Assembly (NCBI GenBank): GCA_036001065.1
Contig: DASYUQ010000098.1
Span: 1-60,999, forward strand
Reading direction: 5' to 3'
Origin: Candidatus Methylomirabilota bacterium
GTDB lineage: Bacteria; Methylomirabilota; Methylomirabilia; Rokubacteriales; CSP1-6
Length of the DNA: 60,999 bases
The position numbers and the translations under genes are program-made. How positions within the stretch are numbered: the first letter of the stretch is position 1; each line of letters starts with the position of its first letter. Positions 1 through 60,999 of this stretch are shown piece by piece. The notes below the pieces were generated by a model that ran no database searches, had not been told where the DNA came from, and saw only the letters and a program-made list of their open reading frames with translations.

Positions 1-141
1 TACTACGAGGCCTGCCTGAGTGGCGATGATGCGTTTCGCCGGGAACGGTTCTTGAAGACGGGGAAGGGTAAACGCTTCTTGCGCAACCGCCTCGCGTCGT
101 TCCTGGCCAGATTTAGTACCAACAAGTTGGAACGGCACTAG
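1..141 (+). mobile_element. 3' end of an insertion sequence (transposase C-terminus plus right terminal repeat)
   Basis: The open frame enters from the window edge and reads 46 residues before a TAG at 139-141; the last residues are FSTNKLERH. The final 33 bases (109-141) match, with one mismatch, the right end of the 88-bp MITEs at 26278, 43231 and 47161. This suggests the frame is the end of a transposase whose stop codon lies inside the terminal inverted repeat. The 46 residues are basic and arginine/lysine-rich; I cannot assign a transposase family from them. The TA target duplications of the MITEs would fit an IS630/mariner-like enzyme, but that is inference. Confidence 0.6.
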
Positions 142-146
142 CTTAG

Positions 147-244
147 TCGGAGGGGGCGACTCCACAGGCGCGCCCACAGGGCGCGACGGCCCCCTCCGAG
201 GCCTCCCCCAGGAGGGATTGCGCGGGCGAAGCCCGCGCTCGAAC
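147..244 (+). repeat. Bipartite hairpin repeat, copy R1
   Basis: Copy of a recurrent intergenic element. Hairpin 1 pairs TCGGAGGGGGC with GCCCCCTCCGA. A C-rich linker (GGCCTCCCCCAG) follows, then hairpin 2 GCGCGGGCGAAGCCCGCGC and a terminal TCGAAC. This copy is the long subtype, with an extra CAGGCGCGCC..GGGCGCG segment in loop 1, as in copy R6. It lies between the IS end and queA. Confidence 0.85.
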
Positions 245-294
245 GGTGGCTACTCCGACACGCTCCTGCGCGCCCCCGGCCGCCCGCGGCCATG

Positions 295-300
295 TACACT
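295..300 (+). promoter_or_regulatory. -10-like box of queA (possible leaderless start)
   Basis: TACACT ends 7 bases before the GTG codon of queA, so a start site 6-8 bases downstream would coincide with the GTG. There is no Shine-Dalgarno sequence in front of the GTG. Similar boxes without a clear -35 precede several other genes here (5756, 8032, 29625, 48723, 51223, 52570). Confidence 0.35.
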
Positions 301-307
301 CCAGGCT

Positions 308-1342
308 GTGGAGCTGGGGGAATTCGACTACGATCTTCCACCGCCGGCGATCGCGCAGGCGCCTGCCGAGTCCCGTGATGCGGCGCGCTTGCTGATGATC
401 GACCGTGCGGGGCGGCGGTTCACCGACCACGTTTTCGCGGACCTGCCGGATCTCCTGTGGCCGGGCGACTGCGTGGTCGTGAACAACTCCCGGGTGATCC
501 CGGCGCGCGTCCTGGCCCGGGACGCGGCCGGCCGCCCGGTCGAGCTGCTCTTCGCCGAGCCCGAGAGCGAGCGGCGCTGGCGCGCGCTCGTCCGCCCTGG
601 CCGGCGCTGCCCCCCCGGGGCCGAGCTGGTCGCCGGGGACGAGCCGGGCTGTCGCCTGCGCGTCGTCGGCGTCGCCGACGACGGGCTGCGGATCGTCGAG
701 CGCGCCGACGGCTCGATCGACGAGCTTCTCGACGCCTACGGGCTCCCGCCGTTGCCGACCTATATCGTCCGCCATGCCAAGCCGGACGCCGAGGACCGGG
801 CGCGCTACCAGACGGTGTACGCGCGGCCGCCGGGGTCGATCGCCGCGCCCACGGCGGGGCTCCACTTCACGGCGGCCGTCCTCGATCGCCTGCGGCAGCG
901 CCGGATCGAGGTCCACGAGCTCACCCTCCACGTGGGCCCCGCGACGTTTCGCCCTATCAAGACGAGGCGCGTGGAGGACCACGTCCTGCCGCCGGAGCGC
1001 GTGTCGATCGGGGCCGGCGTCGCCGAGGCCGTCAACACCGCCAAGGCCGAGGGCCGCCGGATCGTGGCGGTGGGCACGACGACGACCCGCGCGCTCGAAG
1101 GCGCCGCCGAGGCCCACGGCCGGGTGCGGCCGCGTGAGGGCGCGGTCGATCTGTACATCACCCCGGGCCACCCGTTCCGGGTGATCGACGCCCTGCTGAC
1201 GAACTTCCACCTCCCGCGCTCGTCGCTGCTGGTCCTGGTCGCCGCCTTCGCGGGACGGGAGCTGATCATGGAGTCCTACCGGCATGCCATCGCCGCCGGC
1301 TATCGTTTCTACTCCTACGGCGACGCCACCCTGATGGTATGA
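308..1342 (+). CDS. queA: S-adenosylmethionine:tRNA ribosyltransferase-isomerase
   Basis: QueA transfers and isomerises the ribosyl part of AdoMet onto preQ1-modified tRNA to give epoxyqueuosine at the wobble position of GUN anticodons. The product is 344 residues, the usual family length. It starts with the family-typical LGEFDYDLPPPAIAQAPAE and contains YQTVYARPPGSIAAPTAGLH and the C-terminal LLTNFHLPRSSLL segment. The frame is open further upstream to 218, but family alignment and the -10-like box at 295-300 favour the GTG at 308. tgt follows on the same strand, giving two queuosine genes in order. The last 24 bases of this gene are duplicated downstream at 1465-1488, bracketing repeat R2. 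Confidence 0.95.
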   Translation: MELGEFDYDLPPPAIAQAPAESRDAARLLMIDRAGRRFTDHVFADLPDLLWPGDCVVVNNSRVIPARVLARDAAGRPVELLFAEPESERRWRALVRPGRRCPPGAELVAGDEPGCRLRVVGVADDGLRIVERADGSIDELLDAYGLPPLPTYIVRHAKPDAEDRARYQTVYARPPGSIAAPTAGLHFTAAVLDRLRQRRIEVHELTLHVGPATFRPIKTRRVEDHVLPPERVSIGAGVAEAVNTAKAEGRRIVAVGTTTTRALEGAAEAHGRVRPREGAVDLYITPGHPFRVIDALLTNFHLPRSSLLVLVAAFAGRELIMESYRHAIAAGYRFYSYGDATLMV

Positions 1343-1488
1343 CGCCGTCCGTCTCGATCGCGGTGGCGTCTAGGAAGGCGGCGACCTGTTCGAGCGCGGG
1401 CTCTGCCCGCGCAAGCGAGCGTGGGGGAGGTTTCGGAGGGGGCCGTCGAGGCCCCCGCCGACTGGGCGACGCCACCCTGATGGTATGA
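1319..1488 (+). repeat. 24-bp direct duplication of the queA 3' end
   Basis: The last 24 bases of queA (1319-1342, starting GGCGACGCC and ending GGTATGA, stop included) occur again exactly at 1465-1488. The second copy is not translated in continuation of queA. Between them lies repeat R2 (1388-1461) plus 45 bases. Exact identity over 24 bases points to a recent duplication linked to insertion of R2. Confidence 0.9.
1388..1461 (-). repeat. Bipartite hairpin repeat, copy R2
   Basis: Minus-strand copy of the bipartite repeat. It shows the hairpin-2 arm GAGCGCGGGCTCTGCCCGCGC, the G-rich linker, then the arms CGGAGGGGGCC and GGCCCCCGCCGA with an imperfect outer stem. It lies 3 bases from the second copy of the duplicated queA end. 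With the inverted-repeat element at 1516-1646 it accounts for most of the 318-base gap between queA and tgt; I see no gene there. Confidence 0.8.
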
Positions 1489-1515
1489 ACCGAGCAGCGG
1501 CACGGCCCAGGCGTG

Positions 1516-1646
1516 CGTCGGGGCCGGGCGGGGTCCGCCGACCCGTTCGCGCCGACGCCGATCGAGCGCAGCGCAGTGTATGGGAAACCGCCCCGCGTGA
1601 CTGCGCGCCGGAGCGCGTGGTCGCCGGACCCCGCCCGGCCCCGACG
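1516..1646. repeat. Large inverted-repeat element A (MITE-like)
   Basis: A perfect 22-bp inverted repeat (1516-1537 and 1625-1646, core GTCGGGGCCGGGCGGGG) encloses 87 bases. The arms are bordered by the 8-base direct repeat AGGCGTGC at 1509-1516 and 1647-1654, like a target-site duplication, although the left copy overlaps the arm by one base. It ends just before the tgt start and would fold into a long hairpin in the transcript. No reading frame is evident inside. Confidence 0.7.
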
Positions 1647-1660
1647 AGGCGTGCACGGCC

Positions 1661-2806
1661 GTGACCTTTGAGATCCTGGCCACCGAGGGCGCCGCCCGCC
1701 GCGGCCGCCTCACCACGCTGCACGGCGTCGTGGACACGCCCGCCTTCATGCCTGTGGGCACGCGCGGCACCGTGAAGAGTCTCACCCCTGACGATCTGCG
1801 GGAGGCCGGCGCCCAGATCGTCCTCGCCAACACCTACCACCTGTTCCTCCGCCCGGGCCATCAGCTGGTCCGGGAGCTCGGCGGCCTGCATCGCTTCATG
1901 GCCTGGGACGGTCCGATCCTGACGGACTCCGGCGGCTTCCAGGTCTTCAGCCTCGCCAAGCTGCGAAAGATCACCGAGGCCGGCGTGGCGTTCCGGTCCG
2001 ACGTGGACGGCTCCACCCACTTCCTCTCGCCCGAGCTGAGCATCGAGGTGCAGCAGGCGCTGGGCGCCGACATCATCCATCCGCTGGACGAGTGCCTGGC
2101 CTACCCGGCCACCCGCCAGGAAACCGAGCGCTCGCTGGCACTCACGCTCGGATGGGCGCGCCGCTCTCAGGCGGCCCGCGCCGGGGGAGCCCAGGCCCTC
2201 TTCGGCATCGTGCAGGGCGGTACGTGGCAGGATCTCCGTCGTCGCGCCGTCGAGGAGACGGTGTCGCTCGGCTTCGACGGCTACGCCATCGGCGGCATGG
2301 CGGTGGGCGAGCCGAAAGGGGCGATGTACGACCTCACCGAGCTCGTCGCCGGCCTGCTGCCGGCGCGCCAGCCGCGCTACCTCATGGGCGTCGGCAAGCC
2401 GGAGGATCTCGTCGAGGCGGTGGCGCGCGGCGTGGACCTGTTCGACTGCGTCCTGCCCACCCGCAACGCGCGCAACGGCCAGGCCTTCACCGGGGCGGGG
2501 CCGCTGACCATCAAGCAGGCGCAGTACACGCGCGATCCGCGTCCGCTCGATGAGGAGTGTGGGTGTTACGCCTGCCGCCGCTTCTCCCGGGCGTATGTCC
2601 GCCATCTCTTCGTTTCCGACGAGCTCCTGGCCTACCGGCTGTTGACGCTCCACAACCTGCACTTCTTCTTGGGGCTCGTGGCCGCGATGCGGACGGCGCT
2701 GGAAACGGACGCTTTCGCCCGATTCAAGGCTCGGTTTTTCGAGCGCTATCCTGTATCATTCCCGGACGTCTCGCTCGACGCTGAACGGAGGCCCGACCTT
2801 TCATGA
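1661..2806 (+). CDS. tgt: tRNA-guanine(34) transglycosylase
   Basis: Tgt exchanges guanine 34 of GUN-anticodon tRNAs for preQ1. The product is 381 residues and matches the family throughout: TPAFMPVGTRGTVKSL near the N-terminus, DSGGFQVFSL carrying the catalytic region, GGMAVGE, and DLFDCVLPTRNARNGQAF. The zinc site is visible as CGCYAC followed by C in YACRRF and a downstream His. The start is a GTG; no ATG fits the family N-terminus. The stop overlaps the yajC start (ATGA), so tgt and yajC are probably co-transcribed with secD and secF. Confidence 0.96.
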   Translation: MTFEILATEGAARRGRLTTLHGVVDTPAFMPVGTRGTVKSLTPDDLREAGAQIVLANTYHLFLRPGHQLVRELGGLHRFMAWDGPILTDSGGFQVFSLAKLRKITEAGVAFRSDVDGSTHFLSPELSIEVQQALGADIIHPLDECLAYPATRQETERSLALTLGWARRSQAARAGGAQALFGIVQGGTWQDLRRRAVEETVSLGFDGYAIGGMAVGEPKGAMYDLTELVAGLLPARQPRYLMGVGKPEDLVEAVARGVDLFDCVLPTRNARNGQAFTGAGPLTIKQAQYTRDPRPLDEECGCYACRRFSRAYVRHLFVSDELLAYRLLTLHNLHFFLGLVAAMRTALETDAFARFKARFFERYPVSFPDVSLDAERRPDLS

Positions 2807-3150
2807 ATGTCGCCGATGCCGCCGAGCTCGCTTTCGCCTCGTTCGCCCCGCCGGGCGGCGGAGCCGGGACCGGCGCCTTCCTCACGCAGATCGTTTTCTT
2901 CGCGGCCATCTTCGCCATCTTCTACTTCCTGCTCATCCGGCCCCAGCAGCGGCAGCGCCGCGAGCGCGAGCGGCTGCTGGCCGCGCTCAAGAAGGGCGAC
3001 CGCGTGGTGACGAGCAGCGGGCTGCACGGGACCATCACCGGGCTCACCGAGCACACGGCGACGCTGCGCGTCGCCGACCAGGTGAAGCTGGAGTTCGATC
3101 GGAGCGCCATCGCGCGGATCGTTGAGGGCCAGGCCGACCGCGATGCCTAG
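2803..3150 (+). CDS. yajC: Preprotein translocase subunit YajC
   Basis: YajC is a small inner-membrane partner of SecDF and the YidC-Sec holotranslocon. The 115-residue product has an N-terminal segment of about 25 residues, one hydrophobic helix (about residues 27-48, VFFAAIFAIFYFLLIRPQQ) and the conserved cytosolic domain with LKKGDRVVTSSGLHGTI. RPQQ after the membrane helix is a family hallmark. It overlaps tgt by 4 bases and secD by 8 bases, fixing its place in a tgt-yajC-secD-secF operon. Confidence 0.95.
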   Translation: MNVADAAELAFASFAPPGGGAGTGAFLTQIVFFAAIFAIFYFLLIRPQQRQRRERERLLAALKKGDRVVTSSGLHGTITGLTEHTATLRVADQVKLEFDRSAIARIVEGQADRDA

Positions 3151-4699
3151 GCGCCTCTGGCTCCGCATCGCCATCGTGGCCGTCGTCGCTGCGGGCTCCC
3201 TCTGGTACCTCTACCCGCCGACGAAGACGATCAACCTCGGCCTCGATCTCCAGGGCGGGATCCACCTCGTCCTGGGCGTGGAGGCAGACACCGCGATCGC
3301 GAACCAGACCGACCGCGTCGCCGAGGCCTTCAAGACCTCGCTGGAGCAGAAGGGCATCGGCGTGACCCGCGTCGCCCGGGCGGGCGACGCGGCGATCGAG
3401 GTCCGGCTGGTCGCGCCCCAGACCTGGAACGACGCGCTCACGGTGGCCAACGAGTTCAGCGCCTACCAGCGGCGGGACGAGGACCAGGCCAACGGCCGCT
3501 TCCGGCTGGTGCTGAGCGCCGGCGAGGTCAGCCGGCTCCACGACCTGGCCGTGCGCCAGGCCGTCGAGACGATCCGTAACCGTGTGGACCAGTTCGGCGT
3601 CTCCGAGCCCACCATCACGCGCCAGGGCGAGGACCGCATCCTCATCCAGCTGCCGGGCATCCAGGATCCCGAGCGCGCCAAGGCGCTCATCGGCAAGACC
3701 GCGCTGCTGGAGTTCAGGCTCCTGGACGAGCGGACGTCGGTGGAAGACGCGCTGGCCGGGCGGCTGCCCGAGACGTCCGAGATCCTCTACCAGCGGCGGA
3801 TCGACAAGGACACGAAGGCCGAGCGCAAGGTACCCTTCGTCGTCCAGAAGCGCACGCTGCTCACCGGCGCCGAGCTCAACCGCGCCGAGGTGCAGGCGGA
3901 CCCGAACTCGACCGGCAACTGGCAGGTGGCGATCGAGTTCAACGCCACCGGCACCCGGATCTTCGGCGAGGTGACCGAGCAGAACGTGGGCAAGCACCTG
4001 GCCATCATCCTCGACGGCAACGTGTACTCGGCCCCGCGGATCAACGAGCGAATCCCCGGCGGGCGGGCGGTCATCACGGGCCAGTTCACCGTCGAGGAGG
4101 CGCGGGACCTCGCCATCGTGCTGCGGGCGGGCGCGCTGCCGGCGCCGGTGAAGATCCTCGAGGAGCGGACGGTGGGGCCCTCCCTCGGCGCCGACTCGAT
4201 CCGCCAGGGGCTCACCGCCATCACGGCCTCGGCGGTGGTCGTCTTCGTCTTCATGCTGTTCTACTACCGCCTGTCGGGGCTGATCGCCGACGTGGCGCTG
4301 GGGCTGAACGTCCTCGTCCTGCTCGCCTGCATGGCGGCCTTCGGCGCGACGCTGACGCTGCCGGGCATCGCGGGGATCGCGCTGACGATCGGCATGGCGG
4401 TCGACACGAACATCCTGATCTTCGAGCGCATCCGGGAGGAGCTCCGGGTGGGCAAGCCGCCCCGCGCGGCGATCCAGGCGGGCTTCAGCCGCGCCTTCCG
4501 CACGATCATCGACACGCACGTCACGGTGCTGGTGACGGCGGCGATCCTCTACAACTTCGGCACGGGGCCGGTGAGAGGCTTCGCGGTCTCGCTCTTTGTC
4601 GGCCTGGCCGCCAGCCTCTTCACCGCGGTCTTCTTCACGCGCCTCCTCTTCGACCTGATCTATGTAGGTCGGCGGAGGCTCCAGGCGATCTCCATATGA
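3143..4699 (+). CDS. secD: Protein translocase subunit SecD
   Basis: SecD works with SecF as a proton-driven motor that pulls proteins through SecYEG. The 518-residue product has an N-terminal membrane helix, the periplasmic P1 region beginning with the diagnostic GLDLQGGIHLVLGV, and a C-terminal block of five membrane helices including GIAGIALTIGMAVDTNILIFERIREEL. The frame is open to a TTG at 3122, but the ATG at 3143 places the first helix at the very N-terminus as in homologues. The end (CCATATGA) was probably once fused to the secF start; a hairpin repeat now separates them. Confidence 0.95.
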   Translation: MPRRLWLRIAIVAVVAAGSLWYLYPPTKTINLGLDLQGGIHLVLGVEADTAIANQTDRVAEAFKTSLEQKGIGVTRVARAGDAAIEVRLVAPQTWNDALTVANEFSAYQRRDEDQANGRFRLVLSAGEVSRLHDLAVRQAVETIRNRVDQFGVSEPTITRQGEDRILIQLPGIQDPERAKALIGKTALLEFRLLDERTSVEDALAGRLPETSEILYQRRIDKDTKAERKVPFVVQKRTLLTGAELNRAEVQADPNSTGNWQVAIEFNATGTRIFGEVTEQNVGKHLAIILDGNVYSAPRINERIPGGRAVITGQFTVEEARDLAIVLRAGALPAPVKILEERTVGPSLGADSIRQGLTAITASAVVVFVFMLFYYRLSGLIADVALGLNVLVLLACMAAFGATLTLPGIAGIALTIGMAVDTNILIFERIREELRVGKPPRAAIQAGFSRAFRTIIDTHVTVLVTAAILYNFGTGPVRGFAVSLFVGLAASLFTAVFFTRLLFDLIYVGRRRLQAISI

Positions 4700-4815
4700 T
4701 CGAGCGGGTTGGTCGGAACCTGGTTCGAGCGCCGGCTCTGCCGGCGCAATCGATCCTGGGGGAGGCCTCGGAGGGGGCCGTAACGTCCGCCCCCTCCGAC
4801 GAGATATGATCGAGC
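4694..4815 (+). repeat. 12-bp direct duplication at the secD/secF junction
   Basis: ATATGATCGAGC occurs at 4694-4705, containing the secD stop, and at 4804-4815, containing the secF start. The simplest history is an ancestral ATGA overlap in which insertion of repeat R3 duplicated the junction, leaving both genes with intact ends. Confidence 0.8.
4723..4799 (-). repeat. Bipartite hairpin repeat, copy R3
   Basis: Minus-strand copy lying between secD and secF: hairpin-2 arms GCGCCGGCTCTGCCGGCGC, linker, then TCGGAGGGGGCCGTAACGTC with its partner ending CCCCTCCGA. It ends 4 bases before the second copy of the 12-bp duplication. Confidence 0.85.
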
Positions 4816-5747
4816 TCTTCCGCGTCCCCGATTACGACTTCATCGGCAAGCGCCGCTGGGCCTACCTGGTTTCGATCATCTTCATCGCCGTCGGGCTGAC
4901 CTCCATGGCCGTCAAGGGCGGTCTCCGCTACGACATCGACTTCGCCGGGGGCACGCTGATCCAGGTGCGCTTCGCCGAGCCCCCGGCCATCGACAAGATC
5001 CGGACCAGCCTGAGCCGGATCGGGCTCGGCGAGAGCGTCATCCAACAGTTCGGCGACCCCCGGGAGTACATCGTGCGCATGCCGCTCGGCCCGAGCAGCC
5101 CCGAGGAGGTCGGGCGCCGGGTGCAGACCGCCCTGAGCGCCGACCCCGCCCTCGGCCCGCTCGAGGTCCGGCGGGTGGAGTTCGTAGGGCCCCAGGTGGG
5201 GCGCGATCTGCAGCTCCAGGCGATCTACGCCGTGCTGGCGGGGCTGGTCGGCATCCTCGTGTACATCGCGCTCAGGTTCGACCTCAAGGGCAGCGTGGCG
5301 GCAGTCGCCGCCGTCTTCCACGATGTCCTCGTCTCCCTGGGCGCGCTCTCGCTGACCGACCGCGACTTCTCTCTGCCCGTCCTGGCCGCCATCCTGACGA
5401 TCATCGGCTACTCGGTGAACGACACGATCGTCGCCTATGACCGTCTGCGCGAGAACCGGGGCAAGCTGGCCCAGCAGAAGGGCCTGTCCTTCGCCCAGCA
5501 GATGAACAACGCCGTCAACCAGACGCTGTCGCGGACGGTCCTGACGGCGCTCACCGTCTTTTTCTCGACGGCGATCCTGCTCTTCTTCGGCGGGAAGGTG
5601 CTGGAGGATATGGCCTTTACGCTGTTCGTGGGCGTCGTCACGGGCACGTACTCGACGATCTACATCGCCGGCGCCCTCGTCGTCGAGTGGACACAGTACA
5701 TGGAGGGGCGGCTCCGGCGGGCGAGAAAAGCCGTGGCCAAGGCCTGA
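4806..5747 (+). CDS. secF: Protein translocase subunit SecF
   Basis: SecF is the second half of the SecDF proton-motive export motor. The 313-residue product has an N-terminal helix (about residues 18-36), the periplasmic signature DIDFAGGTLIQV, and five C-terminal helices containing AAILTIIGYSVNDTIVAYDRLREN and LSRTVLTALTVFFSTA. Length and order match the family. It is downstream of secD, separated only by repeat R3. The ATG at 4806 lies inside the duplicated junction sequence and has no strong Shine-Dalgarno, so translation may originally have been coupled to secD. Confidence 0.95.
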   Translation: MIELFRVPDYDFIGKRRWAYLVSIIFIAVGLTSMAVKGGLRYDIDFAGGTLIQVRFAEPPAIDKIRTSLSRIGLGESVIQQFGDPREYIVRMPLGPSSPEEVGRRVQTALSADPALGPLEVRRVEFVGPQVGRDLQLQAIYAVLAGLVGILVYIALRFDLKGSVAAVAAVFHDVLVSLGALSLTDRDFSLPVLAAILTIIGYSVNDTIVAYDRLRENRGKLAQQKGLSFAQQMNNAVNQTLSRTVLTALTVFFSTAILLFFGGKVLEDMAFTLFVGVVTGTYSTIYIAGALVVEWTQYMEGRLRRARKAVAKA

Positions 5748-5755
5748 GCCGCGTG

Positions 5756-5761
5756 TAGAAT
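5756..5761 (+). promoter_or_regulatory. -10-like box upstream of rel
   Basis: TAGAAT lies 28 bases before the rel start in a short AT-richer stretch. No convincing -35 is present. AGAGGTG lies between the box and the GTG start and can serve as ribosome binding site. Confidence 0.35.
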
Positions 5762-5789
5762 CATATGTTTAACCAGAGGTGTTTACGCG

Positions 5790-7931
<2,142 letters not shown>

Positions 7932-7933
7932 CG

Positions 7934-8009
7934 TCGGAAGGGGCGGACGTTACGGCCCCCTCCGAGGCCTCCCCCCGAAAGGATTGCGCGGGCGAAGCTC
8001 GCGCGCGAA
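7934..8009 (+). repeat. Bipartite hairpin repeat, copy R4
   Basis: TCGGAAGGGGC..GCCCCCTCCGA, the C-rich linker and GCGCGGGCGAAGCTCGCGC sit directly after the rel stop codon. A weak TCTAG repeat (7927-7931, 8023-8027) brackets it; this is too short to be conclusive. Confidence 0.8.
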
Positions 8010-8031
8010 GCGGCTTCGCGGGTCTAGGCGG

Positions 8032-8037
8032 TAGACT
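8032..8037 (+). promoter_or_regulatory. -10-like box upstream of the zincin gene
   Basis: TAGACT, in the context GGTAGACTCTC, lies 20 bases before the start at 8057. It resembles the box GGTATACTCTG at 48721. No -35 is seen. Confidence 0.3.
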
Positions 8038-8056
8038 CTCTCCTGGTGAACCGCGG

Positions 8057-8431
8057 ATGACGAGGAAGCAATTCGAGGCGCTGGTGGAGCGGGCTCTGCG
8101 GCGCCTGCCCAGGAAGTTCAAGGACAAGCTGGCGAACGTCGCGATCGTCGTCGAGGACTGGGCGGACGACGAGACCCTCCGCGACGTCGGCATCGAGCCG
8201 CCCGACACCCTGTACGGGCTCTACCGCGGCGTCGATCTCACGCGCCGCGACTCCGCCTACGGCAACGTCCTGCCCGACACCATCACCATCTACCAGGGGC
8301 CGATCGAGGAGGACTGCGCCGACCACGAGGAGATGGGCGAGCTGGTCCGGGAGACCGTCATCCACGAGATCGGCCACTACTTCGGCCTCGACGACGAGAC
8401 GATGCACCGGATCGAGGAGGACGAGAACTAG
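8057..8431 (+). CDS. Small zincin-like metallopeptidase family protein
   Basis: A 124-residue protein of the short bacterial zincin family (Zincin_1 type). It has the zinc motif HEIGHYFGLDDE at about residues 106-117, preceded by the conserved region with PDTITIYQGPIEE. Family members are small cytosolic putative metalloproteases of unknown substrate. The frame is open far upstream through rel in another frame, but the ATG at 8057 fits the family N-terminus (MTRKQFEALVERAL) and lies after a -10-like box. The encapsulin pair follows 75 bases later; any link is only positional. Confidence 0.85.
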   Translation: MTRKQFEALVERALRRLPRKFKDKLANVAIVVEDWADDETLRDVGIEPPDTLYGLYRGVDLTRRDSAYGNVLPDTITIYQGPIEEDCADHEEMGELVRETVIHEIGHYFGLDDETMHRIEEDEN

Positions 8432-8506
8432 CCCCTCCGCCGCCCGGGCTCTTCCCTCGCCGTGTACGCTGGGAGATGAGGGTATTCCACCTCACGAGGT
8501 ACCGGC

Positions 8507-8869
8507 ATGCCGCAGGGTTCAACGACCTTTCACGAGTCCGAAGAGCGCCTCACACCCGCCACGCGCGACATGCACCGCGCGCTCGTCAGCCTGATGGAGG
8601 AGCTGGAAGCGATCGACTGGTATCAGCAGCGGATGGACGCGACGCAAGACGACGAGCTGCGCGACATCCTCCGCCACAACCGCGACGAAGAGCAGGAGCA
8701 CGCCGTGATGGTGCTCGAGTGGATCCGCCGCCGTGATCCCGGCTTCGAGACGAGGCTCCGCGCGCATCTGTTCACCGAAGGCCCGATCGTGGGCCGGGAG
8801 GAGGCGGTCACCGACCGACGGCCGGCGGCCGGCAAGGGCGGGCTCGGCTCGCTCAGGGGGGTGCGATGA
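8507..8869 (+). CDS. Encapsulated ferritin-like protein with encapsulin-targeting tail
   Basis: Cargo of the adjacent encapsulin. The 120-residue product has the two-helix encapsulated-ferritin pattern: ELEAIDWYQQRMDA, then HNRDEEQEHAVMVLEWIRRRDP, supplying Glu and His ligands for a ferroxidase site that forms only on dimerisation. The last ten residues, GGLGSLRGVR, match encapsulin cargo-loading peptides (core GSLRG) and follow a flexible linker. Known homologues oxidise Fe(II) inside the encapsulin shell for iron storage and protection from oxidative stress. The stop overlaps the encapsulin start (ATGA), so the two are translationally coupled. An ACGAGGT Shine-Dalgarno lies upstream. Confidence 0.93.
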   Translation: MPQGSTTFHESEERLTPATRDMHRALVSLMEELEAIDWYQQRMDATQDDELRDILRHNRDEEQEHAVMVLEWIRRRDPGFETRLRAHLFTEGPIVGREEAVTDRRPAAGKGGLGSLRGVR

Positions 8870-9669
8870 TGGACAACCTCAGACGCGATTCGGCGCCTCT
8901 GTCCCCGCGGGCCTGGAAAGAGCTCGACGAAGCGGTGGCCCGGGCCGCTCGCCACGTGCTCACTGGCCGGCGCGTGGCGAGCTTCGACGGCCCCCGGGGA
9001 TGGGATCACATGGCCACCCGGCTCGGCACCATGACCCCGTGCGCGACCCGGGAGGGCCAGGCCGTCGTCTGCGTGCCCGAGATGGCGCTCCTGGCCGAGA
9101 TCCGGGCGGACTTCAGCCTGTCGTGGACCGCCGTGGAGGTCTTCGAGCGCGGCGCTCCGACGCTCGACACCTCCGCTGGCGAGGGCGCCGCGCGCGAAGT
9201 GGCGCTGGCGGAAGACCGCATCGTGCTCTACGGCGACCCCGTGGGGCACGGCTTCCTCGAGTCGGAGGGCTCCCCGAGCGTGACGGTGCAGGACTGGTCC
9301 AAGCCGGGCCAGGCGCTGAGCGACGTCCTGCGCGCCGTGGAAGCCCTGGACGGGCTCGGCATCAGCGGGGCCTACGAGCTGGTCCTCTCGCCCGCGCGGT
9401 ATTACGCCTTCCTGCAGGGTGCCGAGGACGGAGGCTATCCCACGTCGCGCCACCTCAAGACGGTGATCGAGGGAGTGCACCGCTCCGCCGTCTTGAAGCA
9501 GGCGGGCGCCCTCTTCTCGACGCGCGGCGACGATTTCGTGATCACGGTGGGGGGCGACCTCTCGGTGGGCTATCGCGGGCACGATACCGCCGGCGTCCAT
9601 CTCTTCTGCATCGAGACCGTCGCTTCGCAGGTGGTGACGCCCGAGGCCGTCTGTCTGCTGAAGACGTAG
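8866..9669 (+). CDS. enc: Family 1 encapsulin shell protein
   Basis: HK97-fold shell protein that assembles into an icosahedral nanocompartment around cargo. The 267-residue product has the classic N-terminus (NLRRDSAPLSPRAWKELDEA), the segment containing GRRVASFDGPRGWDH, the KPGQALSDVLRAVEALDGLGI region and the C-terminal E/A-domain strands. Length is standard for family 1. A second ATG directly after the first could be used. The upstream overlapping gene is the ferritin cargo, so this is an iron-storage encapsulin. No other cargo gene is adjacent. Confidence 0.95.
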   Translation: MMDNLRRDSAPLSPRAWKELDEAVARAARHVLTGRRVASFDGPRGWDHMATRLGTMTPCATREGQAVVCVPEMALLAEIRADFSLSWTAVEVFERGAPTLDTSAGEGAAREVALAEDRIVLYGDPVGHGFLESEGSPSVTVQDWSKPGQALSDVLRAVEALDGLGISGAYELVLSPARYYAFLQGAEDGGYPTSRHLKTVIEGVHRSAVLKQAGALFSTRGDDFVITVGGDLSVGYRGHDTAGVHLFCIETVASQVVTPEAVCLLKT

Positions 9670-9775
9670 CCACGACGGCTCGTCCGTCGCGGTGTGGCGC
9701 CAAGGGAGTCGTCTTTCCAAGGGTCATCCAGGTCACTCCCCTGAACTGTTCTAGTTGCTACCCGTAAGTTTTCTC

Positions 9776-9804
9776 TTGACAGGTGGTTTCAATAGTTCTT
9801 AAGG
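9776..9804 (+). promoter_or_regulatory. Possible promoter with consensus -35 upstream of the AbiEi-like gene
   Basis: A perfect TTGACA (9776-9781) sits in an unusually AT-rich stretch 66 bases before the start at 9842. The hexamer at 17-base spacing is TTAAGG, a poor -10. The rest of the 172-base gap after encapsulin holds a weak hairpin (CGACGG/CCGTCG, about 9675-9691) and nothing else I recognise. Confidence 0.35.
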
Positions 9805-9841
9805 TTTCAGCAGGCGCTGAAAGGCATGGAGCAAGCGAAAG

Positions 9842-10891
9842 ATGCTCAAATCCGCAGAGATCCGGCGGCAGGCGGCCCAGCGGCTGCGGGATCTGTTCCC
9901 CCAGGCCAAGGGGTGGGAGGAAAGCGCCGACGTGGCGATCGGAGGCCAGAGTGCGGATTTGATGGTCAAATTCCGTCTGGGCGATCAGGAGCGCGTGCTC
10001 GTGCTTGAGGTCTGCTCCCTCGGGCAGCCGCGGCAGATCCGGGCCGCCGTGACGCGCCTCACCGAGATCCGACGCGAGATGCCCACGGCCTACCCGCTGG
10101 CGACGGCCGTCTACATTGGTCCCCAGAGCGCCCGGATCCTCAAGAGCAACGGCCTCGGCTATCTGGACCTGTCCGGCAACTGCTACCTCGCGCTCGAGAA
10201 CGTCCTCATCGAGAAGGAGGGCAAGCGCAACGTGCGGCCCTCCACGCGTCCTCTGCGCTCGCTCTTCGCCCCGCGAGCGACCCGCGTGGTGCGCGCGCTC
10301 CTCGCCGAGCCCGGGCGGGTCTGGCGGCTCGAGGAGCTGTCCCGCGCGGCCGAGGTGAGCCTGGGCCACGCGCACAACGTCGTGAAGCGACTCGAGGAGC
10401 TGGCGTGGGTGGAGCGCGACGACCGCCAGCGGATCCGGCTCACCAAGCCCGCCGACCTGCTGGAGAACTGGGGCGAATCCTACACCTATCGCGACAACGA
10501 GATCCTCTCGTACCTCCTCCCCGAGCGCGTGACGCGCAAGTTCATGAGCGACCTGGCCCGGGCCGCGGAAACGGCGGGCCGGCGCTACGCCCTTACCCTG
10601 AACGCCGGCCTCTCGCTGGTCGCGCCCTACATGCGGATCCCGGCCGTGCACTGCTATCTCGAAGGCGACCCGGCCCCGGTCATCGCCGCGCTGGGGCTCC
10701 AGCCCACGACGGAGACCGAGGCCACGCTGCATCTCCTCGCGCCCTACGATCCGGGCGTCTTCTACGGCGCGCTCGAAAAGGGTGGCTTGAAGGTCGTGTG
10801 CCTACCCCAGCTCTACGTCGATCTCCTGCGCTACGAGCGCAAGGGGGCCGAGCAGGCCGAACATCTACGCCGCGAGGCGATGGGCTACTGA
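9842..10891 (+). CDS. AbiEi-like antitoxin/transcriptional regulator family protein
   Basis: 349 residues, resembling proteins annotated as type IV toxin-antitoxin AbiEi-family antitoxins. The N-terminal ~120 residues look like a restriction-endonuclease-type fold (GGQSADLMVKF, RVLVLEVCS), but the expected E-x-K is EVC, so nuclease activity is unlikely. A segment NGLGYLDLSGNCYL follows. Residues ~140-210 look like a winged helix (LLAEPGRVWRLEELSRAAEV..AHNVVKRLEELAWVERD), and the C-terminal part (GLSLVAPYMRIPAVHCYLE) resembles that of AbiEi-type regulators. No AbiEii nucleotidyltransferase is adjacent, so this is an orphan and more likely a regulator. Two lysine-only micro-ORFs follow directly. 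Confidence 0.6.
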   Translation: MLKSAEIRRQAAQRLRDLFPQAKGWEESADVAIGGQSADLMVKFRLGDQERVLVLEVCSLGQPRQIRAAVTRLTEIRREMPTAYPLATAVYIGPQSARILKSNGLGYLDLSGNCYLALENVLIEKEGKRNVRPSTRPLRSLFAPRATRVVRALLAEPGRVWRLEELSRAAEVSLGHAHNVVKRLEELAWVERDDRQRIRLTKPADLLENWGESYTYRDNEILSYLLPERVTRKFMSDLARAAETAGRRYALTLNAGLSLVAPYMRIPAVHCYLEGDPAPVIAALGLQPTTETEATLHLLAPYDPGVFYGALEKGGLKVVCLPQLYVDLLRYERKGAEQAEHLRREAMGY

Positions 10892-10919
10892 GGAGCCCTG
10901 AAGGGAGGTGAGCTCATCC

Positions 10920-10955
10920 ATGAAGAAAAAGGCGACGAAGAAAAAGAAGAAGTAG
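10920..10955 (+). CDS. Lysine-only micro-ORF 1 (11 residues)
   Basis: ATG to TAG encodes MKKKATKKKKK, 8 of 11 residues being lysine. It is preceded by a near-perfect ribosome binding site, GGGAGGTGAG, with 7 bases to the ATG. The gene starts 28 bases after the AbiEi-like gene ends. A second micro-ORF with the same composition and the same GGAGGTGAG-N7-ATG arrangement lies 48 bases on. The function is unknown; a nucleic-acid-binding or charge-neutralising peptide or a regulatory leader are possibilities. The paired layout argues against chance. Confidence 0.5.
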   Translation: MKKKATKKKKK

Positions 10956-11003
10956 CGCCGCGTCAGCAGTGGACGCGTCCCTAGAGAGGAGGTGAGACGG
11001 TAG

Positions 11004-11042
11004 ATGGCCAAGAAGAAGAAGTCGGCCAAGAAGAAGAAGTAG
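11004..11042 (+). CDS. Lysine-only micro-ORF 2 (12 residues)
   Basis: ATG to TAG encodes MAKKKKSAKKKK, with 8 lysines in 12 residues. GAGGAGGTGAG lies upstream with a 7-base spacer, identical in layout to micro-ORF 1. The stop is followed by the convergent rpmB gene ending at 11130. AAG codons predominate, as expected at this GC content. Confidence 0.5.
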   Translation: MAKKKKSAKKKK

Positions 11043-11129
11043 CACCCGCTTCACGGGTGGGGGGTGGCGGCCTCCCACCTTGCAACCAGCCGGGAGGGGG
11101 CGATGCCCCCTCCCGTTGTGCTCATGTGC

Positions 11130-11321
11130 TTAAATGACCTTCGTGACCTTGCCCGCCTTGAGGCAGCGGGTGCAGACCCGGACGCGCTGCGCCCTGCCCG
11201 CGACGAGGGCTCGCATCGCGACGAGATTCGGCAGCCAGCGCCGCTTGGTGAGCTTGTGCGCGTGACTGATCTTGTGACCGACCGAGGGCCCTTTCCCGCA
11301 GATGTCGCAACGCCGAGCCAT
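11130..11321 (-). CDS. rpmB: 50S ribosomal protein bL28
   Basis: 63-residue ribosomal protein of the large subunit. It begins [21 protein letters not shown] and continues [14 protein letters not shown], the standard bL28 pattern. Two CxxC pairs (CDIC, CTRC) indicate the zinc-binding form. It stands alone on the minus strand, divergent from recG. AAGGAG precedes the ATG. Without rpmG beside it, the gene is monocistronic. Confidence 0.95.
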
Positions 11322-11366
11322 GCCTGCTCCTTCGGGTCTGAATGGGGTCGTCCGGGACGGACACTC

Positions 11367-11375
11367 CTTATAGCA
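11367..11375 (-). promoter_or_regulatory. Extended -10 promoter element of rpmB
   Basis: On the minus strand the sequence reads TGCTATAAG: TG, one base, then TATAAG (5 of 6 to TATAAT). It lies 46 bases before the rpmB start. No clear -35 is present, which an extended -10 can tolerate. Confidence 0.5.
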
Positions 11376-11386
11376 CAGCGGGGCGC

Positions 11387-13477
11387 ATGAGGCAAAAAGG
11401 GGGCGCCCCGGGCCTCGCCACGCCGCTGCAGTACCTGAAGGGGGTCGGGCCCCAGCGCGCCGCCTTGCTCGCCAAGAAGGGGCTCACCACCATCGAGGAC
11501 GCGCTCTTCTTCGTGCCCCTGCGTCACGAGGATCGGACGCGGCTGACACCCTTCCAGAGGCTGCAGCCGGGCCAGACGCATACCTGCTCGGGCGTCATCG
11601 TCGGCCTGAGCCCGCCCCCGCCCGGGCGCTCGCGCGTCCCCTTCTCCGCGATGCTCCGCGACGAGAGCGGCTACGCCACCGCGAGCTGGTTCGGCGCGCG
11701 CTACCTCTCGCGCGTGCTCGAGCGGGGCCAGCGTCTCGTGCTCCACGGCAAGGTGGCGCGCTTCAAGGGAGCCATCGTGCTGCAGCACCCGGACTTCGAG
11801 ATCGTGGAGTCGGACGGGGACGACCGGCTCCACACTGGCCGCCTCGTCCCCGTCTACTCAACGACGGAAGGGCTCACGCAGCGCCCGCTGCGCCGGCTGA
11901 TGTGGAACATCGTCGAGGGCTTCGTCGGGGACGTGCCCGAGATCCTCCCCGAGGCGGTGCGACGGCGGCGCGGCCTCGTCCCGCTCGCCACCGCGCTCCG
12001 GGACGCGCACTTCCCGGCGACGGAGGCGGCGCAGGCGGCCGCCCGGCGCCGCCTGGCCTTCGACGAATTCCTCTTCCTCCAGCTCGGGCTCGCGATCCTG
12101 AGATCGCGGACGACGCGCGCCCAGGGCATCGCCCTGAACCCCCGCGGCCAGGTGGTGGCGGGGCTGCGGGCGGCGCTGCCCTACACGCTCACGGGGGCCC
12201 AGGAGCGCGTGTGGGACGAGATCCGGAAGGACATGGCCGCGCCCTTCCCGATGCACCGCCTGCTCCAGGGCGACGTCGGCTCCGGCAAGACGATCATCGC
12301 CGCCCACGCGGTGCTCACCGCCGTGGAGGCGGGCTACCAGGCGGCGGTGATGGCGCCCACGGAAATCCTGGCCGAGCAGCACTTCATGACCTTCCGGCAG
12401 CTCCTGGAGCCGCTCGAGGTCTCGGTGACGCTGCTCACCTCGGCGCTCACGTCCCGCGAGCGCGCGCGCCGGCGCACGGCGGTGGCCGCCGGGGAGATCG
12501 CGTGCGTGGTGGGCACGCACGCCCTCGTGCAGGCGGGCGTGGAGTTCCGGCGGCTGGGCCTGGCGGTGGTGGACGAGCAGCACCGGTTCGGGGTGGCCCA
12601 GCGCGCGCGCCTCAAGGCCAAGGGCGAGCACCCCGACATGCTGGTGATGACGGCCACGCCCATTCCCCGCACCCTGGCCTTGACCCTCTATGGCGATCTG
12701 GACGTGAGCGTGCTCGACGAGCTGCCGCCGGGCCGGCGTCCGGTCAAGACCGTGGCCCGCACCGAGACCAAGCGCCCGGAGATCTACGCGTTCCTGCGCG
12801 AGCAGGTGCGCGAGGGGCGACAGGTCTACGTGGTGTATCCCCTCGTGGAGGAGTCGGAGGCCGTCGACCTCAAGGCCGCCACCGACATGGCCCGCCACCT
12901 GGCCCGGGACGTCTTTCCCGATCTCACCGTGGGGCTCCTGCACGGGCGGCTCGGGTTCGACGAGAAGGACGCGATCATGCGGCGCTTCAAGGCCCGCGAG
13001 ATCCAGATCCTGGTCTCGACCACCGTCATCGAGGTGGGCATCGACGTGCCCAACGCCTCCGTGATTCTCGTGGAGCACGCCGAACGCTTCGGCCTCTCCC
13101 AGCTCCACCAGCTGCGCGGGCGCGTCGGCCGCGGGCCGTGGAAGTCGTACTGCATCCTGCTCCACGCCGGCCATCTCACCGAGGAGGCGCGGCGGCGCAT
13201 CGAGGCGCTGGTCGAGACGAACGACGGCTTTCGCATCGCCGACGTGGACCTCGAGCTGCGCGGGCCTGGCGAGTTCTTCGGCACGCGGCAGTCGGGGCTG
13301 CCGGCGTTCCGCGTCGCCGATCTGCTGCGCGACGCGCCCCTCCTGGAGGAGGCGCGGAGCGAGGCCCAGGCCATCATCGCCGCCGATTCCGAGCTGCGCG
13401 ATCCGGCCCACCGGCCGCTGCGCGAGGGCTTGCTGGCGCGCTGGCGCGGCAAGCTCGGCCTGGCCTCGGTGGGCTGA
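11387..13477 (+). CDS. recG: ATP-dependent DNA helicase RecG
   Basis: RecG remodels stalled replication forks and branch-migrates Holliday junctions. The 696-residue product has the N-terminal wedge/OB domain ([16 protein letters not shown], then [12 protein letters not shown]), helicase motif I GDVGSGKT, motif II DEQHRFG, motif [14 protein letters not shown], and the C-terminal helicase half with [14 protein letters not shown] and HQLRGRVGR, ending in the [19 protein letters not shown] segment. An in-frame start at 11342 is possible, but the ATG at 11387 matches the family N-terminus better and avoids overlap with the rpmB promoter. Confidence 0.95.
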
Positions 13478-13494
13478 CGTGCGCGTCTCGTCCT

Positions 13495-13675
13495 GGGCGC
13501 GACAGGGGGTCCTGTCGGGTTCGCGCCCCCCATGCGTCCGCGCCGTCGGCGGCTGGCGTTGCGGGCGTGGCGAATCGACCCGCCGTGTCCGGCTTGATTT
13601 CATCTACGCCCGGGCGCGCGGGGCCACGGCGCGGGTCGCATGGGAAGCACTCACCCGCCACCCCCTGTCGCGCCC
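13495..13675. repeat. Large inverted-repeat element B
   Basis: A perfect 16-bp inverted repeat (GGGCGCGACAGGGGGT at 13495-13510, complement at 13660-13675) encloses 149 bases in the recG-rsmD gap. It resembles elements A (1516-1646) and C (34255-34392) in design: long GC-rich arms, 87-149 base interior, intergenic. Arm sequences differ between them and no flanking duplication is visible here. Confidence 0.55.
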
Positions 13676-13732
13676 GATCGAGCAGCGCAGGTCAGCCGAC
13701 CGCCGGGCGGGCGGGCTGCCGGCACCGGCGCG

Positions 13733-14287
13733 ATGAGGATCCTCGCCGGAGCGCTCAAGGGCCGGCGGCTCGTCACGCCGCGCGGTCCGTTAACGCGCCC
13801 GACCACCGACCAGGTCCGGCTCGCCCTCCTGGATGCGCTGGCCCCCTGGCTCGAGGGCGCCCGCGTGCTCGACCTCTTCGCGGGGGCGGGCGGCGTGGGC
13901 CTGGAGGCGCTCTCGCGGGGCGCGGCCCACGCCACGTTCGTGGAGCGCGACGCTCGGGCGGTGGCGGCGCTCCGCCGGAACATCGCGGCGCTCGCGCTGG
14001 AGGGCTGCGGGCGCGTGCTCCGGGAGGACGCCCTTCGCGCCCTCGAGCGGCTGGCCGGCGAGGGAGAGCGGTTCCAGATCGCCTTCCTCGACCCTCCCTA
14101 CGAGACCGACCTGACGGCCGCCGCGCTGGCGGCGCTGGGCGTCGGCCAGGTGACGGGGCCGGCCGCCGTCGTCGTGGCCCAGCATCGAACCAAGCAGCCG
14201 CCGGCCCCGGAGATCGGCGTCCTCCGCGCGTATCGGACGCGGCGATTCGGGGAGACAACCTTGACTTTCTTTCGAGCCGGAGGGTAG
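13733..14287 (+). CDS. rsmD: 16S rRNA (guanine(966)-N(2))-methyltransferase
   Basis: RsmD methylates G966 of 16S rRNA in the assembled small subunit. The 184-residue product starts MRILAGALKGRRLVTPRG, has RPTTDQVRLALLDAL, the AdoMet loop DLFAGAGGVGLEALSRGA and the catalytic DPPY. The frame is open to 13640, but the ATG at 13733 is the family start. coaD follows after 36 bases, a conserved neighbour pair. Confidence 0.93.
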   Translation: MRILAGALKGRRLVTPRGPLTRPTTDQVRLALLDALAPWLEGARVLDLFAGAGGVGLEALSRGAAHATFVERDARAVAALRRNIAALALEGCGRVLREDALRALERLAGEGERFQIAFLDPPYETDLTAAALAALGVGQVTGPAAVVVAQHRTKQPPAPEIGVLRAYRTRRFGETTLTFFRAGG

Positions 14288-14290
14288 CTT
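14261..14290 (+). promoter_or_regulatory. Possible coaD promoter inside the rsmD 3' end
   Basis: TTGACT (14261-14266) is followed at 18-base spacing by TAGCTT (14285-14290), itself in an AT-richer run. This lies 34 bases before the coaD start. The -10 is poor. Confidence 0.3.
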
Positions 14291-14323
14291 TAAGATCTTC
14301 GCAGGCGAGCCTGGTGGAGCGAG

Positions 14324-14827
14324 GTGAAGGTGGCCAAACGCGTGGTCTATCCCGGTATGTTCGATCCGGTGCACAACGGCCACATCGACGTCATCCAGCG
14401 CAGCCTGCGCATCTTCGACGAGCTGATCGTCGCCGTCGTCGCCAACCCGTCGAAGCAGCCCCTCTTCTCGGTGCACGAGCGGCTGGAGATGATCGACGAG
14501 GCGACATCGGATCTGAAGAACAACTTCCGCATCGTGGCCTTCGACGGCCTACTCATCGACCTGGTCGCCCGCGAGCGCGCGGACTGCATCGTGCGCGGCA
14601 TCCGCGCCGTCTCGGACTTCGAGTACGAATTCCAGATGGCCCTCATGAACCGCAAGCTGTCGAGCACCGTCGAGACCGTGTTCCTCATGCCCCACGAGAA
14701 GTACACCTACATCTCCTCGCGGCTCATCAAGGAGGTCGCCGGCTACGGCGCGTCGGTGGCCGGGCTGGTCCCGCCGGTCGTGGAGAAGCGCCTGGCGGAG
14801 AAGTTCCCGCCGAAGTCGCCGGCCTGA
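14324..14827 (+). CDS. coaD: Phosphopantetheine adenylyltransferase
   Basis: CoaD adenylates 4'-phosphopantetheine to dephospho-CoA, the penultimate step of coenzyme A synthesis. The 167-residue product begins VVYPGMFDPVHNGHIDVI, with the nucleotidyltransferase HxGH as HNGH, and has RGIRAVSDFEYEFQMALMNR and the ISSRLIKEVAGYGA segment. Start options are GTG 14324 or GTG 14330; both have GGAG/GAGG upstream. It sits between rsmD and an aminotransferase gene. Confidence 0.95.
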   Translation: MKVAKRVVYPGMFDPVHNGHIDVIQRSLRIFDELIVAVVANPSKQPLFSVHERLEMIDEATSDLKNNFRIVAFDGLLIDLVARERADCIVRGIRAVSDFEYEFQMALMNRKLSSTVETVFLMPHEKYTYISSRLIKEVAGYGASVAGLVPPVVEKRLAEKFPPKSPA

Positions 14828-14849
14828 GTCGGCGGAGGAGCTCGGACCC

Positions 14850-16043
14850 GTGCTAGCGGACCGCATGAAGAACCTTGCCCCGTCGTCGACCCTGGCCGTG
14901 CAGGCCAAGGCCAAGGAGCTGCGGGCGCGCGGCGTGAACGTAATCTCCTTCGGCGCCGGCGAGCCCGACTTCGATACCCCCGAGCGCATCAAGCAGGCCG
15001 CGATTCAGGCGATAGAGCGGGGCCACACCAAGTACACGGAGGTCGGCGGCATCCCCGAGCTGAGGGCGGCGGTGTGCACCAAGTTCAAACGCGACAACGG
15101 CCTCGACTACGAGCCCGCCGACGTCCTGGTCTCCGTCGGCGCCAAGCACACGCTCTTCAACATGGCGGTGGCCCTTCTGAACCCGGGCGACGAGGTGCTG
15201 ATCCCGAGCCCGTTCTGGGTGTCGTATCCCGAGCAGGTGCAGCTCGTCGGGAGCGTGCCGGTGGCGGTGCCCACGGAGGAGCGGACGGGCTTCGATCTGG
15301 ATCCCGAGCGGTTGCGGGCGGCGGTGACGCCGCGGACCAAGGTCGTCATCCTGAACAGCCCCAACAATCCGACCGGCGCGGTCTTCTCGGCGCGGGCGCT
15401 CGAAGCCGTCGCCCGGCTGGCCCTCGAGCGGAGGCTCTGGGTGGTCTCGGACGAGTGCTACGAGGCGCTCACTTTCGAGGGCCATCACGTGTCGATCGCC
15501 CAGCTCGACCGCGACGTCAAGGCGCGAACCCTGGTGGTCAACACGTGCTCCAAGGCGTACGCGATGACCGGCTGGCGCATCGGCTACGCCGCCGGACCCC
15601 GCGAGCTGATCCGGGCGATGACGGACGTCCAGAGCCAGGTGACCTCCAACCCGTCGTCGGTCGCCCAGTGGGCGGCTGTGGAGGCGTTGGCCGGACCTCA
15701 GGATGAGATCGCCAAGATGACGGCGGAGTTCGATCGCCGGCGGCGGATCATCGTCGACGGCCTCCGGGCCCTGCCGGGCGTCGGCTGCGCCACGCCCCAG
15801 GGCGCGTTCTACGCCTTTGCCAACGTGTCGGGACTGTTCGGCCGGCGCCTGCCGGGCAGCGGCAAGGCGCTGGCGGGCTCGGTGGACGTGACCGAGTTCC
15901 TCCTCGAGCACGCCCAGGTGGCCGTCGTCCCCGGCGTGGATTTCGGCTCGGACGCTCACGTCCGCCTGTCGTACGCGACGAGCGCCGAGCTGATCCGTGA
16001 GGGCCTCGCGCGCATGCACGACGCCATCAGCAAGCTCGGGTGA
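14850..16043 (+). CDS. Class I PLP-dependent aminotransferase (aspartate aminotransferase type)
   Basis: Fold-type I aminotransferase that probably interconverts aspartate and oxaloacetate with glutamate/2-oxoglutarate. The 397-residue product matches the I-gamma aspartate aminotransferase pattern: FGAGEPDFDTPERIKQAA, HTKYTEVGGIPELR, NSPNNPTGAVF and the PLP lysine in NTCSKAYAMTGWRIGYAAG. The start is a GTG. Prephenate aminotransferase activity is known in this subgroup and cannot be excluded. The next gene begins 16 bases downstream. Confidence 0.88.
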   Translation: MLADRMKNLAPSSTLAVQAKAKELRARGVNVISFGAGEPDFDTPERIKQAAIQAIERGHTKYTEVGGIPELRAAVCTKFKRDNGLDYEPADVLVSVGAKHTLFNMAVALLNPGDEVLIPSPFWVSYPEQVQLVGSVPVAVPTEERTGFDLDPERLRAAVTPRTKVVILNSPNNPTGAVFSARALEAVARLALERRLWVVSDECYEALTFEGHHVSIAQLDRDVKARTLVVNTCSKAYAMTGWRIGYAAGPRELIRAMTDVQSQVTSNPSSVAQWAAVEALAGPQDEIAKMTAEFDRRRRIIVDGLRALPGVGCATPQGAFYAFANVSGLFGRRLPGSGKALAGSVDVTEFLLEHAQVAVVPGVDFGSDAHVRLSYATSAELIREGLARMHDAISKLG

Positions 16044-16059
16044 GACCGGGCGCCTCACG

Positions 16060-16917
16060 GTGACTGCGTCCCAGCTCGCGGTGGCCGTCGAGCATGCGCT
16101 GGGCGCGCGCGTGACCATGGTCATCGGCGAGAGCGACGCGGGGAAGACCACGCTGGTGACCGCGCTGGCCGGGGCGCTGGCCGCCCGCGGGCTCGCGGTG
16201 GGGGTCGTGGACGCCGACCTCGGACAGTCGGAGATCGGGCCACCCACCACGATCGGCCTCGGGCGCGTGCGGGGGCCGCTGGCACGGCTCGCCGACGCTG
16301 AGGTGGTGGCGCTGCAGTTCGTCGGGGCCACGTCGCCGGCGGGAAATCTGCCGGCCACCCTGGCCGGGATCCGGAAGATGCTCGAGCGTGCCCGCGCGGC
16401 GGGCCTGGACCGCGTTCTGATCGATACGACCGGGCTCGTCGCCGGCGAGCTCGGGCGTGTCCTGAAGCAGGCCAAGATCGAGCTCGCCGACCCCGATCTG
16501 GTAGTGTGTCTGGAGCGGGCGGGGGAGTGCGAGCACATCGTGCGACCTTACCCACCATTGGCGCGCCCGGCCGTGCTCCGCCTCCCGGTCCCGGGCGCGG
16601 CGCGCAGCCGCGGGCCGGAGGAGCGCCGCCGCTACCGGCAGGGACGGCTCCAGGCGTATTTTGCGTCGGCGCGCCCGGTGACGCTCGACCTCGAGCGGAT
16701 CGTTCTCCGTGGTTCCGGGGGCGAGGAGGTGGCGAACGCGGAGGCTACCGGCTTCGACTCGGTCCTGGCCGGGCTCGAGGATCGGGCGCGCGAAACGCTC
16801 GGCTTGGCCGTGGTGCGCCGGATCGACGCCGAGAAGGGCACCCTGCACGTCGACACGCCCGTGCCCGAGGAGCGGATCGCGGTGGTGAGGATCGGACGGG
16901 AGACGTATCCGGAGTGA
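16060..16917 (+). CDS. Clp1/Grc3-like polynucleotide 5'-kinase family protein
   Basis: 285-residue P-loop protein resembling the Clp1/Nol9/Grc3 group, which phosphorylates 5'-hydroxyl ends of RNA or DNA. Walker A is GESDAGKTT. It is followed by the group's lid region VVDADLGQSEIGPPTTIGLG, and by LIDTTGLVAGELGRVLKQAKIELADPDLVV, a Walker-B-like segment with the conserved GxxG..L..K layout. The C-terminal ~90 residues form a separate domain containing RRIDAEKGTLHVDTPV. The frame is open to 15997, but the GTG at 16060 avoids overlapping the aminotransferase. Clp1-type kinases are best known from eukaryotes and archaea, with scattered bacterial members. A role in RNA repair is inference. Confidence 0.7.
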   Translation: MTASQLAVAVEHALGARVTMVIGESDAGKTTLVTALAGALAARGLAVGVVDADLGQSEIGPPTTIGLGRVRGPLARLADAEVVALQFVGATSPAGNLPATLAGIRKMLERARAAGLDRVLIDTTGLVAGELGRVLKQAKIELADPDLVVCLERAGECEHIVRPYPPLARPAVLRLPVPGAARSRGPEERRRYRQGRLQAYFASARPVTLDLERIVLRGSGGEEVANAEATGFDSVLAGLEDRARETLGLAVVRRIDAEKGTLHVDTPVPEERIAVVRIGRETYPE

Positions 16918-16924
16918 ACGGCGA

Positions 16925-16953
16925 GCGGGCCGGCACCGCAGGTGCCGGCCCGC
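16925..16953. terminator. Strong hairpin between convergent genes
   Basis: A perfect 13-bp stem (GCGGGCCGGCACC with its complement) closes a 3-base loop between the Clp1-like gene and the convergent lipoprotein gene. There is no T-tract. It probably serves as a bidirectional terminator or transcript-end stabiliser. Confidence 0.6.
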
Positions 16954-16962
16954 CGGGATTGT

Positions 16963-17178
16963 CTACTTGGTGCCCCCGCCGCTCGGTGACTGGGAGGGCG
17001 GGCTCGACGGCGTGCTCGGGGTCGGCGACTGCGGGGGCGGGGGCGCCGTCTGAGGTGACGCCGAGGGCGTCCGCTCGCCGGGCCCTTCGCCCACCCGATC
17101 ACTCCTCGATTCAGTGCATCCCGCGAGGAGTGAGGCTCCCAGCGTGAGCGCACAGAGGCCTGTGAGCAATCTTTTCAT
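16963..17178 (-). CDS. Small proline/serine-rich lipoprotein
   Basis: 71-residue predicted lipoprotein. It has a basic N-terminus (MKRLLTG), a hydrophobic stretch and a lipobox LLAGC at residues ~16-20. The mature part is nearly all Pro, Ser, Thr, Gln and Gly, i.e. disordered. The ATG at 17178 is preceded by AGAGGAGG, which favours it over the upstream in-frame start at 17241. The function is unknown. Confidence 0.75.
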   Translation of the reverse strand: MKRLLTGLCALTLGASLLAGCTESRSDRVGEGPGERTPSASPQTAPPPPQSPTPSTPSSPPSQSPSGGGTK

Positions 17179-17322
17179 CGCGGTCCTCCTCTTTTTGGTC
17201 GTGAATGGACCCAGGGAGGCTGCGTGCAATGGGAATGCCACGGACGCCGGCTTGACAGGGTGGGCAGCATCTCTAACACTAGAGCGCCCTCACCACAGTG
17301 ACGCGTTCAAGGAGAGTCGCGG

Positions 17323-17766
17323 ATGAAAATCGAAGGCGCACAGGACATCCCGGCGCCCCGGCAGAAGGTCTGGGACGCCTTCCTCGACCCCGAGCAGCTG
17401 CGTCAGGCGATTCCGGGGTGCGAGAAGCTGGAGGCCTTGGGCAACGACGAGTTCCGGGCGGTCATGAAAGTCGGTGTCGCGGCTGTGAAGGGGACGTTCG
17501 AAGGCAAGGTGAAGCTCAGCGAGAAGGACCCGCCGACCTCGTACCGGATGGCGGTCGAGGGCAGTGGCGGCCCTGGCTTCGTGCGCGGCGAGACGGTGAT
17601 CACCCTCAGCGACATCGATGGCGGCACGCGGGTCGCCTACGTCGCCGAGGTGCACGTGGGCGGCCTCATCGCCGGGGTCGGCCAGCGGATGCTGGGCGGC
17701 GTGTCGAAGATGATGGCCGACCAGTTCTTCAACCGCATGAGCCAGCTGCTGCAGGCCGGATCATGA
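17323..17766 (+). CDS. coxG: CoxG-like SRPBCC family protein
   Basis: 147-residue START/SRPBCC-fold protein of the carbon monoxide dehydrogenase subunit G family. It begins MKIEGAQDIPAPRQKVWDAF, with LRQAIPGCEKLE, and has the C-terminal GVGQRMLGGVSKMMADQFF characteristic of CoxG. CoxG helps recruit or mature the Mo-hydroxylase at the membrane in CO oxidisers; many paralogues accompany other molybdenum hydroxylases. No coxMSL genes lie adjacent. A Mo-hydroxylase (hcrCAB) lies 14 kb downstream, but a link is inference. It overlaps the next gene by 4 bases. Confidence 0.88.
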   Translation: MKIEGAQDIPAPRQKVWDAFLDPEQLRQAIPGCEKLEALGNDEFRAVMKVGVAAVKGTFEGKVKLSEKDPPTSYRMAVEGSGGPGFVRGETVITLSDIDGGTRVAYVAEVHVGGLIAGVGQRMLGGVSKMMADQFFNRMSQLLQAGS

Positions 17767-18791
17767 AGGCGGCGTTCTTCAAGGAGCACGGCGGCGCCGA
17801 GAAGATCCTCTACGACGACTACCGCGATCCGGCGCCGGAGGCCACGGAGGTCGTGGTGCGCGTCCGGGCCTGCGCCCTCAACCAGGTGGACATGCTGCTG
17901 CTCGACGGGCGGTTCCCGCCGCCCGAAGGCCTGCCCCACGTCAACGGCTGCGAGGTGACGGGCACGGTGGAGGCGATCGGCGCCGCGGCGAGCGGCCTCA
18001 GCCGGGGCCAGCGCATCATCATCTTCCCCGGCTTCTCCTGTGAACAGTGCGAGTACTGTCTACGCGGCCAGCGCACGGTGTGCATGCGCTATGGCTACCT
18101 CGGCGCCCACAAGGACGGCGGCTACGCCGAGCTGGTCAAGGCGCCGGCGGCGAACATCCTGCCGCTGCCCGACGCGATCTCGTTCGAGGCGGGCGCGGCG
18201 CTGCCGCTGGCGATGCTGACGTCGTGGCATGCGCTGGTAGCTCAGGCGGAGGTGCGGCCGGGCCAGACGGTCCTGGTGCAGGCGGCGGGCAGCGGCGTCG
18301 GCAGCGCCGCCATCCAGATCGCGCGCCTGTGCGGGGCCCGGGTCATGACGACGGTGGGGAGCGACGACAAGATCGAGTTCGCGCGCTCTCTGGGCGCCGA
18401 GCACGTCGTGAACTACCGCAGGCAGGACTTCGTGGACGAGGCCAAGAAGTGGACGGCCAAGCGTGGCGTGGACGTCGTGGTGGAGCACATCGGCGGCGAC
18501 ACCTTCGAGCGCTCCGTCTATGCTCTGACCCGGCTCGGCCAGCTCGTCACCATCGGCTCCCACGACACCCACTGGGGACGCGTCGACCTGCGTCACCTCT
18601 ATTCGAAGAACCTCCGGATCATCGGGACGAACCTCGGAACGATCCTGGAGCTCCGAACGATCCTCGATCATGTCGTGCAGGGCCGTCTCCGGCCAGTGAT
18701 CGACCGCGCCTTTCCACTCAAGGAGACGCGGGCGGCCGTGCAGTACGTCCTCGACCGCAGGAACAAGGGCAAGGTGCTGCTGCTCCCGTGA
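17763..18791 (+). CDS. Zinc-binding MDR-family alcohol dehydrogenase/quinone reductase
   Basis: 342-residue medium-chain dehydrogenase/reductase. The N-terminal GroES-like domain has NGCEVTGTVEAIG and four structural-zinc cysteines (CEQCEYC..C, residues ~97-108). The nucleotide-binding domain has VQAAGSGVGSAAIQIARLCG. It likely oxidises an alcohol or reduces an enone/enoyl-CoA using NAD(P)H. It overlaps coxG and is followed by a relic of an AMP-forming ligase, then an enoyl-CoA hydratase, suggesting an acyl-CoA catabolic cluster. The substrate is unknown. Confidence 0.85.
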   Translation: MKAAFFKEHGGAEKILYDDYRDPAPEATEVVVRVRACALNQVDMLLLDGRFPPPEGLPHVNGCEVTGTVEAIGAAASGLSRGQRIIIFPGFSCEQCEYCLRGQRTVCMRYGYLGAHKDGGYAELVKAPAANILPLPDAISFEAGAALPLAMLTSWHALVAQAEVRPGQTVLVQAAGSGVGSAAIQIARLCGARVMTTVGSDDKIEFARSLGAEHVVNYRRQDFVDEAKKWTAKRGVDVVVEHIGGDTFERSVYALTRLGQLVTIGSHDTHWGRVDLRHLYSKNLRIIGTNLGTILELRTILDHVVQGRLRPVIDRAFPLKETRAAVQYVLDRRNKGKVLLLP

Positions 18792-18979
18792 CGCTCGCCG
18801 GCCTGCTCGCGCGCGCCGCCCTCCGTCGCCCTCAAGCGCCGCGGCGCATCGTCTTCGTCGAAGACATCCCGAAGACCGCGTCCGGCAAGATCCTGCGCCG
18901 GCTCCTCCGCGAGGGTGGTAGTGCGCAGCCGCAGGGCGGCCGCGGCGCCGGTGGCGACGCGCGTCCGAGGCGCGCCTGA
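18788..18979 (+). pseudogene. C-terminal relic of an acyl-CoA synthetase
   Basis: A GTG overlapping the previous stop opens a 63-residue frame containing VFVEDIPKTASGKILRRLLRE, the A10 motif with the catalytic lysine of AMP-forming acyl-CoA ligases. The remaining ~450 residues of such an enzyme are missing. The frame runs into the first unit of a 66-bp tandem repeat, where it stops. It is probably a deletion remnant; expression as a tiny peptide is unlikely to be functional. Confidence 0.75.
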
Positions 18980-19138
18980 GTGAATCGGGCGCAGCCGCAG
19001 GGCGGCCGGGGCGCCGGAGGCGACGCGCGTCCGAGGCGCGCCTGAGTGAATCGGGCGCAGCCGCAGGGCGGCCGGGGCGCCGGAGGCGACGCGCGCCCGA
19101 GGCGCGCCTGAGTGAGCAGTGCGCAGCCGCAGGGCGCC
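18923..19138 (+). repeat. 66-bp tandem repeat, three units plus a partial fourth
   Basis: Units start at 18923, 18989 and 19055 with GCGCAGCCGCAGGGCGGCC and contain GTCCGAGGCGCGCCTGAGTG. A fourth, cut short after about 18 bases, starts at 19121. Units 1-3 are nearly identical. A diverged single copy lies at 20942-20998. There are no spacers, so it is not CRISPR. It fills the gap between the ligase relic and the enoyl-CoA hydratase. Confidence 0.9.
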
Positions 19139-19167
19139 CCGACGATCGAGCGAATGGAGATGAGGTG

Positions 19168-19935
19168 ATGAGCGAGTTCCTGAGAGTGGAGCGAAAGCCG
19201 CCGGTCGCGACCGTGTGGATCGACCGCCAGGCCAAGATGAACACGATGACCGTGGCCATGCGCCACGAGTTCCCCGGCATCTTCGCGGACCTGGAGGCCG
19301 ACGACGCGATCCGGGTCATCGTGATGCGGGGGGCCGGCGGCAAGGCGTTCAGCGCCGGCGGCGACGTGGCGGAGTTCCTCACGCTGGCCCCCGCGGACCT
19401 CGAGCAGTGGGGCGACTCCCTCACCTCCGCCGAGCGCTGCCGGAAGCCCGTCATCGCCGCCATCGACGGGTATACGATGGGGGCCGGCCTCGAGCTGGCG
19501 CTGGCCTGCGATTTCCGCGTGGCAACGGTGCGCTCGGAGTTCGCGTTTCCGGAGGTGCGGCTCGGCATGATCCCGGGCAGCGGCGGCACCCAGCGGGCGA
19601 TGCGCCTGATCGGCATCACCCGCGCCAAGCTCTTCATGATGACCGGCCAGCGGATCCCCGCCGCCCGCGCGGAGGCGTGGGGGCTCATCACCCAGGCGGT
19701 GCCCGACGATCGGCTCGACGAGGTCGTGGGGGCGCTCGCCCAGGAGCTGGCCGAGCGCGCGCCGCTGGCGCTCCGGACGCTGAAGATGGTGCTCAACCGG
19801 GGCGTGGAGGCGCCGCTGGAGACGGCGCTCGAGCTGGAGCGCAAGGCGTACGCGTGGCTGCGCTCCACTCACGACTACGAGGAAGGCGTGAAGTCGTTCC
19901 TGGAGAAGCGGCCGCCGAAGTACACGGGGAGATGA
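19168..19935 (+). CDS. Enoyl-CoA hydratase/isomerase family protein
   Basis: 255-residue crotonase-fold enzyme. Oxyanion-hole segments are visible as KAFSAGGDVAEF and DGYTMGAGLELALACDFRVA, and FPEVRLGMIPGSGGTQR with a Glu in the catalytic position suggests hydratase activity. It would hydrate 2-enoyl-CoA or a related thioester. The preceding GTG at 19165 gives one extra Met; the ATG at 19168 behind GAGATGAGG is preferred. The next gene starts 4 bases later, so the two are probably one operon. Confidence 0.88.
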   Translation: MSEFLRVERKPPVATVWIDRQAKMNTMTVAMRHEFPGIFADLEADDAIRVIVMRGAGGKAFSAGGDVAEFLTLAPADLEQWGDSLTSAERCRKPVIAAIDGYTMGAGLELALACDFRVATVRSEFAFPEVRLGMIPGSGGTQRAMRLIGITRAKLFMMTGQRIPAARAEAWGLITQAVPDDRLDEVVGALAQELAERAPLALRTLKMVLNRGVEAPLETALELERKAYAWLRSTHDYEEGVKSFLEKRPPKYTGR

Positions 19936-19939
19936 CGTC

Positions 19940-20944
19940 ATGACGCGCTCGCCCTTCGGCCTGACCCTCACCAATCGCGCGGTCGTCCTCGGCGCCATCA
20001 AGGCCCGCGACCTCCTCGATCTCAGCGTGACCGCCGAGGCCTCCGAGGCGTTCGACGCCGTGTGGGTCGGCGACAGCCTGCTGGCCAAGCCGCGCCTGGA
20101 GTCCGTTACGCTCCTCTCCGCGCTGGCCGGCGTGACCACGAAGCTCCGGCTCGGCGTGGGCTGCCTGGCCACCTTCGTCCACCGCCATCCGGTGATGTTC
20201 GCGCACCAGTGGGCGAGCCTCGACGTGCTCTCGGGCGGCCGGGCCTGGCTGGCCGTCTGCCTGGGCGGCCCCGACGAGCAGAGCGCCGCCCAGGGGCTCG
20301 AGCACGCGGTGATGGGTGTCCGGTCCAGCGAGCGCGTCGACAGGCTCGAGGAAGGCATAGAGATACTAAAAATGCTCTTCCACGAAAAGAACGTCTCCCA
20401 CCAGGGCCGCTTCTACCGGTTCGAGGGCGTGACGCTCCAGCCCCGGCCCGTCCAGAACCCGTGCCCGATCTGGATCGCCAGCAACCCGACGGGGCTCACC
20501 TGGAAGGGCGGGGCCAGCGCTCCGGCCGCCGCCGTCGAACGAAGCTTCCGCCGCGTCGCCCGTTACGCCGACGGCTGGATGACCAACAAGCTGAGCCCGG
20601 ACGAGTTCCGCCGGCAGTGGGCGTGGATCACCGCGCTGGCCCGCGAGGAGGGACGCGATCCGGCGACGCTGGGCAGCGCGCTCTACCACAACATCAACAT
20701 CAACGAGGACCGGCGAGCGGCGCTCGAGGAGTCGAAGAAGTTCCTCGACACCTACTACACTTCGAACTTCAGCGCCGCCTTCGTCGAGGGCTGGACGGTG
20801 GCCGGTCCTCCCCGGCAGTGCAGCGCCGAGCTTCGCGCCTACCTCGACGCGGGCCTCGGACACATCGCGCTGCGGCTCACGTCGTGGGACCAGCAGGGCC
20901 AGCTCAAGCGGTTCCTTAACGACGTCGCACCCGCGTTCAGGTAG
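19940..20944 (+). CDS. LLM-class flavin-dependent oxidoreductase
   Basis: 334-residue bacterial luciferase-like TIM-barrel protein. Typical features are the N-terminal FDAVWVGDSLLAKPRLESVTLLSALAGVTTKLRLGVG, HPVMFAHQWASLDVLSGGRAWLAV and RLEEGIEILKMLFHEKNVSHQGRFYRF. Such enzymes are F420- or FMN-dependent monooxygenases or reductases; the cofactor cannot be decided from motifs. It is translationally close to the enoyl-CoA hydratase and followed by a VOC protein. Confidence 0.85.
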   Translation: MTRSPFGLTLTNRAVVLGAIKARDLLDLSVTAEASEAFDAVWVGDSLLAKPRLESVTLLSALAGVTTKLRLGVGCLATFVHRHPVMFAHQWASLDVLSGGRAWLAVCLGGPDEQSAAQGLEHAVMGVRSSERVDRLEEGIEILKMLFHEKNVSHQGRFYRFEGVTLQPRPVQNPCPIWIASNPTGLTWKGGASAPAAAVERSFRRVARYADGWMTNKLSPDEFRRQWAWITALAREEGRDPATLGSALYHNININEDRRAALEESKKFLDTYYTSNFSAAFVEGWTVAGPPRQCSAELRAYLDAGLGHIALRLTSWDQQGQLKRFLNDVAPAFR

Positions 20945-20998
20945 TGCGAGCCGCAGGCCGGCCGGGGGCTGGGGCCCCCGCGTCCGAGGCGAGCCTAA
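20942..20998 (+). repeat. Diverged single copy of the 66-bp repeat unit
   Basis: TAGTGCGAGCCGCAGGCCGGCC..GCGTCCGAGGCGAGCCTAAG resembles the tandem unit at 18923-19138 with several changes. It sits between the LLM gene and the VOC gene, 15 bases upstream of the VOC start. Confidence 0.6.
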
Positions 20999-21013
20999 GA
21001 TGGAGAGCGCGAC

Positions 21014-21784
21014 ATGCTCAAGGGCATCGACCACCTCGTGATCGTCGTCCCCGACCTGGCGAGCGCCAGCAAGAGCTACCAGGCCCTGGGCTTCACGGTC
21101 GTGCCGGGCGGGCGCCACCCGGTGGGCACCCACAACGCGCTCATCGCCTTCGGCGACGGCGCCTACATCGAGCTGATCGCCTTCTATGAGCGGAATCCCG
21201 AGCACAAGTGGTGGATGCCGCTCCAGCGCGGCGGCGGGCTGGTGGACTTCTGCATGCAGACCGACGACCTGCCGGGCGACACCGCGGCCTTCCGGCGGGC
21301 GGGCGTGGAGATCGACGATCCCTCCCCGCTGTCGCGCGTGCGCCCGGACGGCTATCAGCTCAAGTGGGTGCTGTCGATCCCGCGCGGCCCCCAGCGGGGG
21401 GTGGCGCCGTTCCTCATCCAGGACCAGACGCCGCGCGAGGAGCGCATTCCTCGCGCGCACGACCACGCCAACGGCGTGACGGGCATCGGCACGCTGACGA
21501 TAGCCGTCGACGACGTCGCCCGGGTGGGGCAGTGGTACGCCAAGGTGCTGGGAGCGCCGGGACGGAAGATCGTCAGCGAGGAGCTGGAGGCCGTCGGCGA
21601 GCGCTTCGTCGTCGGCCCCCACGTGCTCGATGTCCTGAGGCCCGACGCCCCCTCGAGCCCGCTCCGTCCCTGGCTCGGCGCCCGTGGCAGCTCGCCCTAC
21701 GCCGCAAGTCTCAGAGCCCCCCGGACCGGGCGCGGCCTGCTCGACGAGCGCCAGACGCTCGGCGCCCGACTGTCGCTGGTGTGA
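21014..21784 (+). CDS. VOC family (glyoxalase-like) protein
   Basis: 256-residue vicinal-oxygen-chelate protein. The first module begins LKGIDHLVIVVPDLASASKSYQALGF and has FGDGAYIELIAF, giving His and Glu metal-ligand candidates. A second module starts near residue 155 (IGTLTIAVDDVARVGQWYAKVLG). Family members include dioxygenases, isomerases and binding proteins, so the reaction is unknown. GGAGAG-type spacing is absent and the gene follows a diverged 66-bp repeat unit. The TAXI-binding-protein gene starts 14 bases after the stop. Confidence 0.8.
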   Translation: MLKGIDHLVIVVPDLASASKSYQALGFTVVPGGRHPVGTHNALIAFGDGAYIELIAFYERNPEHKWWMPLQRGGGLVDFCMQTDDLPGDTAAFRRAGVEIDDPSPLSRVRPDGYQLKWVLSIPRGPQRGVAPFLIQDQTPREERIPRAHDHANGVTGIGTLTIAVDDVARVGQWYAKVLGAPGRKIVSEELEAVGERFVVGPHVLDVLRPDAPSSPLRPWLGARGSSPYAASLRAPRTGRGLLDERQTLGARLSLV

Positions 21785-21798
21785 GAGGAGAATCTTCG

Positions 21799-22776
21799 AT
21801 GAAGACGCTCGTGGCCCTGATCCTGACCCTGGTCGTGGGCGTGACCGCCGCCCGGGCGCAGCAGCCCGTCACGCTCGCATTCGCCACGCTGGATGCCGGC
21901 AGCGCCTGGTACGTCTACGGCGCGACCATCGCGGACCTCCTGCGCCGGACCCTGCCGGCCGGCTCCAACATCGACGTCAAGCCGTTCGCCGGCGGCGTGG
22001 GCAACGCCAAGCTGGTGGCCAAGAACGAGACGCCGCTCGCGCTCTCGTTCACCGTCACCAACCGCTGGGCGTTCGAGGGCAAGGAGGCGTACGACACCAA
22101 GCTCGACGGCCTGCGCGCGCTGGTCGGGGGGCTCGACACCTACTACCTGGTGGCCGTCACCGCCAAGAGGCTCAACGTCAACTCGCTCCGGGAGATCAAG
22201 GACCGGAAGCTGCCCGTCAAGATCTTCACCCAGCCGGTGGGGGCGCTGGGCGAGTTCGGCGGTCGCCAGCTCCTGCGCGCCTACGGGATCTCCTACGCTG
22301 ACATCCGGAGCTGGGGCGGGTCGACGACTCACGTCGGCTACAACATCATCGTGGACGCGTTCAAGGACGGCCGGGCCGACCTGCTACTGGCGGTGGTGAC
22401 GCCGAAGCACCCCTCGGTCTCGGAGATCGCGACGTTCTCCGACGTGAAGTTCCTGGGGCTCGATCCGGACGTCATCAAGGGTCTGGCCCCGCTCGGCTAC
22501 GCCCTGGCGACGATGCCGGCCAACACGTTCAAGAACCAGCCGGAGCCCGTCGGCACCGTCGGGTTCCCCACCGTGGTCATCACCAACAAGGACCTGCCGG
22601 AGCCCGTCGCCTACGCGGTGACGAAGACGATCATCGAGAACAAGGACGCGCTGGTGCGCGGCCACGCGGGGCTCACCGCCTTCGACCCGGCGACGGCGTG
22701 GCAGCCCGAGAAGGTCGGGATCCCCCTCCATCCCGGCGCCGAGCGCGCCTACCGCGAGAAGGGGTGGATGAAATAG
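21799..22776 (+). CDS. TAXI-family TRAP transporter solute-binding protein
   Basis: 325-residue periplasmic binding protein. It has a signal peptide MKTLVALILTLVVGVTAARA and the TAXI-family start of the mature domain (LAFATLDAGSAWYVYGATIADLLRR), then GGVGNAKLVAKNETPLALSF. It captures a carboxylate-type ligand and delivers it to the fused TRAP permease encoded at 24427-26280. GAGAGGAG precedes the ATG. An amidohydrolase gene overlaps the end of this gene, so ligand uptake and hydrolysis are probably linked. Confidence 0.88.
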   Translation: MKTLVALILTLVVGVTAARAQQPVTLAFATLDAGSAWYVYGATIADLLRRTLPAGSNIDVKPFAGGVGNAKLVAKNETPLALSFTVTNRWAFEGKEAYDTKLDGLRALVGGLDTYYLVAVTAKRLNVNSLREIKDRKLPVKIFTQPVGALGEFGGRQLLRAYGISYADIRSWGGSTTHVGYNIIVDAFKDGRADLLLAVVTPKHPSVSEIATFSDVKFLGLDPDVIKGLAPLGYALATMPANTFKNQPEPVGTVGFPTVVITNKDLPEPVAYAVTKTIIENKDALVRGHAGLTAFDPATAWQPEKVGIPLHPGAERAYREKGWMK

Positions 22777-24434
22777 CGGCCGACTGGATCCTCGTCAACG
22801 GCCGCATCCTCACCCTCGATCCCCGGCGCCCGAGCGTCTCGGCGCTCGCCGTCGGCGGCAAGCGCGTCGCCGCCTGGGGCGCGCGCGCCGATGTGCGGGC
22901 CTGGCGCGACCGCCGCACCCGCATCGTCGATCTCGCCGGCGCCACGGTGGTGCCTGGCCTCGTCGACGCCCACGCCCACCTCGACCGCGAGGGCCTCAAG
23001 TACCTCTATCCCTCGCTCGCCCCCTGCCGCTCGATCGCGGAGATCCAGCGTCTGATCGCACGGCTGGCCGCCCGGTGCCCCCAGGGCGAGTGGATCGTGA
23101 CCATGCCGGTGGGGACGCCGCCGTTCTACCTGGACGCGCCGGGCGGCCTCCGCGACAAGCGCTGGCCGACGCGCGCGGACCTCGACGCCGCCGTCCCCGA
23201 CCATCCCGTCTACCTCCGCGGCATCTGGGGCTACTGGAACAAACCGCCCGTTCATTCGATCGCCAACAGCCGGGCGTTGGCCCAAGCCGGGATCACGCGC
23301 GAGACCGTGCCGCCCAAGGGCATCGAGATCCTGAAGGACGCGGCGGGCGAGCCCACCGGCGTCCTCGTCGAGCACAACGCGATCCAGGTGATCGAGTTCA
23401 CGCTGATGAAGGCGGCCCCGCGCTTCACGCACCAGGACCGCGTCCGCGCGCTGACCGAGTCGCAGCGGCGCTACGCCGCCCGCGGCGTCACCGCCGTGTA
23501 CGAAGGCCACGGCGTGGCGCCCGAGGTGCTGCGCGCCTACCGGGAGACGCACGAGCGCGGCGCGCTCGGCCTCCGGTGCTTGCTGGCGCTGAGCCCGACC
23601 TGGGAAGCGGCCGACGCCGCGCAGGCCATCCCGGAGCTCGCGGCCTGGGCCGGCGGCCGTGGTGTCGGCGACGAGCGGCTGCGGATCGCCGGGATCTGCC
23701 TACACTACGGCGGCGACCCCGAGGTCGCGCGCATCCTGCACGCCGGTCAGCCCTACACCGCGTGGGCGGGGTTCGTCGAGAGCGACAACTCGCCGGAGGC
23801 GTACCGGGCGCAGGCCGAGCTGGCGGCGCGTCACGGGCTCCGCGTCAGCACGCTGATCACGCGCAGTCTGCCCGAGGTGCTCGCGATCTGGGAATCGATA
23901 GCCCGGACGACGCCCATCCGGCACCTGCGCTGGGTCGCCGTCCATCTCAACACCGCCAGCCAGCACCAGCTCGCGCGCCTGCGCCGGCTCGGCGCCGTGG
24001 TCACCACCAACCCCATCAGCTACCTCTGGCGCTCGGCGGCCGAGGAGGTGCGCCGGGCGGGCGGTGCCGCCGAGACGCTGCTGCCCCACCGCAGCCTGCT
24101 CCGCCACGGCATCGCGTTCGGGCTCGCCACGGACAACAAGCCGGCCGATCCCTGGTTGGCCTTCGCTGCTGTCGTCGGCCGGCACGACATGACCTCGGGG
24201 GAGGTGCTCGGCCGGGGCGAGCGGCTCACCCGCATGCAGGCCCTCCGCGCCCTGACGGTCGGTGGGGCGTGGGTGACGTTCGCCGAGGCCGAGCGCGGCA
24301 CGCTGGCGCCGGGCCGGATGGCCGACCTGGCCGTGCTCGATCGGGATCCGCTCGCGCTGCCGCTCGAGGAGATGGCGTCGCTCTCGTGCCGGCTGACGAT
24401 GGTCGGCGGGCGCGTCGTCCACGGCGATGTCTAG
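22764..24434 (+). CDS. Amidohydrolase family protein (YtcJ/amidohydrolase_3 type)
   Basis: 556-residue metal-dependent hydrolase. The N-terminal composite-barrel strand is WILVNGRILTLDPRRPSVSALAVGGKRVAAWG. The metal HxH is in VDAHAHLDREGLK, and later barrel residues include AVHLNTAS and the ATDNKPADP segment, with the usual C-terminal LAPGRMADLAVLDRDPL. It probably cleaves an amide or ester imported by the flanking TRAP system; the substrate is unknown. The GTG at 22764 overlaps the TAXI gene; the ATG at 22768 is in that gene's frame. It overlaps the permease by 8 bases. Confidence 0.87.
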   Translation: MDEIAADWILVNGRILTLDPRRPSVSALAVGGKRVAAWGARADVRAWRDRRTRIVDLAGATVVPGLVDAHAHLDREGLKYLYPSLAPCRSIAEIQRLIARLAARCPQGEWIVTMPVGTPPFYLDAPGGLRDKRWPTRADLDAAVPDHPVYLRGIWGYWNKPPVHSIANSRALAQAGITRETVPPKGIEILKDAAGEPTGVLVEHNAIQVIEFTLMKAAPRFTHQDRVRALTESQRRYAARGVTAVYEGHGVAPEVLRAYRETHERGALGLRCLLALSPTWEAADAAQAIPELAAWAGGRGVGDERLRIAGICLHYGGDPEVARILHAGQPYTAWAGFVESDNSPEAYRAQAELAARHGLRVSTLITRSLPEVLAIWESIARTTPIRHLRWVAVHLNTASQHQLARLRRLGAVVTTNPISYLWRSAAEEVRRAGGAAETLLPHRSLLRHGIAFGLATDNKPADPWLAFAAVVGRHDMTSGEVLGRGERLTRMQALRALTVGGAWVTFAEAERGTLAPGRMADLAVLDRDPLALPLEEMASLSCRLTMVGGRVVHGDV

Positions 24435-26280
24435 GGCGCGCTTCGGGCTCGCCGTCGCCTGGTCCCTCTTCCAGCTTTACACCGCCTACGCCGGGATGTT
24501 CGACCTCCTCATTCAGCTCCCGGCCCACGTGGCGTTCGCGACCGCGCTCGGCTTCCTCACCCCGCCCTCCGGCGGCCGCTCGGGGCCGTGGCGCCGCGGG
24601 CTCGACGCGCTCGGCGCGCTCCTGGCCCTGGCCTGCGGCGCGCACTACGTCGCCCACAACGCGCGCCTGGTGAGCCGGATGGCGCTGGTGGACGATCCGT
24701 GGACGATCGACGTGGTGGTGGGCGTGCTGTTCGCGGCGCTCCTGCTGGAGGCTTCACGGCGGCACATCGGGGGCGCGCTCGTCGGCCTGGCGCTGGCCTT
24801 CCTGGTGTACGCGTTCGCGGGGCCCTGGCTGCCCAGCTTCCTCTCCCACGGCGGCGTGCGCGCGCTCCAGCTCATCGACCAGCAGATGCTCACCACTGGC
24901 GGCGTCTTCGGGATTCCCACGCTGGTCTCGGCGACCTACATCTACCTCTTCGTCCTCTTCGGGGCGGTCATGGCCAGCGGCGGCCTGCTCCAGTTCTTCA
25001 CCGATCTCGGCCTGGCCGTGGCCGGCTCCACCCGGGGAGGGGCGGGGAAGGTCGCCGTGATCTCGAGCGGCCTCTTCGGCACCGTCAACGGCAGCGCCAT
25101 CGCCAACGCGGTGACGACGGGCAGCCTCACGATCCCGCTCATGACGCGCGCGGGCTATCGCCCGGCCTTCGCGGCCGGCGTGGAGGCGACGGCGTCGATG
25201 GGCGGCCAGCTCATCCCGCCGGTGATGGGCGCCGCGGCCTTCATCATGGCCGAGACGCTCGGCGTGCCCTATGCGACCATCGCGCTCTCCGCGGCGATTC
25301 CCGGGGTGCTCTACTTCGTGGCGGTGGGCGTCATGGTGCACTTCGAGGCGGCCCGCCAGGGGCTGCCCGTCCTGCCGCGGGCCGCGCTGCCGCGGCTGGG
25401 CACGGTGCTCAGGCGCGACGCCCACCTCCTGGCCGGCCCGGCCCTGCTCGTGTATTTCATCGCCGAGGGGCGCTCGCCGCTCTTCGCCGGCTTCTGGGCG
25501 CTGGTCGTCGCGCTCGTGGCGAGCCTCCTCCGCCGCCAGACACGGATCGGCCCTCGGCGGGCGCTGGGCGTCCTCGTCGACAGCGCCCAGAACGCGCTGC
25601 CGGTCGCACTGGCGTGCGCCACCGTCGGCATCGTGGTGGGCGTCGTCTCGCTGACGGGTCTGGGACTGAAGCTCGCCAGCGGTATCGTCGGGATGGCGCA
25701 GGGCAACCTGTTCGCGACGCTGGTGCTGACGATGATCGCGGCGCTGGTGCTGGGCACCGGGCTGCCGACCTCGGCCACCTACATCATCACGTCCATCATG
25801 GCGGCGCCGGCGCTCGTCCAGCTCGGGGTGCCCAAGCTGGTCGCCCACATGTTCGTCTTCTACTTCGGGATCCTGGCCGACCTCACCCCGCCCACGGCGA
25901 TCTCGACGTACGCCACCTCGTCCATCGCCGGGGCGGACGTGTGGCAGACGCAGTGGAAGGCGATGATGCTGGCCCTGTCGGGCTTCATCATCCCCTTCAG
26001 CTTCGCCTACGATCCCGCGTTGCTGCTGATCGACGCCACCGTCCTCCACGTGGTCTGGCGGACGGGCGCCGCCACGCTGGGCATCGTCATGCTCGGCGCC
26101 GGCCTCATCGGATATCTCCTGGCGCCCACGCGCCGGTGGGAACGTGCGGTGCTGCTGGCCGGGGCCTTCCTCCTGATCTTCCCGGGAGCGGTCAGCGACC
26201 TGCTGGGCGCCGCCGGCTTCGCCCTGGTGATGATCTCGCAGCGGCTGGCGCGGAGCGCGACGGCGCCGGCGCTCCGCTAG
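24427..26280 (+). CDS. TRAP transporter fused permease (DctQ-DctM)
   Basis: 617-residue membrane protein with ~16-18 predicted helices. The first ~190 residues correspond to the small DctQ-type subunit and the rest to the large DctM subunit, with GGVFGIPTLVSATYIYLFVLFGAVM, NAVTTGSLTIPLM and GTGLPTSATYIITSIMAAPALVQLG. Ion-gradient-driven uptake of the ligand bound by the TAXI protein is expected. Its TAG stop is shared with the left end of an 88-bp MITE. A single TA at that site would also read TAG, so the stop may predate the insertion. Confidence 0.9.
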   Translation: MSRARFGLAVAWSLFQLYTAYAGMFDLLIQLPAHVAFATALGFLTPPSGGRSGPWRRGLDALGALLALACGAHYVAHNARLVSRMALVDDPWTIDVVVGVLFAALLLEASRRHIGGALVGLALAFLVYAFAGPWLPSFLSHGGVRALQLIDQQMLTTGGVFGIPTLVSATYIYLFVLFGAVMASGGLLQFFTDLGLAVAGSTRGGAGKVAVISSGLFGTVNGSAIANAVTTGSLTIPLMTRAGYRPAFAAGVEATASMGGQLIPPVMGAAAFIMAETLGVPYATIALSAAIPGVLYFVAVGVMVHFEAARQGLPVLPRAALPRLGTVLRRDAHLLAGPALLVYFIAEGRSPLFAGFWALVVALVASLLRRQTRIGPRRALGVLVDSAQNALPVALACATVGIVVGVVSLTGLGLKLASGIVGMAQGNLFATLVLTMIAALVLGTGLPTSATYIITSIMAAPALVQLGVPKLVAHMFVFYFGILADLTPPTAISTYATSSIAGADVWQTQWKAMMLALSGFIIPFSFAYDPALLLIDATVLHVVWRTGAATLGIVMLGAGLIGYLLAPTRRWERAVLLAGAFLLIFPGAVSDLLGAAGFALVMISQRLARSATAPALR

Positions 26281-26365
26281 TGCCGTTCCAACTTGTTGAT
26301 ACTAAATCTGTCCACGAACGACGTACACGGTGCCTTCCTAGGCGCGAATGGTTGGAACGGCACTA
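26278..26365 (-). mobile_element. 88-bp MITE, copy M1 (TA-flanked)
   Basis: It begins TAGTGCCGTTCCAAC and ends GTTGGAACGGCACTA, near-perfect terminal inverted repeats, with TA at each edge. It is inverted relative to copies M2 (43231) and M3 (47161) and nearly identical to them. One end matches the IS end at 109-141. The ~100 bases after it, up to 26466, hold no gene I can support. Confidence 0.9.
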
Positions 26366-26466
26366 GAATGTGGCGGTGAGGTCGATGGCCACGTGGTCCT
26401 CCTCCTGGTGCTGGCGGTCGTGCGCATCGACGTAGTCGGGCGCTGATTATAGAAGCGAGGGCTGGC

Positions 26467-27957
26467 ATGGGCTTCATGGATCTCCGGCAGTGGATCACGC
26501 TCCTCGAGAAGGACGGGGAGCTGCGTCGCATCAAGGCCGAGGTGGACTGGGACCGGGAGATCGGCGCCATCGCCCGGCGCGTGCTCGAGAAGAAGGGGCC
26601 GGCGCTCCTCTTCGAGAACATCAAGGGGTATCGGCGGGGCCGGTGCACGAAGCTCCTCACGGGCGGCCTGGGCGACCGGCGCCGGCTGGCCCTCGCGCTC
26701 GGCTTCCCCAAAGACGTCCCCAACCCCGATCTCGTCCAGCACGTCATGAGGAAGAACCGCGAGACCGTCCCCCCCGTGATCGTCCGCACGGGGCCCGTCA
26801 AGGAGAAGATCGTCCGGGGCGACGCCGTCGACCAGACGGAGTTCCCCGTCCCCCGGTGGCACTACCGCGAGGGCGGGCGCTACATCCACACCTTCTCGGC
26901 GATCGTCACCCGCGATCCCGACACGCGCGTCATGAACGTCGGCCTCTATCGCGGGATGATCGGCCGGAAGGACACGGCGCCGATGCTGCTCATCAAGGGC
27001 GGCCAGCACTGGGGCGCCCACTTCGTCAAGTACGCCGCCCGCGGCGAGCCCATGCCCGTGGCCTGCGTCATCGGCTGGGATCCGATCATGCCCTTCCTGG
27101 CCGGCTCCCCGCTGCCGGCGGCCGTCTGCGAGTGGGACGTGATGGGGGCCTATCGCGGCGAGCCGGCCGAGCTGGTGCGCTGCGAGACCGTCGACCTCGA
27201 GGTGCCGGCCACGGCCGAGATCGTCATCGAGGGGCTCATCAGTGACGATCCGGCCACCTACGAGCTGGAGGGGCCGTTCGGGGAGTTCACCGGCTACGTC
27301 TCCGACCTCCCGACGCCCCGGCCGACGATGCAGGTCACCTGCATCACCCACCGGAACGACCCCATCTTCCGCGGCTGCCTGGAGGGCACCCTGCCGGGCT
27401 CCTACAGCGAGAACAGCGTGATGTCGTCGACCCAGCGGGCGGCGATCGCCTGGAACATCCTCACCGGTGCCGGCATCCCCGGCCTCCGCGACGTCTACGT
27501 GCCCCCGATCACCAACGGCGTGAACATCCACGTGCAGATCTGCAAGCACTATCAGGGCCAGCCCAAGCAGATCGCCGCCGCCCTCTGGGGCGCCAGCGCC
27601 GCCCAGTTCCGCTACAAGCACGTGATCGTGGTCGAAGAGGACATCGATCCCGCGTCGTACGAGCAGATCGACTGGGCCTTCGCCCATCGGGTGAACGCGG
27701 GAACGGACGGCATCGTCGTCTTTCCCGGTATCTTCGGCTCGCCGATCGATCCCAGCACGCCGTTCGAGGACCGCGACGTCCAGCAGCTCGGCACCGGCCT
27801 CTGGAACCGCATGCTCATCGACGCCACGCGCTCGTGGAGGTTCCCGCGGCGGCCCGAGTGGGACAACGAGCGCTTCCCCCCGACCGTGCGGCCGGCGCCC
27901 GAGGATGAGGCGCGCGTGCGCGAGCGCTGGGCCGAGTACGGCCTGGGCGATCTGTAG
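26467..27957 (+). CDS. UbiD family decarboxylase
   Basis: 496-residue prenyl-FMN-dependent (de)carboxylase. It has the N-terminal DLRQWITLLEKDGELRRI, FENIKGY, DAVDQTEFPVPRWHYREGGRYIHT, and the catalytic-region LEGPFGEFTGYVSD with the conserved Glu. Family members decarboxylate aromatic or enoic acids (ubiquinone/menaquinone precursors, phenolic acids). No ubiX flavin prenyltransferase is in the window. Given the nearby aromatic module, a phenolic or aromatic acid substrate is plausible, but this is inference. Confidence 0.9.
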   Translation: MGFMDLRQWITLLEKDGELRRIKAEVDWDREIGAIARRVLEKKGPALLFENIKGYRRGRCTKLLTGGLGDRRRLALALGFPKDVPNPDLVQHVMRKNRETVPPVIVRTGPVKEKIVRGDAVDQTEFPVPRWHYREGGRYIHTFSAIVTRDPDTRVMNVGLYRGMIGRKDTAPMLLIKGGQHWGAHFVKYAARGEPMPVACVIGWDPIMPFLAGSPLPAAVCEWDVMGAYRGEPAELVRCETVDLEVPATAEIVIEGLISDDPATYELEGPFGEFTGYVSDLPTPRPTMQVTCITHRNDPIFRGCLEGTLPGSYSENSVMSSTQRAAIAWNILTGAGIPGLRDVYVPPITNGVNIHVQICKHYQGQPKQIAAALWGASAAQFRYKHVIVVEEDIDPASYEQIDWAFAHRVNAGTDGIVVFPGIFGSPIDPSTPFEDRDVQQLGTGLWNRMLIDATRSWRFPRRPEWDNERFPPTVRPAPEDEARVRERWAEYGLGDL

Positions 27958-27967
27958 GGCGGCCACG

Positions 27968-28077
27968 ATGAAGATCACCGAGGTCTGCGCACTGCCGTTG
28001 GCGCCGACCCCAACCCCGAGGTTCTGGCCCGCTACCCGTACCAGCGCGCCGCGGCCCGGCCGTTCTATCTGACGTGA
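27968..28077 (+). pseudogene. Relic of a mandelate racemase/enolase-superfamily gene
   Basis: The first frame opens MKITEVCALPL, like the N-terminus of MR/MLE-type enolases. Two bases out of frame from 28003 the sequence reads NPEVLARYPYQRAAARPF and stops at 28075-28077, resembling their C-terminus. About 330 residues between are missing, so the gene has a large internal deletion with a frameshift. The identification rests on two short segments only. Confidence 0.5.
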
Positions 28078-28091
28078 TGGGGGGGACGCCT

Positions 28092-28352
28092 ATGGGATAC
28101 CTGGTCGTCGCGCTGGTGGCGGTCGCGGTCGCCATCTTCGCCATGCAGAACACGACGTCGGTGACGGTCCGCTTTGTGGCCTGGCAGATCGGTGAGGTGC
28201 CGCTGGCCGCGGTGGTGCTGCTGTCGCTGGGCGCGGGCGTCATCATCGCGGGCGTCCCGCTCTGGTTTCAGCTCTGGCGCGCGCGGAATCGGCTCCGCAC
28301 CGTGAACCTGCCGCCTCCGCCGCCCGAGCCTCCGGGCGATCGCTACGAGTGA
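28092..28352 (+). CDS. LapA-domain (DUF1049) membrane protein
   Basis: 86-residue protein with two membrane helices, VVALVAVAVAIFAMQNT and AAVVLLSLGAGVIIAGVPLW, joined by the conserved VTVRFVAWQIGEVPL. This is the lipopolysaccharide assembly protein A-like domain. A proline-rich tail follows. The in-frame start at 28074 is possible; the ATG at 28092 puts the first helix at the N-terminus as in homologues. Confidence 0.85.
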   Translation: MGYLVVALVAVAVAIFAMQNTTSVTVRFVAWQIGEVPLAAVVLLSLGAGVIIAGVPLWFQLWRARNRLRTVNLPPPPPEPPGDRYE

Positions 28353-28384
28353 GGCCGAGCGCCCGGGCGCCTCGCGCTGGCGCG

Positions 28385-29566
28385 TCAGGCGCCGGCCGGG
28401 GCGGTGACGACGGCCCGGAGCAGCAGGCACAGCGGGATCGTCACCAGCACGAGCAGGCCGACGATCGTGAGCGTGGCGCTGACCCCGGCCGCGTCGCTCA
28501 CCAGGCCGTAGACGGCCGGCGCCAGCGACGAGGAGCCGATGCTGAGGGTGTAGTAGAGACCATACGCGCGCGAGCGGCGCTCGGGCATGACGAGGTCGGC
28601 GACGGTGCCGTAGAGCACCGAGGAGGTGCCGTTCAGCGCGACGCCGAGCGGGAAGAGCACCGCCAGGGCGACGGGCAGCGTCCCCGCCACCACCGTGACG
28701 ATGCCCGCCGCCGTCGCGGCTTCCGTGAGGACCACCGTGCGGATCACGCCCAGCCGCTCGGCCAACAGGCCGCAGGCGAACTTCCCCGTGGCGCCCCCGG
28801 CGAACAGCAGGGCAAGCGCGCCCCCCACGCCGGCGACGGTGAGGCCCTTGGCGATCAGCACGAAGGGCAGGAAGGTGAGGAACCCGGTGCGGGTGGCGGT
28901 GTCGATCATACCGATCACGGCCAGGGCCCCGAAGCCGCGCGGGTCGCGGATCCCCCAGCCGTTTTCGCGGGCGTTGTCGCGGTGCGTGGCCGGCTCGCCC
29001 TCACCCGCCGCGAGCCGGGCCAGGATGGCGAGGAGGGCCAGCGCGCCGACGAGACCGAGGATGCCGTAGGCGGCGCCGGCGGCGCGCCAGCCCACGAGGC
29101 TTGCCGCCAGCCCGACGGCGGCCGGGACGGCGACCTTCCCCAGGTCCCCCGAGAAGTTGTAGGTCCCGAGCGCGGCGCGCCGGCCGCCCGTCTCGAACGC
29201 CTGGGACACGAGCGAGGAGGAGAGCGGATGCTGGACGCCCGAGCCCAGCCCGGCGAGCAGCAGAATCGCCAGCAGCGACGTGAAGCCGCCGGCCCAGCCG
29301 GCCGCCACGAAGCCCAGCGCCGTGACCGCGGTGCCCGCGGCCAGCAGGCGGCGCTCCCCCCACCGCTCGGCGAGGAAGCCGGCGGGGATCTGAAAGAGCG
29401 CCATGCCGCCCGTATACGCCGTGCGGATCATGCCGACCTGGGCGAAGCTCAGCCGGAACTCCGCGGCCCAGAGCGGGAGCAGGACATAGAGGATGTCGGA
29501 GAAGCCGTCGTGCAGGAAGTGGGCGCCGGCGGCGGTGCCCAGCACGGCGCGGGCGCGATGTCTCAC
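28385..29566 (-). CDS. Major facilitator superfamily transporter
   Basis: 393-residue integral membrane protein with ~12 predicted helices. The loop between helices 2 and 3 has GFLAERWGERRLL, the MFS motif-A position, and HDGFSDILYVLLPLWAAEF begins the first helices, as in fosmidomycin-resistance-like MFS members. The substrate is unknown. It is divergent from the cobalamin adenosyltransferase gene. Confidence 0.87.
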   Translation of the reverse strand: MRHRARAVLGTAAGAHFLHDGFSDILYVLLPLWAAEFRLSFAQVGMIRTAYTGGMALFQIPAGFLAERWGERRLLAAGTAVTALGFVAAGWAGGFTSLLAILLLAGLGSGVQHPLSSSLVSQAFETGGRRAALGTYNFSGDLGKVAVPAAVGLAASLVGWRAAGAAYGILGLVGALALLAILARLAAGEGEPATHRDNARENGWGIRDPRGFGALAVIGMIDTATRTGFLTFLPFVLIAKGLTVAGVGGALALLFAGGATGKFACGLLAERLGVIRTVVLTEAATAAGIVTVVAGTLPVALAVLFPLGVALNGTSSVLYGTVADLVMPERRSRAYGLYYTLSIGSSSLAPAVYGLVSDAAGVSATLTIVGLLVLVTIPLCLLLRAVVTAPAGA

Positions 29567-29624
29567 GCGGAGATGATCCCCGAGCCCTGCCTCCGGATCA
29601 AGCAGAATGGACGGGCGTTCCCGG

Positions 29625-29630
29625 TAGAAT
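29625..29630 (+). promoter_or_regulatory. -10-like box upstream of the cobalamin adenosyltransferase gene
   Basis: TAGAAT lies 23 bases before the ATG at 29653, inside the MFS/adenosyltransferase divergent region. No recognisable -35 is present. Confidence 0.3.
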
Positions 29631-29652
29631 AGCGGGTCACACGGAGGCCACC

Positions 29653-30279
29653 ATGCCCATCAGCATCACCCGCGTCTACACCCGCACCGGCGACGGCGGC
29701 GAGACGGCGCTGGTCGGCGGCCGGCGCGTGCCCAAGGATTCGCCCCGCATCGTCGCCTACGGCACCGTCGACGAGCTGAACGCGATCGTCGGCATCGTGC
29801 GCACCTTCAACGAGGAGCGCCTGTCGGAGGGCGAGCACCACCGCTGGCTCGACGAGGTGTTGAGGAAGATCCAGAACGAGCTCTTCGATCTCGGCAGCGA
29901 GCTGGCCACGCCCCCCGAGGCCGCCTACGAGGGCATGTTCAAGGTGGGCGAGGAGCAGGTGACGGCCCTCGAGCGCCTGATGGACTACTGCCAGAAGGAT
30001 CTGCCCTCCTTGAAATCGTTCACGCTGCCCGGAGGCGGGAGGATCGGCGCCTTCCTGCACCAGGCGCGCACCGTCTGCCGCCGCGCCGAGCGCGAGATCC
30101 TGAAGCTCTCGCGGGCGGAGCCGATCGGCGAAGGGCCGCTCCGCTACGTCAACCGCCTCAGCGACGTCTTCTTCGTGCTGGGCCGCTGGGTCGGCAAGCA
30201 GCTGGGCGAGAAGGAGTACCTCTGGGAGCGCGGGCTCCAGAGCCACGCGCGCCCCCGGACGAAGAAGAAGCCCGGCTAG
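29653..30279 (+). CDS. PduO-type cob(I)alamin adenosyltransferase
   Basis: 208-residue enzyme that transfers adenosyl from ATP to cob(I)alamin, making coenzyme B12. The N-terminal RVYTRTGDGGETALVGG, the ATP-binding region AYGTVDELNAIVG, and FTLPGGGRIGAFLHQARTVCRRAEREIL with YVNRLSDVFFVLGRW are the standard family blocks. A C-terminal tail of basic residues follows. No B12-dependent mutase is adjacent. It is convergent with the hydrolase gene, ends overlapping by 4 bases. Confidence 0.93.
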   Translation: MPISITRVYTRTGDGGETALVGGRRVPKDSPRIVAYGTVDELNAIVGIVRTFNEERLSEGEHHRWLDEVLRKIQNELFDLGSELATPPEAAYEGMFKVGEEQVTALERLMDYCQKDLPSLKSFTLPGGGRIGAFLHQARTVCRRAEREILKLSRAEPIGEGPLRYVNRLSDVFFVLGRWVGKQLGEKEYLWERGLQSHARPRTKKKPG

Positions 30280-31127
30280 TGTCCCGTCCTCGAAGTCAGG
30301 TTAAGAGCCCGGGGCCGCCCGTCGCAGCGCGCCAGAAACTCGAGAGCGGCGCGGTTCCACGCGTCGGGCTGGTCGCGGTTGGCGAAGTGGCTTGCCGGCG
30401 AGAGCACGACGAGCCGCGAGCCCCGGACCTTCTGGTGCATCAGCTTCATGGGGCCGAGCGATGGGTCGCGATCGCCGCCGATGAGCAGCACGGGCACGCG
30501 GATGCGGGACAGCGTGGCGGTGATGTGGTCCATGGCCAGGAGCGCCCGCAGCGAGTTCGCGTAGCCGACGGGCGTGAGCCGGCGGTACTCCTCGTAGAAC
30601 TCCTGCTTGGCGTTCGGGTCGAGCGCGAGCCGCTCGGAGACGTTGGGGTTGGCGGTCATGGCGAACTCGGCCATGGCGTCCATGCCCTTGGTCAGCGTGA
30701 TCTCGATCGATCGGGCGCGCAACATCAGATTGTCGACGGAGAGCGGCAGGCCCGCCGCCGACGAGGAGTTGGTCACCAGGAGCGAGCTGACGTGCGCCGG
30801 GTGGCGCAGCGTGAAGCGGGTGGCGATGCCGCCGCCGAGCGAGAGCCCGCCCACGTGGGCCCGACGGATGTGCAGGTGGTCGAGCACCGCCTTGAGGTCG
30901 CCGACCCAGTGGGCGAACGAGTACTTCGCCGGGTCCTCCGGGCTGTCCGAGCGCGCATGCCCCCGGGGCTCCCAGAGGACGAGCCGGTGGCGGGCGGCGA
31001 GGGCCTCGCGGTTGACGTCCCACATGTCGGCGTTGCCACCGATGCCGTAGGCGAGCACCAGCGGCGTGCCGCGGCCGTGCTGCTCGTAGTAGATCCGCAC
31101 CCCGTCGCGGGTCCGCGCGTAGGACAT
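30276..31127 (-). CDS. Alpha/beta-fold hydrolase
   Basis: 283-residue hydrolase. The nucleophile elbow is GLSLGG (Ser ~98), the acid is in LLIGGDRD (~227) and the His in SHFANRD (~256), all in the expected order. The N-terminus VRIYYEQHGRGTPLVLAYGIGG gives the oxyanion-hole region. The closest general types are 3-oxoadipate enol-lactonase or esterase-like enzymes; the substrate is not determinable. It is divergent from the hydroxybenzoyl-CoA reductase operon, so a link to aromatic catabolism is plausible. Confidence 0.85.
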   Translation of the reverse strand: MSYARTRDGVRIYYEQHGRGTPLVLAYGIGGNADMWDVNREALAARHRLVLWEPRGHARSDSPEDPAKYSFAHWVGDLKAVLDHLHIRRAHVGGLSLGGGIATRFTLRHPAHVSSLLVTNSSSAAGLPLSVDNLMLRARSIEITLTKGMDAMAEFAMTANPNVSERLALDPNAKQEFYEEYRRLTPVGYANSLRALLAMDHITATLSRIRVPVLLIGGDRDPSLGPMKLMHQKVRGSRLVVLSPASHFANRDQPDAWNRAALEFLARCDGRPRALNLTSRTGH

Positions 31128-31159
31128 GGGCCACCTCCAGGGCCGCTATCCTAAATGCC

Positions 31160-31188
31160 TTGACGGCCCGGCCCTGATTAAGTATTTT
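31160..31188 (+). promoter_or_regulatory. Sigma-70-like promoter of the hcr operon
   Basis: TTGACG (31160-31165), a 17-base spacer and TATTTT (31183-31188) lie in a conspicuously AT-rich island, 47 bases before the hcrC start. It is the best canonical promoter in the window. Confidence 0.6.
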
Positions 31189-31234
31189 TAAAGTCAAATT
31201 AAGCCCTGGTGAACTCGTGCCGGCGGAGTCTCCG

Positions 31235-31711
31235 ATGAAGACGCGCCTCAGCCTGACGGTCAACGGCGAGACCCACGAAGTCCTCGTGCCGGTCCACAAG
31301 ACGCTGCTCGAGGTCCTCCGGGAGGACCTGGGCCTGACGGGGACCAAGCACGGCTGCGAGCTGGGCGAGTGCGGCACCTGCACGGTGCTGGTGGAGGGGG
31401 AGCCGGTGCTCTCCTGCCTGGCGCTGCCCGTCGAAATGGAGGGGCGCGCGATCAGCACGGTGGAGGGCATGGCCGAGGGCGGTGTGCTCCACCCCCTCCA
31501 GCAAGCCTTCGCCGAGCTGGGCGCCGCCCAGTGCGGCTACTGCACGCCGGGGATCCTCCTCACGGCCCGGACGCTCCTCGAGGACAACCCCGCGCCGACC
31601 CGCCCCGAGATCAAGGAGGCGTTGGCCGGCAATCTCTGCCGCTGCACCGGTTACACCAAGATCCTCGACGCCGTCGAGCTCGCCGCCCTCCGGATGGGCG
31701 CCGCGTCATGA
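31235..31711 (+). CDS. hcrC: 4-hydroxybenzoyl-CoA reductase, small [2Fe-2S] subunit
   Basis: 158-residue two-[2Fe-2S] subunit of a xanthine-oxidase-family molybdenum enzyme. The plant-type cluster is CELGECGTC plus a later Cys (SCLAL). The second cluster is CGYCTPG and CRCTGY. It passes electrons between the molybdenum subunit and the FAD subunit. The ATG at 31235 is preferred over the in-frame GTG at 31217. Its stop overlaps the large-subunit start (ATGA). Assignment as HcrC rests on the companion HcrB, which has the diagnostic extra cluster. Confidence 0.85.
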   Translation: MKTRLSLTVNGETHEVLVPVHKTLLEVLREDLGLTGTKHGCELGECGTCTVLVEGEPVLSCLALPVEMEGRAISTVEGMAEGGVLHPLQQAFAELGAAQCGYCTPGILLTARTLLEDNPAPTRPEIKEALAGNLCRCTGYTKILDAVELAALRMGAAS

Positions 31712-34254
31712 GCGTGGATCCGCGGGTTCCGAGCGCGGGCTCCGCCCGGGCCCCCGACGGGGGGAGGTTCGGAAGGGGGGCGGAGCCCCCCTCCGAGGGG
31801 AAGCACGAGTTCTCGGTCATCGGCCGGCCGCTGCCCAAGATCGACGCCTGGGCGAAGGTCACCGGCGAGACGAAGTACGCCGACGACCTCTTCCTGCCCC
31901 GCATGGCCTACGGCAAAATCTTGAGATCCCCGCACCCCCACGCCCTGATCCGGGGCATCGACACCACCCGCGCCCAGGCGCTGCCGGGCGTCTACGCGGT
32001 CATCACCGGCTGGGACCTGCCCCGGGTGAAGTTCGGCATCCTGCCCGTCTCCCAGGACGAGGAAGCGCTCTTCACGGAGAAGGTCCGGATGGTGGGCGAC
32101 GCCGTGGCGGCGGTGGCCGCGGTGGACGAGGAGACGGCGGGCCGCGCGTGCGAGCTGATCGACGTCGAGTACGAGCCGCTGCGGCCGCTCATGTCCATCG
32201 AGGAGTCGCTGGCGCACCCCGAAATCCGCATCCACGAATACGGCGACGGCCCCAACGTCCACAAGAACGTGTCGCTCCAGTTCGGCGACGTCGAGGCCGC
32301 CTTCGCCCGCGCGGATCTGGTGCGCGAGGACGTCTTCTTCTACGAGGGCAACACGCACCTGCCGATGGAGCAGCACGCGGCGGTGGCCGCCTGGGGCCCG
32401 GACGGTAAGCTGACGCTCTGGTCGTCCACGCAGACCCCGCACTACGTCCACCGGCTGCTGGCCAAGATCCTCGACGTGCCGGCGGCCCACATCCGCGTGA
32501 TCGCCACCGCCGTGGGCGGAGGCTTCGGGGGCAAGCTCGATCCCTTCGCTCACGAGATCGCGGCGTGCAAGCTCTCGCAGCTCACCGGCCGCCCGGTGAA
32601 GATCGCCTGCACGCGGGAGGAGGTCTTCTACATCCACCGCGGCCGGCACCCGGTGCTGATGTGGATCAAGACCGGCTTCACCGGGGACGGCGGCATCACC
32701 GGCTGCCACCTGAAGACCTGGCTCGACGGCGGCGCCTACGGTTCGTACGGCGTCGCCTCCGTCTTCTACACGGGCGTCATCAATCCGGTGACGTACAAGA
32801 TTCCGGTGTACAAGTTCGAGGGCGCGCGGATCTTCACCAACAAGCCGCCCTGCGGCCCCAAGCGGGGCCACGGCACGCCCCAGCCGCGCTTCGCCCTGGA
32901 GTGCCAGATCGATAAGGCCGCCGAGCAGCTCGGCCTCGACCCTGCCGAGATGCGCAAGTGGATCCTGCACGAGCCCTTCACCAAGACGGCCAACCATCTC
33001 ACGGTCACGACCATCGGGCTCGGCGAGTGCATCGACAAGGTCGTCGAGGCCTCGGGCTGGTGCCGGAAGTGGAAGGGCTGGGGGATCGCCCGGGGCGCGC
33101 AGCCCGGCGCGAAGCGTCGGGGGATCGGCATCGCCTGCTCGGCCTATCTGACGGGAGCGGGCACGGCCATCTACTGGAACAGCATGCCGCACTCGGGGGT
33201 GATCCTCCGGGCGGACCGCGGCGGCGGCGTCGCCGTGCTCTGCGGGGCCACCGACATCGGCCAGGGCTCGGACTCGATCCTCGCCTATCTGCCCGCCGAG
33301 ATCCTGGGCATCGATCCCAAGGACATCCGCGTGCACGCCGCCGACACCGATCTCACGCCCGTCGATCTCGGCTCCTACTCCTCGCGGGTGACGCTGATGT
33401 GCGGGACCGCGGCGATCCAGGCCGCCGAGCGGCTCAAGGGCGCGATCGCGGAGGCGGTGGGGCGGAAGCTGGGGGTGGAGCCGGAGCGCCTCGCGTTCCG
33501 CGACCGCAAGGTCGGCGTGCCCGACGACTGGGACAAGGCGATCCCGTTCGCGCAGGCGGTCGAGCTGGCCGAGTCGGTGCACGGCGTGCTGGCGTTCGCC
33601 GGCTCGTATGCGCCTCCCAAGCGCGCCGGCAAGTACAGGGGAGGGGGAGTCGGACCGTCGCCTTGTTACTCGTACTCTGCATGTGTGGTCGAACTGACGG
33701 TCGACGAGGAAACCGGAGAGATAGAACTGCACGACGTGTGGATCGGACATGATATCGGGCGCGCGCTGAACCCGCTGCTGGTGGAAGGCCAGGTCGAGGG
33801 CTCGGTCTACATGGGCATCGGCGAGGCGCTCATGGAGGCGCAGATCTTCCGCAAGGGCCTGCACAAGAACCCCTCGATGCTCGAGTACAAGAGCCCCACC
33901 ACGCTGGAGACGCCCGAGATCCATACGATCCTGGTGGAGACCGACGACCCCGAGGGCCCGTTCGGCGCCAAGGAGGCGGGCCAGGGGCCGCTGCTCCCGG
34001 TGATCCCCGCCATCGCCAACGCCGTCTATGACGCGATCGGCGTGCGGATCGACGAGGTTCCCATCGGGCCGGAGAAGATCCTCAAGGGGCTCGAGCTCCG
34101 GCGGCAGGGCAAACCGCCCCGCGTCGGACCCGAGCGGATCCCGCTCTTCACGTTCAAGGAGCCGATCGTCGTCGAGTCCGCGTTCGGCCAACCGGCCGAG
34201 GCCAGCGCCGTCCGGCCTTTCGCCGACGCTCCCAACTCTGGTAATCAGCGGTGA
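31708..34254 (+). CDS. hcrA: 4-hydroxybenzoyl-CoA reductase, molybdopterin-binding subunit
   Basis: 848-residue catalytic subunit of the molybdenum hydroxylase family, which reductively removes the para-hydroxyl of 4-hydroxybenzoyl-CoA to give benzoyl-CoA. Visible are GRPLPKIDAWAKVTGETKYADD, VGGGFGGKLDPFAHEIA, PPCGPKRGHGTPQPRFALE and the catalytic Glu loop FGAKEAGQG near the end. Residues ~10-31 are encoded by a copy of the bipartite hairpin repeat (R5), inserted in frame before the conserved region starts at ~34. The substrate is inferred from the HcrB partner and the box genes downstream. Confidence 0.82.
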   Translation: MSVDPRVPSAGSARAPDGGRFGRGAEPPSEGKHEFSVIGRPLPKIDAWAKVTGETKYADDLFLPRMAYGKILRSPHPHALIRGIDTTRAQALPGVYAVITGWDLPRVKFGILPVSQDEEALFTEKVRMVGDAVAAVAAVDEETAGRACELIDVEYEPLRPLMSIEESLAHPEIRIHEYGDGPNVHKNVSLQFGDVEAAFARADLVREDVFFYEGNTHLPMEQHAAVAAWGPDGKLTLWSSTQTPHYVHRLLAKILDVPAAHIRVIATAVGGGFGGKLDPFAHEIAACKLSQLTGRPVKIACTREEVFYIHRGRHPVLMWIKTGFTGDGGITGCHLKTWLDGGAYGSYGVASVFYTGVINPVTYKIPVYKFEGARIFTNKPPCGPKRGHGTPQPRFALECQIDKAAEQLGLDPAEMRKWILHEPFTKTANHLTVTTIGLGECIDKVVEASGWCRKWKGWGIARGAQPGAKRRGIGIACSAYLTGAGTAIYWNSMPHSGVILRADRGGGVAVLCGATDIGQGSDSILAYLPAEILGIDPKDIRVHAADTDLTPVDLGSYSSRVTLMCGTAAIQAAERLKGAIAEAVGRKLGVEPERLAFRDRKVGVPDDWDKAIPFAQAVELAESVHGVLAFAGSYAPPKRAGKYRGGGVGPSPCYSYSACVVELTVDEETGEIELHDVWIGHDIGRALNPLLVEGQVEGSVYMGIGEALMEAQIFRKGLHKNPSMLEYKSPTTLETPEIHTILVETDDPEGPFGAKEAGQGPLLPVIPAIANAVYDAIGVRIDEVPIGPEKILKGLELRRQGKPPRVGPERIPLFTFKEPIVVESAFGQPAEASAVRPFADAPNSGNQR
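31735..31798 (-). repeat. Bipartite hairpin repeat, copy R5, inside hcrA
   Basis: GTTCCGAGCGCGGGCTCCGCCCGGGC, the linker and TTCGGAAGGGGGGCGGAGCCC..CTCCGA form a diverged minus-orientation copy. It lies wholly inside the reading frame and encodes a Gly/Ala/Pro/Arg-rich stretch at the N-terminus of the protein. Confidence 0.75.
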
Positions 34255-34484
34255 CGAGCCGGGGGCGGGCAGCAGTCGTCGACCACGCCGTCCCGCCGGA
34301 GCGTGGCGCGTGTCAACGAGCCACGATGAACGTGTCTGCTGCAACAACGCCCAGAAGATACGGGTCTCCGACCGCTGCCCGCCCCCGGCTCGCCACCGCG
34401 ATTTCTCCCGGTGCTGGCGCGCCGCGAAGCACGCGGCCAGCCTCGGACGTCCGCGGCGGATCGCCGACAGGTCAGCGGCGATGA
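34245..34484 (+). repeat. Imperfect duplication of the hcrA/hcrB junction
   Basis: TCAGCGGTGACGA (34245-34257, spanning the hcrA stop) and TCAGCGGCGATGA (34472-34484, spanning the hcrB start) match at 11 of 13 bases. They bracket inverted-repeat element C. This resembles the secD/secF case but is less exact. Confidence 0.45.
34255..34392. repeat. Large inverted-repeat element C
   Basis: A perfect 19-bp inverted repeat (core GAGCCGGGGGCGGGCAGC, 34255-34273 and 34374-34392) encloses 100 bases. It separates hcrA from hcrB by 226 bases in an otherwise overlapping operon. No gene was found in the gap. Confidence 0.65.
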
Positions 34485-35494
34485 TGCGTCTGCCGGCGTT
34501 CAGATACCTGGCGCCGCCGACGGTCGCCGAGGCGGCGCGCGCCGTCGCCGAGCGCGGCGAGGCGATGCTCGTGGCCGGCGGCACCGATCTCTACCCGAAC
34601 ATGAAGCGGCGGCAGTTCGAGCCCAAGGTCCTGGTCGGGCTGGGCGCGATCCCGGAGCTCCGCGGCGTGAGCGGCAGCGCGCGGGAAGGGCTGAGGATCG
34701 GCCCCACCACGACGCTCACCGCGGTGGCGCGGCATCCGGAGATCGCGGGCCATTACGGGGCACTGGCGACCGCGGCCGGGTTGGTCTCCTCCCCACAGCT
34801 CCGCAACATGGGCACGATCGGCGGCAACGTGTGCGTGGACACGCGCTGCAACTACTACAACCAGGCGTACGAGTGGCGGAAGGCCATCGGGTTCTGCATG
34901 AAGAAGGACGGCGACATCTGTCTGGTGGCGCCCGGCAGCCCGCGCTGCTGGGCGGTGTCGTCGTCGGACACCGCCCCCGTGCTCTGGAGCCTGGGCGCCC
35001 GCGTGCGACTGGTGGGCGCCGCGAGCGAGCGCACCATCCCCGTCGAGGCGATCTACCGGGACGACGGGATCGAGTACCTGGCCAAGCGGCCGGACGAGGT
35101 GCTGGCGGACATCCTGCTGCCCCCCGCCGACGGCTGGACGTCGGCCTATCTCAAGCTCCGGCGGCGTGGCTCGTTCGACTTCCCGGTGCTCGGCGTGGCG
35201 GTGGCGCTGAGGATGGAGGGCGCGGTGGTCGGTGACGCGAAGATCGTCCTGGGGGCGGTGGCGCCGCTGCCCCGCCCGGCCCCGGCGGCAGCCGCCGCGC
35301 TCGTCGGCGAGCGCCTGACGCATGATGTGATCGCGCGCGTGGCCGACCTGGCCGCCGGCCCCGCCAAGCCGCTCGACAACACCGACTACGCCCACTTTTA
35401 CCGGAAGAGGATGACCCGCGTGTTCGTCGCGAGAGCGCTGCGCCGACTGGGCGGGCTCGACGGCGAGGGGCGCGTCGAGGAGGAGGTCGCATGA
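34481..35494 (+). CDS. hcrB: 4-hydroxybenzoyl-CoA reductase, FAD/[4Fe-4S] subunit
   Basis: 337-residue FAD-binding subunit. MLVAGGTDLYPNMKR and MGTIGGNVCVDTRCNYYN are the FAD-binding motifs. Inside and after the second lies a cysteine-rich insertion (C at CVDTRC, FCMKKDGDIC, SPRC). An extra [4Fe-4S] cluster loop at this place is the hallmark of the 4-hydroxybenzoyl-CoA reductase beta subunit and is absent from ordinary xanthine dehydrogenases. Two adjacent ATG codons (34481, 34484) could start it. The stop overlaps the regulator gene by 4 bases. Confidence 0.88.
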   Translation: MMRLPAFRYLAPPTVAEAARAVAERGEAMLVAGGTDLYPNMKRRQFEPKVLVGLGAIPELRGVSGSAREGLRIGPTTTLTAVARHPEIAGHYGALATAAGLVSSPQLRNMGTIGGNVCVDTRCNYYNQAYEWRKAIGFCMKKDGDICLVAPGSPRCWAVSSSDTAPVLWSLGARVRLVGAASERTIPVEAIYRDDGIEYLAKRPDEVLADILLPPADGWTSAYLKLRRRGSFDFPVLGVAVALRMEGAVVGDAKIVLGAVAPLPRPAPAAAAALVGERLTHDVIARVADLAAGPAKPLDNTDYAHFYRKRMTRVFVARALRRLGGLDGEGRVEEEVA

Positions 35495-36039
35495 CCGCCC
35501 TCGGAGAGCGGGTCCGGGCGCTGAGGGTGGAGCGCGGATTGCCCCAGCGCCAGCTCGCCGAGAAGGCGGAGCTGACACCCAGCATGGTGTCCCAGATCGA
35601 GTCGGGACGGCTGACGCCCTCGCTCAACACGCTGCGGAGACTGGCCGCCGCCCTGGGCGTGACGATCGCGGCGCTCTTCGACGGCCAGCCGGCGGGCAGT
35701 CTGGTCGTCTCCCGCAAGAGGGACTACCCGGTCGTCTCCTTCGACGGCGCCCGCGAGCAGTGGGCGGTGCTGGGCGCCGGCCTGTTCCAGGGCAAGATCC
35801 GGGCGGTGGTGTCCACACTGACCTCGAAGTCGCGGGGCGTGGACACGGACAAGGTCATCATCAAGCCCGGCCAGATGAAGCTCTTCTACCTGCTGGAGGG
35901 CCAGGCGGCGCTCCTGTACAACGGCGAGCGCCACGTGCTGGAGGCCGGCGACAGCGCCCTGCTGGACGGCGGGCTGCCGCACGGCTGGGAAAATCTCGGG
36001 AGCCGTAAGGCCCGCGCCCTCTGGGTCATCCTCGGATAG
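35491..36039 (+). CDS. XRE-family regulator with C-terminal cupin domain
   Basis: 182 residues. Residues 1-65 are a helix-turn-helix (GERVRALRVERGLPQRQLAEKAELTPSMVSQIESGRL), and ~105-182 are a cupin (KPGQMKLFYLLEGQAALLY..LEAGDSALLDGGLPHGWENLG) that may sense a small ligand. It overlaps hcrB and precedes boxC by 9 bases. It probably regulates the aromatic genes in response to a CoA thioester or aromatic acid, as BoxR-type regulators do, although BoxR uses a shikimate-kinase-like domain rather than a cupin. Confidence 0.85.
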   Translation: MTALGERVRALRVERGLPQRQLAEKAELTPSMVSQIESGRLTPSLNTLRRLAAALGVTIAALFDGQPAGSLVVSRKRDYPVVSFDGAREQWAVLGAGLFQGKIRAVVSTLTSKSRGVDTDKVIIKPGQMKLFYLLEGQAALLYNGERHVLEAGDSALLDGGLPHGWENLGSRKARALWVILG

Positions 36040-36048
36040 GACACGGAT

Positions 36049-37724
36049 ATGACGGACAGCGGACGCGCCCTTCCCCCCATCGACTTCAGAACCGAGCCGT
36101 CGCGGTACCGGCAGTGGAAGCTGAGCATCGACGGCCGCGTCGCCACTCTGGCCATGGACGTGAAGGAGGACGGGGGGCTCCGCCCCGGCTACGAGCTGAA
36201 GCTCAACTCCTACGACCTCGGCGTGGACATCGAGCTGTACGATGCCATTCAGCGCCTGCGCTTCGAGCATCCGGAGGTCGGCGCGGTGATCCTCACCTCG
36301 GCCAAGGAGCGCATCTTCTGCGCGGGGGCCAACATCCGGATGCTGGGCCAGTCGTCCCACGGCTTCAAGGTGAACTTCTGCAAGTTCACCAACGAGACGC
36401 GCAATGCTCTCGAGGAGGCTTCGGCGGAGTCGCGGCAGGTCTGGATCTGCGCGATCAACGGCCCCTGCGCCGGCGGGGGCTACGAGCTGGCGCTGGCCTG
36501 CGAGCGCATCATCATGGCCGACGACGGCAACACCTCGGTGGCCCTGCCGGAGACGCCCCTCCTCGCCGTCCTGCCGGGGACGGGTGGGCTGACCCGCCTG
36601 GTCGACAAGCGCCACGTGCGCCGCGATCGGGCCGACGTCTTCTGCACGATCGAGGAGGGCATCAAGGGCCAGCGGGCCCTCGACTGGGGGCTGGTGGACG
36701 AGCTGGTGCCGCGCTCGAGGCTGGAGGCGACGGCCCGGGGGCGCGCTGCCGAGCGGGCCGCCCGCAGCGACCGGCCCGCCGCCGCGCGGGGGATCGCGCT
36801 CAGGCCGCTCGATCGCACGATCGACGGCGATCGGATCGCCTACGCCCACATCGCCTGCGCCATCGATCGCGCCCGCGGCGTCGCCGAGATCACCATCAGC
36901 GGCCCCAGCGCCCCACCGCCGGCCGACGCGGCGGGGATCCATGGGCTGGGCGACGCGTTCTGGCCGCTGGCGCTGGCGCGCCAGCTGGACGATCTGATCC
37001 TCCATCTGAGGACCAACGAGGAGGAGATCGGCCTGTGGGTGTTCAGGACCGCCGGCAGCGCCGATCTGGTCGAGGCCCACGATCGCCTGCTGGCTGATCA
37101 GCCGGGCGACTGGCTGGCCCGCGAGATCCGCCTCTTTCTCAAGCGGACGCTGAAGCGGATCGACGTCTCGGCGCGCTCGGTCTTCGCGCTGATCGAGCCG
37201 GACTCCTGCTTCACCGGTACGCTGCTCGAGCTGGCGCTGGCTGCCGATCGCTCCTACATGCTGGCCGGCGCGCGGGAGGGCGACGGCCGGCCGCCCGCGA
37301 CGCTTCGCCTGACCGAGATGAACTTCGGCGCCTATCCCATGGCCAACGGGCTGACGCGCCTGGCCAGCCGCTTCCTCGGCGAGCCCGGCCGCGTCGACGA
37401 CCTGAAGGGCCGGATCGGCCAGGACCTCGACGCCGCCGCCGCGGACGACGCGGGCCTGGTGACCGCCACCCCCGATGACATCGACTGGGACGACGAGGTC
37501 CGCCTGGCCCTGGAGGAGCGCGCGGCGTTTTCGCCCGACGCGCTCACCGGCATGGAGGCGTCGCTCCGGTTCGCCGGGCCGGAAACGCTCGAGACCAAGA
37601 TCTTCGGCCGCCTGTCCGCGTGGCAGAACTGGATCTTCCAGCGGCCCAACGCCGTCGGTCCCAAGGGCGGACTTTCCGTATATGGCACTGGCCAGCGCAG
37701 CGAGTTCGACCGAAGGAGAGTGTG

Positions 37725-37725
<1 letters not shown>
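36049..37725 (+). CDS. boxC: 2,3-epoxybenzoyl-CoA dihydrolase
   Basis: BoxC hydrolytically opens 2,3-epoxybenzoyl-CoA to 3,4-dehydroadipyl-CoA semialdehyde and formate. The 558-residue product is much longer than a normal crotonase, as expected for BoxC. It contains LAMDVKEDGGLRPGYELKLNSYDLGVD, FCAGANIRMLG, NGPCAGGGYELALACE and the ending LSAWQNWIFQRPNAVG. The order boxC-boxB is that of known box clusters. Its stop shares one base with the boxB start (TGATG). Confidence 0.94.
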
Positions 37726-39143
<1,418 letters not shown>

Positions 39144-39161
39144 ACGGGAGGTTACGGAACG

Positions 39162-39644
39162 ATGCCCAGAGCGGTCACGCCGAAGGAATTGGGGACGCCG
39201 CTGGGGATGTACTCCCACGGGATGGTGGCGCCGAGTGGGGAGATCGTGGTGGTCGCCGGTCAGGTGGGAATGGCGCCCAACGGCCAGGTCGTCCAGGGCG
39301 ACATCGTCGCGCAGACGAAGCAGGCGCTGGCGAACGTGCGCGCCGTCATCGAGGCGGCCGGATGCACGATGCGCGACGTCGTGCGGTTTCAGACGTTCCT
39401 GACGCGGCCCGACGACATCCCGGGCTTCATGAAGGCGCGCTCGGAGGCCTTCCCCGGATTTTTCCCGGACGGGGTCTTTCCGCCCAACACCCTGGTGGTC
39501 GTCAGCCGGCTCGTGCGCCCCGAGCTGCTGGTCGAGATCGAGGCGATGGCGGTGCGCCCCACCCGGCCGGCGCGCGGCGGCCGCCGGCCGGCCACGGCCG
39601 GCCGGCGGGCCACGGCGGGACAGCGGCGCCGCGAGCGCCGCTGA
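39162..39644 (+). CDS. RidA family protein
   Basis: 160 residues: a YjgF/YER057c/UK114-type domain (~1-130) with SHGMVAPSGEIVVVAGQVG and NTLVVVSRLVRPELLVEIEAMA, then a basic Arg/Pro/Gly tail. RidA proteins deaminate enamines/imines; subgroups occur in aromatic degradation operons with unknown or tautomerase-like roles. The conserved RidA Arg appears in SRLVRPELLVEIE. It is in the boxC-boxB operon, 18 bases after boxB. A GC hairpin overlaps its stop. Confidence 0.85.
   Translation: MPRAVTPKELGTPLGMYSHGMVAPSGEIVVVAGQVGMAPNGQVVQGDIVAQTKQALANVRAVIEAAGCTMRDVVRFQTFLTRPDDIPGFMKARSEAFPGFFPDGVFPPNTLVVVSRLVRPELLVEIEAMAVRPTRPARGGRRPATAGRRATAGQRRRERR
39622..39642. terminator. Hairpin at the RidA stop codon
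   Basis: AGCGGCGC/GCGCCGCT, 8-bp stem, 5-base loop, between convergent genes whose ends are only 5 bases apart. No T-tract. Confidence 0.35.
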
Positions 39645-39649
39645 GAGGG

Positions 39650-40051
39650 TCAGAGTCTCCGGTCGAGGTCGACGTCGCTGCGCGAGGCCGTGCCGCGGGT
39701 CATGGAGACGAGCGCCAGGACGACGACGACGAACAGCCCCGCGGCCAGCAGGACCACGACCATCGGGCTGAGACCGAAGATGCGGGTCGGCTCGGCGGAC
39801 GTGCGCGGCGAGGCGGAGCCGTCGTCGCGCTCCGACTTGATGTCGACGTTCACGTTGGGCTGTTCGCCGCTTCTCTCCGGGGGCGCCGGGCGCGGCGTGG
39901 GGTCGTTCCCCCGGTCGGTGGGATTGTCGGCCTTGGTCTCGGGGTTGGACGTGCTGCTGCCAGGCGCGGGGCCGCCGGACTGAGCCGCGGCGGCGCCGAC
40001 GATGCCGAGTACCAGCAGGGCGCTGAGCAGTATGGCCGTAAGCGGTTTCAT
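39650..40051 (-). CDS. Hypothetical protein with signal peptide and C-terminal membrane helix
   Basis: 133 residues. A signal peptide (MKPLTAILLSALLVLGIVGAAAA) is followed by ~70 disordered residues rich in Pro, Ser, Asn and Glu, then a single membrane helix (FGLSPMVVVLLAAGLFVVVVL) and a short basic/acidic tail. The architecture suggests a membrane-anchored periplasmic linker protein. GGGGAGGT precedes the ATG at 40051, preferred over the in-frame start at 40189. It interrupts the direction of the aromatic operon; the function is unknown. Confidence 0.75.
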   Translation of the reverse strand: MKPLTAILLSALLVLGIVGAAAAQSGGPAPGSSTSNPETKADNPTDRGNDPTPRPAPPERSGEQPNVNVDIKSERDDGSASPRTSAEPTRIFGLSPMVVVLLAAGLFVVVVLALVSMTRGTASRSDVDLDRRL

Positions 40052-40127
40052 AGGTACCTCCCCGCGCCCTTTGGGGAGCAATGGCGATGCCACGGACGTT
40101 CGTGGGTAACGTTTACAAGGAGCCGCG

Positions 40128-41678
40128 ATGAACGCGTCGGAGCACCTGCCCGCACAGTTCAACGTCGCCACCCACTTCGTCGATCGCAACGTCGCCGAGG
40201 GTCGCGGCGGCTCGCCGGCATTTTTCTACGAGGACCGCGCGCTGACGTACGCCGACGTCCAGGATCTCGCCAACCGCACCGGCAACGCGCTGCTCGAGCT
40301 GGGCGTGGAGAGGGAGAACCGCGTCCTGGTGCTGTGCCTCGACACGCCCGAGTTCCTGGGTACCTTCTGGGGGGCGATCAAGATCGGCGCGGTGCCGATA
40401 CCCGTGAACACCCTCATGCGCGGGGCCGACTACCTCTACTTTCTCGACGACAGCCGGGCGAAGGTCGCCGTCATCTCCGCCCCGCTTCTGGCCGAGGCCG
40501 GCCCCGTGCTGGGTCAGGCGCGCCACCTCCGCCACGTACTGATCGCCGGCGGCCAGCCCGGCCCCTACCTGTCCTACGAGGACCGGATCGGAAGAGCGGC
40601 GGGCCGGCTCGAAGCCGCATCCACGGGCCGGGACGACGCGGCGTTCTGGCTCTACTCCTCGGGCTCCACGGGCTTTCCCAAGGGCGCCGTGCATCTGCAC
40701 CACGACATGTGGATCTGCACGGAGACCTACGCCAAGCAGGTGCTGGGCATCCGGCCCAGCGACAAGGTCTTCTCGGCGGCGAAGCTCTTCTTCGCCTACG
40801 GTCTGGGCAACGCCGGCTACTTCCCGATGGGCGTCGGCGCCCAGAGCGTGCTCTATCCTCATCGCCCGACGCCGGAGGCCGCCTTCGAGATTCTCACCCG
40901 GCAGCGCCCGACCCTGTTCTTCGGGGTCCCCACGCTCTACGCGGCGATGCTGGCCGTGAAAGAGGCCGAACGGCGGTTCGACCTCTCCTCGCTCCGTCTC
41001 TGCGTCTCGGCGGGGGAGGCGCTGCCCGAGGAGATCTACACGCGCTGGCGCGAGCGCTTCGGCGTGGAGATCGTCGACGGGATCGGCACGACGGAGATCC
41101 TGCACATCTTCCTGTCCAACCGTCCCGGGGCCGTGCGGCCCGGCTCGTCCGGGCTCCCCGTGCCCGGCTACGAGTCGGTCATCGTGGACGACGAAGGGCG
41201 TCCCGTTCGGCCGGGAGAGATCGGGAATTTGAGAGTCCGGGGCGACTCCACGATGGCCTACTACTGGAACAAGCACGACAAGACCAAGGAGACCCTCTTC
41301 GGGCCCTGGATCCAGACGGGCGACAAATACTATCAGGACGAGAGCGGCTACTTCTGGTACGCGGGGCGCTCCGACGACATGCTGAAGGTCGGCGGCATCT
41401 GGGTGTCGCCGATCGAGGTGGAGGCGACGCTGATCAAGCATCCCGCGGTGCTCGAAACCGCCGTCGTCGGCAAGGAGGACAGCGACCGGCTCATCAAGCC
41501 CAAGGCCTTCGTGGTCCTCAAGGAGCCCGCCGCCGCCTCCGCGGGGCTGGGCGAGGAGCTGAAGGCGTTCGTCAAGGACAAGATCGCGCCGTACAAGTAC
41601 CCCCGATGGATCGAGTTCGTGAGCGAGCTGCCCAAGACGGCCACCGGCAAGATCCAGCGCTTCAAGCTCCGCCACTGA
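40128..41678 (+). CDS. bclA: Benzoate-CoA ligase family protein
   Basis: 516-residue AMP-forming aryl-CoA ligase that activates benzoate or 4-hydroxybenzoate. It has NVATHFVDRNVAEGRGGSPAFFYED, the P-loop YSSGSTGFPKGAVHLHHDM, DGIGTTEILHIFLSN and the catalytic-lysine motif ELPKTATGKIQRFKLR. The benzoate-CoA ligase family is recognisable from KLFFAYGLGNAGYFPMGVGA. It feeds benzoyl-CoA to BoxB or 4-hydroxybenzoyl-CoA to HcrABC. AAGGAG lies before the ATG. The next ligase gene starts 9 bases later. Confidence 0.92.
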   Translation: MNASEHLPAQFNVATHFVDRNVAEGRGGSPAFFYEDRALTYADVQDLANRTGNALLELGVERENRVLVLCLDTPEFLGTFWGAIKIGAVPIPVNTLMRGADYLYFLDDSRAKVAVISAPLLAEAGPVLGQARHLRHVLIAGGQPGPYLSYEDRIGRAAGRLEAASTGRDDAAFWLYSSGSTGFPKGAVHLHHDMWICTETYAKQVLGIRPSDKVFSAAKLFFAYGLGNAGYFPMGVGAQSVLYPHRPTPEAAFEILTRQRPTLFFGVPTLYAAMLAVKEAERRFDLSSLRLCVSAGEALPEEIYTRWRERFGVEIVDGIGTTEILHIFLSNRPGAVRPGSSGLPVPGYESVIVDDEGRPVRPGEIGNLRVRGDSTMAYYWNKHDKTKETLFGPWIQTGDKYYQDESGYFWYAGRSDDMLKVGGIWVSPIEVEATLIKHPAVLETAVVGKEDSDRLIKPKAFVVLKEPAAASAGLGEELKAFVKDKIAPYKYPRWIEFVSELPKTATGKIQRFKLRH

Positions 41679-41687
41679 GGATCTGAC

Positions 41688-42962
41688 GTGTTCGATCGCG
41701 CCCTGGAGACGCTGCCGCGCGAGAGGCTCCGGGAGCTCCAGTGGCGCAAATTCCGCCGGCTGGCTGGGGCGCTGCTGGCGCCCGGGGCGGGCAACGCCTT
41801 CGTCCGGCGCCAGTGGGCGCCGGCGGGGATCCGCTCGGTCGACGATCTCCAGGACTGGGACGACTTCCGGCGCCTGCCACCGACGAAGAAGAGCGAGTTT
41901 GCCGAGGACCAGGCCGAGCGCCCGCCCTTCGGGACCAACCTGACCTATCCTCTGGAGCGTTTCGTTCGTGTGCACCAGACGTCGGGCACCAGCGGCCAGC
42001 CCCTGCGGTGGCTCGACACCCAGGACTCCTGGGCCTGGTGGATCCGGTGCTGGGGCTTCGTGCTCGGCGCCGCCGGTATCACGCCCGCCGACCGCGTCTT
42101 CTTTCCTTTCTCCTTCGGCCTCTTCATCGGTTTCTGGGCGGGATTCGAGGGCGCCCGCGCCCTGGGCGCGCTCGCGATCCCGGGCGGTGGCCAGGACTCC
42201 GCGACCCGCCTTCAGTGGATGGACAGGCTCGGGGTCACCGCGCTCGTCTCTACGCCCTCCTACGCGCTCCATCTCGTGGAGGTGGCACGCGAGCGGGGGA
42301 TCGATCTGCCCAAGCTCCCGGTGCGGGTGACCGTGCACGCCGGAGAGCCGGGCGCCGGGATCCCGGCGGTGCGCGCGCGCATCGAGGAGGGCTGGGGCGC
42401 GCGGGCGTTCGACCATGCCGGCATGACGGAGATGGGAGCCTACGGCTACGAGTGCGCCGAGCAGAGCGGCCTCCACGTCAACGAGTCGGAGTTCATCCCC
42501 GAGGTGATCGATCCGGCGACCGGCGCCCCGGCCCGGGAAGGCGAGCTGGTGCTGACGAATCTCGGACGCGCCGGCTCGCCGGCGATCCGCTATCGCTCCG
42601 GCGACCGCGTGCGCCTGGCCGACCAGCCCTGCGCCTGCGGGCGTACCTTCATGCGCCTCCCCGGCGGCATCCTCGGCCGCCTGGACGACATGCTGATCGT
42701 GCGCGGCGTGAACGTCTTCCCCTCGGCCATCGAGGGGATCGTGCGCCGGTTCCCCGCCATCGACGAGTTCCAGATCGAGGTCTTCCGCCAGGGCGCGCTG
42801 GACGAGCTGCGCGTGCTCATCGAGGCCGAGGACGCCAGCCTGAGCCGTACCGTCCAGGAGGCGTTGCGCGCGGACCTGGGCATCCGCCTCGAGGTCCGTC
42901 CGGTGCCGCTGCGGAGCCTGCCCCGCCACGAGCTGAAGGCCCGTCGCGTCGTCAGGAAGTAG
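41688..42962 (+). CDS. Phenylacetate-CoA ligase-like AMP-binding enzyme
   Basis: 424-residue AMP-forming ligase of the PaaK type, which is shorter than the benzoate-CoA ligase group. RVHQTSGTSGQPLRW is the phosphate-binding loop. FDHAGMTEMGAYGYEC, IRYRSGDRVRLADQPCACGR and GRLDDMLIVRGVNVFPSAIEG are PaaK-family blocks. It likely activates an aryl or arylacetic acid. It is in the bclA operon, start GTG, and overlaps the end of the convergent cupin gene. Confidence 0.88.
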   Translation: MFDRALETLPRERLRELQWRKFRRLAGALLAPGAGNAFVRRQWAPAGIRSVDDLQDWDDFRRLPPTKKSEFAEDQAERPPFGTNLTYPLERFVRVHQTSGTSGQPLRWLDTQDSWAWWIRCWGFVLGAAGITPADRVFFPFSFGLFIGFWAGFEGARALGALAIPGGGQDSATRLQWMDRLGVTALVSTPSYALHLVEVARERGIDLPKLPVRVTVHAGEPGAGIPAVRARIEEGWGARAFDHAGMTEMGAYGYECAEQSGLHVNESEFIPEVIDPATGAPAREGELVLTNLGRAGSPAIRYRSGDRVRLADQPCACGRTFMRLPGGILGRLDDMLIVRGVNVFPSAIEGIVRRFPAIDEFQIEVFRQGALDELRVLIEAEDASLSRTVQEALRADLGIRLEVRPVPLRSLPRHELKARRVVRK

Positions 42963-43379
42963 CGGCCCCCGCGCCGTCGCCGTAGTGGAGCGCGAGCCAG
43001 ATCGTCGGCTCGTCGGGGTCGGTCCACTCGACGCGATGGCGGCGGTGAGCAGGAATCAGCACGTGGTCGCCGGCACCCATCACGACGATCGCGTCCTCAC
43101 CCTCGAACCTCAGTCCGGCCCTGCCGTGCAGGACCGCGACCCACTCGTTCGTCTCCTGGTCGTACCACTGGCCGGGCGGCGTCGCCTGCCCCGTGGACAC
43201 GATGCGCTCGAGCCTCACGCCGTCCGCGCTTAGTGCCGTTCCAACTATTCGCGCCTAGGAAGGCACCGTGTACGTCGTTCGTGGACAGATTTAGTATCAA
43301 CAAGTTGGAACGGTACTAGGAGGATCTCGACCTGCTCGTCCGGGAGCGACCGGGGGATCCCCTCGAAGAGGTTCGGCAT
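42952..43379 (-). pseudogene. Cupin-domain gene split by a MITE
   Basis: The minus strand encodes MPNLFEGIPRSLPDEQVEILL from 43379, then is interrupted by MITE M2 (43231-43318), then continues with SADGVRLERIVSTGQATP and the cupin core (VMGAGDHVLIPAHRRHRVEW). Removing the MITE and one TA joins the halves exactly in frame (E-I-L-L-S-A-D-G-V-R), giving a normal small cupin of about 113 residues. In the present sequence, translation from 43379 enters the MITE and stops at 43245. A GTG at 43218 could still start an 88-residue product that keeps the whole cupin barrel, so residual function is possible. Confidence 0.85.
43231..43318 (+). mobile_element. 88-bp MITE, copy M2 (inside the cupin gene)
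   Basis: TAGTGCCGTTCCAACT..AGTTGGAACGGTACTA, one mismatch between ends, TA at both edges. It is nearly identical to M3 and to M1 in reverse. Insertion at a TA with TA duplication is shown by the restored reading frame of the cupin gene. Confidence 0.95.
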
Positions 43380-43570
43380 GCCGAAGTCTATGATCCGGGC
43401 GACGCCGGGACAAGGAGTGTCCGGGATTGCAACCTGCCGGCCGCTGACTTTCGACCTGGGAGCGAGGGGCGGCCGGCGGGAGAGATCCGGGCGCAGGGTT
43501 GGGCTCGTAGGGTTTTGAGGGGCTAGTTCGCTTGCCAACCCTGGGGCGCTTTGATACTAAATGGCGGGTC
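43380..43570. other. 191-base gap upstream of the sigma-factor gene with inverted repeats
   Basis: No gene seen. It contains CCGGCCGC/GCGGCCGG and CAGGGTTGG/CCAACCCTG inverted repeats. It also contains TTGATACTAAAT (43551-43562), which exactly matches 12 internal bases of the MITE near its IS-derived end. The last may be a MITE scar or an AT-rich promoter for the sigma factor. Confidence 0.4.
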
Positions 43571-44125
43571 ATGTCGAGCGCGGGGGCGGACCTGATCCAC
43601 AGGATGGCCGCCGGCGACCGCGACGCGTTCAGCCATTTCTACGATCGGTATGCCCCGCTGGTCTATCCGCTGATCCTCCGCATCCTGCGCGAGCGCGCGG
43701 ATGCCGCCGACGTCCTTCAAGACGTCTTCTGGGAGGCCTGGCAGGCGGCGTCGACCTACGATCCCGGGCGCGGCACTCCCGAGGCCTGGGTTGTCATGCG
43801 CGCGCGGACGCGAGCAATCGACCGGGTGCGGTCCATCCGTAGAAGAAACGAAACATTCGTGGCGCCGGTCGAGGAGGCCGTCGCCGCCGCGCCGCCGGGG
43901 ATGGGCGGTGACGCGGCCGAACGGGCCGCCGATCGCTCGGTGGTCAGGAACGCGCTCGACCGGCTGGCCGACGTCCAGCGGGAGGTGATCGAGCTCGCGT
44001 ATTACGGCGGGCTCACGCAGACGGAGATCGCGGAGCGGCTCAAGCAGCCGCTCGGCACGGTGAAGACGCGGATGCGGTTGGGGCTGGAGCGGCTCCGCGA
44101 GGCCATGAGGCAGCAGGCGACATGA
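43571..44125 (+). CDS. ECF-type RNA polymerase sigma factor
   Basis: 184-residue sigma-70-family factor. The region-2 segment is AFSHFYDRYAPLVYPLILRILRERADAADVLQDVFWEAWQ, with the -10-recognition residues following (ARTRAIDRVRSIRRR). Region 4 is VQREVIELAYYGGLTQTEIAERLKQPLGTVKTRMRLGLERLR. It overlaps the anti-sigma gene by 4 bases and is presumably held inactive by it until a stress signal. The upstream in-frame start at 43532 adds only 13 unlikely residues. Confidence 0.93.
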   Translation: MSSAGADLIHRMAAGDRDAFSHFYDRYAPLVYPLILRILRERADAADVLQDVFWEAWQAASTYDPGRGTPEAWVVMRARTRAIDRVRSIRRRNETFVAPVEEAVAAAPPGMGGDAAERAADRSVVRNALDRLADVQREVIELAYYGGLTQTEIAERLKQPLGTVKTRMRLGLERLREAMRQQAT

Positions 44126-44907
44126 GCCACGACCCGTTCGACACCCAGGCGGCGGCCTACGCGCTCGGCGCTCTCGACGGCGAAGAGCTGGCGCAGTTCG
44201 AGACGCACCTGGCAGCGGGCTGCGCCCGCTGCCAGGCGATCCTGCGCGATTCCCGCCAGGCGCTGGCCGCGCTGGTACGCGAGACGCCCGGGGCGGCGCC
44301 GCGACATGTGAAGGAAGCGCTCCTGGAGCGGATCGCGGCGACGGGGCGGGCACCGACGAGGCGCGACGACCTCCGCGCCGCCTGGCTGCGCTGGACGGTC
44401 GTCACGGCGGCGGCGATGATCGTCGGCGGCTTCCTCACGGGGATGTACGTGGCCGCCCGGTACGAAGCGCGGCTGGGAAAGATCGCGCGCGAGACCAGCG
44501 CGCTCCGCGAGCAGCTCCGCCGCGAGGAGGCCGCGCTGCGCGAGGGCGCGGCCCTCTATCAGAGGGTCGTCGAGCTGCTGCAGGATCCCGCCACCCGCGT
44601 GATCGCGCTGCGCGGCGCCGGGCCCAGCCCCGAGGCGCGGGGCCGCGTGGTTTGGCATGCGACGGCCGGCGGTCACGTCTTCGTGGCGAAGCTTCCGCCC
44701 GCGCCCGAAGGCAAGACATACGAGCTGTGGACCATCACCGGCGGAAAACCGAGCCCGGCCGGCGTCTTTCAGGTCGACGCCGCCGGCCAGGCCAGTCACA
44801 AGGTCCCGCCTGGCGGGGGGCCGGTGGAGGTGTTCGCCATCACGCTGGAGCCCCTCGGCGGCGTGGCCGCGCCGACCGGCTCGATCGTCCTCGCCTCCTC
44901 GAAGTAG
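44122..44907 (+). CDS. Anti-sigma factor, RskA-like, zinc-binding
   Basis: 261 residues. The cytosolic N-terminus has the zinc anti-sigma motif H-x3-C-x2-C (THLAAGCARCQ). There is one membrane helix (VVTAAAMIVGGFLTGMYVA, ~94-113), a periplasmic coiled coil rich in Arg/Glu (~115-150) and an RskA-type C-terminal domain (KTYELWTITGGKPSPAGVFQV). It would sequester the upstream sigma factor and release it after regulated proteolysis. The two genes form an operon. Confidence 0.92.
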   Translation: MSHDPFDTQAAAYALGALDGEELAQFETHLAAGCARCQAILRDSRQALAALVRETPGAAPRHVKEALLERIAATGRAPTRRDDLRAAWLRWTVVTAAAMIVGGFLTGMYVAARYEARLGKIARETSALREQLRREEAALREGAALYQRVVELLQDPATRVIALRGAGPSPEARGRVVWHATAGGHVFVAKLPPAPEGKTYELWTITGGKPSPAGVFQVDAAGQASHKVPPGGGPVEVFAITLEPLGGVAAPTGSIVLASSK

Positions 44908-44940
44908 GAGACGCCCGGCGGCTGAGCGCCCGGCGGGGCC

Positions 44941-45501
44941 TCAGAGGCCCAGGCGCCGCGCGGCGTGCAGGACCGCGATGACGGTCATCGCGTCCGTGAT
45001 CTCGCTGGTCTCCACCATTCGCAGCACCTCGGCGAAGGGGAACGGTCGAACCTCGATGAACTCCGTCGGGTCGGGCGCCGTGCGGGCCGGGCGCAGCCCC
45101 TCGGCCAGATAGAGGTGCGCGGTCTCGTCGATGACGCTCTTGGAGGTCTCGAACGTGCACAGCTTGACCAGGCGCGTCGCCTCGTAGCCGGCCTCCTCGC
45201 GGAGCTCGCGCTGGACCGCGGCCTCTTCGCTCTCACCCGGATGCATGGCCCCCGTCGGCATCTCCCAGCGGAAGGCGCGGGCCACGTAGCGGTACTGGCC
45301 GACGAGCACCACCGTGGACGCGTCGAGGAACGGCAGAATGCCCACACAGGGCCGGCACTCGACGACGCCGTAAGGGGTGGTCCGGCCGTCCGGCATCTCG
45401 GCGAGGTCCTCCCGGACCCGGATCCACGCGTTCTCGTACACGCGCCGGCTGGCGAGCGTGCGCCAGGGAGAGCGGGCGAGGGGGTGGCGCCCGAGGCTCA
45501 C
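44941..45501 (-). CDS. NUDIX hydrolase (ADP-ribose pyrophosphatase-like)
   Basis: 186-residue NUDIX enzyme. The Nudix box reads GAMHPGESEEAAVQRELREEAGYE, with the metal-binding REhxEE present. PTEFIEVRPFPFAEVLRMV follows, as in ADP-sugar pyrophosphatases. The start is a GTG at 45501 overlapping the tctA stop (GTGA). The frame stays open far upstream through tctA in another frame, which is not meaningful. It is last in a tctC-tctB-tctA-NUDIX operon, probably co-expressed without obvious functional link. Confidence 0.9.
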   Translation of the reverse strand: MSLGRHPLARSPWRTLASRRVYENAWIRVREDLAEMPDGRTTPYGVVECRPCVGILPFLDASTVVLVGQYRYVARAFRWEMPTGAMHPGESEEAAVQRELREEAGYEATRLVKLCTFETSKSVIDETAHLYLAEGLRPARTAPDPTEFIEVRPFPFAEVLRMVETSEITDAMTVIAVLHAARRLGL

Positions 45502-47018
45502 TCGGGCACTCCGGAGAGCTGGGGGCGGGCCTGGCGGCGGCGCCGGGCGAGCCGCACGAGCGGGGGCCCCACCAGCGCCAGCGCGCCCAGAGCCAGGAGG
45601 CTCGCGCTCAGCGGTCGCCCCACGATCTCGAGCCAGTCGCCGCGCGTCATGAAGAGCGACTGGCGGAGCGTCTTCTCCATCAGCGGCCCCAGCACGAGGG
45701 CGACGACCAGCGGTGAGGGATCGATGGCAAGCTTGCGAAGGCCGTAGCCGAAGATCCCGAACATGACGAGGACCCAGAGGTCGAGCTGGCTGTTGTTCAG
45801 GCTGTAGGCACCGACGAGGCAGAGCAGCAGTACCAGCGTGGCCAGCACGTGTTGGGGCAATCTCAGAACACTCACGAACAGCCCGACCAGCGGCAGGTTG
45901 AGGATCAAGAGGATGAGGTTGCCCACATACATGCTGGCCACCACGCCCCAGAACACCTCGGGCCGCTGGCTGATGAGGAGCGGGCCGGGCTGGATGCCGG
46001 TGATGACCAGGGCACCCAGGAGGATGGCGGTCGCCGGCGAGAAGGGGATGCCGAGCGACAGGAGCGGCACCATCGCGCCGGCGGTGGCCCCGTTGTTGGC
46101 GGCCTCGGGCCCGGCCACGCCTTCGATGGCGCCCTGGCCGAACCGCTCGGGAGTCCTGGAGACCTTGCGCTCGAGCGTGTAGGAAATGAAGGTGGCCAGC
46201 ACGGTGGTGGGGCCGGGGATGAGCCCGGTGAGGAAGCCGACGACGGAGCCGCGCGCGATCGGCCAGCCCGACATCTTCCATTCGGCGGCGGTCGGCAGCA
46301 ACTCACGGAGGCGCACGGTCGCGATGTAGGCCCTCCGGATCCCCGACTCGGCGATCAGGAGCACCTCGGCCACGCCGTAGAGTCCCATGATCACCGGCAC
46401 CAGCTCGATGCCCTGCGAGAGCTGGGTGGAGCCGAAGGTGAAGCGCCGGACGGCCGAGATCGGCTCCATGCCCACGGTGCCCAGGGCCAGGCCGATCGCC
46501 ACCAGCACGAAGGCGTGTATCACCGAGCCGCCCGACAGCCGCGAGAGCAGCAGCAGTCCCGCCACCGCCATCGCGAAGTACTCGGGCGGGCCGAACCGGA
46601 GGGCCTGGTCGGCCAGCCAGGAGGAGGCCAGGACGATGCCGACCACGCCGAGGGAGCCGGCGATGAAGGAGCCGACGGCGGCCACGGCCAGCGCGGCGCC
46701 GGCCCGGCCCTTCTTGGTCATCTGGTAGCCGTCGAGCGCGGTGACCACGGACGCCGCCTCGCCGGGGACGTTGACCAGGATCGATGTCGTCGAACCGCCG
46801 TACATCGCCCCGTAATAGATGCCGGCCAGCATGATGAGGGCGGTGGCGGGCTGGAGCGCGAAGGTCGACGGCAGGAGCAGGGCCATGGCCCCCACCGGGC
46901 CGATGCCAGGCAGGATTCCCACGATCGTGCCGACCAGGACGCCGAGGAAGCAGGCGAAGAGGTTGGTGGGCGACAGCGCGACCGAGAAGCCGTAGGCCAG
47001 ACCTTCCAGCGGCCCCAT
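45498..47018 (-). CDS. tctA: Tripartite tricarboxylate transporter permease TctA
   Basis: 506-residue large permease with ~12 helices. It contains GILPGIGPVGAMALLLPSTF and GGSTTSILVNVPGEAASVVTALDGY near the N-terminus and SVVGFLTGLIPGPTTVLATF in the middle, all TctA signatures. With TctB and the TctC/Bug binding protein it takes up a carboxylate. It is separated from tctB by 227 bases that hold a hairpin repeat and a MITE. Confidence 0.94.
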   Translation of the reverse strand: MGPLEGLAYGFSVALSPTNLFACFLGVLVGTIVGILPGIGPVGAMALLLPSTFALQPATALIMLAGIYYGAMYGGSTTSILVNVPGEAASVVTALDGYQMTKKGRAGAALAVAAVGSFIAGSLGVVGIVLASSWLADQALRFGPPEYFAMAVAGLLLLSRLSGGSVIHAFVLVAIGLALGTVGMEPISAVRRFTFGSTQLSQGIELVPVIMGLYGVAEVLLIAESGIRRAYIATVRLRELLPTAAEWKMSGWPIARGSVVGFLTGLIPGPTTVLATFISYTLERKVSRTPERFGQGAIEGVAGPEAANNGATAGAMVPLLSLGIPFSPATAILLGALVITGIQPGPLLISQRPEVFWGVVASMYVGNLILLILNLPLVGLFVSVLRLPQHVLATLVLLLCLVGAYSLNNSQLDLWVLVMFGIFGYGLRKLAIDPSPLVVALVLGPLMEKTLRQSLFMTRGDWLEIVGRPLSASLLALGALALVGPPLVRLARRRRQARPQLSGVPE

Positions 47019-47028
47019 CAGTAGGTTT

Positions 47029-47125
47029 TCGAAGGGGGCGACTTCACAGGCGCGCCCCCAGGGCGCGACGGCTCCCTCCGAGCCTCCCCCAGAACGGGTT
47101 GCGCCGGCGGAGCCGGCGCTCGAAC
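47029..47125 (+). repeat. Bipartite hairpin repeat, copy R6
   Basis: Long-subtype copy (CGAAGGGGGCGACTTCACAGGCGCGCC..) with hairpin 2 GCGCCGGCGGAGCCGGCGC and the terminal CTCGAAC, lying upstream of the tctA start. It closely resembles R1 at 147-244. Confidence 0.85.
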
Positions 47126-47160
47126 TGCACTCAGTCCGCCACGCACCTAGATCACCACGC

Positions 47161-47248
47161 TAGTGCCGTTCCAACTATTCGCGCCTAGGAAGGCACCGTG
47201 TACGTCGTTCGTGGACAGATTTAGTATCAACAAGTTGGAACGGCACTA
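47161..47248 (+). mobile_element. 88-bp MITE, copy M3
   Basis: TAGTGCCGTTCCAACT..AGTTGGAACGGCACTA with perfect terminal repeats and TA edges. It sits directly at the tctB stop codon. Nearly identical to M2, same orientation. Confidence 0.95.
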
Positions 47249-47692
47249 GTCGAAGAGCACGCCCCGGGGCAGCGGCACGCCCAGCAACACGCCGAAGACA
47301 TAGTAGGAGGCCACGGCGCAGGCGAGCGCGATCGCCACTGCCGCCGTCCACCCGGCCCCCAGGCCGCGCAGCAGGAGACCGGTGAAGAGGAACGCGACCA
47401 GGGGATACCCCGTCCAGGGCAGGAGAAGACAGAAGCCGACGAGGAGGACCGCGGTGACGATCACGCGCCCGCGGCCCGCCGCCGGCGCGGCGTGCCCACC
47501 GGCGGCTTCCGGCGCCCGCCGCAGCGCGCTCACCACCCATGTCAGCGCGACAGTGGCGCCGAACACGCCGACGGCCAGCGGGAAGAAGCCCGGCCCCGGG
47601 CGCGCCGCCGTGCCGTGCGGCAGGGGCAACGCGTTGGCCAGGTACATCCCGCTGGCCGCGAGCACGGCGAGCGCCAGGAGCCGCTCGATCAT
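47246..47692 (-). CDS. tctB: Tripartite tricarboxylate transporter small permease TctB
   Basis: 148-residue small membrane subunit with four predicted helices, e.g. LLALAVLAASGMYLANALPL and VIVTAVLLVGFCLLLPWTGYPL. The PGPGFFPLAVG motif is typical of TctB. The TAG stop overlaps the edge of MITE M3; a single TA at the site would also give TAG, so the protein length was probably not changed. It follows tctC by 4 bases. Confidence 0.9.
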   Translation of the reverse strand: MIERLLALAVLAASGMYLANALPLPHGTAARPGPGFFPLAVGVFGATVALTWVVSALRRAPEAAGGHAAPAAGRGRVIVTAVLLVGFCLLLPWTGYPLVAFLFTGLLLRGLGAGWTAAVAIALACAVASYYVFGVLLGVPLPRGVLFD

Positions 47693-47696
47693 CGAA

Positions 47697-48656
47697 CTAC
47701 TTCTTCTTGATCATGCCCAGGCGCGCGAGGATTTCGGTGTGGTTCTTGTGCTCCCTCCACAGATCGGCGCGCAGCTGGTCGCCGGCGCGATAGTCGATGT
47801 CGATCACCCGCTGCTTGATCGTGTTGACAAACTGCGGCTCCTCCATGGCGGCCTTGACGGCATCGTGGATGTACTTCTGCACGGGCCCCGGCGTGCCTTT
47901 GGGCGCCACGAACGCGAACCACGCCCCGCTGGGGGAGTCCCCCCAGCCGAGCTCCTTGGCGGTCGGCGCGTCGGGGAACGCGGGGTGGCGCTTGGTTTGG
48001 GAGACCATGAGCACGCGCATCTTGCCGCCGTCGACCAGCGGCTTGACCTCGCCGGGCTGGGCCATCAGGCCCTCGATGTGGCCGCCGAGGAGCGCCGGGC
48101 TCGACTCTCCCCATCCGGAGAAGGGCACGTGGGTGAGGTTGACACCGGCCAGGCGCTTCATTTCCTCGAAGTTCAGGTGACTGGAGGTGCCCTCGCCCGG
48201 CGACCCCACCCGCAGCTTGCCAGGGCTGGCCTTGGCGGCGTTCACGAACTCCTGGATCGTCTTCCAGGGCGCGTCGGCCTTCACCGCCAGCAGCGAGTAG
48301 AACGAGACCACGTTGATGATCGCCTCGTAGTCGTCAGGGGTCTTGTACGGCAGGTCGTTGAGCTGCGGGTGGATGACCAGCGTGGAGAGTGGCGCCAGGA
48401 TGACCGTGTAGCCGTCGGGCTTGGCCTGAACCAGCTCGGCCACGGCCAGCGAGCCGCCGGCGCCGGGCCGGGTCACGATGGCGACGCCCTTCGGGAATTT
48501 CTTCTTGAGTCCCTCGGCGAGCGCGCGGGCCACGATGTCGACCATGCCCCCGGCCGGGTAGCCGGTGAGGATGGTGAGCGGACGCTCGGGGTACTCGGCG
48601 GCGGCGGGGGCGGCAACGGTCGTTATCAACAAGGCGATCAGGACAATGCGGAACAT
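47697..48656 (-). CDS. tctC: Tripartite tricarboxylate transporter substrate-binding protein (TctC/Bug)
   Basis: 319-residue periplasmic protein. The signal peptide is MFRIVLIALLITTVAAPAAA, followed by EYPERPLTILTGYPAGGMVDIVAR, the standard Bug start, and VIVTRPGAGGSLAVAEL-like residues. The C-terminal half has GWGESSPALLGGHIEGLMA. The ligand is a small carboxylate, not determinable. The ATG at 48656 behind GAGG is preferred over the in-frame start at 48683. It is the first gene of the tctCBA-NUDIX operon. Confidence 0.93.
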   Translation of the reverse strand: MFRIVLIALLITTVAAPAAAEYPERPLTILTGYPAGGMVDIVARALAEGLKKKFPKGVAIVTRPGAGGSLAVAELVQAKPDGYTVILAPLSTLVIHPQLNDLPYKTPDDYEAIINVVSFYSLLAVKADAPWKTIQEFVNAAKASPGKLRVGSPGEGTSSHLNFEEMKRLAGVNLTHVPFSGWGESSPALLGGHIEGLMAQPGEVKPLVDGGKMRVLMVSQTKRHPAFPDAPTAKELGWGDSPSGAWFAFVAPKGTPGPVQKYIHDAVKAAMEEPQFVNTIKQRVIDIDYRAGDQLRADLWREHKNHTEILARLGMIKKK

Positions 48657-48722
48657 CGAGACCTCCTCGTGGGCGACGTGCACGGGACTCTAGCACGCGC
48701 GGCCCGCCTGGCCAACCCGCGG

Positions 48723-48728
48723 TATACT
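48723..48728 (+). promoter_or_regulatory. -10-like box upstream of the TtuB-like gene
   Basis: TATACT (5 of 6 to TATAAT), in GGTATACTCTG, lies 39 bases before the ATG at 48767. No -35 is evident. Confidence 0.45.
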
Positions 48729-48766
48729 CTGCACGATTCACGAAGACGGCGGAGGGTTTCCCGGGC

Positions 48767-48961
48767 ATGAAAGTGGTGCTGCGCAACCCGCGGCGCGAGG
48801 TCGAGGTGGCCGGCGGGCGCCGGGTACGGGACGTGCTGAAGGAGCTGGACGTCATTCCCGAGACCGTGCTGGTGATCCGGGGCGACACGCTCATCACCGC
48901 CGACCAGGTCGTGGGCGACGAGGACACGATCGAGCTGCGGCCGGTGATGTCGGGAGGCTAG
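48767..48961 (+). CDS. ttuB: Ubiquitin-like sulfur carrier (MoaD/ThiS/TtuB type)
   Basis: 64-residue beta-grasp protein ending in GG (VMSGG), the C-terminus that becomes a thiocarboxylate. Core: VEVAGGRRVRDVLKELDVIPETVLVIRGDTLI, ending in the typical DEDTIELRPVMSGG. The next gene, 7 bases on, is a TtuA-type PP-loop thiouridylase. Known TtuB serves as sulfur donor to TtuA for 2-thioribothymidine-54 in tRNA. The symbol is inferred from this pairing; a general MoaD/ThiS role is the alternative. Confidence 0.75.
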   Translation: MKVVLRNPRREVEVAGGRRVRDVLKELDVIPETVLVIRGDTLITADQVVGDEDTIELRPVMSGG

Positions 48962-48968
48962 GCCGGTC

Positions 48969-49871
48969 ATGAAATGCCGGAAGTGCGGGGCGGGCGCCGT
49001 CATCGAGCTGCGGCGGCACAACGCCGCCTTCTGCGCGCCCGACTTCCTCGAGTTCTTCCGTAACCAGGTGCGGGAGGCGATCCGCAAGCACCGGATGTTC
49101 ACCCGCGACGAGCGCGTGCTGGTGGCGGTCTCCGGGGGCAAGGACTCGCTGGCGCTCTGGGACGTGATGATCGAGGAGGGCTACCAGACCAGCGGCCTCT
49201 ACCTCGATCTGGGGATCTTCGACTACTCGGTGGAATCGAAGGCCAAGTGCGAGGCCTTCGCCGCCGCCCGCGGAGTGCCGCTGATCGTGGCCCGCGTGGC
49301 CGACGCGGTGGGGGCGCCGGTGCCCGTCATCAAGGAGGTGACGCGGCGCCCGCCCTGCTCGGGCTGCGGCCTCAGCAAGCGCTACCTGATGAACCGCGCG
49401 GCGCTGGAGCACGGGTTCCCCGTCGTGGCCACCGGCCACAACCTCGACGACGAGGCGGCGACGCTCTTCGGCTCCGTCATGCACTGGCAGACGGACGCGC
49501 TGCCGCGCCAGTCGCCCGCGCTGCCCTCCACGCACCCCAAGCTCGTGCGGCGGGTCAAGCCCCTCTACCGCCTGTCCGAGCGCGAGGCCGCCGCCTACGC
49601 CTTCCTGAGGAGGATCGACTATATCGTCGAGGAATGCCCGTTCGCCAAGGGCGCCACCTCGATCATGTACAAGGAGCTCCTCAGCCGGATGGAGGAGGCC
49701 TCGCCGGGGGCGAAGCACAACTTCCTGTTCGGCTTCCTCGACAAGGCCCGGGCCGCCTTCGAGCGCGCCGAAGCGGTCCTCCTGCAAGAGTGCGTGCGCT
49801 GCGGGCAGGTGACCACGGGGACGGTCTGCGCGTTCTGCAAGCTCAGCGACCAGGTCAAGCGCGCGACCTAG
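48969..49871 (+). CDS. ttuA: TtuA/Ncs6-family tRNA 2-thiolation ATPase
   Basis: 300-residue PP-loop enzyme that adenylates a tRNA uridine before sulfur insertion. It has an N-terminal zinc finger (CRKCG..C), the PP-loop VAVSGGKDSLALWD, central cysteines CSGCGLSKR and TGHNLDDEAATLF, with Cys residues that can hold an iron-sulfur cluster, and a C-terminal zinc finger CVRCGQ..CAFC. The two flanking zinc fingers distinguish the TtuA/Ncs6 group from TtcA. It is adjacent to the sulfur carrier gene. Target nucleotide (U54 or U34) is inferred only from the pairing. Confidence 0.85.
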   Translation: MKCRKCGAGAVIELRRHNAAFCAPDFLEFFRNQVREAIRKHRMFTRDERVLVAVSGGKDSLALWDVMIEEGYQTSGLYLDLGIFDYSVESKAKCEAFAAARGVPLIVARVADAVGAPVPVIKEVTRRPPCSGCGLSKRYLMNRAALEHGFPVVATGHNLDDEAATLFGSVMHWQTDALPRQSPALPSTHPKLVRRVKPLYRLSEREAAAYAFLRRIDYIVEECPFAKGATSIMYKELLSRMEEASPGAKHNFLFGFLDKARAAFERAEAVLLQECVRCGQVTTGTVCAFCKLSDQVKRAT

Positions 49872-49926
49872 CGCCGCGGCAGCCTGTTCCCAACGGGTTG
49901 CGCGCGGCCCGGCGGGGGCCGTCCGG

Positions 49927-51222
49927 GTGACGCGCGCGATCGTCATCAGCATCGACGGCCTGGCCGCCTTCTACTGGGACGATCCGGCGGCGAGCCTGCC
50001 CGCGCTCCGCGCGCTCGGCGAGCGCGGTGTCGTCGCCCGCCGGATGGACACCGTTTTCCCCAGCACCACCTGGCCCACCCACGTCAGCCTGGTGACCGGC
50101 GTGAGCCCGGCGCGCCACGGCGTCGTGGGCAACAGCATCCTCAATCGCGCCACCGCCCGCCCCGAGGATCTGACCGGCGATCCCGTCTACGACGCCCCCG
50201 ACCTCTTGCGCGCGCCCACCGTGTACGACCACGCCCGCGCGGCGGGCCTGCGGACGGCGGCCATCGACTGGCCGGCGACCCGCAACTGCGCCTCGATCGA
50301 TTTCTGCCTGCCCTTCTTTAAGGACCAGACGGTCTTCGAGACCCGGACGCCGCGCGCCGTGTGGACGGAGCTCGCGGCGCTGGGCTACCCCCTCGATCGG
50401 CAGGGGGAGTGGGCACAGCTCCCCAAGCGGTTTCTCAAGGACGCGATGGTCGCCGACCTCGCCGCCCACGTCGTTCGCCGCCACACGCCCGATCTCCTGC
50501 TGCTGCACTTCCTCTGCGTGGACAGCTTCCAGCACCTCCATGGGCCCCGGTCGCCGGAGGCCTACTGGGCGATGGCCTACGTCGATGGGCTCATCGGCCG
50601 CTTCCTGGCCACGTTCCCCGCCGGCGAGCTGACGGACCGCACCTCGGTCTTCGTCGTCTCCGATCACGGCTTTCTCCCCGTGACGAGGGACATCCGGCTG
50701 AACGTCCGGCTCCGCCAGCTCGGCGCGCTGCGGGTGGACGCCGCCGGGCGGGTGACCGGCGGCGAGGCCCGCTTCGTCGCGAATCTCGGCGCCGGCTATC
50801 TCTATGCGCTGGGAGACGCGAACCGCGAGCGGCTCAGCGACCTGGCCGCCGAGCTGGCCGGGCTCGAAGGGGTGGCGCGCGTGTGGACCGAGGCGGGCTA
50901 TGCGGCGCTCGGGTTGCCGACGCCGGCCGAGAACGCGCACGTCGGCGATCTGCTCTTCGAAGCGGCGGCCGGCTACTGTTTCGTCGACGACGCGCAGGGC
51001 GACGAGGTCGCCGGCCCGCCTCGCTATCGCGGCACTCACGGTCAGCGGGCGACGCATCCCGACATCGGCGCCTTCTTCCTGGCCGCCGGGCCGGGCATCG
51101 TCCGGGGCCAGCGACTCGGCGAGATCAGGAGCCGCGACGTGGCGCCGACGCTCGCGCACGTGCTGGGCCTGAAGATCGCCCCCACCGAGGGCCGCGCGCT
51201 GGGCGAGATCTTCACCGCGTGA
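49927..51222 (+). CDS. Alkaline phosphatase superfamily protein (nucleotide pyrophosphatase/phosphodiesterase type)
   Basis: 431 residues. Metal-site motifs are present: VISIDGLAAFYW (first Asp), FPSTTWPTHVSLVTGVSPARHGVVGN (nucleophile Thr in STTWPTH), and VVSDHGFLP with later RATHPDIGAFFLA. It probably hydrolyses phosphodiester or phosphomonoester bonds in an extracytoplasmic or cytoplasmic substrate; no signal peptide is visible. The start is a GTG at 49927. It is 55 bases after ttuA. Confidence 0.88.
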   Translation: MTRAIVISIDGLAAFYWDDPAASLPALRALGERGVVARRMDTVFPSTTWPTHVSLVTGVSPARHGVVGNSILNRATARPEDLTGDPVYDAPDLLRAPTVYDHARAAGLRTAAIDWPATRNCASIDFCLPFFKDQTVFETRTPRAVWTELAALGYPLDRQGEWAQLPKRFLKDAMVADLAAHVVRRHTPDLLLLHFLCVDSFQHLHGPRSPEAYWAMAYVDGLIGRFLATFPAGELTDRTSVFVVSDHGFLPVTRDIRLNVRLRQLGALRVDAAGRVTGGEARFVANLGAGYLYALGDANRERLSDLAAELAGLEGVARVWTEAGYAALGLPTPAENAHVGDLLFEAAAGYCFVDDAQGDEVAGPPRYRGTHGQRATHPDIGAFFLAAGPGIVRGQRLGEIRSRDVAPTLAHVLGLKIAPTEGRALGEIFTA

Positions 51223-51228
51223 TAGAAT
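51220..51228 (+). promoter_or_regulatory. Extended -10 element of the thiolase gene
   Basis: TGATAGAAT: TG, one base, then TAGAAT (5 of 6). It overlaps the stop of the previous gene and lies 31 bases before the thiolase ATG. Confidence 0.45.
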
Positions 51229-51259
51229 GAACCGCGATTCAGTGAAGCGGGAGGATCTC

Positions 51260-52405
51260 ATGAGAGACGCCGTCATCGTCGGAGCCGTGCGAACCGCCGT
51301 CGGCAAGCGGAACGGCAAGCTGTCGCCCGTTCGCCCCGACGATCTCGCCGCCCTGGTGCTGAGCGAGCTGGTGAAGCGCGTCGGCCTCGATCCCACCGAG
51401 GTGGAGGACGTGATCCTGGGCTGCGTGGACCAGCTCGGCGAGCAGGGGATGAACATCGCGCGCAACGCGGCGCTCATCGCGGGACTCCCGCTCGACGTCT
51501 GCGGCGTCACCCTGGACCGCATGTGCGGCTCCGGCCAGCAGGCGGCGAACTTCGCGGCGATGGGCGTCATGGCCGGCCAGTACGAGTGCGTGATCGCCGG
51601 CGGCGTGGAGCACATGACGCGGGTGCCGATGGGCTCGAACGCGATGGGCCCGGGCGAGGGACCACTCTCCCCGGCGCTGCAGGAGCGCTATCAGATCGTG
51701 CCCCAGGGCATCTCCGCCGAGATGATCGCGGAGAAGTGGGGCCTCAAGCGCGAGGAGCTGGACGAGTTCTCCGCTCAGAGCCACGAGAAGGCCGGGCGCG
51801 CCATCGCCGAGGGCCGCTTCACGCGCGAGATCCTGCCGGTGAGCCTGCCCGACGGCGCCCTCTTCGATACCGACGAGGGCGTACGGGTGCCGGTGAACCG
51901 CGAGAAGATGGCCGGGCTGGCCCCGTCCTTCAAGCCCGACGGCGTCGTGACCGCGGCCAACTCGTCGCAGATCTCCGACGGCGCCGCCGCGCTCATGTTC
52001 ATGTCGGAGGAGAGGGCGAAGGCGCTGGGCCTCCGGCCCCGGGCCCGCGTCGTCGCCACGGCGCTGGCCGGAGTCGATCCCACCATCATGCTGACGGGGC
52101 CCATCCCCGCCACCCAGCGCGCGCTGAAGAAGGCGGGCCTGAAGCTGGACGACATCGCGCTCTTCGAAATAAACGAAGCATTTGCATCGGTCGTCCTCGC
52201 TTGGGAGCGGGAGCTGCACCCCAATATGAGCCTGGTGAACGTCAGCGGTGGCGCGATCGCGCTGGGCCATCCGCTGGGCTGCTCGGGCGCCAAGCTGATG
52301 ACGACCCTGCTCCACGAGCTGGAGCGGACGGGCAAGCGGTACGGGCTTCAGACCATGTGCATCGGCTTCGGGCAGGGAATCGCGACGATCATCGAGCGGC
52401 TGTAG
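51260..52405 (+). CDS. Acetyl-CoA acetyltransferase (thiolase)
   Basis: 381-residue thiolase. The nucleophilic Cys is in LDRMCGSGQQAANFA (~93). NEAFA is present (INEAFASVVLAWERE), the catalytic His in GHPLGCSGAK (~340) and the second Cys in TMCIGFGQG (~370). It cleaves or condenses acyl-CoAs, e.g. 3-oxoadipyl-CoA or acetoacetyl-CoA; in this genome it could finish aromatic degradation. CGGGAGG lies before the ATG. The upstream in-frame start at 51227 is not supported by the family N-terminus. Confidence 0.93.
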   Translation: MRDAVIVGAVRTAVGKRNGKLSPVRPDDLAALVLSELVKRVGLDPTEVEDVILGCVDQLGEQGMNIARNAALIAGLPLDVCGVTLDRMCGSGQQAANFAAMGVMAGQYECVIAGGVEHMTRVPMGSNAMGPGEGPLSPALQERYQIVPQGISAEMIAEKWGLKREELDEFSAQSHEKAGRAIAEGRFTREILPVSLPDGALFDTDEGVRVPVNREKMAGLAPSFKPDGVVTAANSSQISDGAAALMFMSEERAKALGLRPRARVVATALAGVDPTIMLTGPIPATQRALKKAGLKLDDIALFEINEAFASVVLAWERELHPNMSLVNVSGGAIALGHPLGCSGAKLMTTLLHELERTGKRYGLQTMCIGFGQGIATIIERL

Positions 52406-52410
52406 CCCAA

Positions 52411-52520
52411 TCGGAGGGGGCGGACGTTACGGCCCCCTCCGAAATTCATAGTCAGAGGGGGCCTCACGGCCCCCTCCGAACCTCCCCAGTGGATTGCGCC
52501 GGCGGAGCCGGCGCTCGAAA
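52411..52520 (+). repeat. Bipartite hairpin repeat, copy R7, with doubled first hairpin
   Basis: TCGGAGGGGGC..GCCCCCTCCGA is followed by a second, similar hairpin (AGAGGGGGCCTCACGGCCCCCTC), then the linker and hairpin 2 GCGCCGGCGGAGCCGGCGC. It is the only copy with a tandem first hairpin. It fills most of the gap between the thiolase and the zinc-ribbon micro-gene. Confidence 0.85.
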
Positions 52521-52566
52521 CGGCGAGCAGCGGTCGCAGTCGGCGGGCACCATTCTCCCGCCTGGC

Positions 52567-52575
52567 TGCTAGACT
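52567..52575 (+). promoter_or_regulatory. Extended -10 element of the zinc-ribbon micro-gene
   Basis: TGCTAGACT: TG, one base, TAGACT. It lies 20 bases before the ATG at 52596. Confidence 0.4.
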
Positions 52576-52595
52576 AGGCGCCACAGAGGTCAGCC

Positions 52596-52679
52596 ATGGC
52601 CGGGTTTCGCTGCGCGAAGTGCGGGAAGGTCGCGATGGTGCAGAAGATCTGCTGCGGCCGCCCGATGAAGCGCTCCTAA
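52596..52679 (+). CDS. Tiny zinc-ribbon (desulforedoxin-like) protein, 27 residues
   Basis: Encodes 27 residues containing CAKC and ICCGRPM. The CxxC-x9-CCGxPM pattern is that of the desulforedoxin/desulfoferrodoxin N-terminal metal site, so it could bind one Fe or Zn through four cysteines. AGAGGT and an extended -10 lie upstream. The gene was identified by eye from start, Shine-Dalgarno and motif; it is convergent with the protease gene and ends 7 bases from it. Confidence 0.6.
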   Translation: MAGFRCAKCGKVAMVQKICCGRPMKRS

Positions 52680-52686
52680 GCGCGCT

Positions 52687-53700
52687 TCAGGGCGACTCCG
52701 CCGGGATCACGGCGAGGTCCAGGCGCGCGAGGCCACGGCGCACGGTCACACCGAGCGTCCGGCCGATCGCCGATTCCGCGAGCAGGCGGTGCAGGTCGTC
52801 GACCCGCGTGATCGGCCGGCCGTCGACCGCGACCAGCACGTCCCCTTCCTGGAGTCCCGCCCGCGCGGCCGGTCCGTCCGCCTCGATCGAGACGATCTCC
52901 AGGCCGGGCTCGTTGGCGAGCCCCTGCCGGCGGACGACGCGCCGAGCGACCGCCCGCGACTGAGCGACAAGGCCCAGGTACGCGCGGCGGACGCGCCCGT
53001 GGGTCAACAGCTGAGGAACGACCCAGGTCGCGGTGGCGATGGGGATGGCGAAGCTGATGCCCTGCGCCAGCGCGATGATGGCGGTGTTGATGCCGACGAC
53101 CCGTCCCCGCGAGTCCACCAGCGGGCCGCCCGAGTTGCCCGGATTGAGCGCGACGTCCGTCTGGATGACGTTCTCGATCAGGCGCCCCGTCATGCTGCGC
53201 AGCGAGCGGCCAAGCGCGCTCACGACGCCGGCCGAGACCGTGGACTGGAACCCGAAGGGGTTGCCGATGGCGATGACGAGCTGGCCCACGCGGAGCCCGG
53301 CTGAATCGCCGAGCTGCGCGTGGGGCAGCCCCGTGCCCGTCGTGCGGATGACGGCCAGGTCGGTCGCGGGATCGTCGCCGACCAGCGTGGCCTCGACGCG
53401 GCGCCCGTCGGTCAGCGTCACCTCCAAGCGCCGCGCGCCGTGCACGACATGACTGTTGGTCAGCACGTAGCCGTCGGGCGCGATGATCACGCCCGATCCG
53501 GCGCCCATGCCCCCCGGACCGCCCTCCCGCCCGGCGACGGTGATGCCGACGACGGCCGGGCCGACCTCCTCGACGACGGAGACCACGGCCCGCGAGTAGG
53601 CATCGAGAAGCTCGGCGTCGGACCGCGAATCGTCGCCGGGCTGGGGCCGCCCGGCGGCGATCGGTGCGGCGCCGTTCTCTCGCTCGACGAGGCGCAGCAT
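52687..53700 (-). CDS. HtrA-like trypsin-family serine protease with PDZ domain
   Basis: 337 residues. The protease domain has GSGVIIAPDGYVLTNSHVV (His), DPATDLAVIRT (Asp) and ALNPGNSGGPLVDSRG (Ser in GNSGGP), so the triad is complete. A single PDZ domain follows (~250-337, PGLEIVSIEADGPAARAGLQEGDVLVAVDG). No signal peptide or membrane helix is visible from the ATG at 53700; the upstream overlapping gene encodes a membrane-anchored protein that may help localise it. Its stop codon is 7 bases from the convergent zinc-ribbon gene. Confidence 0.92.
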   Translation of the reverse strand: MLRLVERENGAAPIAAGRPQPGDDSRSDAELLDAYSRAVVSVVEEVGPAVVGITVAGREGGPGGMGAGSGVIIAPDGYVLTNSHVVHGARRLEVTLTDGRRVEATLVGDDPATDLAVIRTTGTGLPHAQLGDSAGLRVGQLVIAIGNPFGFQSTVSAGVVSALGRSLRSMTGRLIENVIQTDVALNPGNSGGPLVDSRGRVVGINTAIIALAQGISFAIPIATATWVVPQLLTHGRVRRAYLGLVAQSRAVARRVVRRQGLANEPGLEIVSIEADGPAARAGLQEGDVLVAVDGRPITRVDDLHRLLAESAIGRTLGVTVRRGLARLDLAVIPAESP

Positions 53701-54056
53701 CAGGCGGCGCGCCTGAGCGCGCGCGGCGCCGGACTGGGGAGCGCGCGCGGCGCCGGGGTGATGACCACCTCGTATCCCTCGGGCACGCGGGTGACGAGCT
53801 CGCCCCACGCAGCCTCCACCAGCCACTGCCAACCGGCGGGAGCGGACAGAAATACGCGGCCGGGGCGCCACGGCATGGGCGGGAGCACCCGCACCGCGAG
53901 CAGCGACTCGCCGTGCAGCGCGCGGAAGATGGCGGCGCGGAGATCGGCCTGCAGGGCCAGCGCCCGCTCCTCGGCGCGATCCCGCCAGACGCGCCAGGCG
54001 AGGGGGACCACGACGAGCGCGGCCAGGAACGCGGTTGCGACGATGGTCTCGAGCAT
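53700..54056 (-). CDS. Hypothetical membrane-anchored protein
   Basis: 118 residues. One N-terminal membrane helix (TIVATAFLAALVVVPLAW) is followed by an Arg/Glu/Ala-rich helix and a C-terminal domain with WGELVTRVPEGYEVVITP and a Pro/Ala/Arg tail. I do not recognise a family. The stop overlaps the HtrA-like start (TGATG), so the two are translationally coupled and probably work together at the membrane. Confidence 0.7.
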   Translation of the reverse strand: MLETIVATAFLAALVVVPLAWRVWRDRAEERALALQADLRAAIFRALHGESLLAVRVLPPMPWRPGRVFLSAPAGWQWLVEAAWGELVTRVPEGYEVVITPAPRALPSPAPRALRRAA

Positions 54057-54102
54057 GACTCTCGCCTCCGCCCCTTGGGATGTGGGGGAGGCGGGGCAGG
54101 AT

Positions 54103-54555
54103 TCAGCGCTTGGCCTGCGGTTCCTTGCCGTTCGGCTGTTGCGCGGCCACGCGGTCCAGGGCCTTGAGAAGAGCTGCCACCACGTCTTTCTGGTCCAGCA
54201 GGCCGACGAGACGCCCGAAGCGGTCCATGATCGGAAGGCAGCCGATCCTCTTGCCGATCATGAGTCGCGCAGCCAGCGCGAGCGAGACATCCGCGCGGGC
54301 CGTCACCAGGCACTCGCGCGGCGTCATGATCTGAGCGACCGTCATGTCGGCGAGGTTCGGCATCGTCTCGTCCGGTGGCGTGCGTTCCAGCAGCCTTCGG
54401 TAATCGCCGTTCGAGACCACGCCCCGGAAATCGCTTCCGTCCAGCACGGCGAGATGTCGGACACCCTCAAGCCGCATGAGGGCGAGGGCGGCGGCGATGC
54501 TGGTGTCGGAAGCGACCGACTTGGTGTCGGCCATCATCGCCCGCCGAATTTTCAT
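54103..54555 (-). CDS. CBS-domain pair protein
   Basis: 150 residues with two CBS motifs: ~1-62 (MKIRRAMMADTKSVASDTSIAAALALMRLEGVRHLAVLDG) and ~75-140 (TVAQIMTPRECLVTARADVSLALAARLMIGKRIGCLPIMD). CBS pairs bind adenosine nucleotides and regulate partner proteins; stand-alone forms are of unknown target. The ATG at 54555 is the sensible start. A 25-base palindrome lies 87 bases upstream. Confidence 0.87.
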   Translation of the reverse strand: MKIRRAMMADTKSVASDTSIAAALALMRLEGVRHLAVLDGSDFRGVVSNGDYRRLLERTPPDETMPNLADMTVAQIMTPRECLVTARADVSLALAARLMIGKRIGCLPIMDRFGRLVGLLDQKDVVAALLKALDRVAAQQPNGKEPQAKR

Positions 54556-54641
54556 GGCCGCAGCGGAACGCAAGCGCGATACCACGTCCCCGGCGAAGGA
54601 AATCGCGGAGTTGCCGGGACCCGGCGGGGAGCGGTTGCACC

Positions 54642-54666
54642 GTTCCTGTGCAAAATGCACAGGAAC
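54642..54666. promoter_or_regulatory. Perfect 11-bp dyad, operator-like
   Basis: GTTCCTGTGCA-AAA-TGCACAGGAAC, a perfect inverted repeat with a 3-base AT centre, upstream of the CBS gene and after the amidohydrolase gene (both minus strand). No T-tract follows. It looks like a dimeric-regulator binding site more than a terminator. Confidence 0.45.
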
Positions 54667-54680
54667 AGGGCAGCGGGCGC

Positions 54681-55517
54681 TCAAGCGAGCAGGCGCCAGC
54701 CCACCCACTCGGCGCAGGCGCGCCCCAGGATCCACTCCCGGTCCTCCTTGGAGAGGAAGTCGATGCCTTCCCGGACGTGCCGAACGGCGTCCCGGTAGGG
54801 CACCGTCAGCCGCGAGTAGTCCGTCCCCCACAGCATCCGCCGCGAGCCGAAGGCTTCCCAGACGCGGCGGAGGTGCTTGGTGAGGTTGGCGAACGGATAG
54901 GGCTCGCTCGAATAGCAGGGCAGGGCCGAGACCTTCACCGCCACGTTGGGATAGCGCGCCAGGGCCAGCACCTCGGCGAGATCTGCGAAGGCCTCGTCGT
55001 CTTTGAGCTCACCCCGGCGCGCGAGGTGATCGAGGATCAGCCGGAGGCGCGGATGCCGGGCGGCGATCGGCCCGACCGCCGGCGCCTGACCCGGCACGAA
55101 GATCATGAGCGGGAGGCTGGCCCGCTCGGCGGCCTCCCAGAACCAGTCGAGCGAGCCGTCCGTCAGCCAGGCCGCCCAGAACGGCAGATGGAACGTGAGG
55201 CGGACGCCCAGCATGCCGGGCTGATCCCGCCACTTGGCCAGCTGCGCCTCGGCGCCCGGCGCCTTCGGATCGACGCGCCCCATGACGGCGAAGCGATCCG
55301 GCCAGGCGCGCGCCGCCGCCAGCGAGTCGGTGTTGTCGTCGCCGGGCCACGAGGGCGGCACCAGCACCGCGCGGGCGACCCCCGCGTCGTCCATCACGCG
55401 CAGCACCTGCTCGGCGCCGAGCGCCGGTCCGTGCGCGTGCCGCGTTCGCCCCGGCGGCCACGGCCGCGTGGAGACGTCGGGGCTCCAGACGTGGATCTGC
55501 GCATCGATGATCGTCAT
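54681..55517 (-). CDS. Amidohydrolase-2 family TIM-barrel hydrolase
   Basis: 278-residue amidohydrolase of the 2-pyrone-4,6-dicarboxylate lactonase-like group. The N-terminal metal motif appears as IIDAQIHVW (QIH in place of HxH, which is common in this family). GVRLTFHLPFWAAW and LRLILDHLARRGELKDDEAF carry later barrel His/Asp, and MLWGTDYSRL gives the C-terminal Asp. It likely hydrolyses a lactone or decarboxylates an aromatic acid. It stands 163 bases from the CBS/kinase genes with no strong link. Confidence 0.85.
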   Translation of the reverse strand: MTIIDAQIHVWSPDVSTRPWPPGRTRHAHGPALGAEQVLRVMDDAGVARAVLVPPSWPGDDNTDSLAAARAWPDRFAVMGRVDPKAPGAEAQLAKWRDQPGMLGVRLTFHLPFWAAWLTDGSLDWFWEAAERASLPLMIFVPGQAPAVGPIAARHPRLRLILDHLARRGELKDDEAFADLAEVLALARYPNVAVKVSALPCYSSEPYPFANLTKHLRRVWEAFGSRRMLWGTDYSRLTVPYRDAVRHVREGIDFLSKEDREWILGRACAEWVGWRLLA

Positions 55518-55542
55518 CGGGACGCTCCTGGGGGCGGGTCGG

Positions 55543-57852
55543 TCAGGCGGCGCGGAACGCGGCCTGGAGCGCCGCGTCCAGATCGGCGGGACGAACTGGT
55601 TTGAACAGGCACCGGTGGACCTTGAGCGCGTTCAGCCGCGCCTGGTCCTCCTCGCGCAGGCCCCAGCCCGTGATGAAGAGCAGCGGCACGGAGCGGTCGA
55701 TCGCGCGCAGCCGTTCGGCCACCTCCCAACCGTTCATGCCGGCCATGCCCACGTTGGTCAGGACGGCGTCGAAGCGGCCGGGAGCGTAGGCGTTGAGGGC
55801 CGCGGCCCCGCTCTGAACCGCCGTCACCGTGTGGCCGAGGCTCCGCAGCAGCTCCGCCAGCGTCGCCAACACCTGCGAATCATCGTCCACGACGAGCACG
55901 CGCGCCTGGCGTCGCGCCTGGGTCTCGGTCGGCGCCGCGGACGGCGGCGTCGCCTCGCGCGCGGTCGGGAACATGAGGGTGAACGTGGTGCCCCGGCCGG
56001 GTTCGCTCTCCACGCGGATGTCGCCGCCGTGGCGCTTCACGATGGAGTACGCCATGGCCAGGCCGAGCCCCGAGCCCCCCTCGCCCTTCGTCGAGAAGAA
56101 GGGCTCGAAGATGCGGCGGCGCACCGCCTCGGGCATGCCGATGCCCGTGTCGGCGACGGTGATGACCACGGTGGAATCCCCGCCCTCCCGCGCGGCGATC
56201 GAGAGCGTGCCGCCCTCCGGCATCGCGTCGATCGCGTTGAGGATGAGGTTGGTCATGAGCTCCGTCAGCGCGGCGGGACGGCCGCTGACCTGCCCGGCCG
56301 CGCGCAGGTCGAGCCGCAGGTCCAGCGGGCGGTTTTCGCGCGCGGTCTTTTCCTCCCAGCGGGGCCGGATGATGGCGACCGCGTCCTGCACGGTCTGGTT
56401 GACGTCCACGCTCACGAACTGCTCGTCCGGCCGCAGCCGGGCGAACTGCTGGATGCGCCGCACCGTCTCGGAGCCGTCGATGGCGGCGGTCTCCAGCACC
56501 CGGAGCGAGCGGTTCACCAGCTCGACGTCGGTGAGGTTCTGCTTCATGAGCTGGGCGTAGCCGAGGATGGCCTGCAGGAGGTTGTTGAAGTCGTGCGCGA
56601 TGCCGCCGGCGAGCTGTCCCAGGGCGGTGAGCTTCTCGGACTGGTGGAGCTGGCCCTCCACCTCGCGCTGCACCGTGATGTCGTGGACGATGGCGATCAG
56701 CCCCTCGAAGGCGCCCTGCCGGCCGCGCAGGGCCGACAGCGTCACCGCCAGGGCCAGCGGGCGGGGATTGCGCTCCAGCGTGACCTCGAAGGCGTGCAGC
56801 GGGCTGCCCTGCCCGAGCCGGCGCCTGGCGTCGGAGTAGGCGCCGGCCGGCACGAACTCCGTGACAGGCCGGCCCAGCACCTCGCCGGCGGGGAGGCCGA
56901 AGATGCGCTCGGCGGCGGGGTTCCAGCCCTCGATCCGATCGTGCTCGTCGACGGCGATGATGGCGTCGCCCGCCGAGGCGATGAGCTGCTCCAGCGAGCG
57001 CTTGGTGTCGGCGATCTCGGTGTAGAGGCGCGCGTTGCGCACGGCGATCGCCAGATACTCCGAGAGCATCTCGAGCAGCTCCCGCTCCCGCGGGTCGATG
57101 GCCCGGGCGGAGGGGCGATTGTCGACGACGAGATGGCCGAGCAGGCCCTCGGCGTCCCGGATGGCGCAGGTTGCCAGCGCGGGGTGGGCCGTGGCGGGCG
57201 GCGGCTCGTTCTCCGAGATGATCGTCACGCCGTCGTAGCCGAGCGCCCGGCGCAACTGGTCGGTGACGGCGGCGGTCATCTGCTGGAGCTCGAGCTGCCC
57301 GACGATCGTCCGCGCGATCTCGCGCAGGATCGAGAGCTGGGTGACGCGGAGGGACTGCTCGGCCGCCTCGCGGCGGGCCGCCTCCTCCAGATCGCGCGTC
57401 TTGCTGGAGAGGCTCCGCATCTCCTCCACGAGCCGCGCCACCTGGTCGCGCGCGCCGAGATCGGCGTGGCGCCGGAGCAGGGCGCGGCGCACGATGTCTT
57501 CGAGATCCTGGCGCGAGAAGGGCTTGATGAGGTACTCGAAGGCGCCGTGGCTCAGCGCGAGCTTGACCGTTTCCAGCGACGCGTAGGCGGTGATCATCAC
57601 CACCTCGATGGCGGGGTCGATCCGCTTGATGCGCCGCAGCACTTCGAGCCCGTCGACCTCCGGCATCTTGATGTCCAGGATGACCAGGTCCGGGCGGAAC
57701 TGCTCCAGCTCCTGCAGCGCGGCGCGGGCGTTCTCCGCCGTCCGGATCTCGTGGGCCGGCTTGAGCAGCATGCGCAGGGATTCGCGGGGCCCGATCTCGT
57801 CGTCGACGACGAGGATGCGCGAGCGGGTTGCGGGTGGCGCGGCGAGCGTCAT
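55543..57852 (-). CDS. Hybrid sensor kinase: REC-GAF-PAS-HisKA-HATPase-REC
   Basis: 769 residues. The N-terminal receiver (~12-125, DLVILDIKMPEVDG) keeps the phosphoacceptor Asp. A coiled coil, GAF (~170-310) and PAS (~320-430, AVDEHDRIEGWNPAAERIFG) domains follow. The kinase core has H-box GQLAGGIAHDFNNLLQAIL, N-box TNLILNAIDAMPEGG and G-boxes VADTGIGMPE and GSGLGLAMAY, so it is active-looking. The C-terminal receiver (~650-769) has VLTNVGMAGMNG, i.e. Asn in place of the phosphorylated Asp. The ATG at 57852 overlaps the stop of the next upstream kinase (ATGA). It is last in a three-gene signalling operon. Confidence 0.9.
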   Translation of the reverse strand: MTLAAPPATRSRILVVDDEIGPRESLRMLLKPAHEIRTAENARAALQELEQFRPDLVILDIKMPEVDGLEVLRRIKRIDPAIEVVMITAYASLETVKLALSHGAFEYLIKPFSRQDLEDIVRRALLRRHADLGARDQVARLVEEMRSLSSKTRDLEEAARREAAEQSLRVTQLSILREIARTIVGQLELQQMTAAVTDQLRRALGYDGVTIISENEPPPATAHPALATCAIRDAEGLLGHLVVDNRPSARAIDPRERELLEMLSEYLAIAVRNARLYTEIADTKRSLEQLIASAGDAIIAVDEHDRIEGWNPAAERIFGLPAGEVLGRPVTEFVPAGAYSDARRRLGQGSPLHAFEVTLERNPRPLALAVTLSALRGRQGAFEGLIAIVHDITVQREVEGQLHQSEKLTALGQLAGGIAHDFNNLLQAILGYAQLMKQNLTDVELVNRSLRVLETAAIDGSETVRRIQQFARLRPDEQFVSVDVNQTVQDAVAIIRPRWEEKTARENRPLDLRLDLRAAGQVSGRPAALTELMTNLILNAIDAMPEGGTLSIAAREGGDSTVVITVADTGIGMPEAVRRRIFEPFFSTKGEGGSGLGLAMAYSIVKRHGGDIRVESEPGRGTTFTLMFPTAREATPPSAAPTETQARRQARVLVVDDDSQVLATLAELLRSLGHTVTAVQSGAAALNAYAPGRFDAVLTNVGMAGMNGWEVAERLRAIDRSVPLLFITGWGLREEDQARLNALKVHRCLFKPVRPADLDAALQAAFRAA

Positions 57853-59807
57853 GCCTCGGCGGGCGGCAGGGTCACGTGGAAGGCCAGCTCGTGGCGACCC
57901 TGCCGGAAGCGGAGCTGGCCACCCAGCGCCTCGATGAGCCGCTGGCTCACGGCCGGCCCCACGTCGATCAGGCTCTCCTGCACCATCTGCACCGGGTCGA
58001 AGATGCGGTCCAACTTGTCGGTCGGCACCGTCGCCGTCCTCGAGCTGATGAGGATGCGCACCTCCTCGGTGCCGTCCTTCTCGGCGTGCCGGTCGACCGA
58101 GAGCGAGACCTTCGCCGCGTCGGCCGGGGAGGTGTGCGCGAGGTACCAGACCAGGTAGGACAAGGCCTTCCGCAGCTGGACCGGGTCCACCTTCACCATC
58201 TGCGGCGTGCGGTCGCCGGGGAAGTCGAGCTGGGGACACTTGCCGAGCCCCTCGTCGGACAGCTCGATCGCGGTCACGACATCCTCGACCACGGCGTGAA
58301 CGTCCACGGTCAAAAAGTTTAACTCACCTTCGCTGACCAGTGCTGAAAGTTTTTCAAAAACCTGCACCAGCCGCCGCACGTCCCGGCGGACCACCGCTGA
58401 GAAGAGCTTCCGGAAGTCGGGGTCGTCGTAGCGCTCGTCGATCAGCTCGACGAAGGTGTTGATCGACACCAGCGGGTTCTTGATCTCGTCGGCGATGCGC
58501 GCGATCACGCGACCGAGGAGCTGGAACTCCTGGGTCTGCCGCTTCTGGGCGGCCAGCTCCTTCTGGGTGGTACGGTCCTCGAAGACGAGGACGGCGCCCA
58601 GCTGGGTCGGCCCCTCGCCGCGGATCGGATAGGTCGAGACCTCGAGCCAGAGCCCCCGGAGGGCCAGCTGGATCTCCGACTTGCCCTGGGCGCGCCCGTA
58701 GGCCAGCGTCTCGTACAGCATGTCGCCGAGCGGGGAGGGCAGGACTCTCAGGTCCTGGCGGATGACATCGACGGCGCTGAGGCCCAGGATCTCCTCGGCC
58801 CGCTGGTTCATCGTGCCCACCCGCTCATCGCGGCCGATGGTGATGACGCCGCTCGACATGTGGGCGAGGATCCGCTCGTTGAACTCCTTTTCCTGCTGGA
58901 GCTGGTGGTGGAGGGTGATGTCGCGGATGGCCGTCGCCAGGTGGGTAGCGAGATCGAAGAGGATCTCCGTCTCGTGGCGGCCGTAGGTGCCGCCCACCAC
59001 CGGCTGGCCGACGACCAGCATGGCGACCAGCTCGCCCTGGGTCAGCAGGGGCACGGCCACCACCCCCCCCAGCAGCCTGAGCTCCGCGATCAGCGCGGGA
59101 TCTGTCAAATCCTGCAGACGCGCCGGCCGGCCCTGGGTGGCCAGCCAGCGGCTGAGCCCGTGGGTGGCCGACACGCGCACGGCGTCGACCACCTGGGGGG
59201 CCAGGGCCCGGTGCGCGCGCACGCGGTAGGTCTGGCCGCCGCTGTCCAGCAGGAGCAGCGCCGAGCGCGTCGGCCGGAGCAGCTCCCCGATGGCGTCCAG
59301 GAACATGTCGAGCAGCCGCGGCAGGTCGAAGCCGGCCGCGAATACCCGGCTGAATTCCCTGAGGATCCGGGTCAACATCTCCGTCTCCCGCGCCGGCTCC
59401 TCTCCGGTGCTGGTCGAGTCGGAGGCGCGGGGGGCGACCTGCGCCCGGAGGGTCGCGATCTCGTGAAGCATGCGCTGCCGGCCGTCCGCCTGATGGAGCG
59501 CGCCGTCGAGATCCCGCTGGGTGAAGGTGGCCGGGAGGCTCAAGTCGGCGGCCCCCCCCTCCTCCTCGCCGGGTCCGATGGCGAGGACCAGGGTGCCCGG
59601 CGTCATCTCCCGGACCTGGGACACGAAGGTGCCCAGGCTCCGGGCGGGTCCGCGGCTGTCGCGAATGACGGTGTCGACGTCGATCAGACGGAGGGTCTTC
59701 AAGGCGTCGGCATCGGCCTGAGCCAGGAAGACCGAGGCCTCGGCGAACCCCCGGAGTATGCGCGTCCGAAGCGCGTCGTCGGGCGTGACGACGAGGACTG
59801 TCTTCAT
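57849..59807 (-). CDS. Degenerate sensor histidine kinase (pseudokinase)
   Basis: 652 residues: a receiver-like N-terminus (MKTVLVVTPDDALRTRILRGF), GAF (~165-310), PAS (~325-420), then a kinase-like core. At the H-box position it reads VIARIADEIKNPLVSINTF, with Asp where the phosphorylated His should be (usual AHEIKNP). The ATPase part lacks the N-box Asn (KALSYLVWYLAHTSP) and has SSRTATVPTDKLDRIF in place of the DxGxG G1 box, and no GxGLGL box. It therefore cannot autophosphorylate conventionally and probably acts as a sensory or scaffolding partner of the two flanking kinases, whose genes overlap it on both sides. Confidence 0.85.
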   Translation of the reverse strand: MKTVLVVTPDDALRTRILRGFAEASVFLAQADADALKTLRLIDVDTVIRDSRGPARSLGTFVSQVREMTPGTLVLAIGPGEEEGGAADLSLPATFTQRDLDGALHQADGRQRMLHEIATLRAQVAPRASDSTSTGEEPARETEMLTRILREFSRVFAAGFDLPRLLDMFLDAIGELLRPTRSALLLLDSGGQTYRVRAHRALAPQVVDAVRVSATHGLSRWLATQGRPARLQDLTDPALIAELRLLGGVVAVPLLTQGELVAMLVVGQPVVGGTYGRHETEILFDLATHLATAIRDITLHHQLQQEKEFNERILAHMSSGVITIGRDERVGTMNQRAEEILGLSAVDVIRQDLRVLPSPLGDMLYETLAYGRAQGKSEIQLALRGLWLEVSTYPIRGEGPTQLGAVLVFEDRTTQKELAAQKRQTQEFQLLGRVIARIADEIKNPLVSINTFVELIDERYDDPDFRKLFSAVVRRDVRRLVQVFEKLSALVSEGELNFLTVDVHAVVEDVVTAIELSDEGLGKCPQLDFPGDRTPQMVKVDPVQLRKALSYLVWYLAHTSPADAAKVSLSVDRHAEKDGTEEVRILISSRTATVPTDKLDRIFDPVQMVQESLIDVGPAVSQRLIEALGGQLRFRQGRHELAFHVTLPPAEA

Positions 59808-60999
59808 GCGCGGGCGTTCACGTCTCTATCTCTGACCTCGCTCGTCGCCTGCGCGGCTACGGCAAGCGGGAACTCCGCCGTGAGCAATGCACCGCCCGCG
59901 GCACGGTTCGCCGCCCGGAGCTTAGCACGGTGGGCCGCAGCAATGCCCGCACAAATTGTCAACCCAAGGCCGGAGCCGCGCTGCTTGGTGGTGATGAACG
60001 GATCGAAGACGTGCTCGAGCAGCTCGGGCGGGATGCCGGGGCCGGAATCGGCGAGGGCCACGGCCACGTGGTCGCCGGTGGCGGTCAGCTCGATGGACAA
60101 GGTGCCGCCGGGAGGCGTGGCCTCGCAGGCATTCATCAGCAGGTTGATGAAGAGCTGCTCCAGCTCGCCGTGGTCGCCGAGCACGAAGCGTGGCTCGGCG
60201 CCCAGGCTGGTGCCGGTCGAGATCCGTTTTTCGTCGAACGCCGGCCGCAGGAACTCGACCGCTTGGGCGAGCGGCTCCCGGACGTCGAGCCGCTGCTTGG
60301 GACGGTCGCTGGGGCGCGAGAGGGTCCGCAGCTGCTCCACCAGGCGCTCCATCCGGCCGATCTCGCGGGTGACGATCCGGCTGAACTCGTCGGCGAAGAG
60401 CGCATCGCTCTGGCGCCGGGGGATCAGCTGGGCGAACGTCTTGATGGCCACCAGCGGGTTCTTGATCTCGTGGGCGAGGCTGGAAGCGAGCACCTCGAAG
60501 TAGGCCAGGCGCGCCGCGCGTTGCCGCTCGCTCTCGAGCTGCTTGAAAGGCGTCAGGTCACTGAACACTGCGACGGCGCCGAGGATGACCCCCGCGGGAT
60601 CGCGCAGCGGGGACGTCGTGCATATGACCGGGCGCGTCACCGCACCGTCCGGGAGCGCGATTTCCGGCTGTGTCCGCTCGCGGCCGTCGGCGACCGTGCT
60701 CTTCAGCAGCGCTTCCAGATCCGCCGGCAGCACGTCGGCCGATTGATTCTTCACCCCTTCGGCGGGAAGCCTGGTGAGCTGCGCGGCCGCTCGATTGAAC
60801 ATCGTGACGTGCCCAGCGGCGTCGATGGCGACGACGCCGCTCTCGATGGTGGCGACGACGTTCTCGATGAACTCGTTTGCCAGCACCACCTGGGTGTAGA
60901 GTTGCGCGTTCTTGATCGCGGTTCCCGCCTGATTCGCCAGCGTCATCAGCAGGTCGAGGTCGTGAGGGTAGAAGGGGTCCCACGACAGCTTGGGCCCGA
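59804..60999 (-). CDS. Sensor histidine kinase (partial, runs off the window)
   Basis: The C-terminal ~398 residues are present; the frame continues past the window edge, with GAF-like residues (LDLLMTLANQAGTAIKNAQLYTQ) at the edge. A PAS domain follows (TIESGVVAIDAAGHVTMFNRAA), then an intact kinase core: H-box ASSLAHEIKNPLVAIKTFAQL, N-box INLLMNACEATPPGG, G1 LADSGPGIPPE and G2 GSGLGLTICAG. It overlaps the pseudokinase gene by 4 bases. It is probably the catalytic partner in the array. The upstream part and start are not visible. Confidence 0.9.
   Translation of the reverse strand, partial: GPKLSWDPFYPHDLDLLMTLANQAGTAIKNAQLYTQVVLANEFIENVVATIESGVVAIDAAGHVTMFNRAAAQLTRLPAEGVKNQSADVLPADLEALLKSTVADGRERTQPEIALPDGAVTRPVICTTSPLRDPAGVILGAVAVFSDLTPFKQLESERQRAARLAYFEVLASSLAHEIKNPLVAIKTFAQLIPRRQSDALFADEFSRIVTREIGRMERLVEQLRTLSRPSDRPKQRLDVREPLAQAVEFLRPAFDEKRISTGTSLGAEPRFVLGDHGELEQLFINLLMNACEATPPGGTLSIELTATGDHVAVALADSGPGIPPELLEHVFDPFITTKQRGSGLGLTICAGIAAAHRAKLRAANRAAGGALLTAEFPLAVAAQATSEVRDRDVNARA

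Follow-up and report, generated by a model that had tools for sequence, protein, structure and literature searches.

Can a reading frame of about a dozen codons, nearly all of them for lysine, be a gene in its own right, and if so, what might its product do? This question is raised by two micro-ORFs, here called K1 and K2, in the 60,999-nucleotide stretch of DNA that was analyzed (the window), which comes from a Rokubacteriales bacterium of the phylum Methylomirabilota. An earlier note, made from the sequence alone, had proposed that both are expressed, and had suggested a nucleic-acid or polyphosphate binding role or a lysine-sensing leader role.

Two Lysine-Rich Micro-ORFs Downstream of an AbiEi-Type Regulator

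K1 (positions 10920–10955 of the window, forward strand, ATG to TAG) encodes MKKKATKKKKK, and K2 (11004–11042, forward strand, ATG to TAG) encodes MAKKKKSAKKKK. Both were identified by reading the sequence and by synonymous bias in relatives (see below). They consist of 11 and 12 codons, respectively. Each is preceded by the Shine–Dalgarno (SD) sequence GGAGGTGAG (10904–10912 for K1 and 10988–10996 for K2, both on the forward strand), with exactly 7 bases between it and the ATG. Direct reading agreed with the earlier note on both ORFs, their stops and this identical spacing; its term "lysine-only" was too strict, as lysine dominates both peptides but Ala, Thr, and Ser are also present. We searched the 4.46-Mb genome with the pattern AGGTGA-N3/10-TG-N0/6-three Lys codons and found two matches, both at the K1–K2 locus, whereas the reversed pattern, used as control, gave none. 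A chance origin of K1 and K2 was thus rejected.

The gene immediately upstream (9842–10891, forward strand) encodes a winged helix-turn-helix (wHTH) regulator of 349 amino acids with HTH_IclR and AbiEi_2 (PF09952) domains, both above the Pfam cut-offs. No AbiEii nucleotidyltransferase was seen among the genes neighboring it. This gene is presumed to be the first cistron of a transcript whose last two cistrons are K1 and K2, and transcription of the micro-ORFs would then depend on it. Downstream, rpmB (ribosomal protein L28; 11130–11321, reverse strand) is convergent with K2, showing that K2 has no same-strand gene immediately after it, and recG lies beyond rpmB. Just 5' of the AbiEi gene, an EncFtn-like encapsulated ferritin gene and an encapsulin (Linocin_M18) gene overlap by a few bases (8507–9669). 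In a sister species (locus L035), the ferritin match is limited to the first 31 codons and the encapsulin gene is gone; the pair is found again at two other loci (L051 and L077).

A 9-bp GC hairpin, GGTGGGGGGTGGCGGCCTCCCACC, is located just 3' of K2 (11056–11079, forward strand). It occurs once in the genome. The remaining Rokubacteriales loci that were read retain it, and a corresponding element (GCTGGGGG..CCCCCAGC) is found outside this order. In a covariation analysis of 18 sequences, 92% of the cells pair and four pairs have changed on both sides in a compensatory manner; both controls were lower. This hairpin likely marks the 3' end of the unit or acts as its terminator, and the transcript carrying K1 and K2 would end there; as no T run follows it, a terminator role is likely rather than established. 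The distance from the last ORF to the hairpin ranges from about 12 to about 150 nt between loci. In family f10, the hairpin lies about 130–150 nt further downstream, behind a second foldable stretch. This conserved stretch, GGCCUUGGUGACCGA...CGGUUGCC, was observed about 150 nt after K2 at the Methylomirabilis-like f10 loci L114 and L118–L124, where it separates K2 from the terminal hairpin, and showed weak covariation (9 sequences). Neither the K1–K2 locus nor the f10 stretch had an Rfam match above threshold, and a known RNA family was rejected on this basis. A second GC hairpin in the window, CGGGAGGGGGC-GAT-GCCCCCTCCCG (11091–11115), lies between the convergent units and is probably the rpmB terminator. 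It was not accepted as part of the K1–K2 unit, because it is changed or gone in deeper relatives and faces rpmB.

Distribution in Rokubacteriales

Orthologs of the AbiEi-type regulator were detected in 56 of the 57 genomes of the host's family and also in the other three families of Rokubacteriales; all named loci belong to Ca. Rokubacteria/Rokuibacteriota or Methylomirabilota. SD-preceded Lys-rich micro-ORFs were present between the regulator and rpmB at all 46 loci that retain the region downstream of the regulator, some loci being listed under two names for the same genomes, so that the counts of 46 and 57 overlap. Two micro-ORFs were found at 38 of these loci and, by the same criterion, one at the remaining 8; thus, the pairing emphasized earlier is real in this genome but is not a rule. 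The three further families contain two micro-ORFs each after the AbiEi gene. Among relatives, the spacers diverge, ATG, GTG, and TTG starts interchange, and lengths differ by whole codons. Close relatives were thus checked for absence of the ORFs, the refuting condition named in the earlier note; the ORFs were present, and the original finding survived. Distant AbiEi paralogs elsewhere lack such micro-ORFs. Many of the genomes compared, here and below, are metagenome assembled, and the comparison covers one phylum.

A Third Copy with Its Own Predicted Promoter

A class-wide pattern search matched a second locus in Rokubacteriales, which we named K3 (e.g., GTG-AKKKATKKKKK). It lies at a distance from K1–K2, either between nrdR and a B12-binding radical-SAM gene (assigned by Pfam) or after pyrE (named by eye). 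K3 was present in 28 of the 37 genomes examined via the radical-SAM neighbor; in one of the nine that lack it, a contig end interrupts the locus. In several genera, K3 and the radical-SAM gene are divergently oriented and nrdR runs toward K3, implying that the predicted K3 transcript contains no other gene. A predicted promoter resembling TTGACA-16/19-TAGCAT (e.g., TTGACA-N17-TAGCAT) was located 33–56 nt 5' of the start in 26 of 33 cases. K3 also has its own SD, and the stop is followed by the same GC hairpin as at K1–K2, GGCCCTG...CGGCAGGGCC, in 23 of the 33, several others having a variant. Such a stand-alone gene argues strongly against both a lysine-sensing leader and dependence on the regulator.

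In the genome studied here, the K3 promoter, SD, and hairpin are kept (contig C77, about 25.4–25.6 kb; L186:960–1130) and exactly the ORF is missing, whereas a sister species (L177) has it. This may reflect a genuine deletion or an error in the assembly. The apparent loss suggests that not every copy is needed.

Micro-ORFs in Other Orders of the Phylum

Of 95 Methylomirabilota genomes scanned for the pattern, 89 gave matches. Outside Rokubacteriales, the micro-ORFs follow a different two-gene unit, unrelated to AbiEi, that encodes a 189-aa wHTH protein and a 149-aa HEPN protein (PF05168). At each of the 30 HEPN loci, one or more Lys-rich micro-ORFs lie directly downstream, two in most cases. 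Orthologs of the HEPN protein occur in families f5, f6, f7, f9, and f10 and are absent from Rokubacteriales, where the two weak matches are distant; the distribution of AbiEi orthologs is the reverse. No solved-structure relatives of either the AbiEi-type regulator or the HEPN protein were found. Thus, the link to an AbiEi regulator drawn in the earlier note is real in Rokubacteriales but is not general, considering that other orders use another gene pair and that K3 has no regulator.

Within each order, the genes on the upstream side of the micro-ORFs stay the same and those downstream do not: in the other orders, an aldehyde dehydrogenase, an acyl-CoA dehydrogenase, an ornithine-cyclodeaminase-family gene, or lptC may follow, the last mostly in f10. 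The micro-ORFs persist between orders although the genes on both sides differ. In addition, a zincin-like metallopeptidase gene upstream in f9 resembles that upstream in Rokubacteriales, which suggests a single ancestral locus whose regulator was exchanged between orders.

The wHTH and HEPN genes of Methylomirabilales and allied orders match the PADLOC candidate defense pair PDC-M05A/B (E-values of 1e-40 and 1e-12). Despite this match, the pair at f5–f10 loci L112–L141 occupies a fixed chromosomal position throughout whole families, is followed by micro-ORFs, and is absent from Rokubacteriales. Its fixed position suggests a housekeeping rather than a defense role. A search of plasmids revealed no match for the HEPN pair with micro-ORFs, and the micro-ORF pattern was not found in viral contigs.

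Selection on the Reading Frame and Composition of the Peptides

To characterize the changes within codons, we used only pairs of sequences with four or fewer differences. The ratios of synonymous to nonsynonymous codon changes, which should be read as effect sizes and not as P-values because the pairs share branches, were 33:12 for K1 (33/45), 117:45 for K2 (117/162), and 79:20 for K3 (79/99). The synonymous share of 72–80% at the three loci compares with an expected 0.21–0.26 from random mutation of the same sequences, and third codon positions hold most of the changes in all three sets, indicating that the reading frame is under purifying selection at K1, K2, and K3. The motif GGTGA was found 4–9 nt 5' of the start in 133 of 134 homologous ORFs. 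Together, conservation, synonymous bias, and SDs at three loci strongly support the earlier proposal that the ORFs are expressed, and on these sequence comparisons K1 and K2 are very probably real, selected microproteins.

The 134 ORFs, which include both groups of orders, encode 1,130 Lys, 402 Ala, 75 Thr, 45 Arg, 45 Gly, and 34 Pro residues; the 19 others are Ser (7), Val (7), Glu (2), Cys (2), and His (1). In these GC-rich genomes, lysine is retained in preference to arginine. The low-complexity, basic K/A/P/T make-up known from H1-like lysine tails is present in the 134 ORFs; on the other hand, the folded domain to which such tails are attached is absent, and the tail is the entire ORF. 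These ORFs make up a family of very small polylysine proteins that had no name and that annotation has missed, and no description of such peptides was found in the open-licence literature.

Bacterial microproteins and other products of small ORFs, such as those of the global smORF catalog, are similar in being conserved short ORFs overlooked by standard annotation. The minimum length in that catalog is 30 nt (PMC11364881). Unlike usual smORF products, the micro-ORFs described here are at this lower length limit, and their extreme composition is masked by similarity filters. Micro-genes of extreme composition may thus escape gene callers, similarity filters, and short-ORF catalogs alike, and genes of 10–13 codons can be conserved throughout a phylum and have an SD, a predicted promoter, and a likely terminator of their own.

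Possible Function of the Polylysine Microproteins

Several bacterial proteins, including TopA, HupB, Ku, and AlgP/PhaF, have lysine-rich tails that bind DNA; AlgP is also found in association with polyphosphate granules (PMC9239181, PMC7398561). The micropeptides resemble the H1-like tails (the KPAA domain of AlgP/PhaF, the HupB tail, and the lysine repeats of actinobacterial TopA) in being low-complexity K/A/P/T sequences that are predicted to be disordered and polycationic. Unlike these tails, which are parts of proteins of 100–350 aa or larger, a micropeptide is a whole product of 10–30 residues with its own SD and, in the case of K3, its own predicted promoter.

A reasonable hypothesis is that the family consists of translated, selected microproteins of 10–30 residues, made almost only of K, A, T, R, G, and P, which would diffuse as disordered polycations, with a net charge of about +8 to +9, and bind a polyanion. 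The near-perfect SDs would drive translation of K1 and K2. AbiEi proteins can autorepress their operon (PMC3985639), and the AbiEi regulator may therefore tune K1 and K2, K3 running from its near-consensus promoter. As a K/A/T/P chain of 10–30 residues would be unable to fold or to dock by shape, charge may be its sole property, and the peptides might act like detached lysine tails of the histone H1/AlgP/HupB type. The polyanion itself is a matter of conjecture, DNA or RNA being the first candidate and polyphosphate the second; a nucleic-acid or polyphosphate role is the leading, though unproven, option. None of this genome's six HU proteins has a lysine tail, so that a free tail might conceivably act on DNA. 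Translation of the peptides and their action in trans are inferred from the comparisons above. Provided that the microproteins are real and selected, a trans-acting polyanion binder is a fairly probable function, and for the hypothesis as a whole we consider the chances to be slightly better than even. The broader proposal, a phylum-wide class of free-standing polylysines with at most three micro-genes per genome that act in trans as protamine- or H1-tail-like polycations on the nucleoid, RNA, or polyphosphate, is plausible but falls somewhat below even chances.

If action in trans is true, lysine tails need not be appendages of larger bacterial proteins, the form known so far, but can also be separate and separately regulated products. 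The family would be among the shortest stand-alone housekeeping gene families known, hidden from annotation by length and low complexity. The design of three loci, two in one unit and one alone, makes a clean genetic test possible.

Alternative Explanations

An unlikely alternative is that the ORFs act in cis, a polylysine so short perhaps acting only during its own synthesis: translation of the lysine run would slow or stall ribosomes, or sense charged tRNA-Lys, and thereby control mRNA stability or 3'-end formation, leaving the released peptide without a job. The location of K1 and K2 beside regulators, at the end of the unit and with a conserved hairpin soon after K2, could indeed indicate an RNA-level or regulatory role, and the very strong SDs would suit it as well. 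Stop codons may point in the same direction, the 134 micro-ORFs using TAG (93) and TAA (41) but never TGA, so that RF1 can terminate all of them, whereas the AbiEi gene just 5' ends in TGA in 37 of 45 Rokubacteriales cases; rpmB and the RelA-type gene also rarely use TGA, and this bias is thus noted and not pressed. The lysine codons are 90% AAG rather than the slippery AAA, which speaks against stalling, although the AAG excess also follows GC content. The variable distance between the last ORF and the hairpin, and a K3 that is remote from K1–K2 and predicted to be transcribed without any partner gene, also count against a cis function. Considering that the peptide persists while regulators, neighbors, and spacers change, and that it can stand alone, a trans-acting product fits better than a cis-acting ORF.

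Less probable still is a subunit-like role, in which the micropeptide would attach to a single particular protein or to the ribosome, in the manner of the very small basic ribosomal proteins. Retention of lysine over arginine, strong predicted expression, and the adjoining rpmB in Rokubacteriales would agree with such a role, but the peptides lack any hydrophobic, aromatic, or otherwise structured residue for specific docking, and rpmB adjoins the ORFs neither in other orders nor at K3.

It is improbable that the micro-ORFs are components of a toxin–antitoxin or defense unit together with the upstream genes, even though both alternative upstream units (AbiEi-like, and wHTH plus HEPN) are related to such families. 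Their position is fixed and vertically inherited through whole orders, unlike that of mobile defense genes. The upstream gene shares the AbiEi_2 domain and winged helix of AbiE type IV systems (PMC3985639), but micro-ORFs occupy the place of the adjacent AbiEii nucleotidyltransferase, and other orders have wHTH and HEPN genes instead. Moreover, the HEPN protein has no obvious R-x4-6-H motif as judged by eye, AbiEi paralogs elsewhere are not accompanied by such ORFs, and K3 has no such partner.

Amino-acid attenuator leader peptides, such as those of the trp and his operons, are encoded by short ORFs rich in one amino acid, with an SD and a hairpin nearby. K1 and K2 share these features, and the earlier note had proposed lysine-sensing leaders; as leaders or attenuators of a following gene, they are nevertheless very improbable. 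In Rokubacteriales, the next gene is the convergent rpmB, the hairpin probably closes the unit, and several genera have no same-strand gene after the stand-alone K3, on which grounds the idea was rejected for this order. Other orders do have same-strand genes after the hairpin, some from families with lysine-catabolism members (an OCD/piperideine-2-carboxylate reductase-like gene and an acyl-CoA dehydrogenase with a glutaryl-CoA dehydrogenase match). These family names are far below curated cut-offs, other genomes have lptC (mostly in f10) or an aldehyde dehydrogenase in this place, and the downstream genes are of mixed function; a link to lysine catabolism was thus also rejected. It is the upstream genes, and not a regulated downstream gene, that stay constant within each order.

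A chance or RNA-only feature, that is, an AAG-rich stretch of RNA from which no protein is made, is hardly credible despite the conserved hairpin beside the ORFs: third-position changes dominate in all three sets and arginine is encoded by CGC/CGG, which together reject an AAG repeat, and start and stop codons and the SD are kept across the phylum.

One variant of the peptides was observed in family f10 (L115–L124). Here the first micro-ORF, at about 23–30 aa, is longer, and its C terminus is often GGRGC, GGKGC, or TGRGC; the conserved terminal cysteine was not observed in other members of the micro-ORF family.
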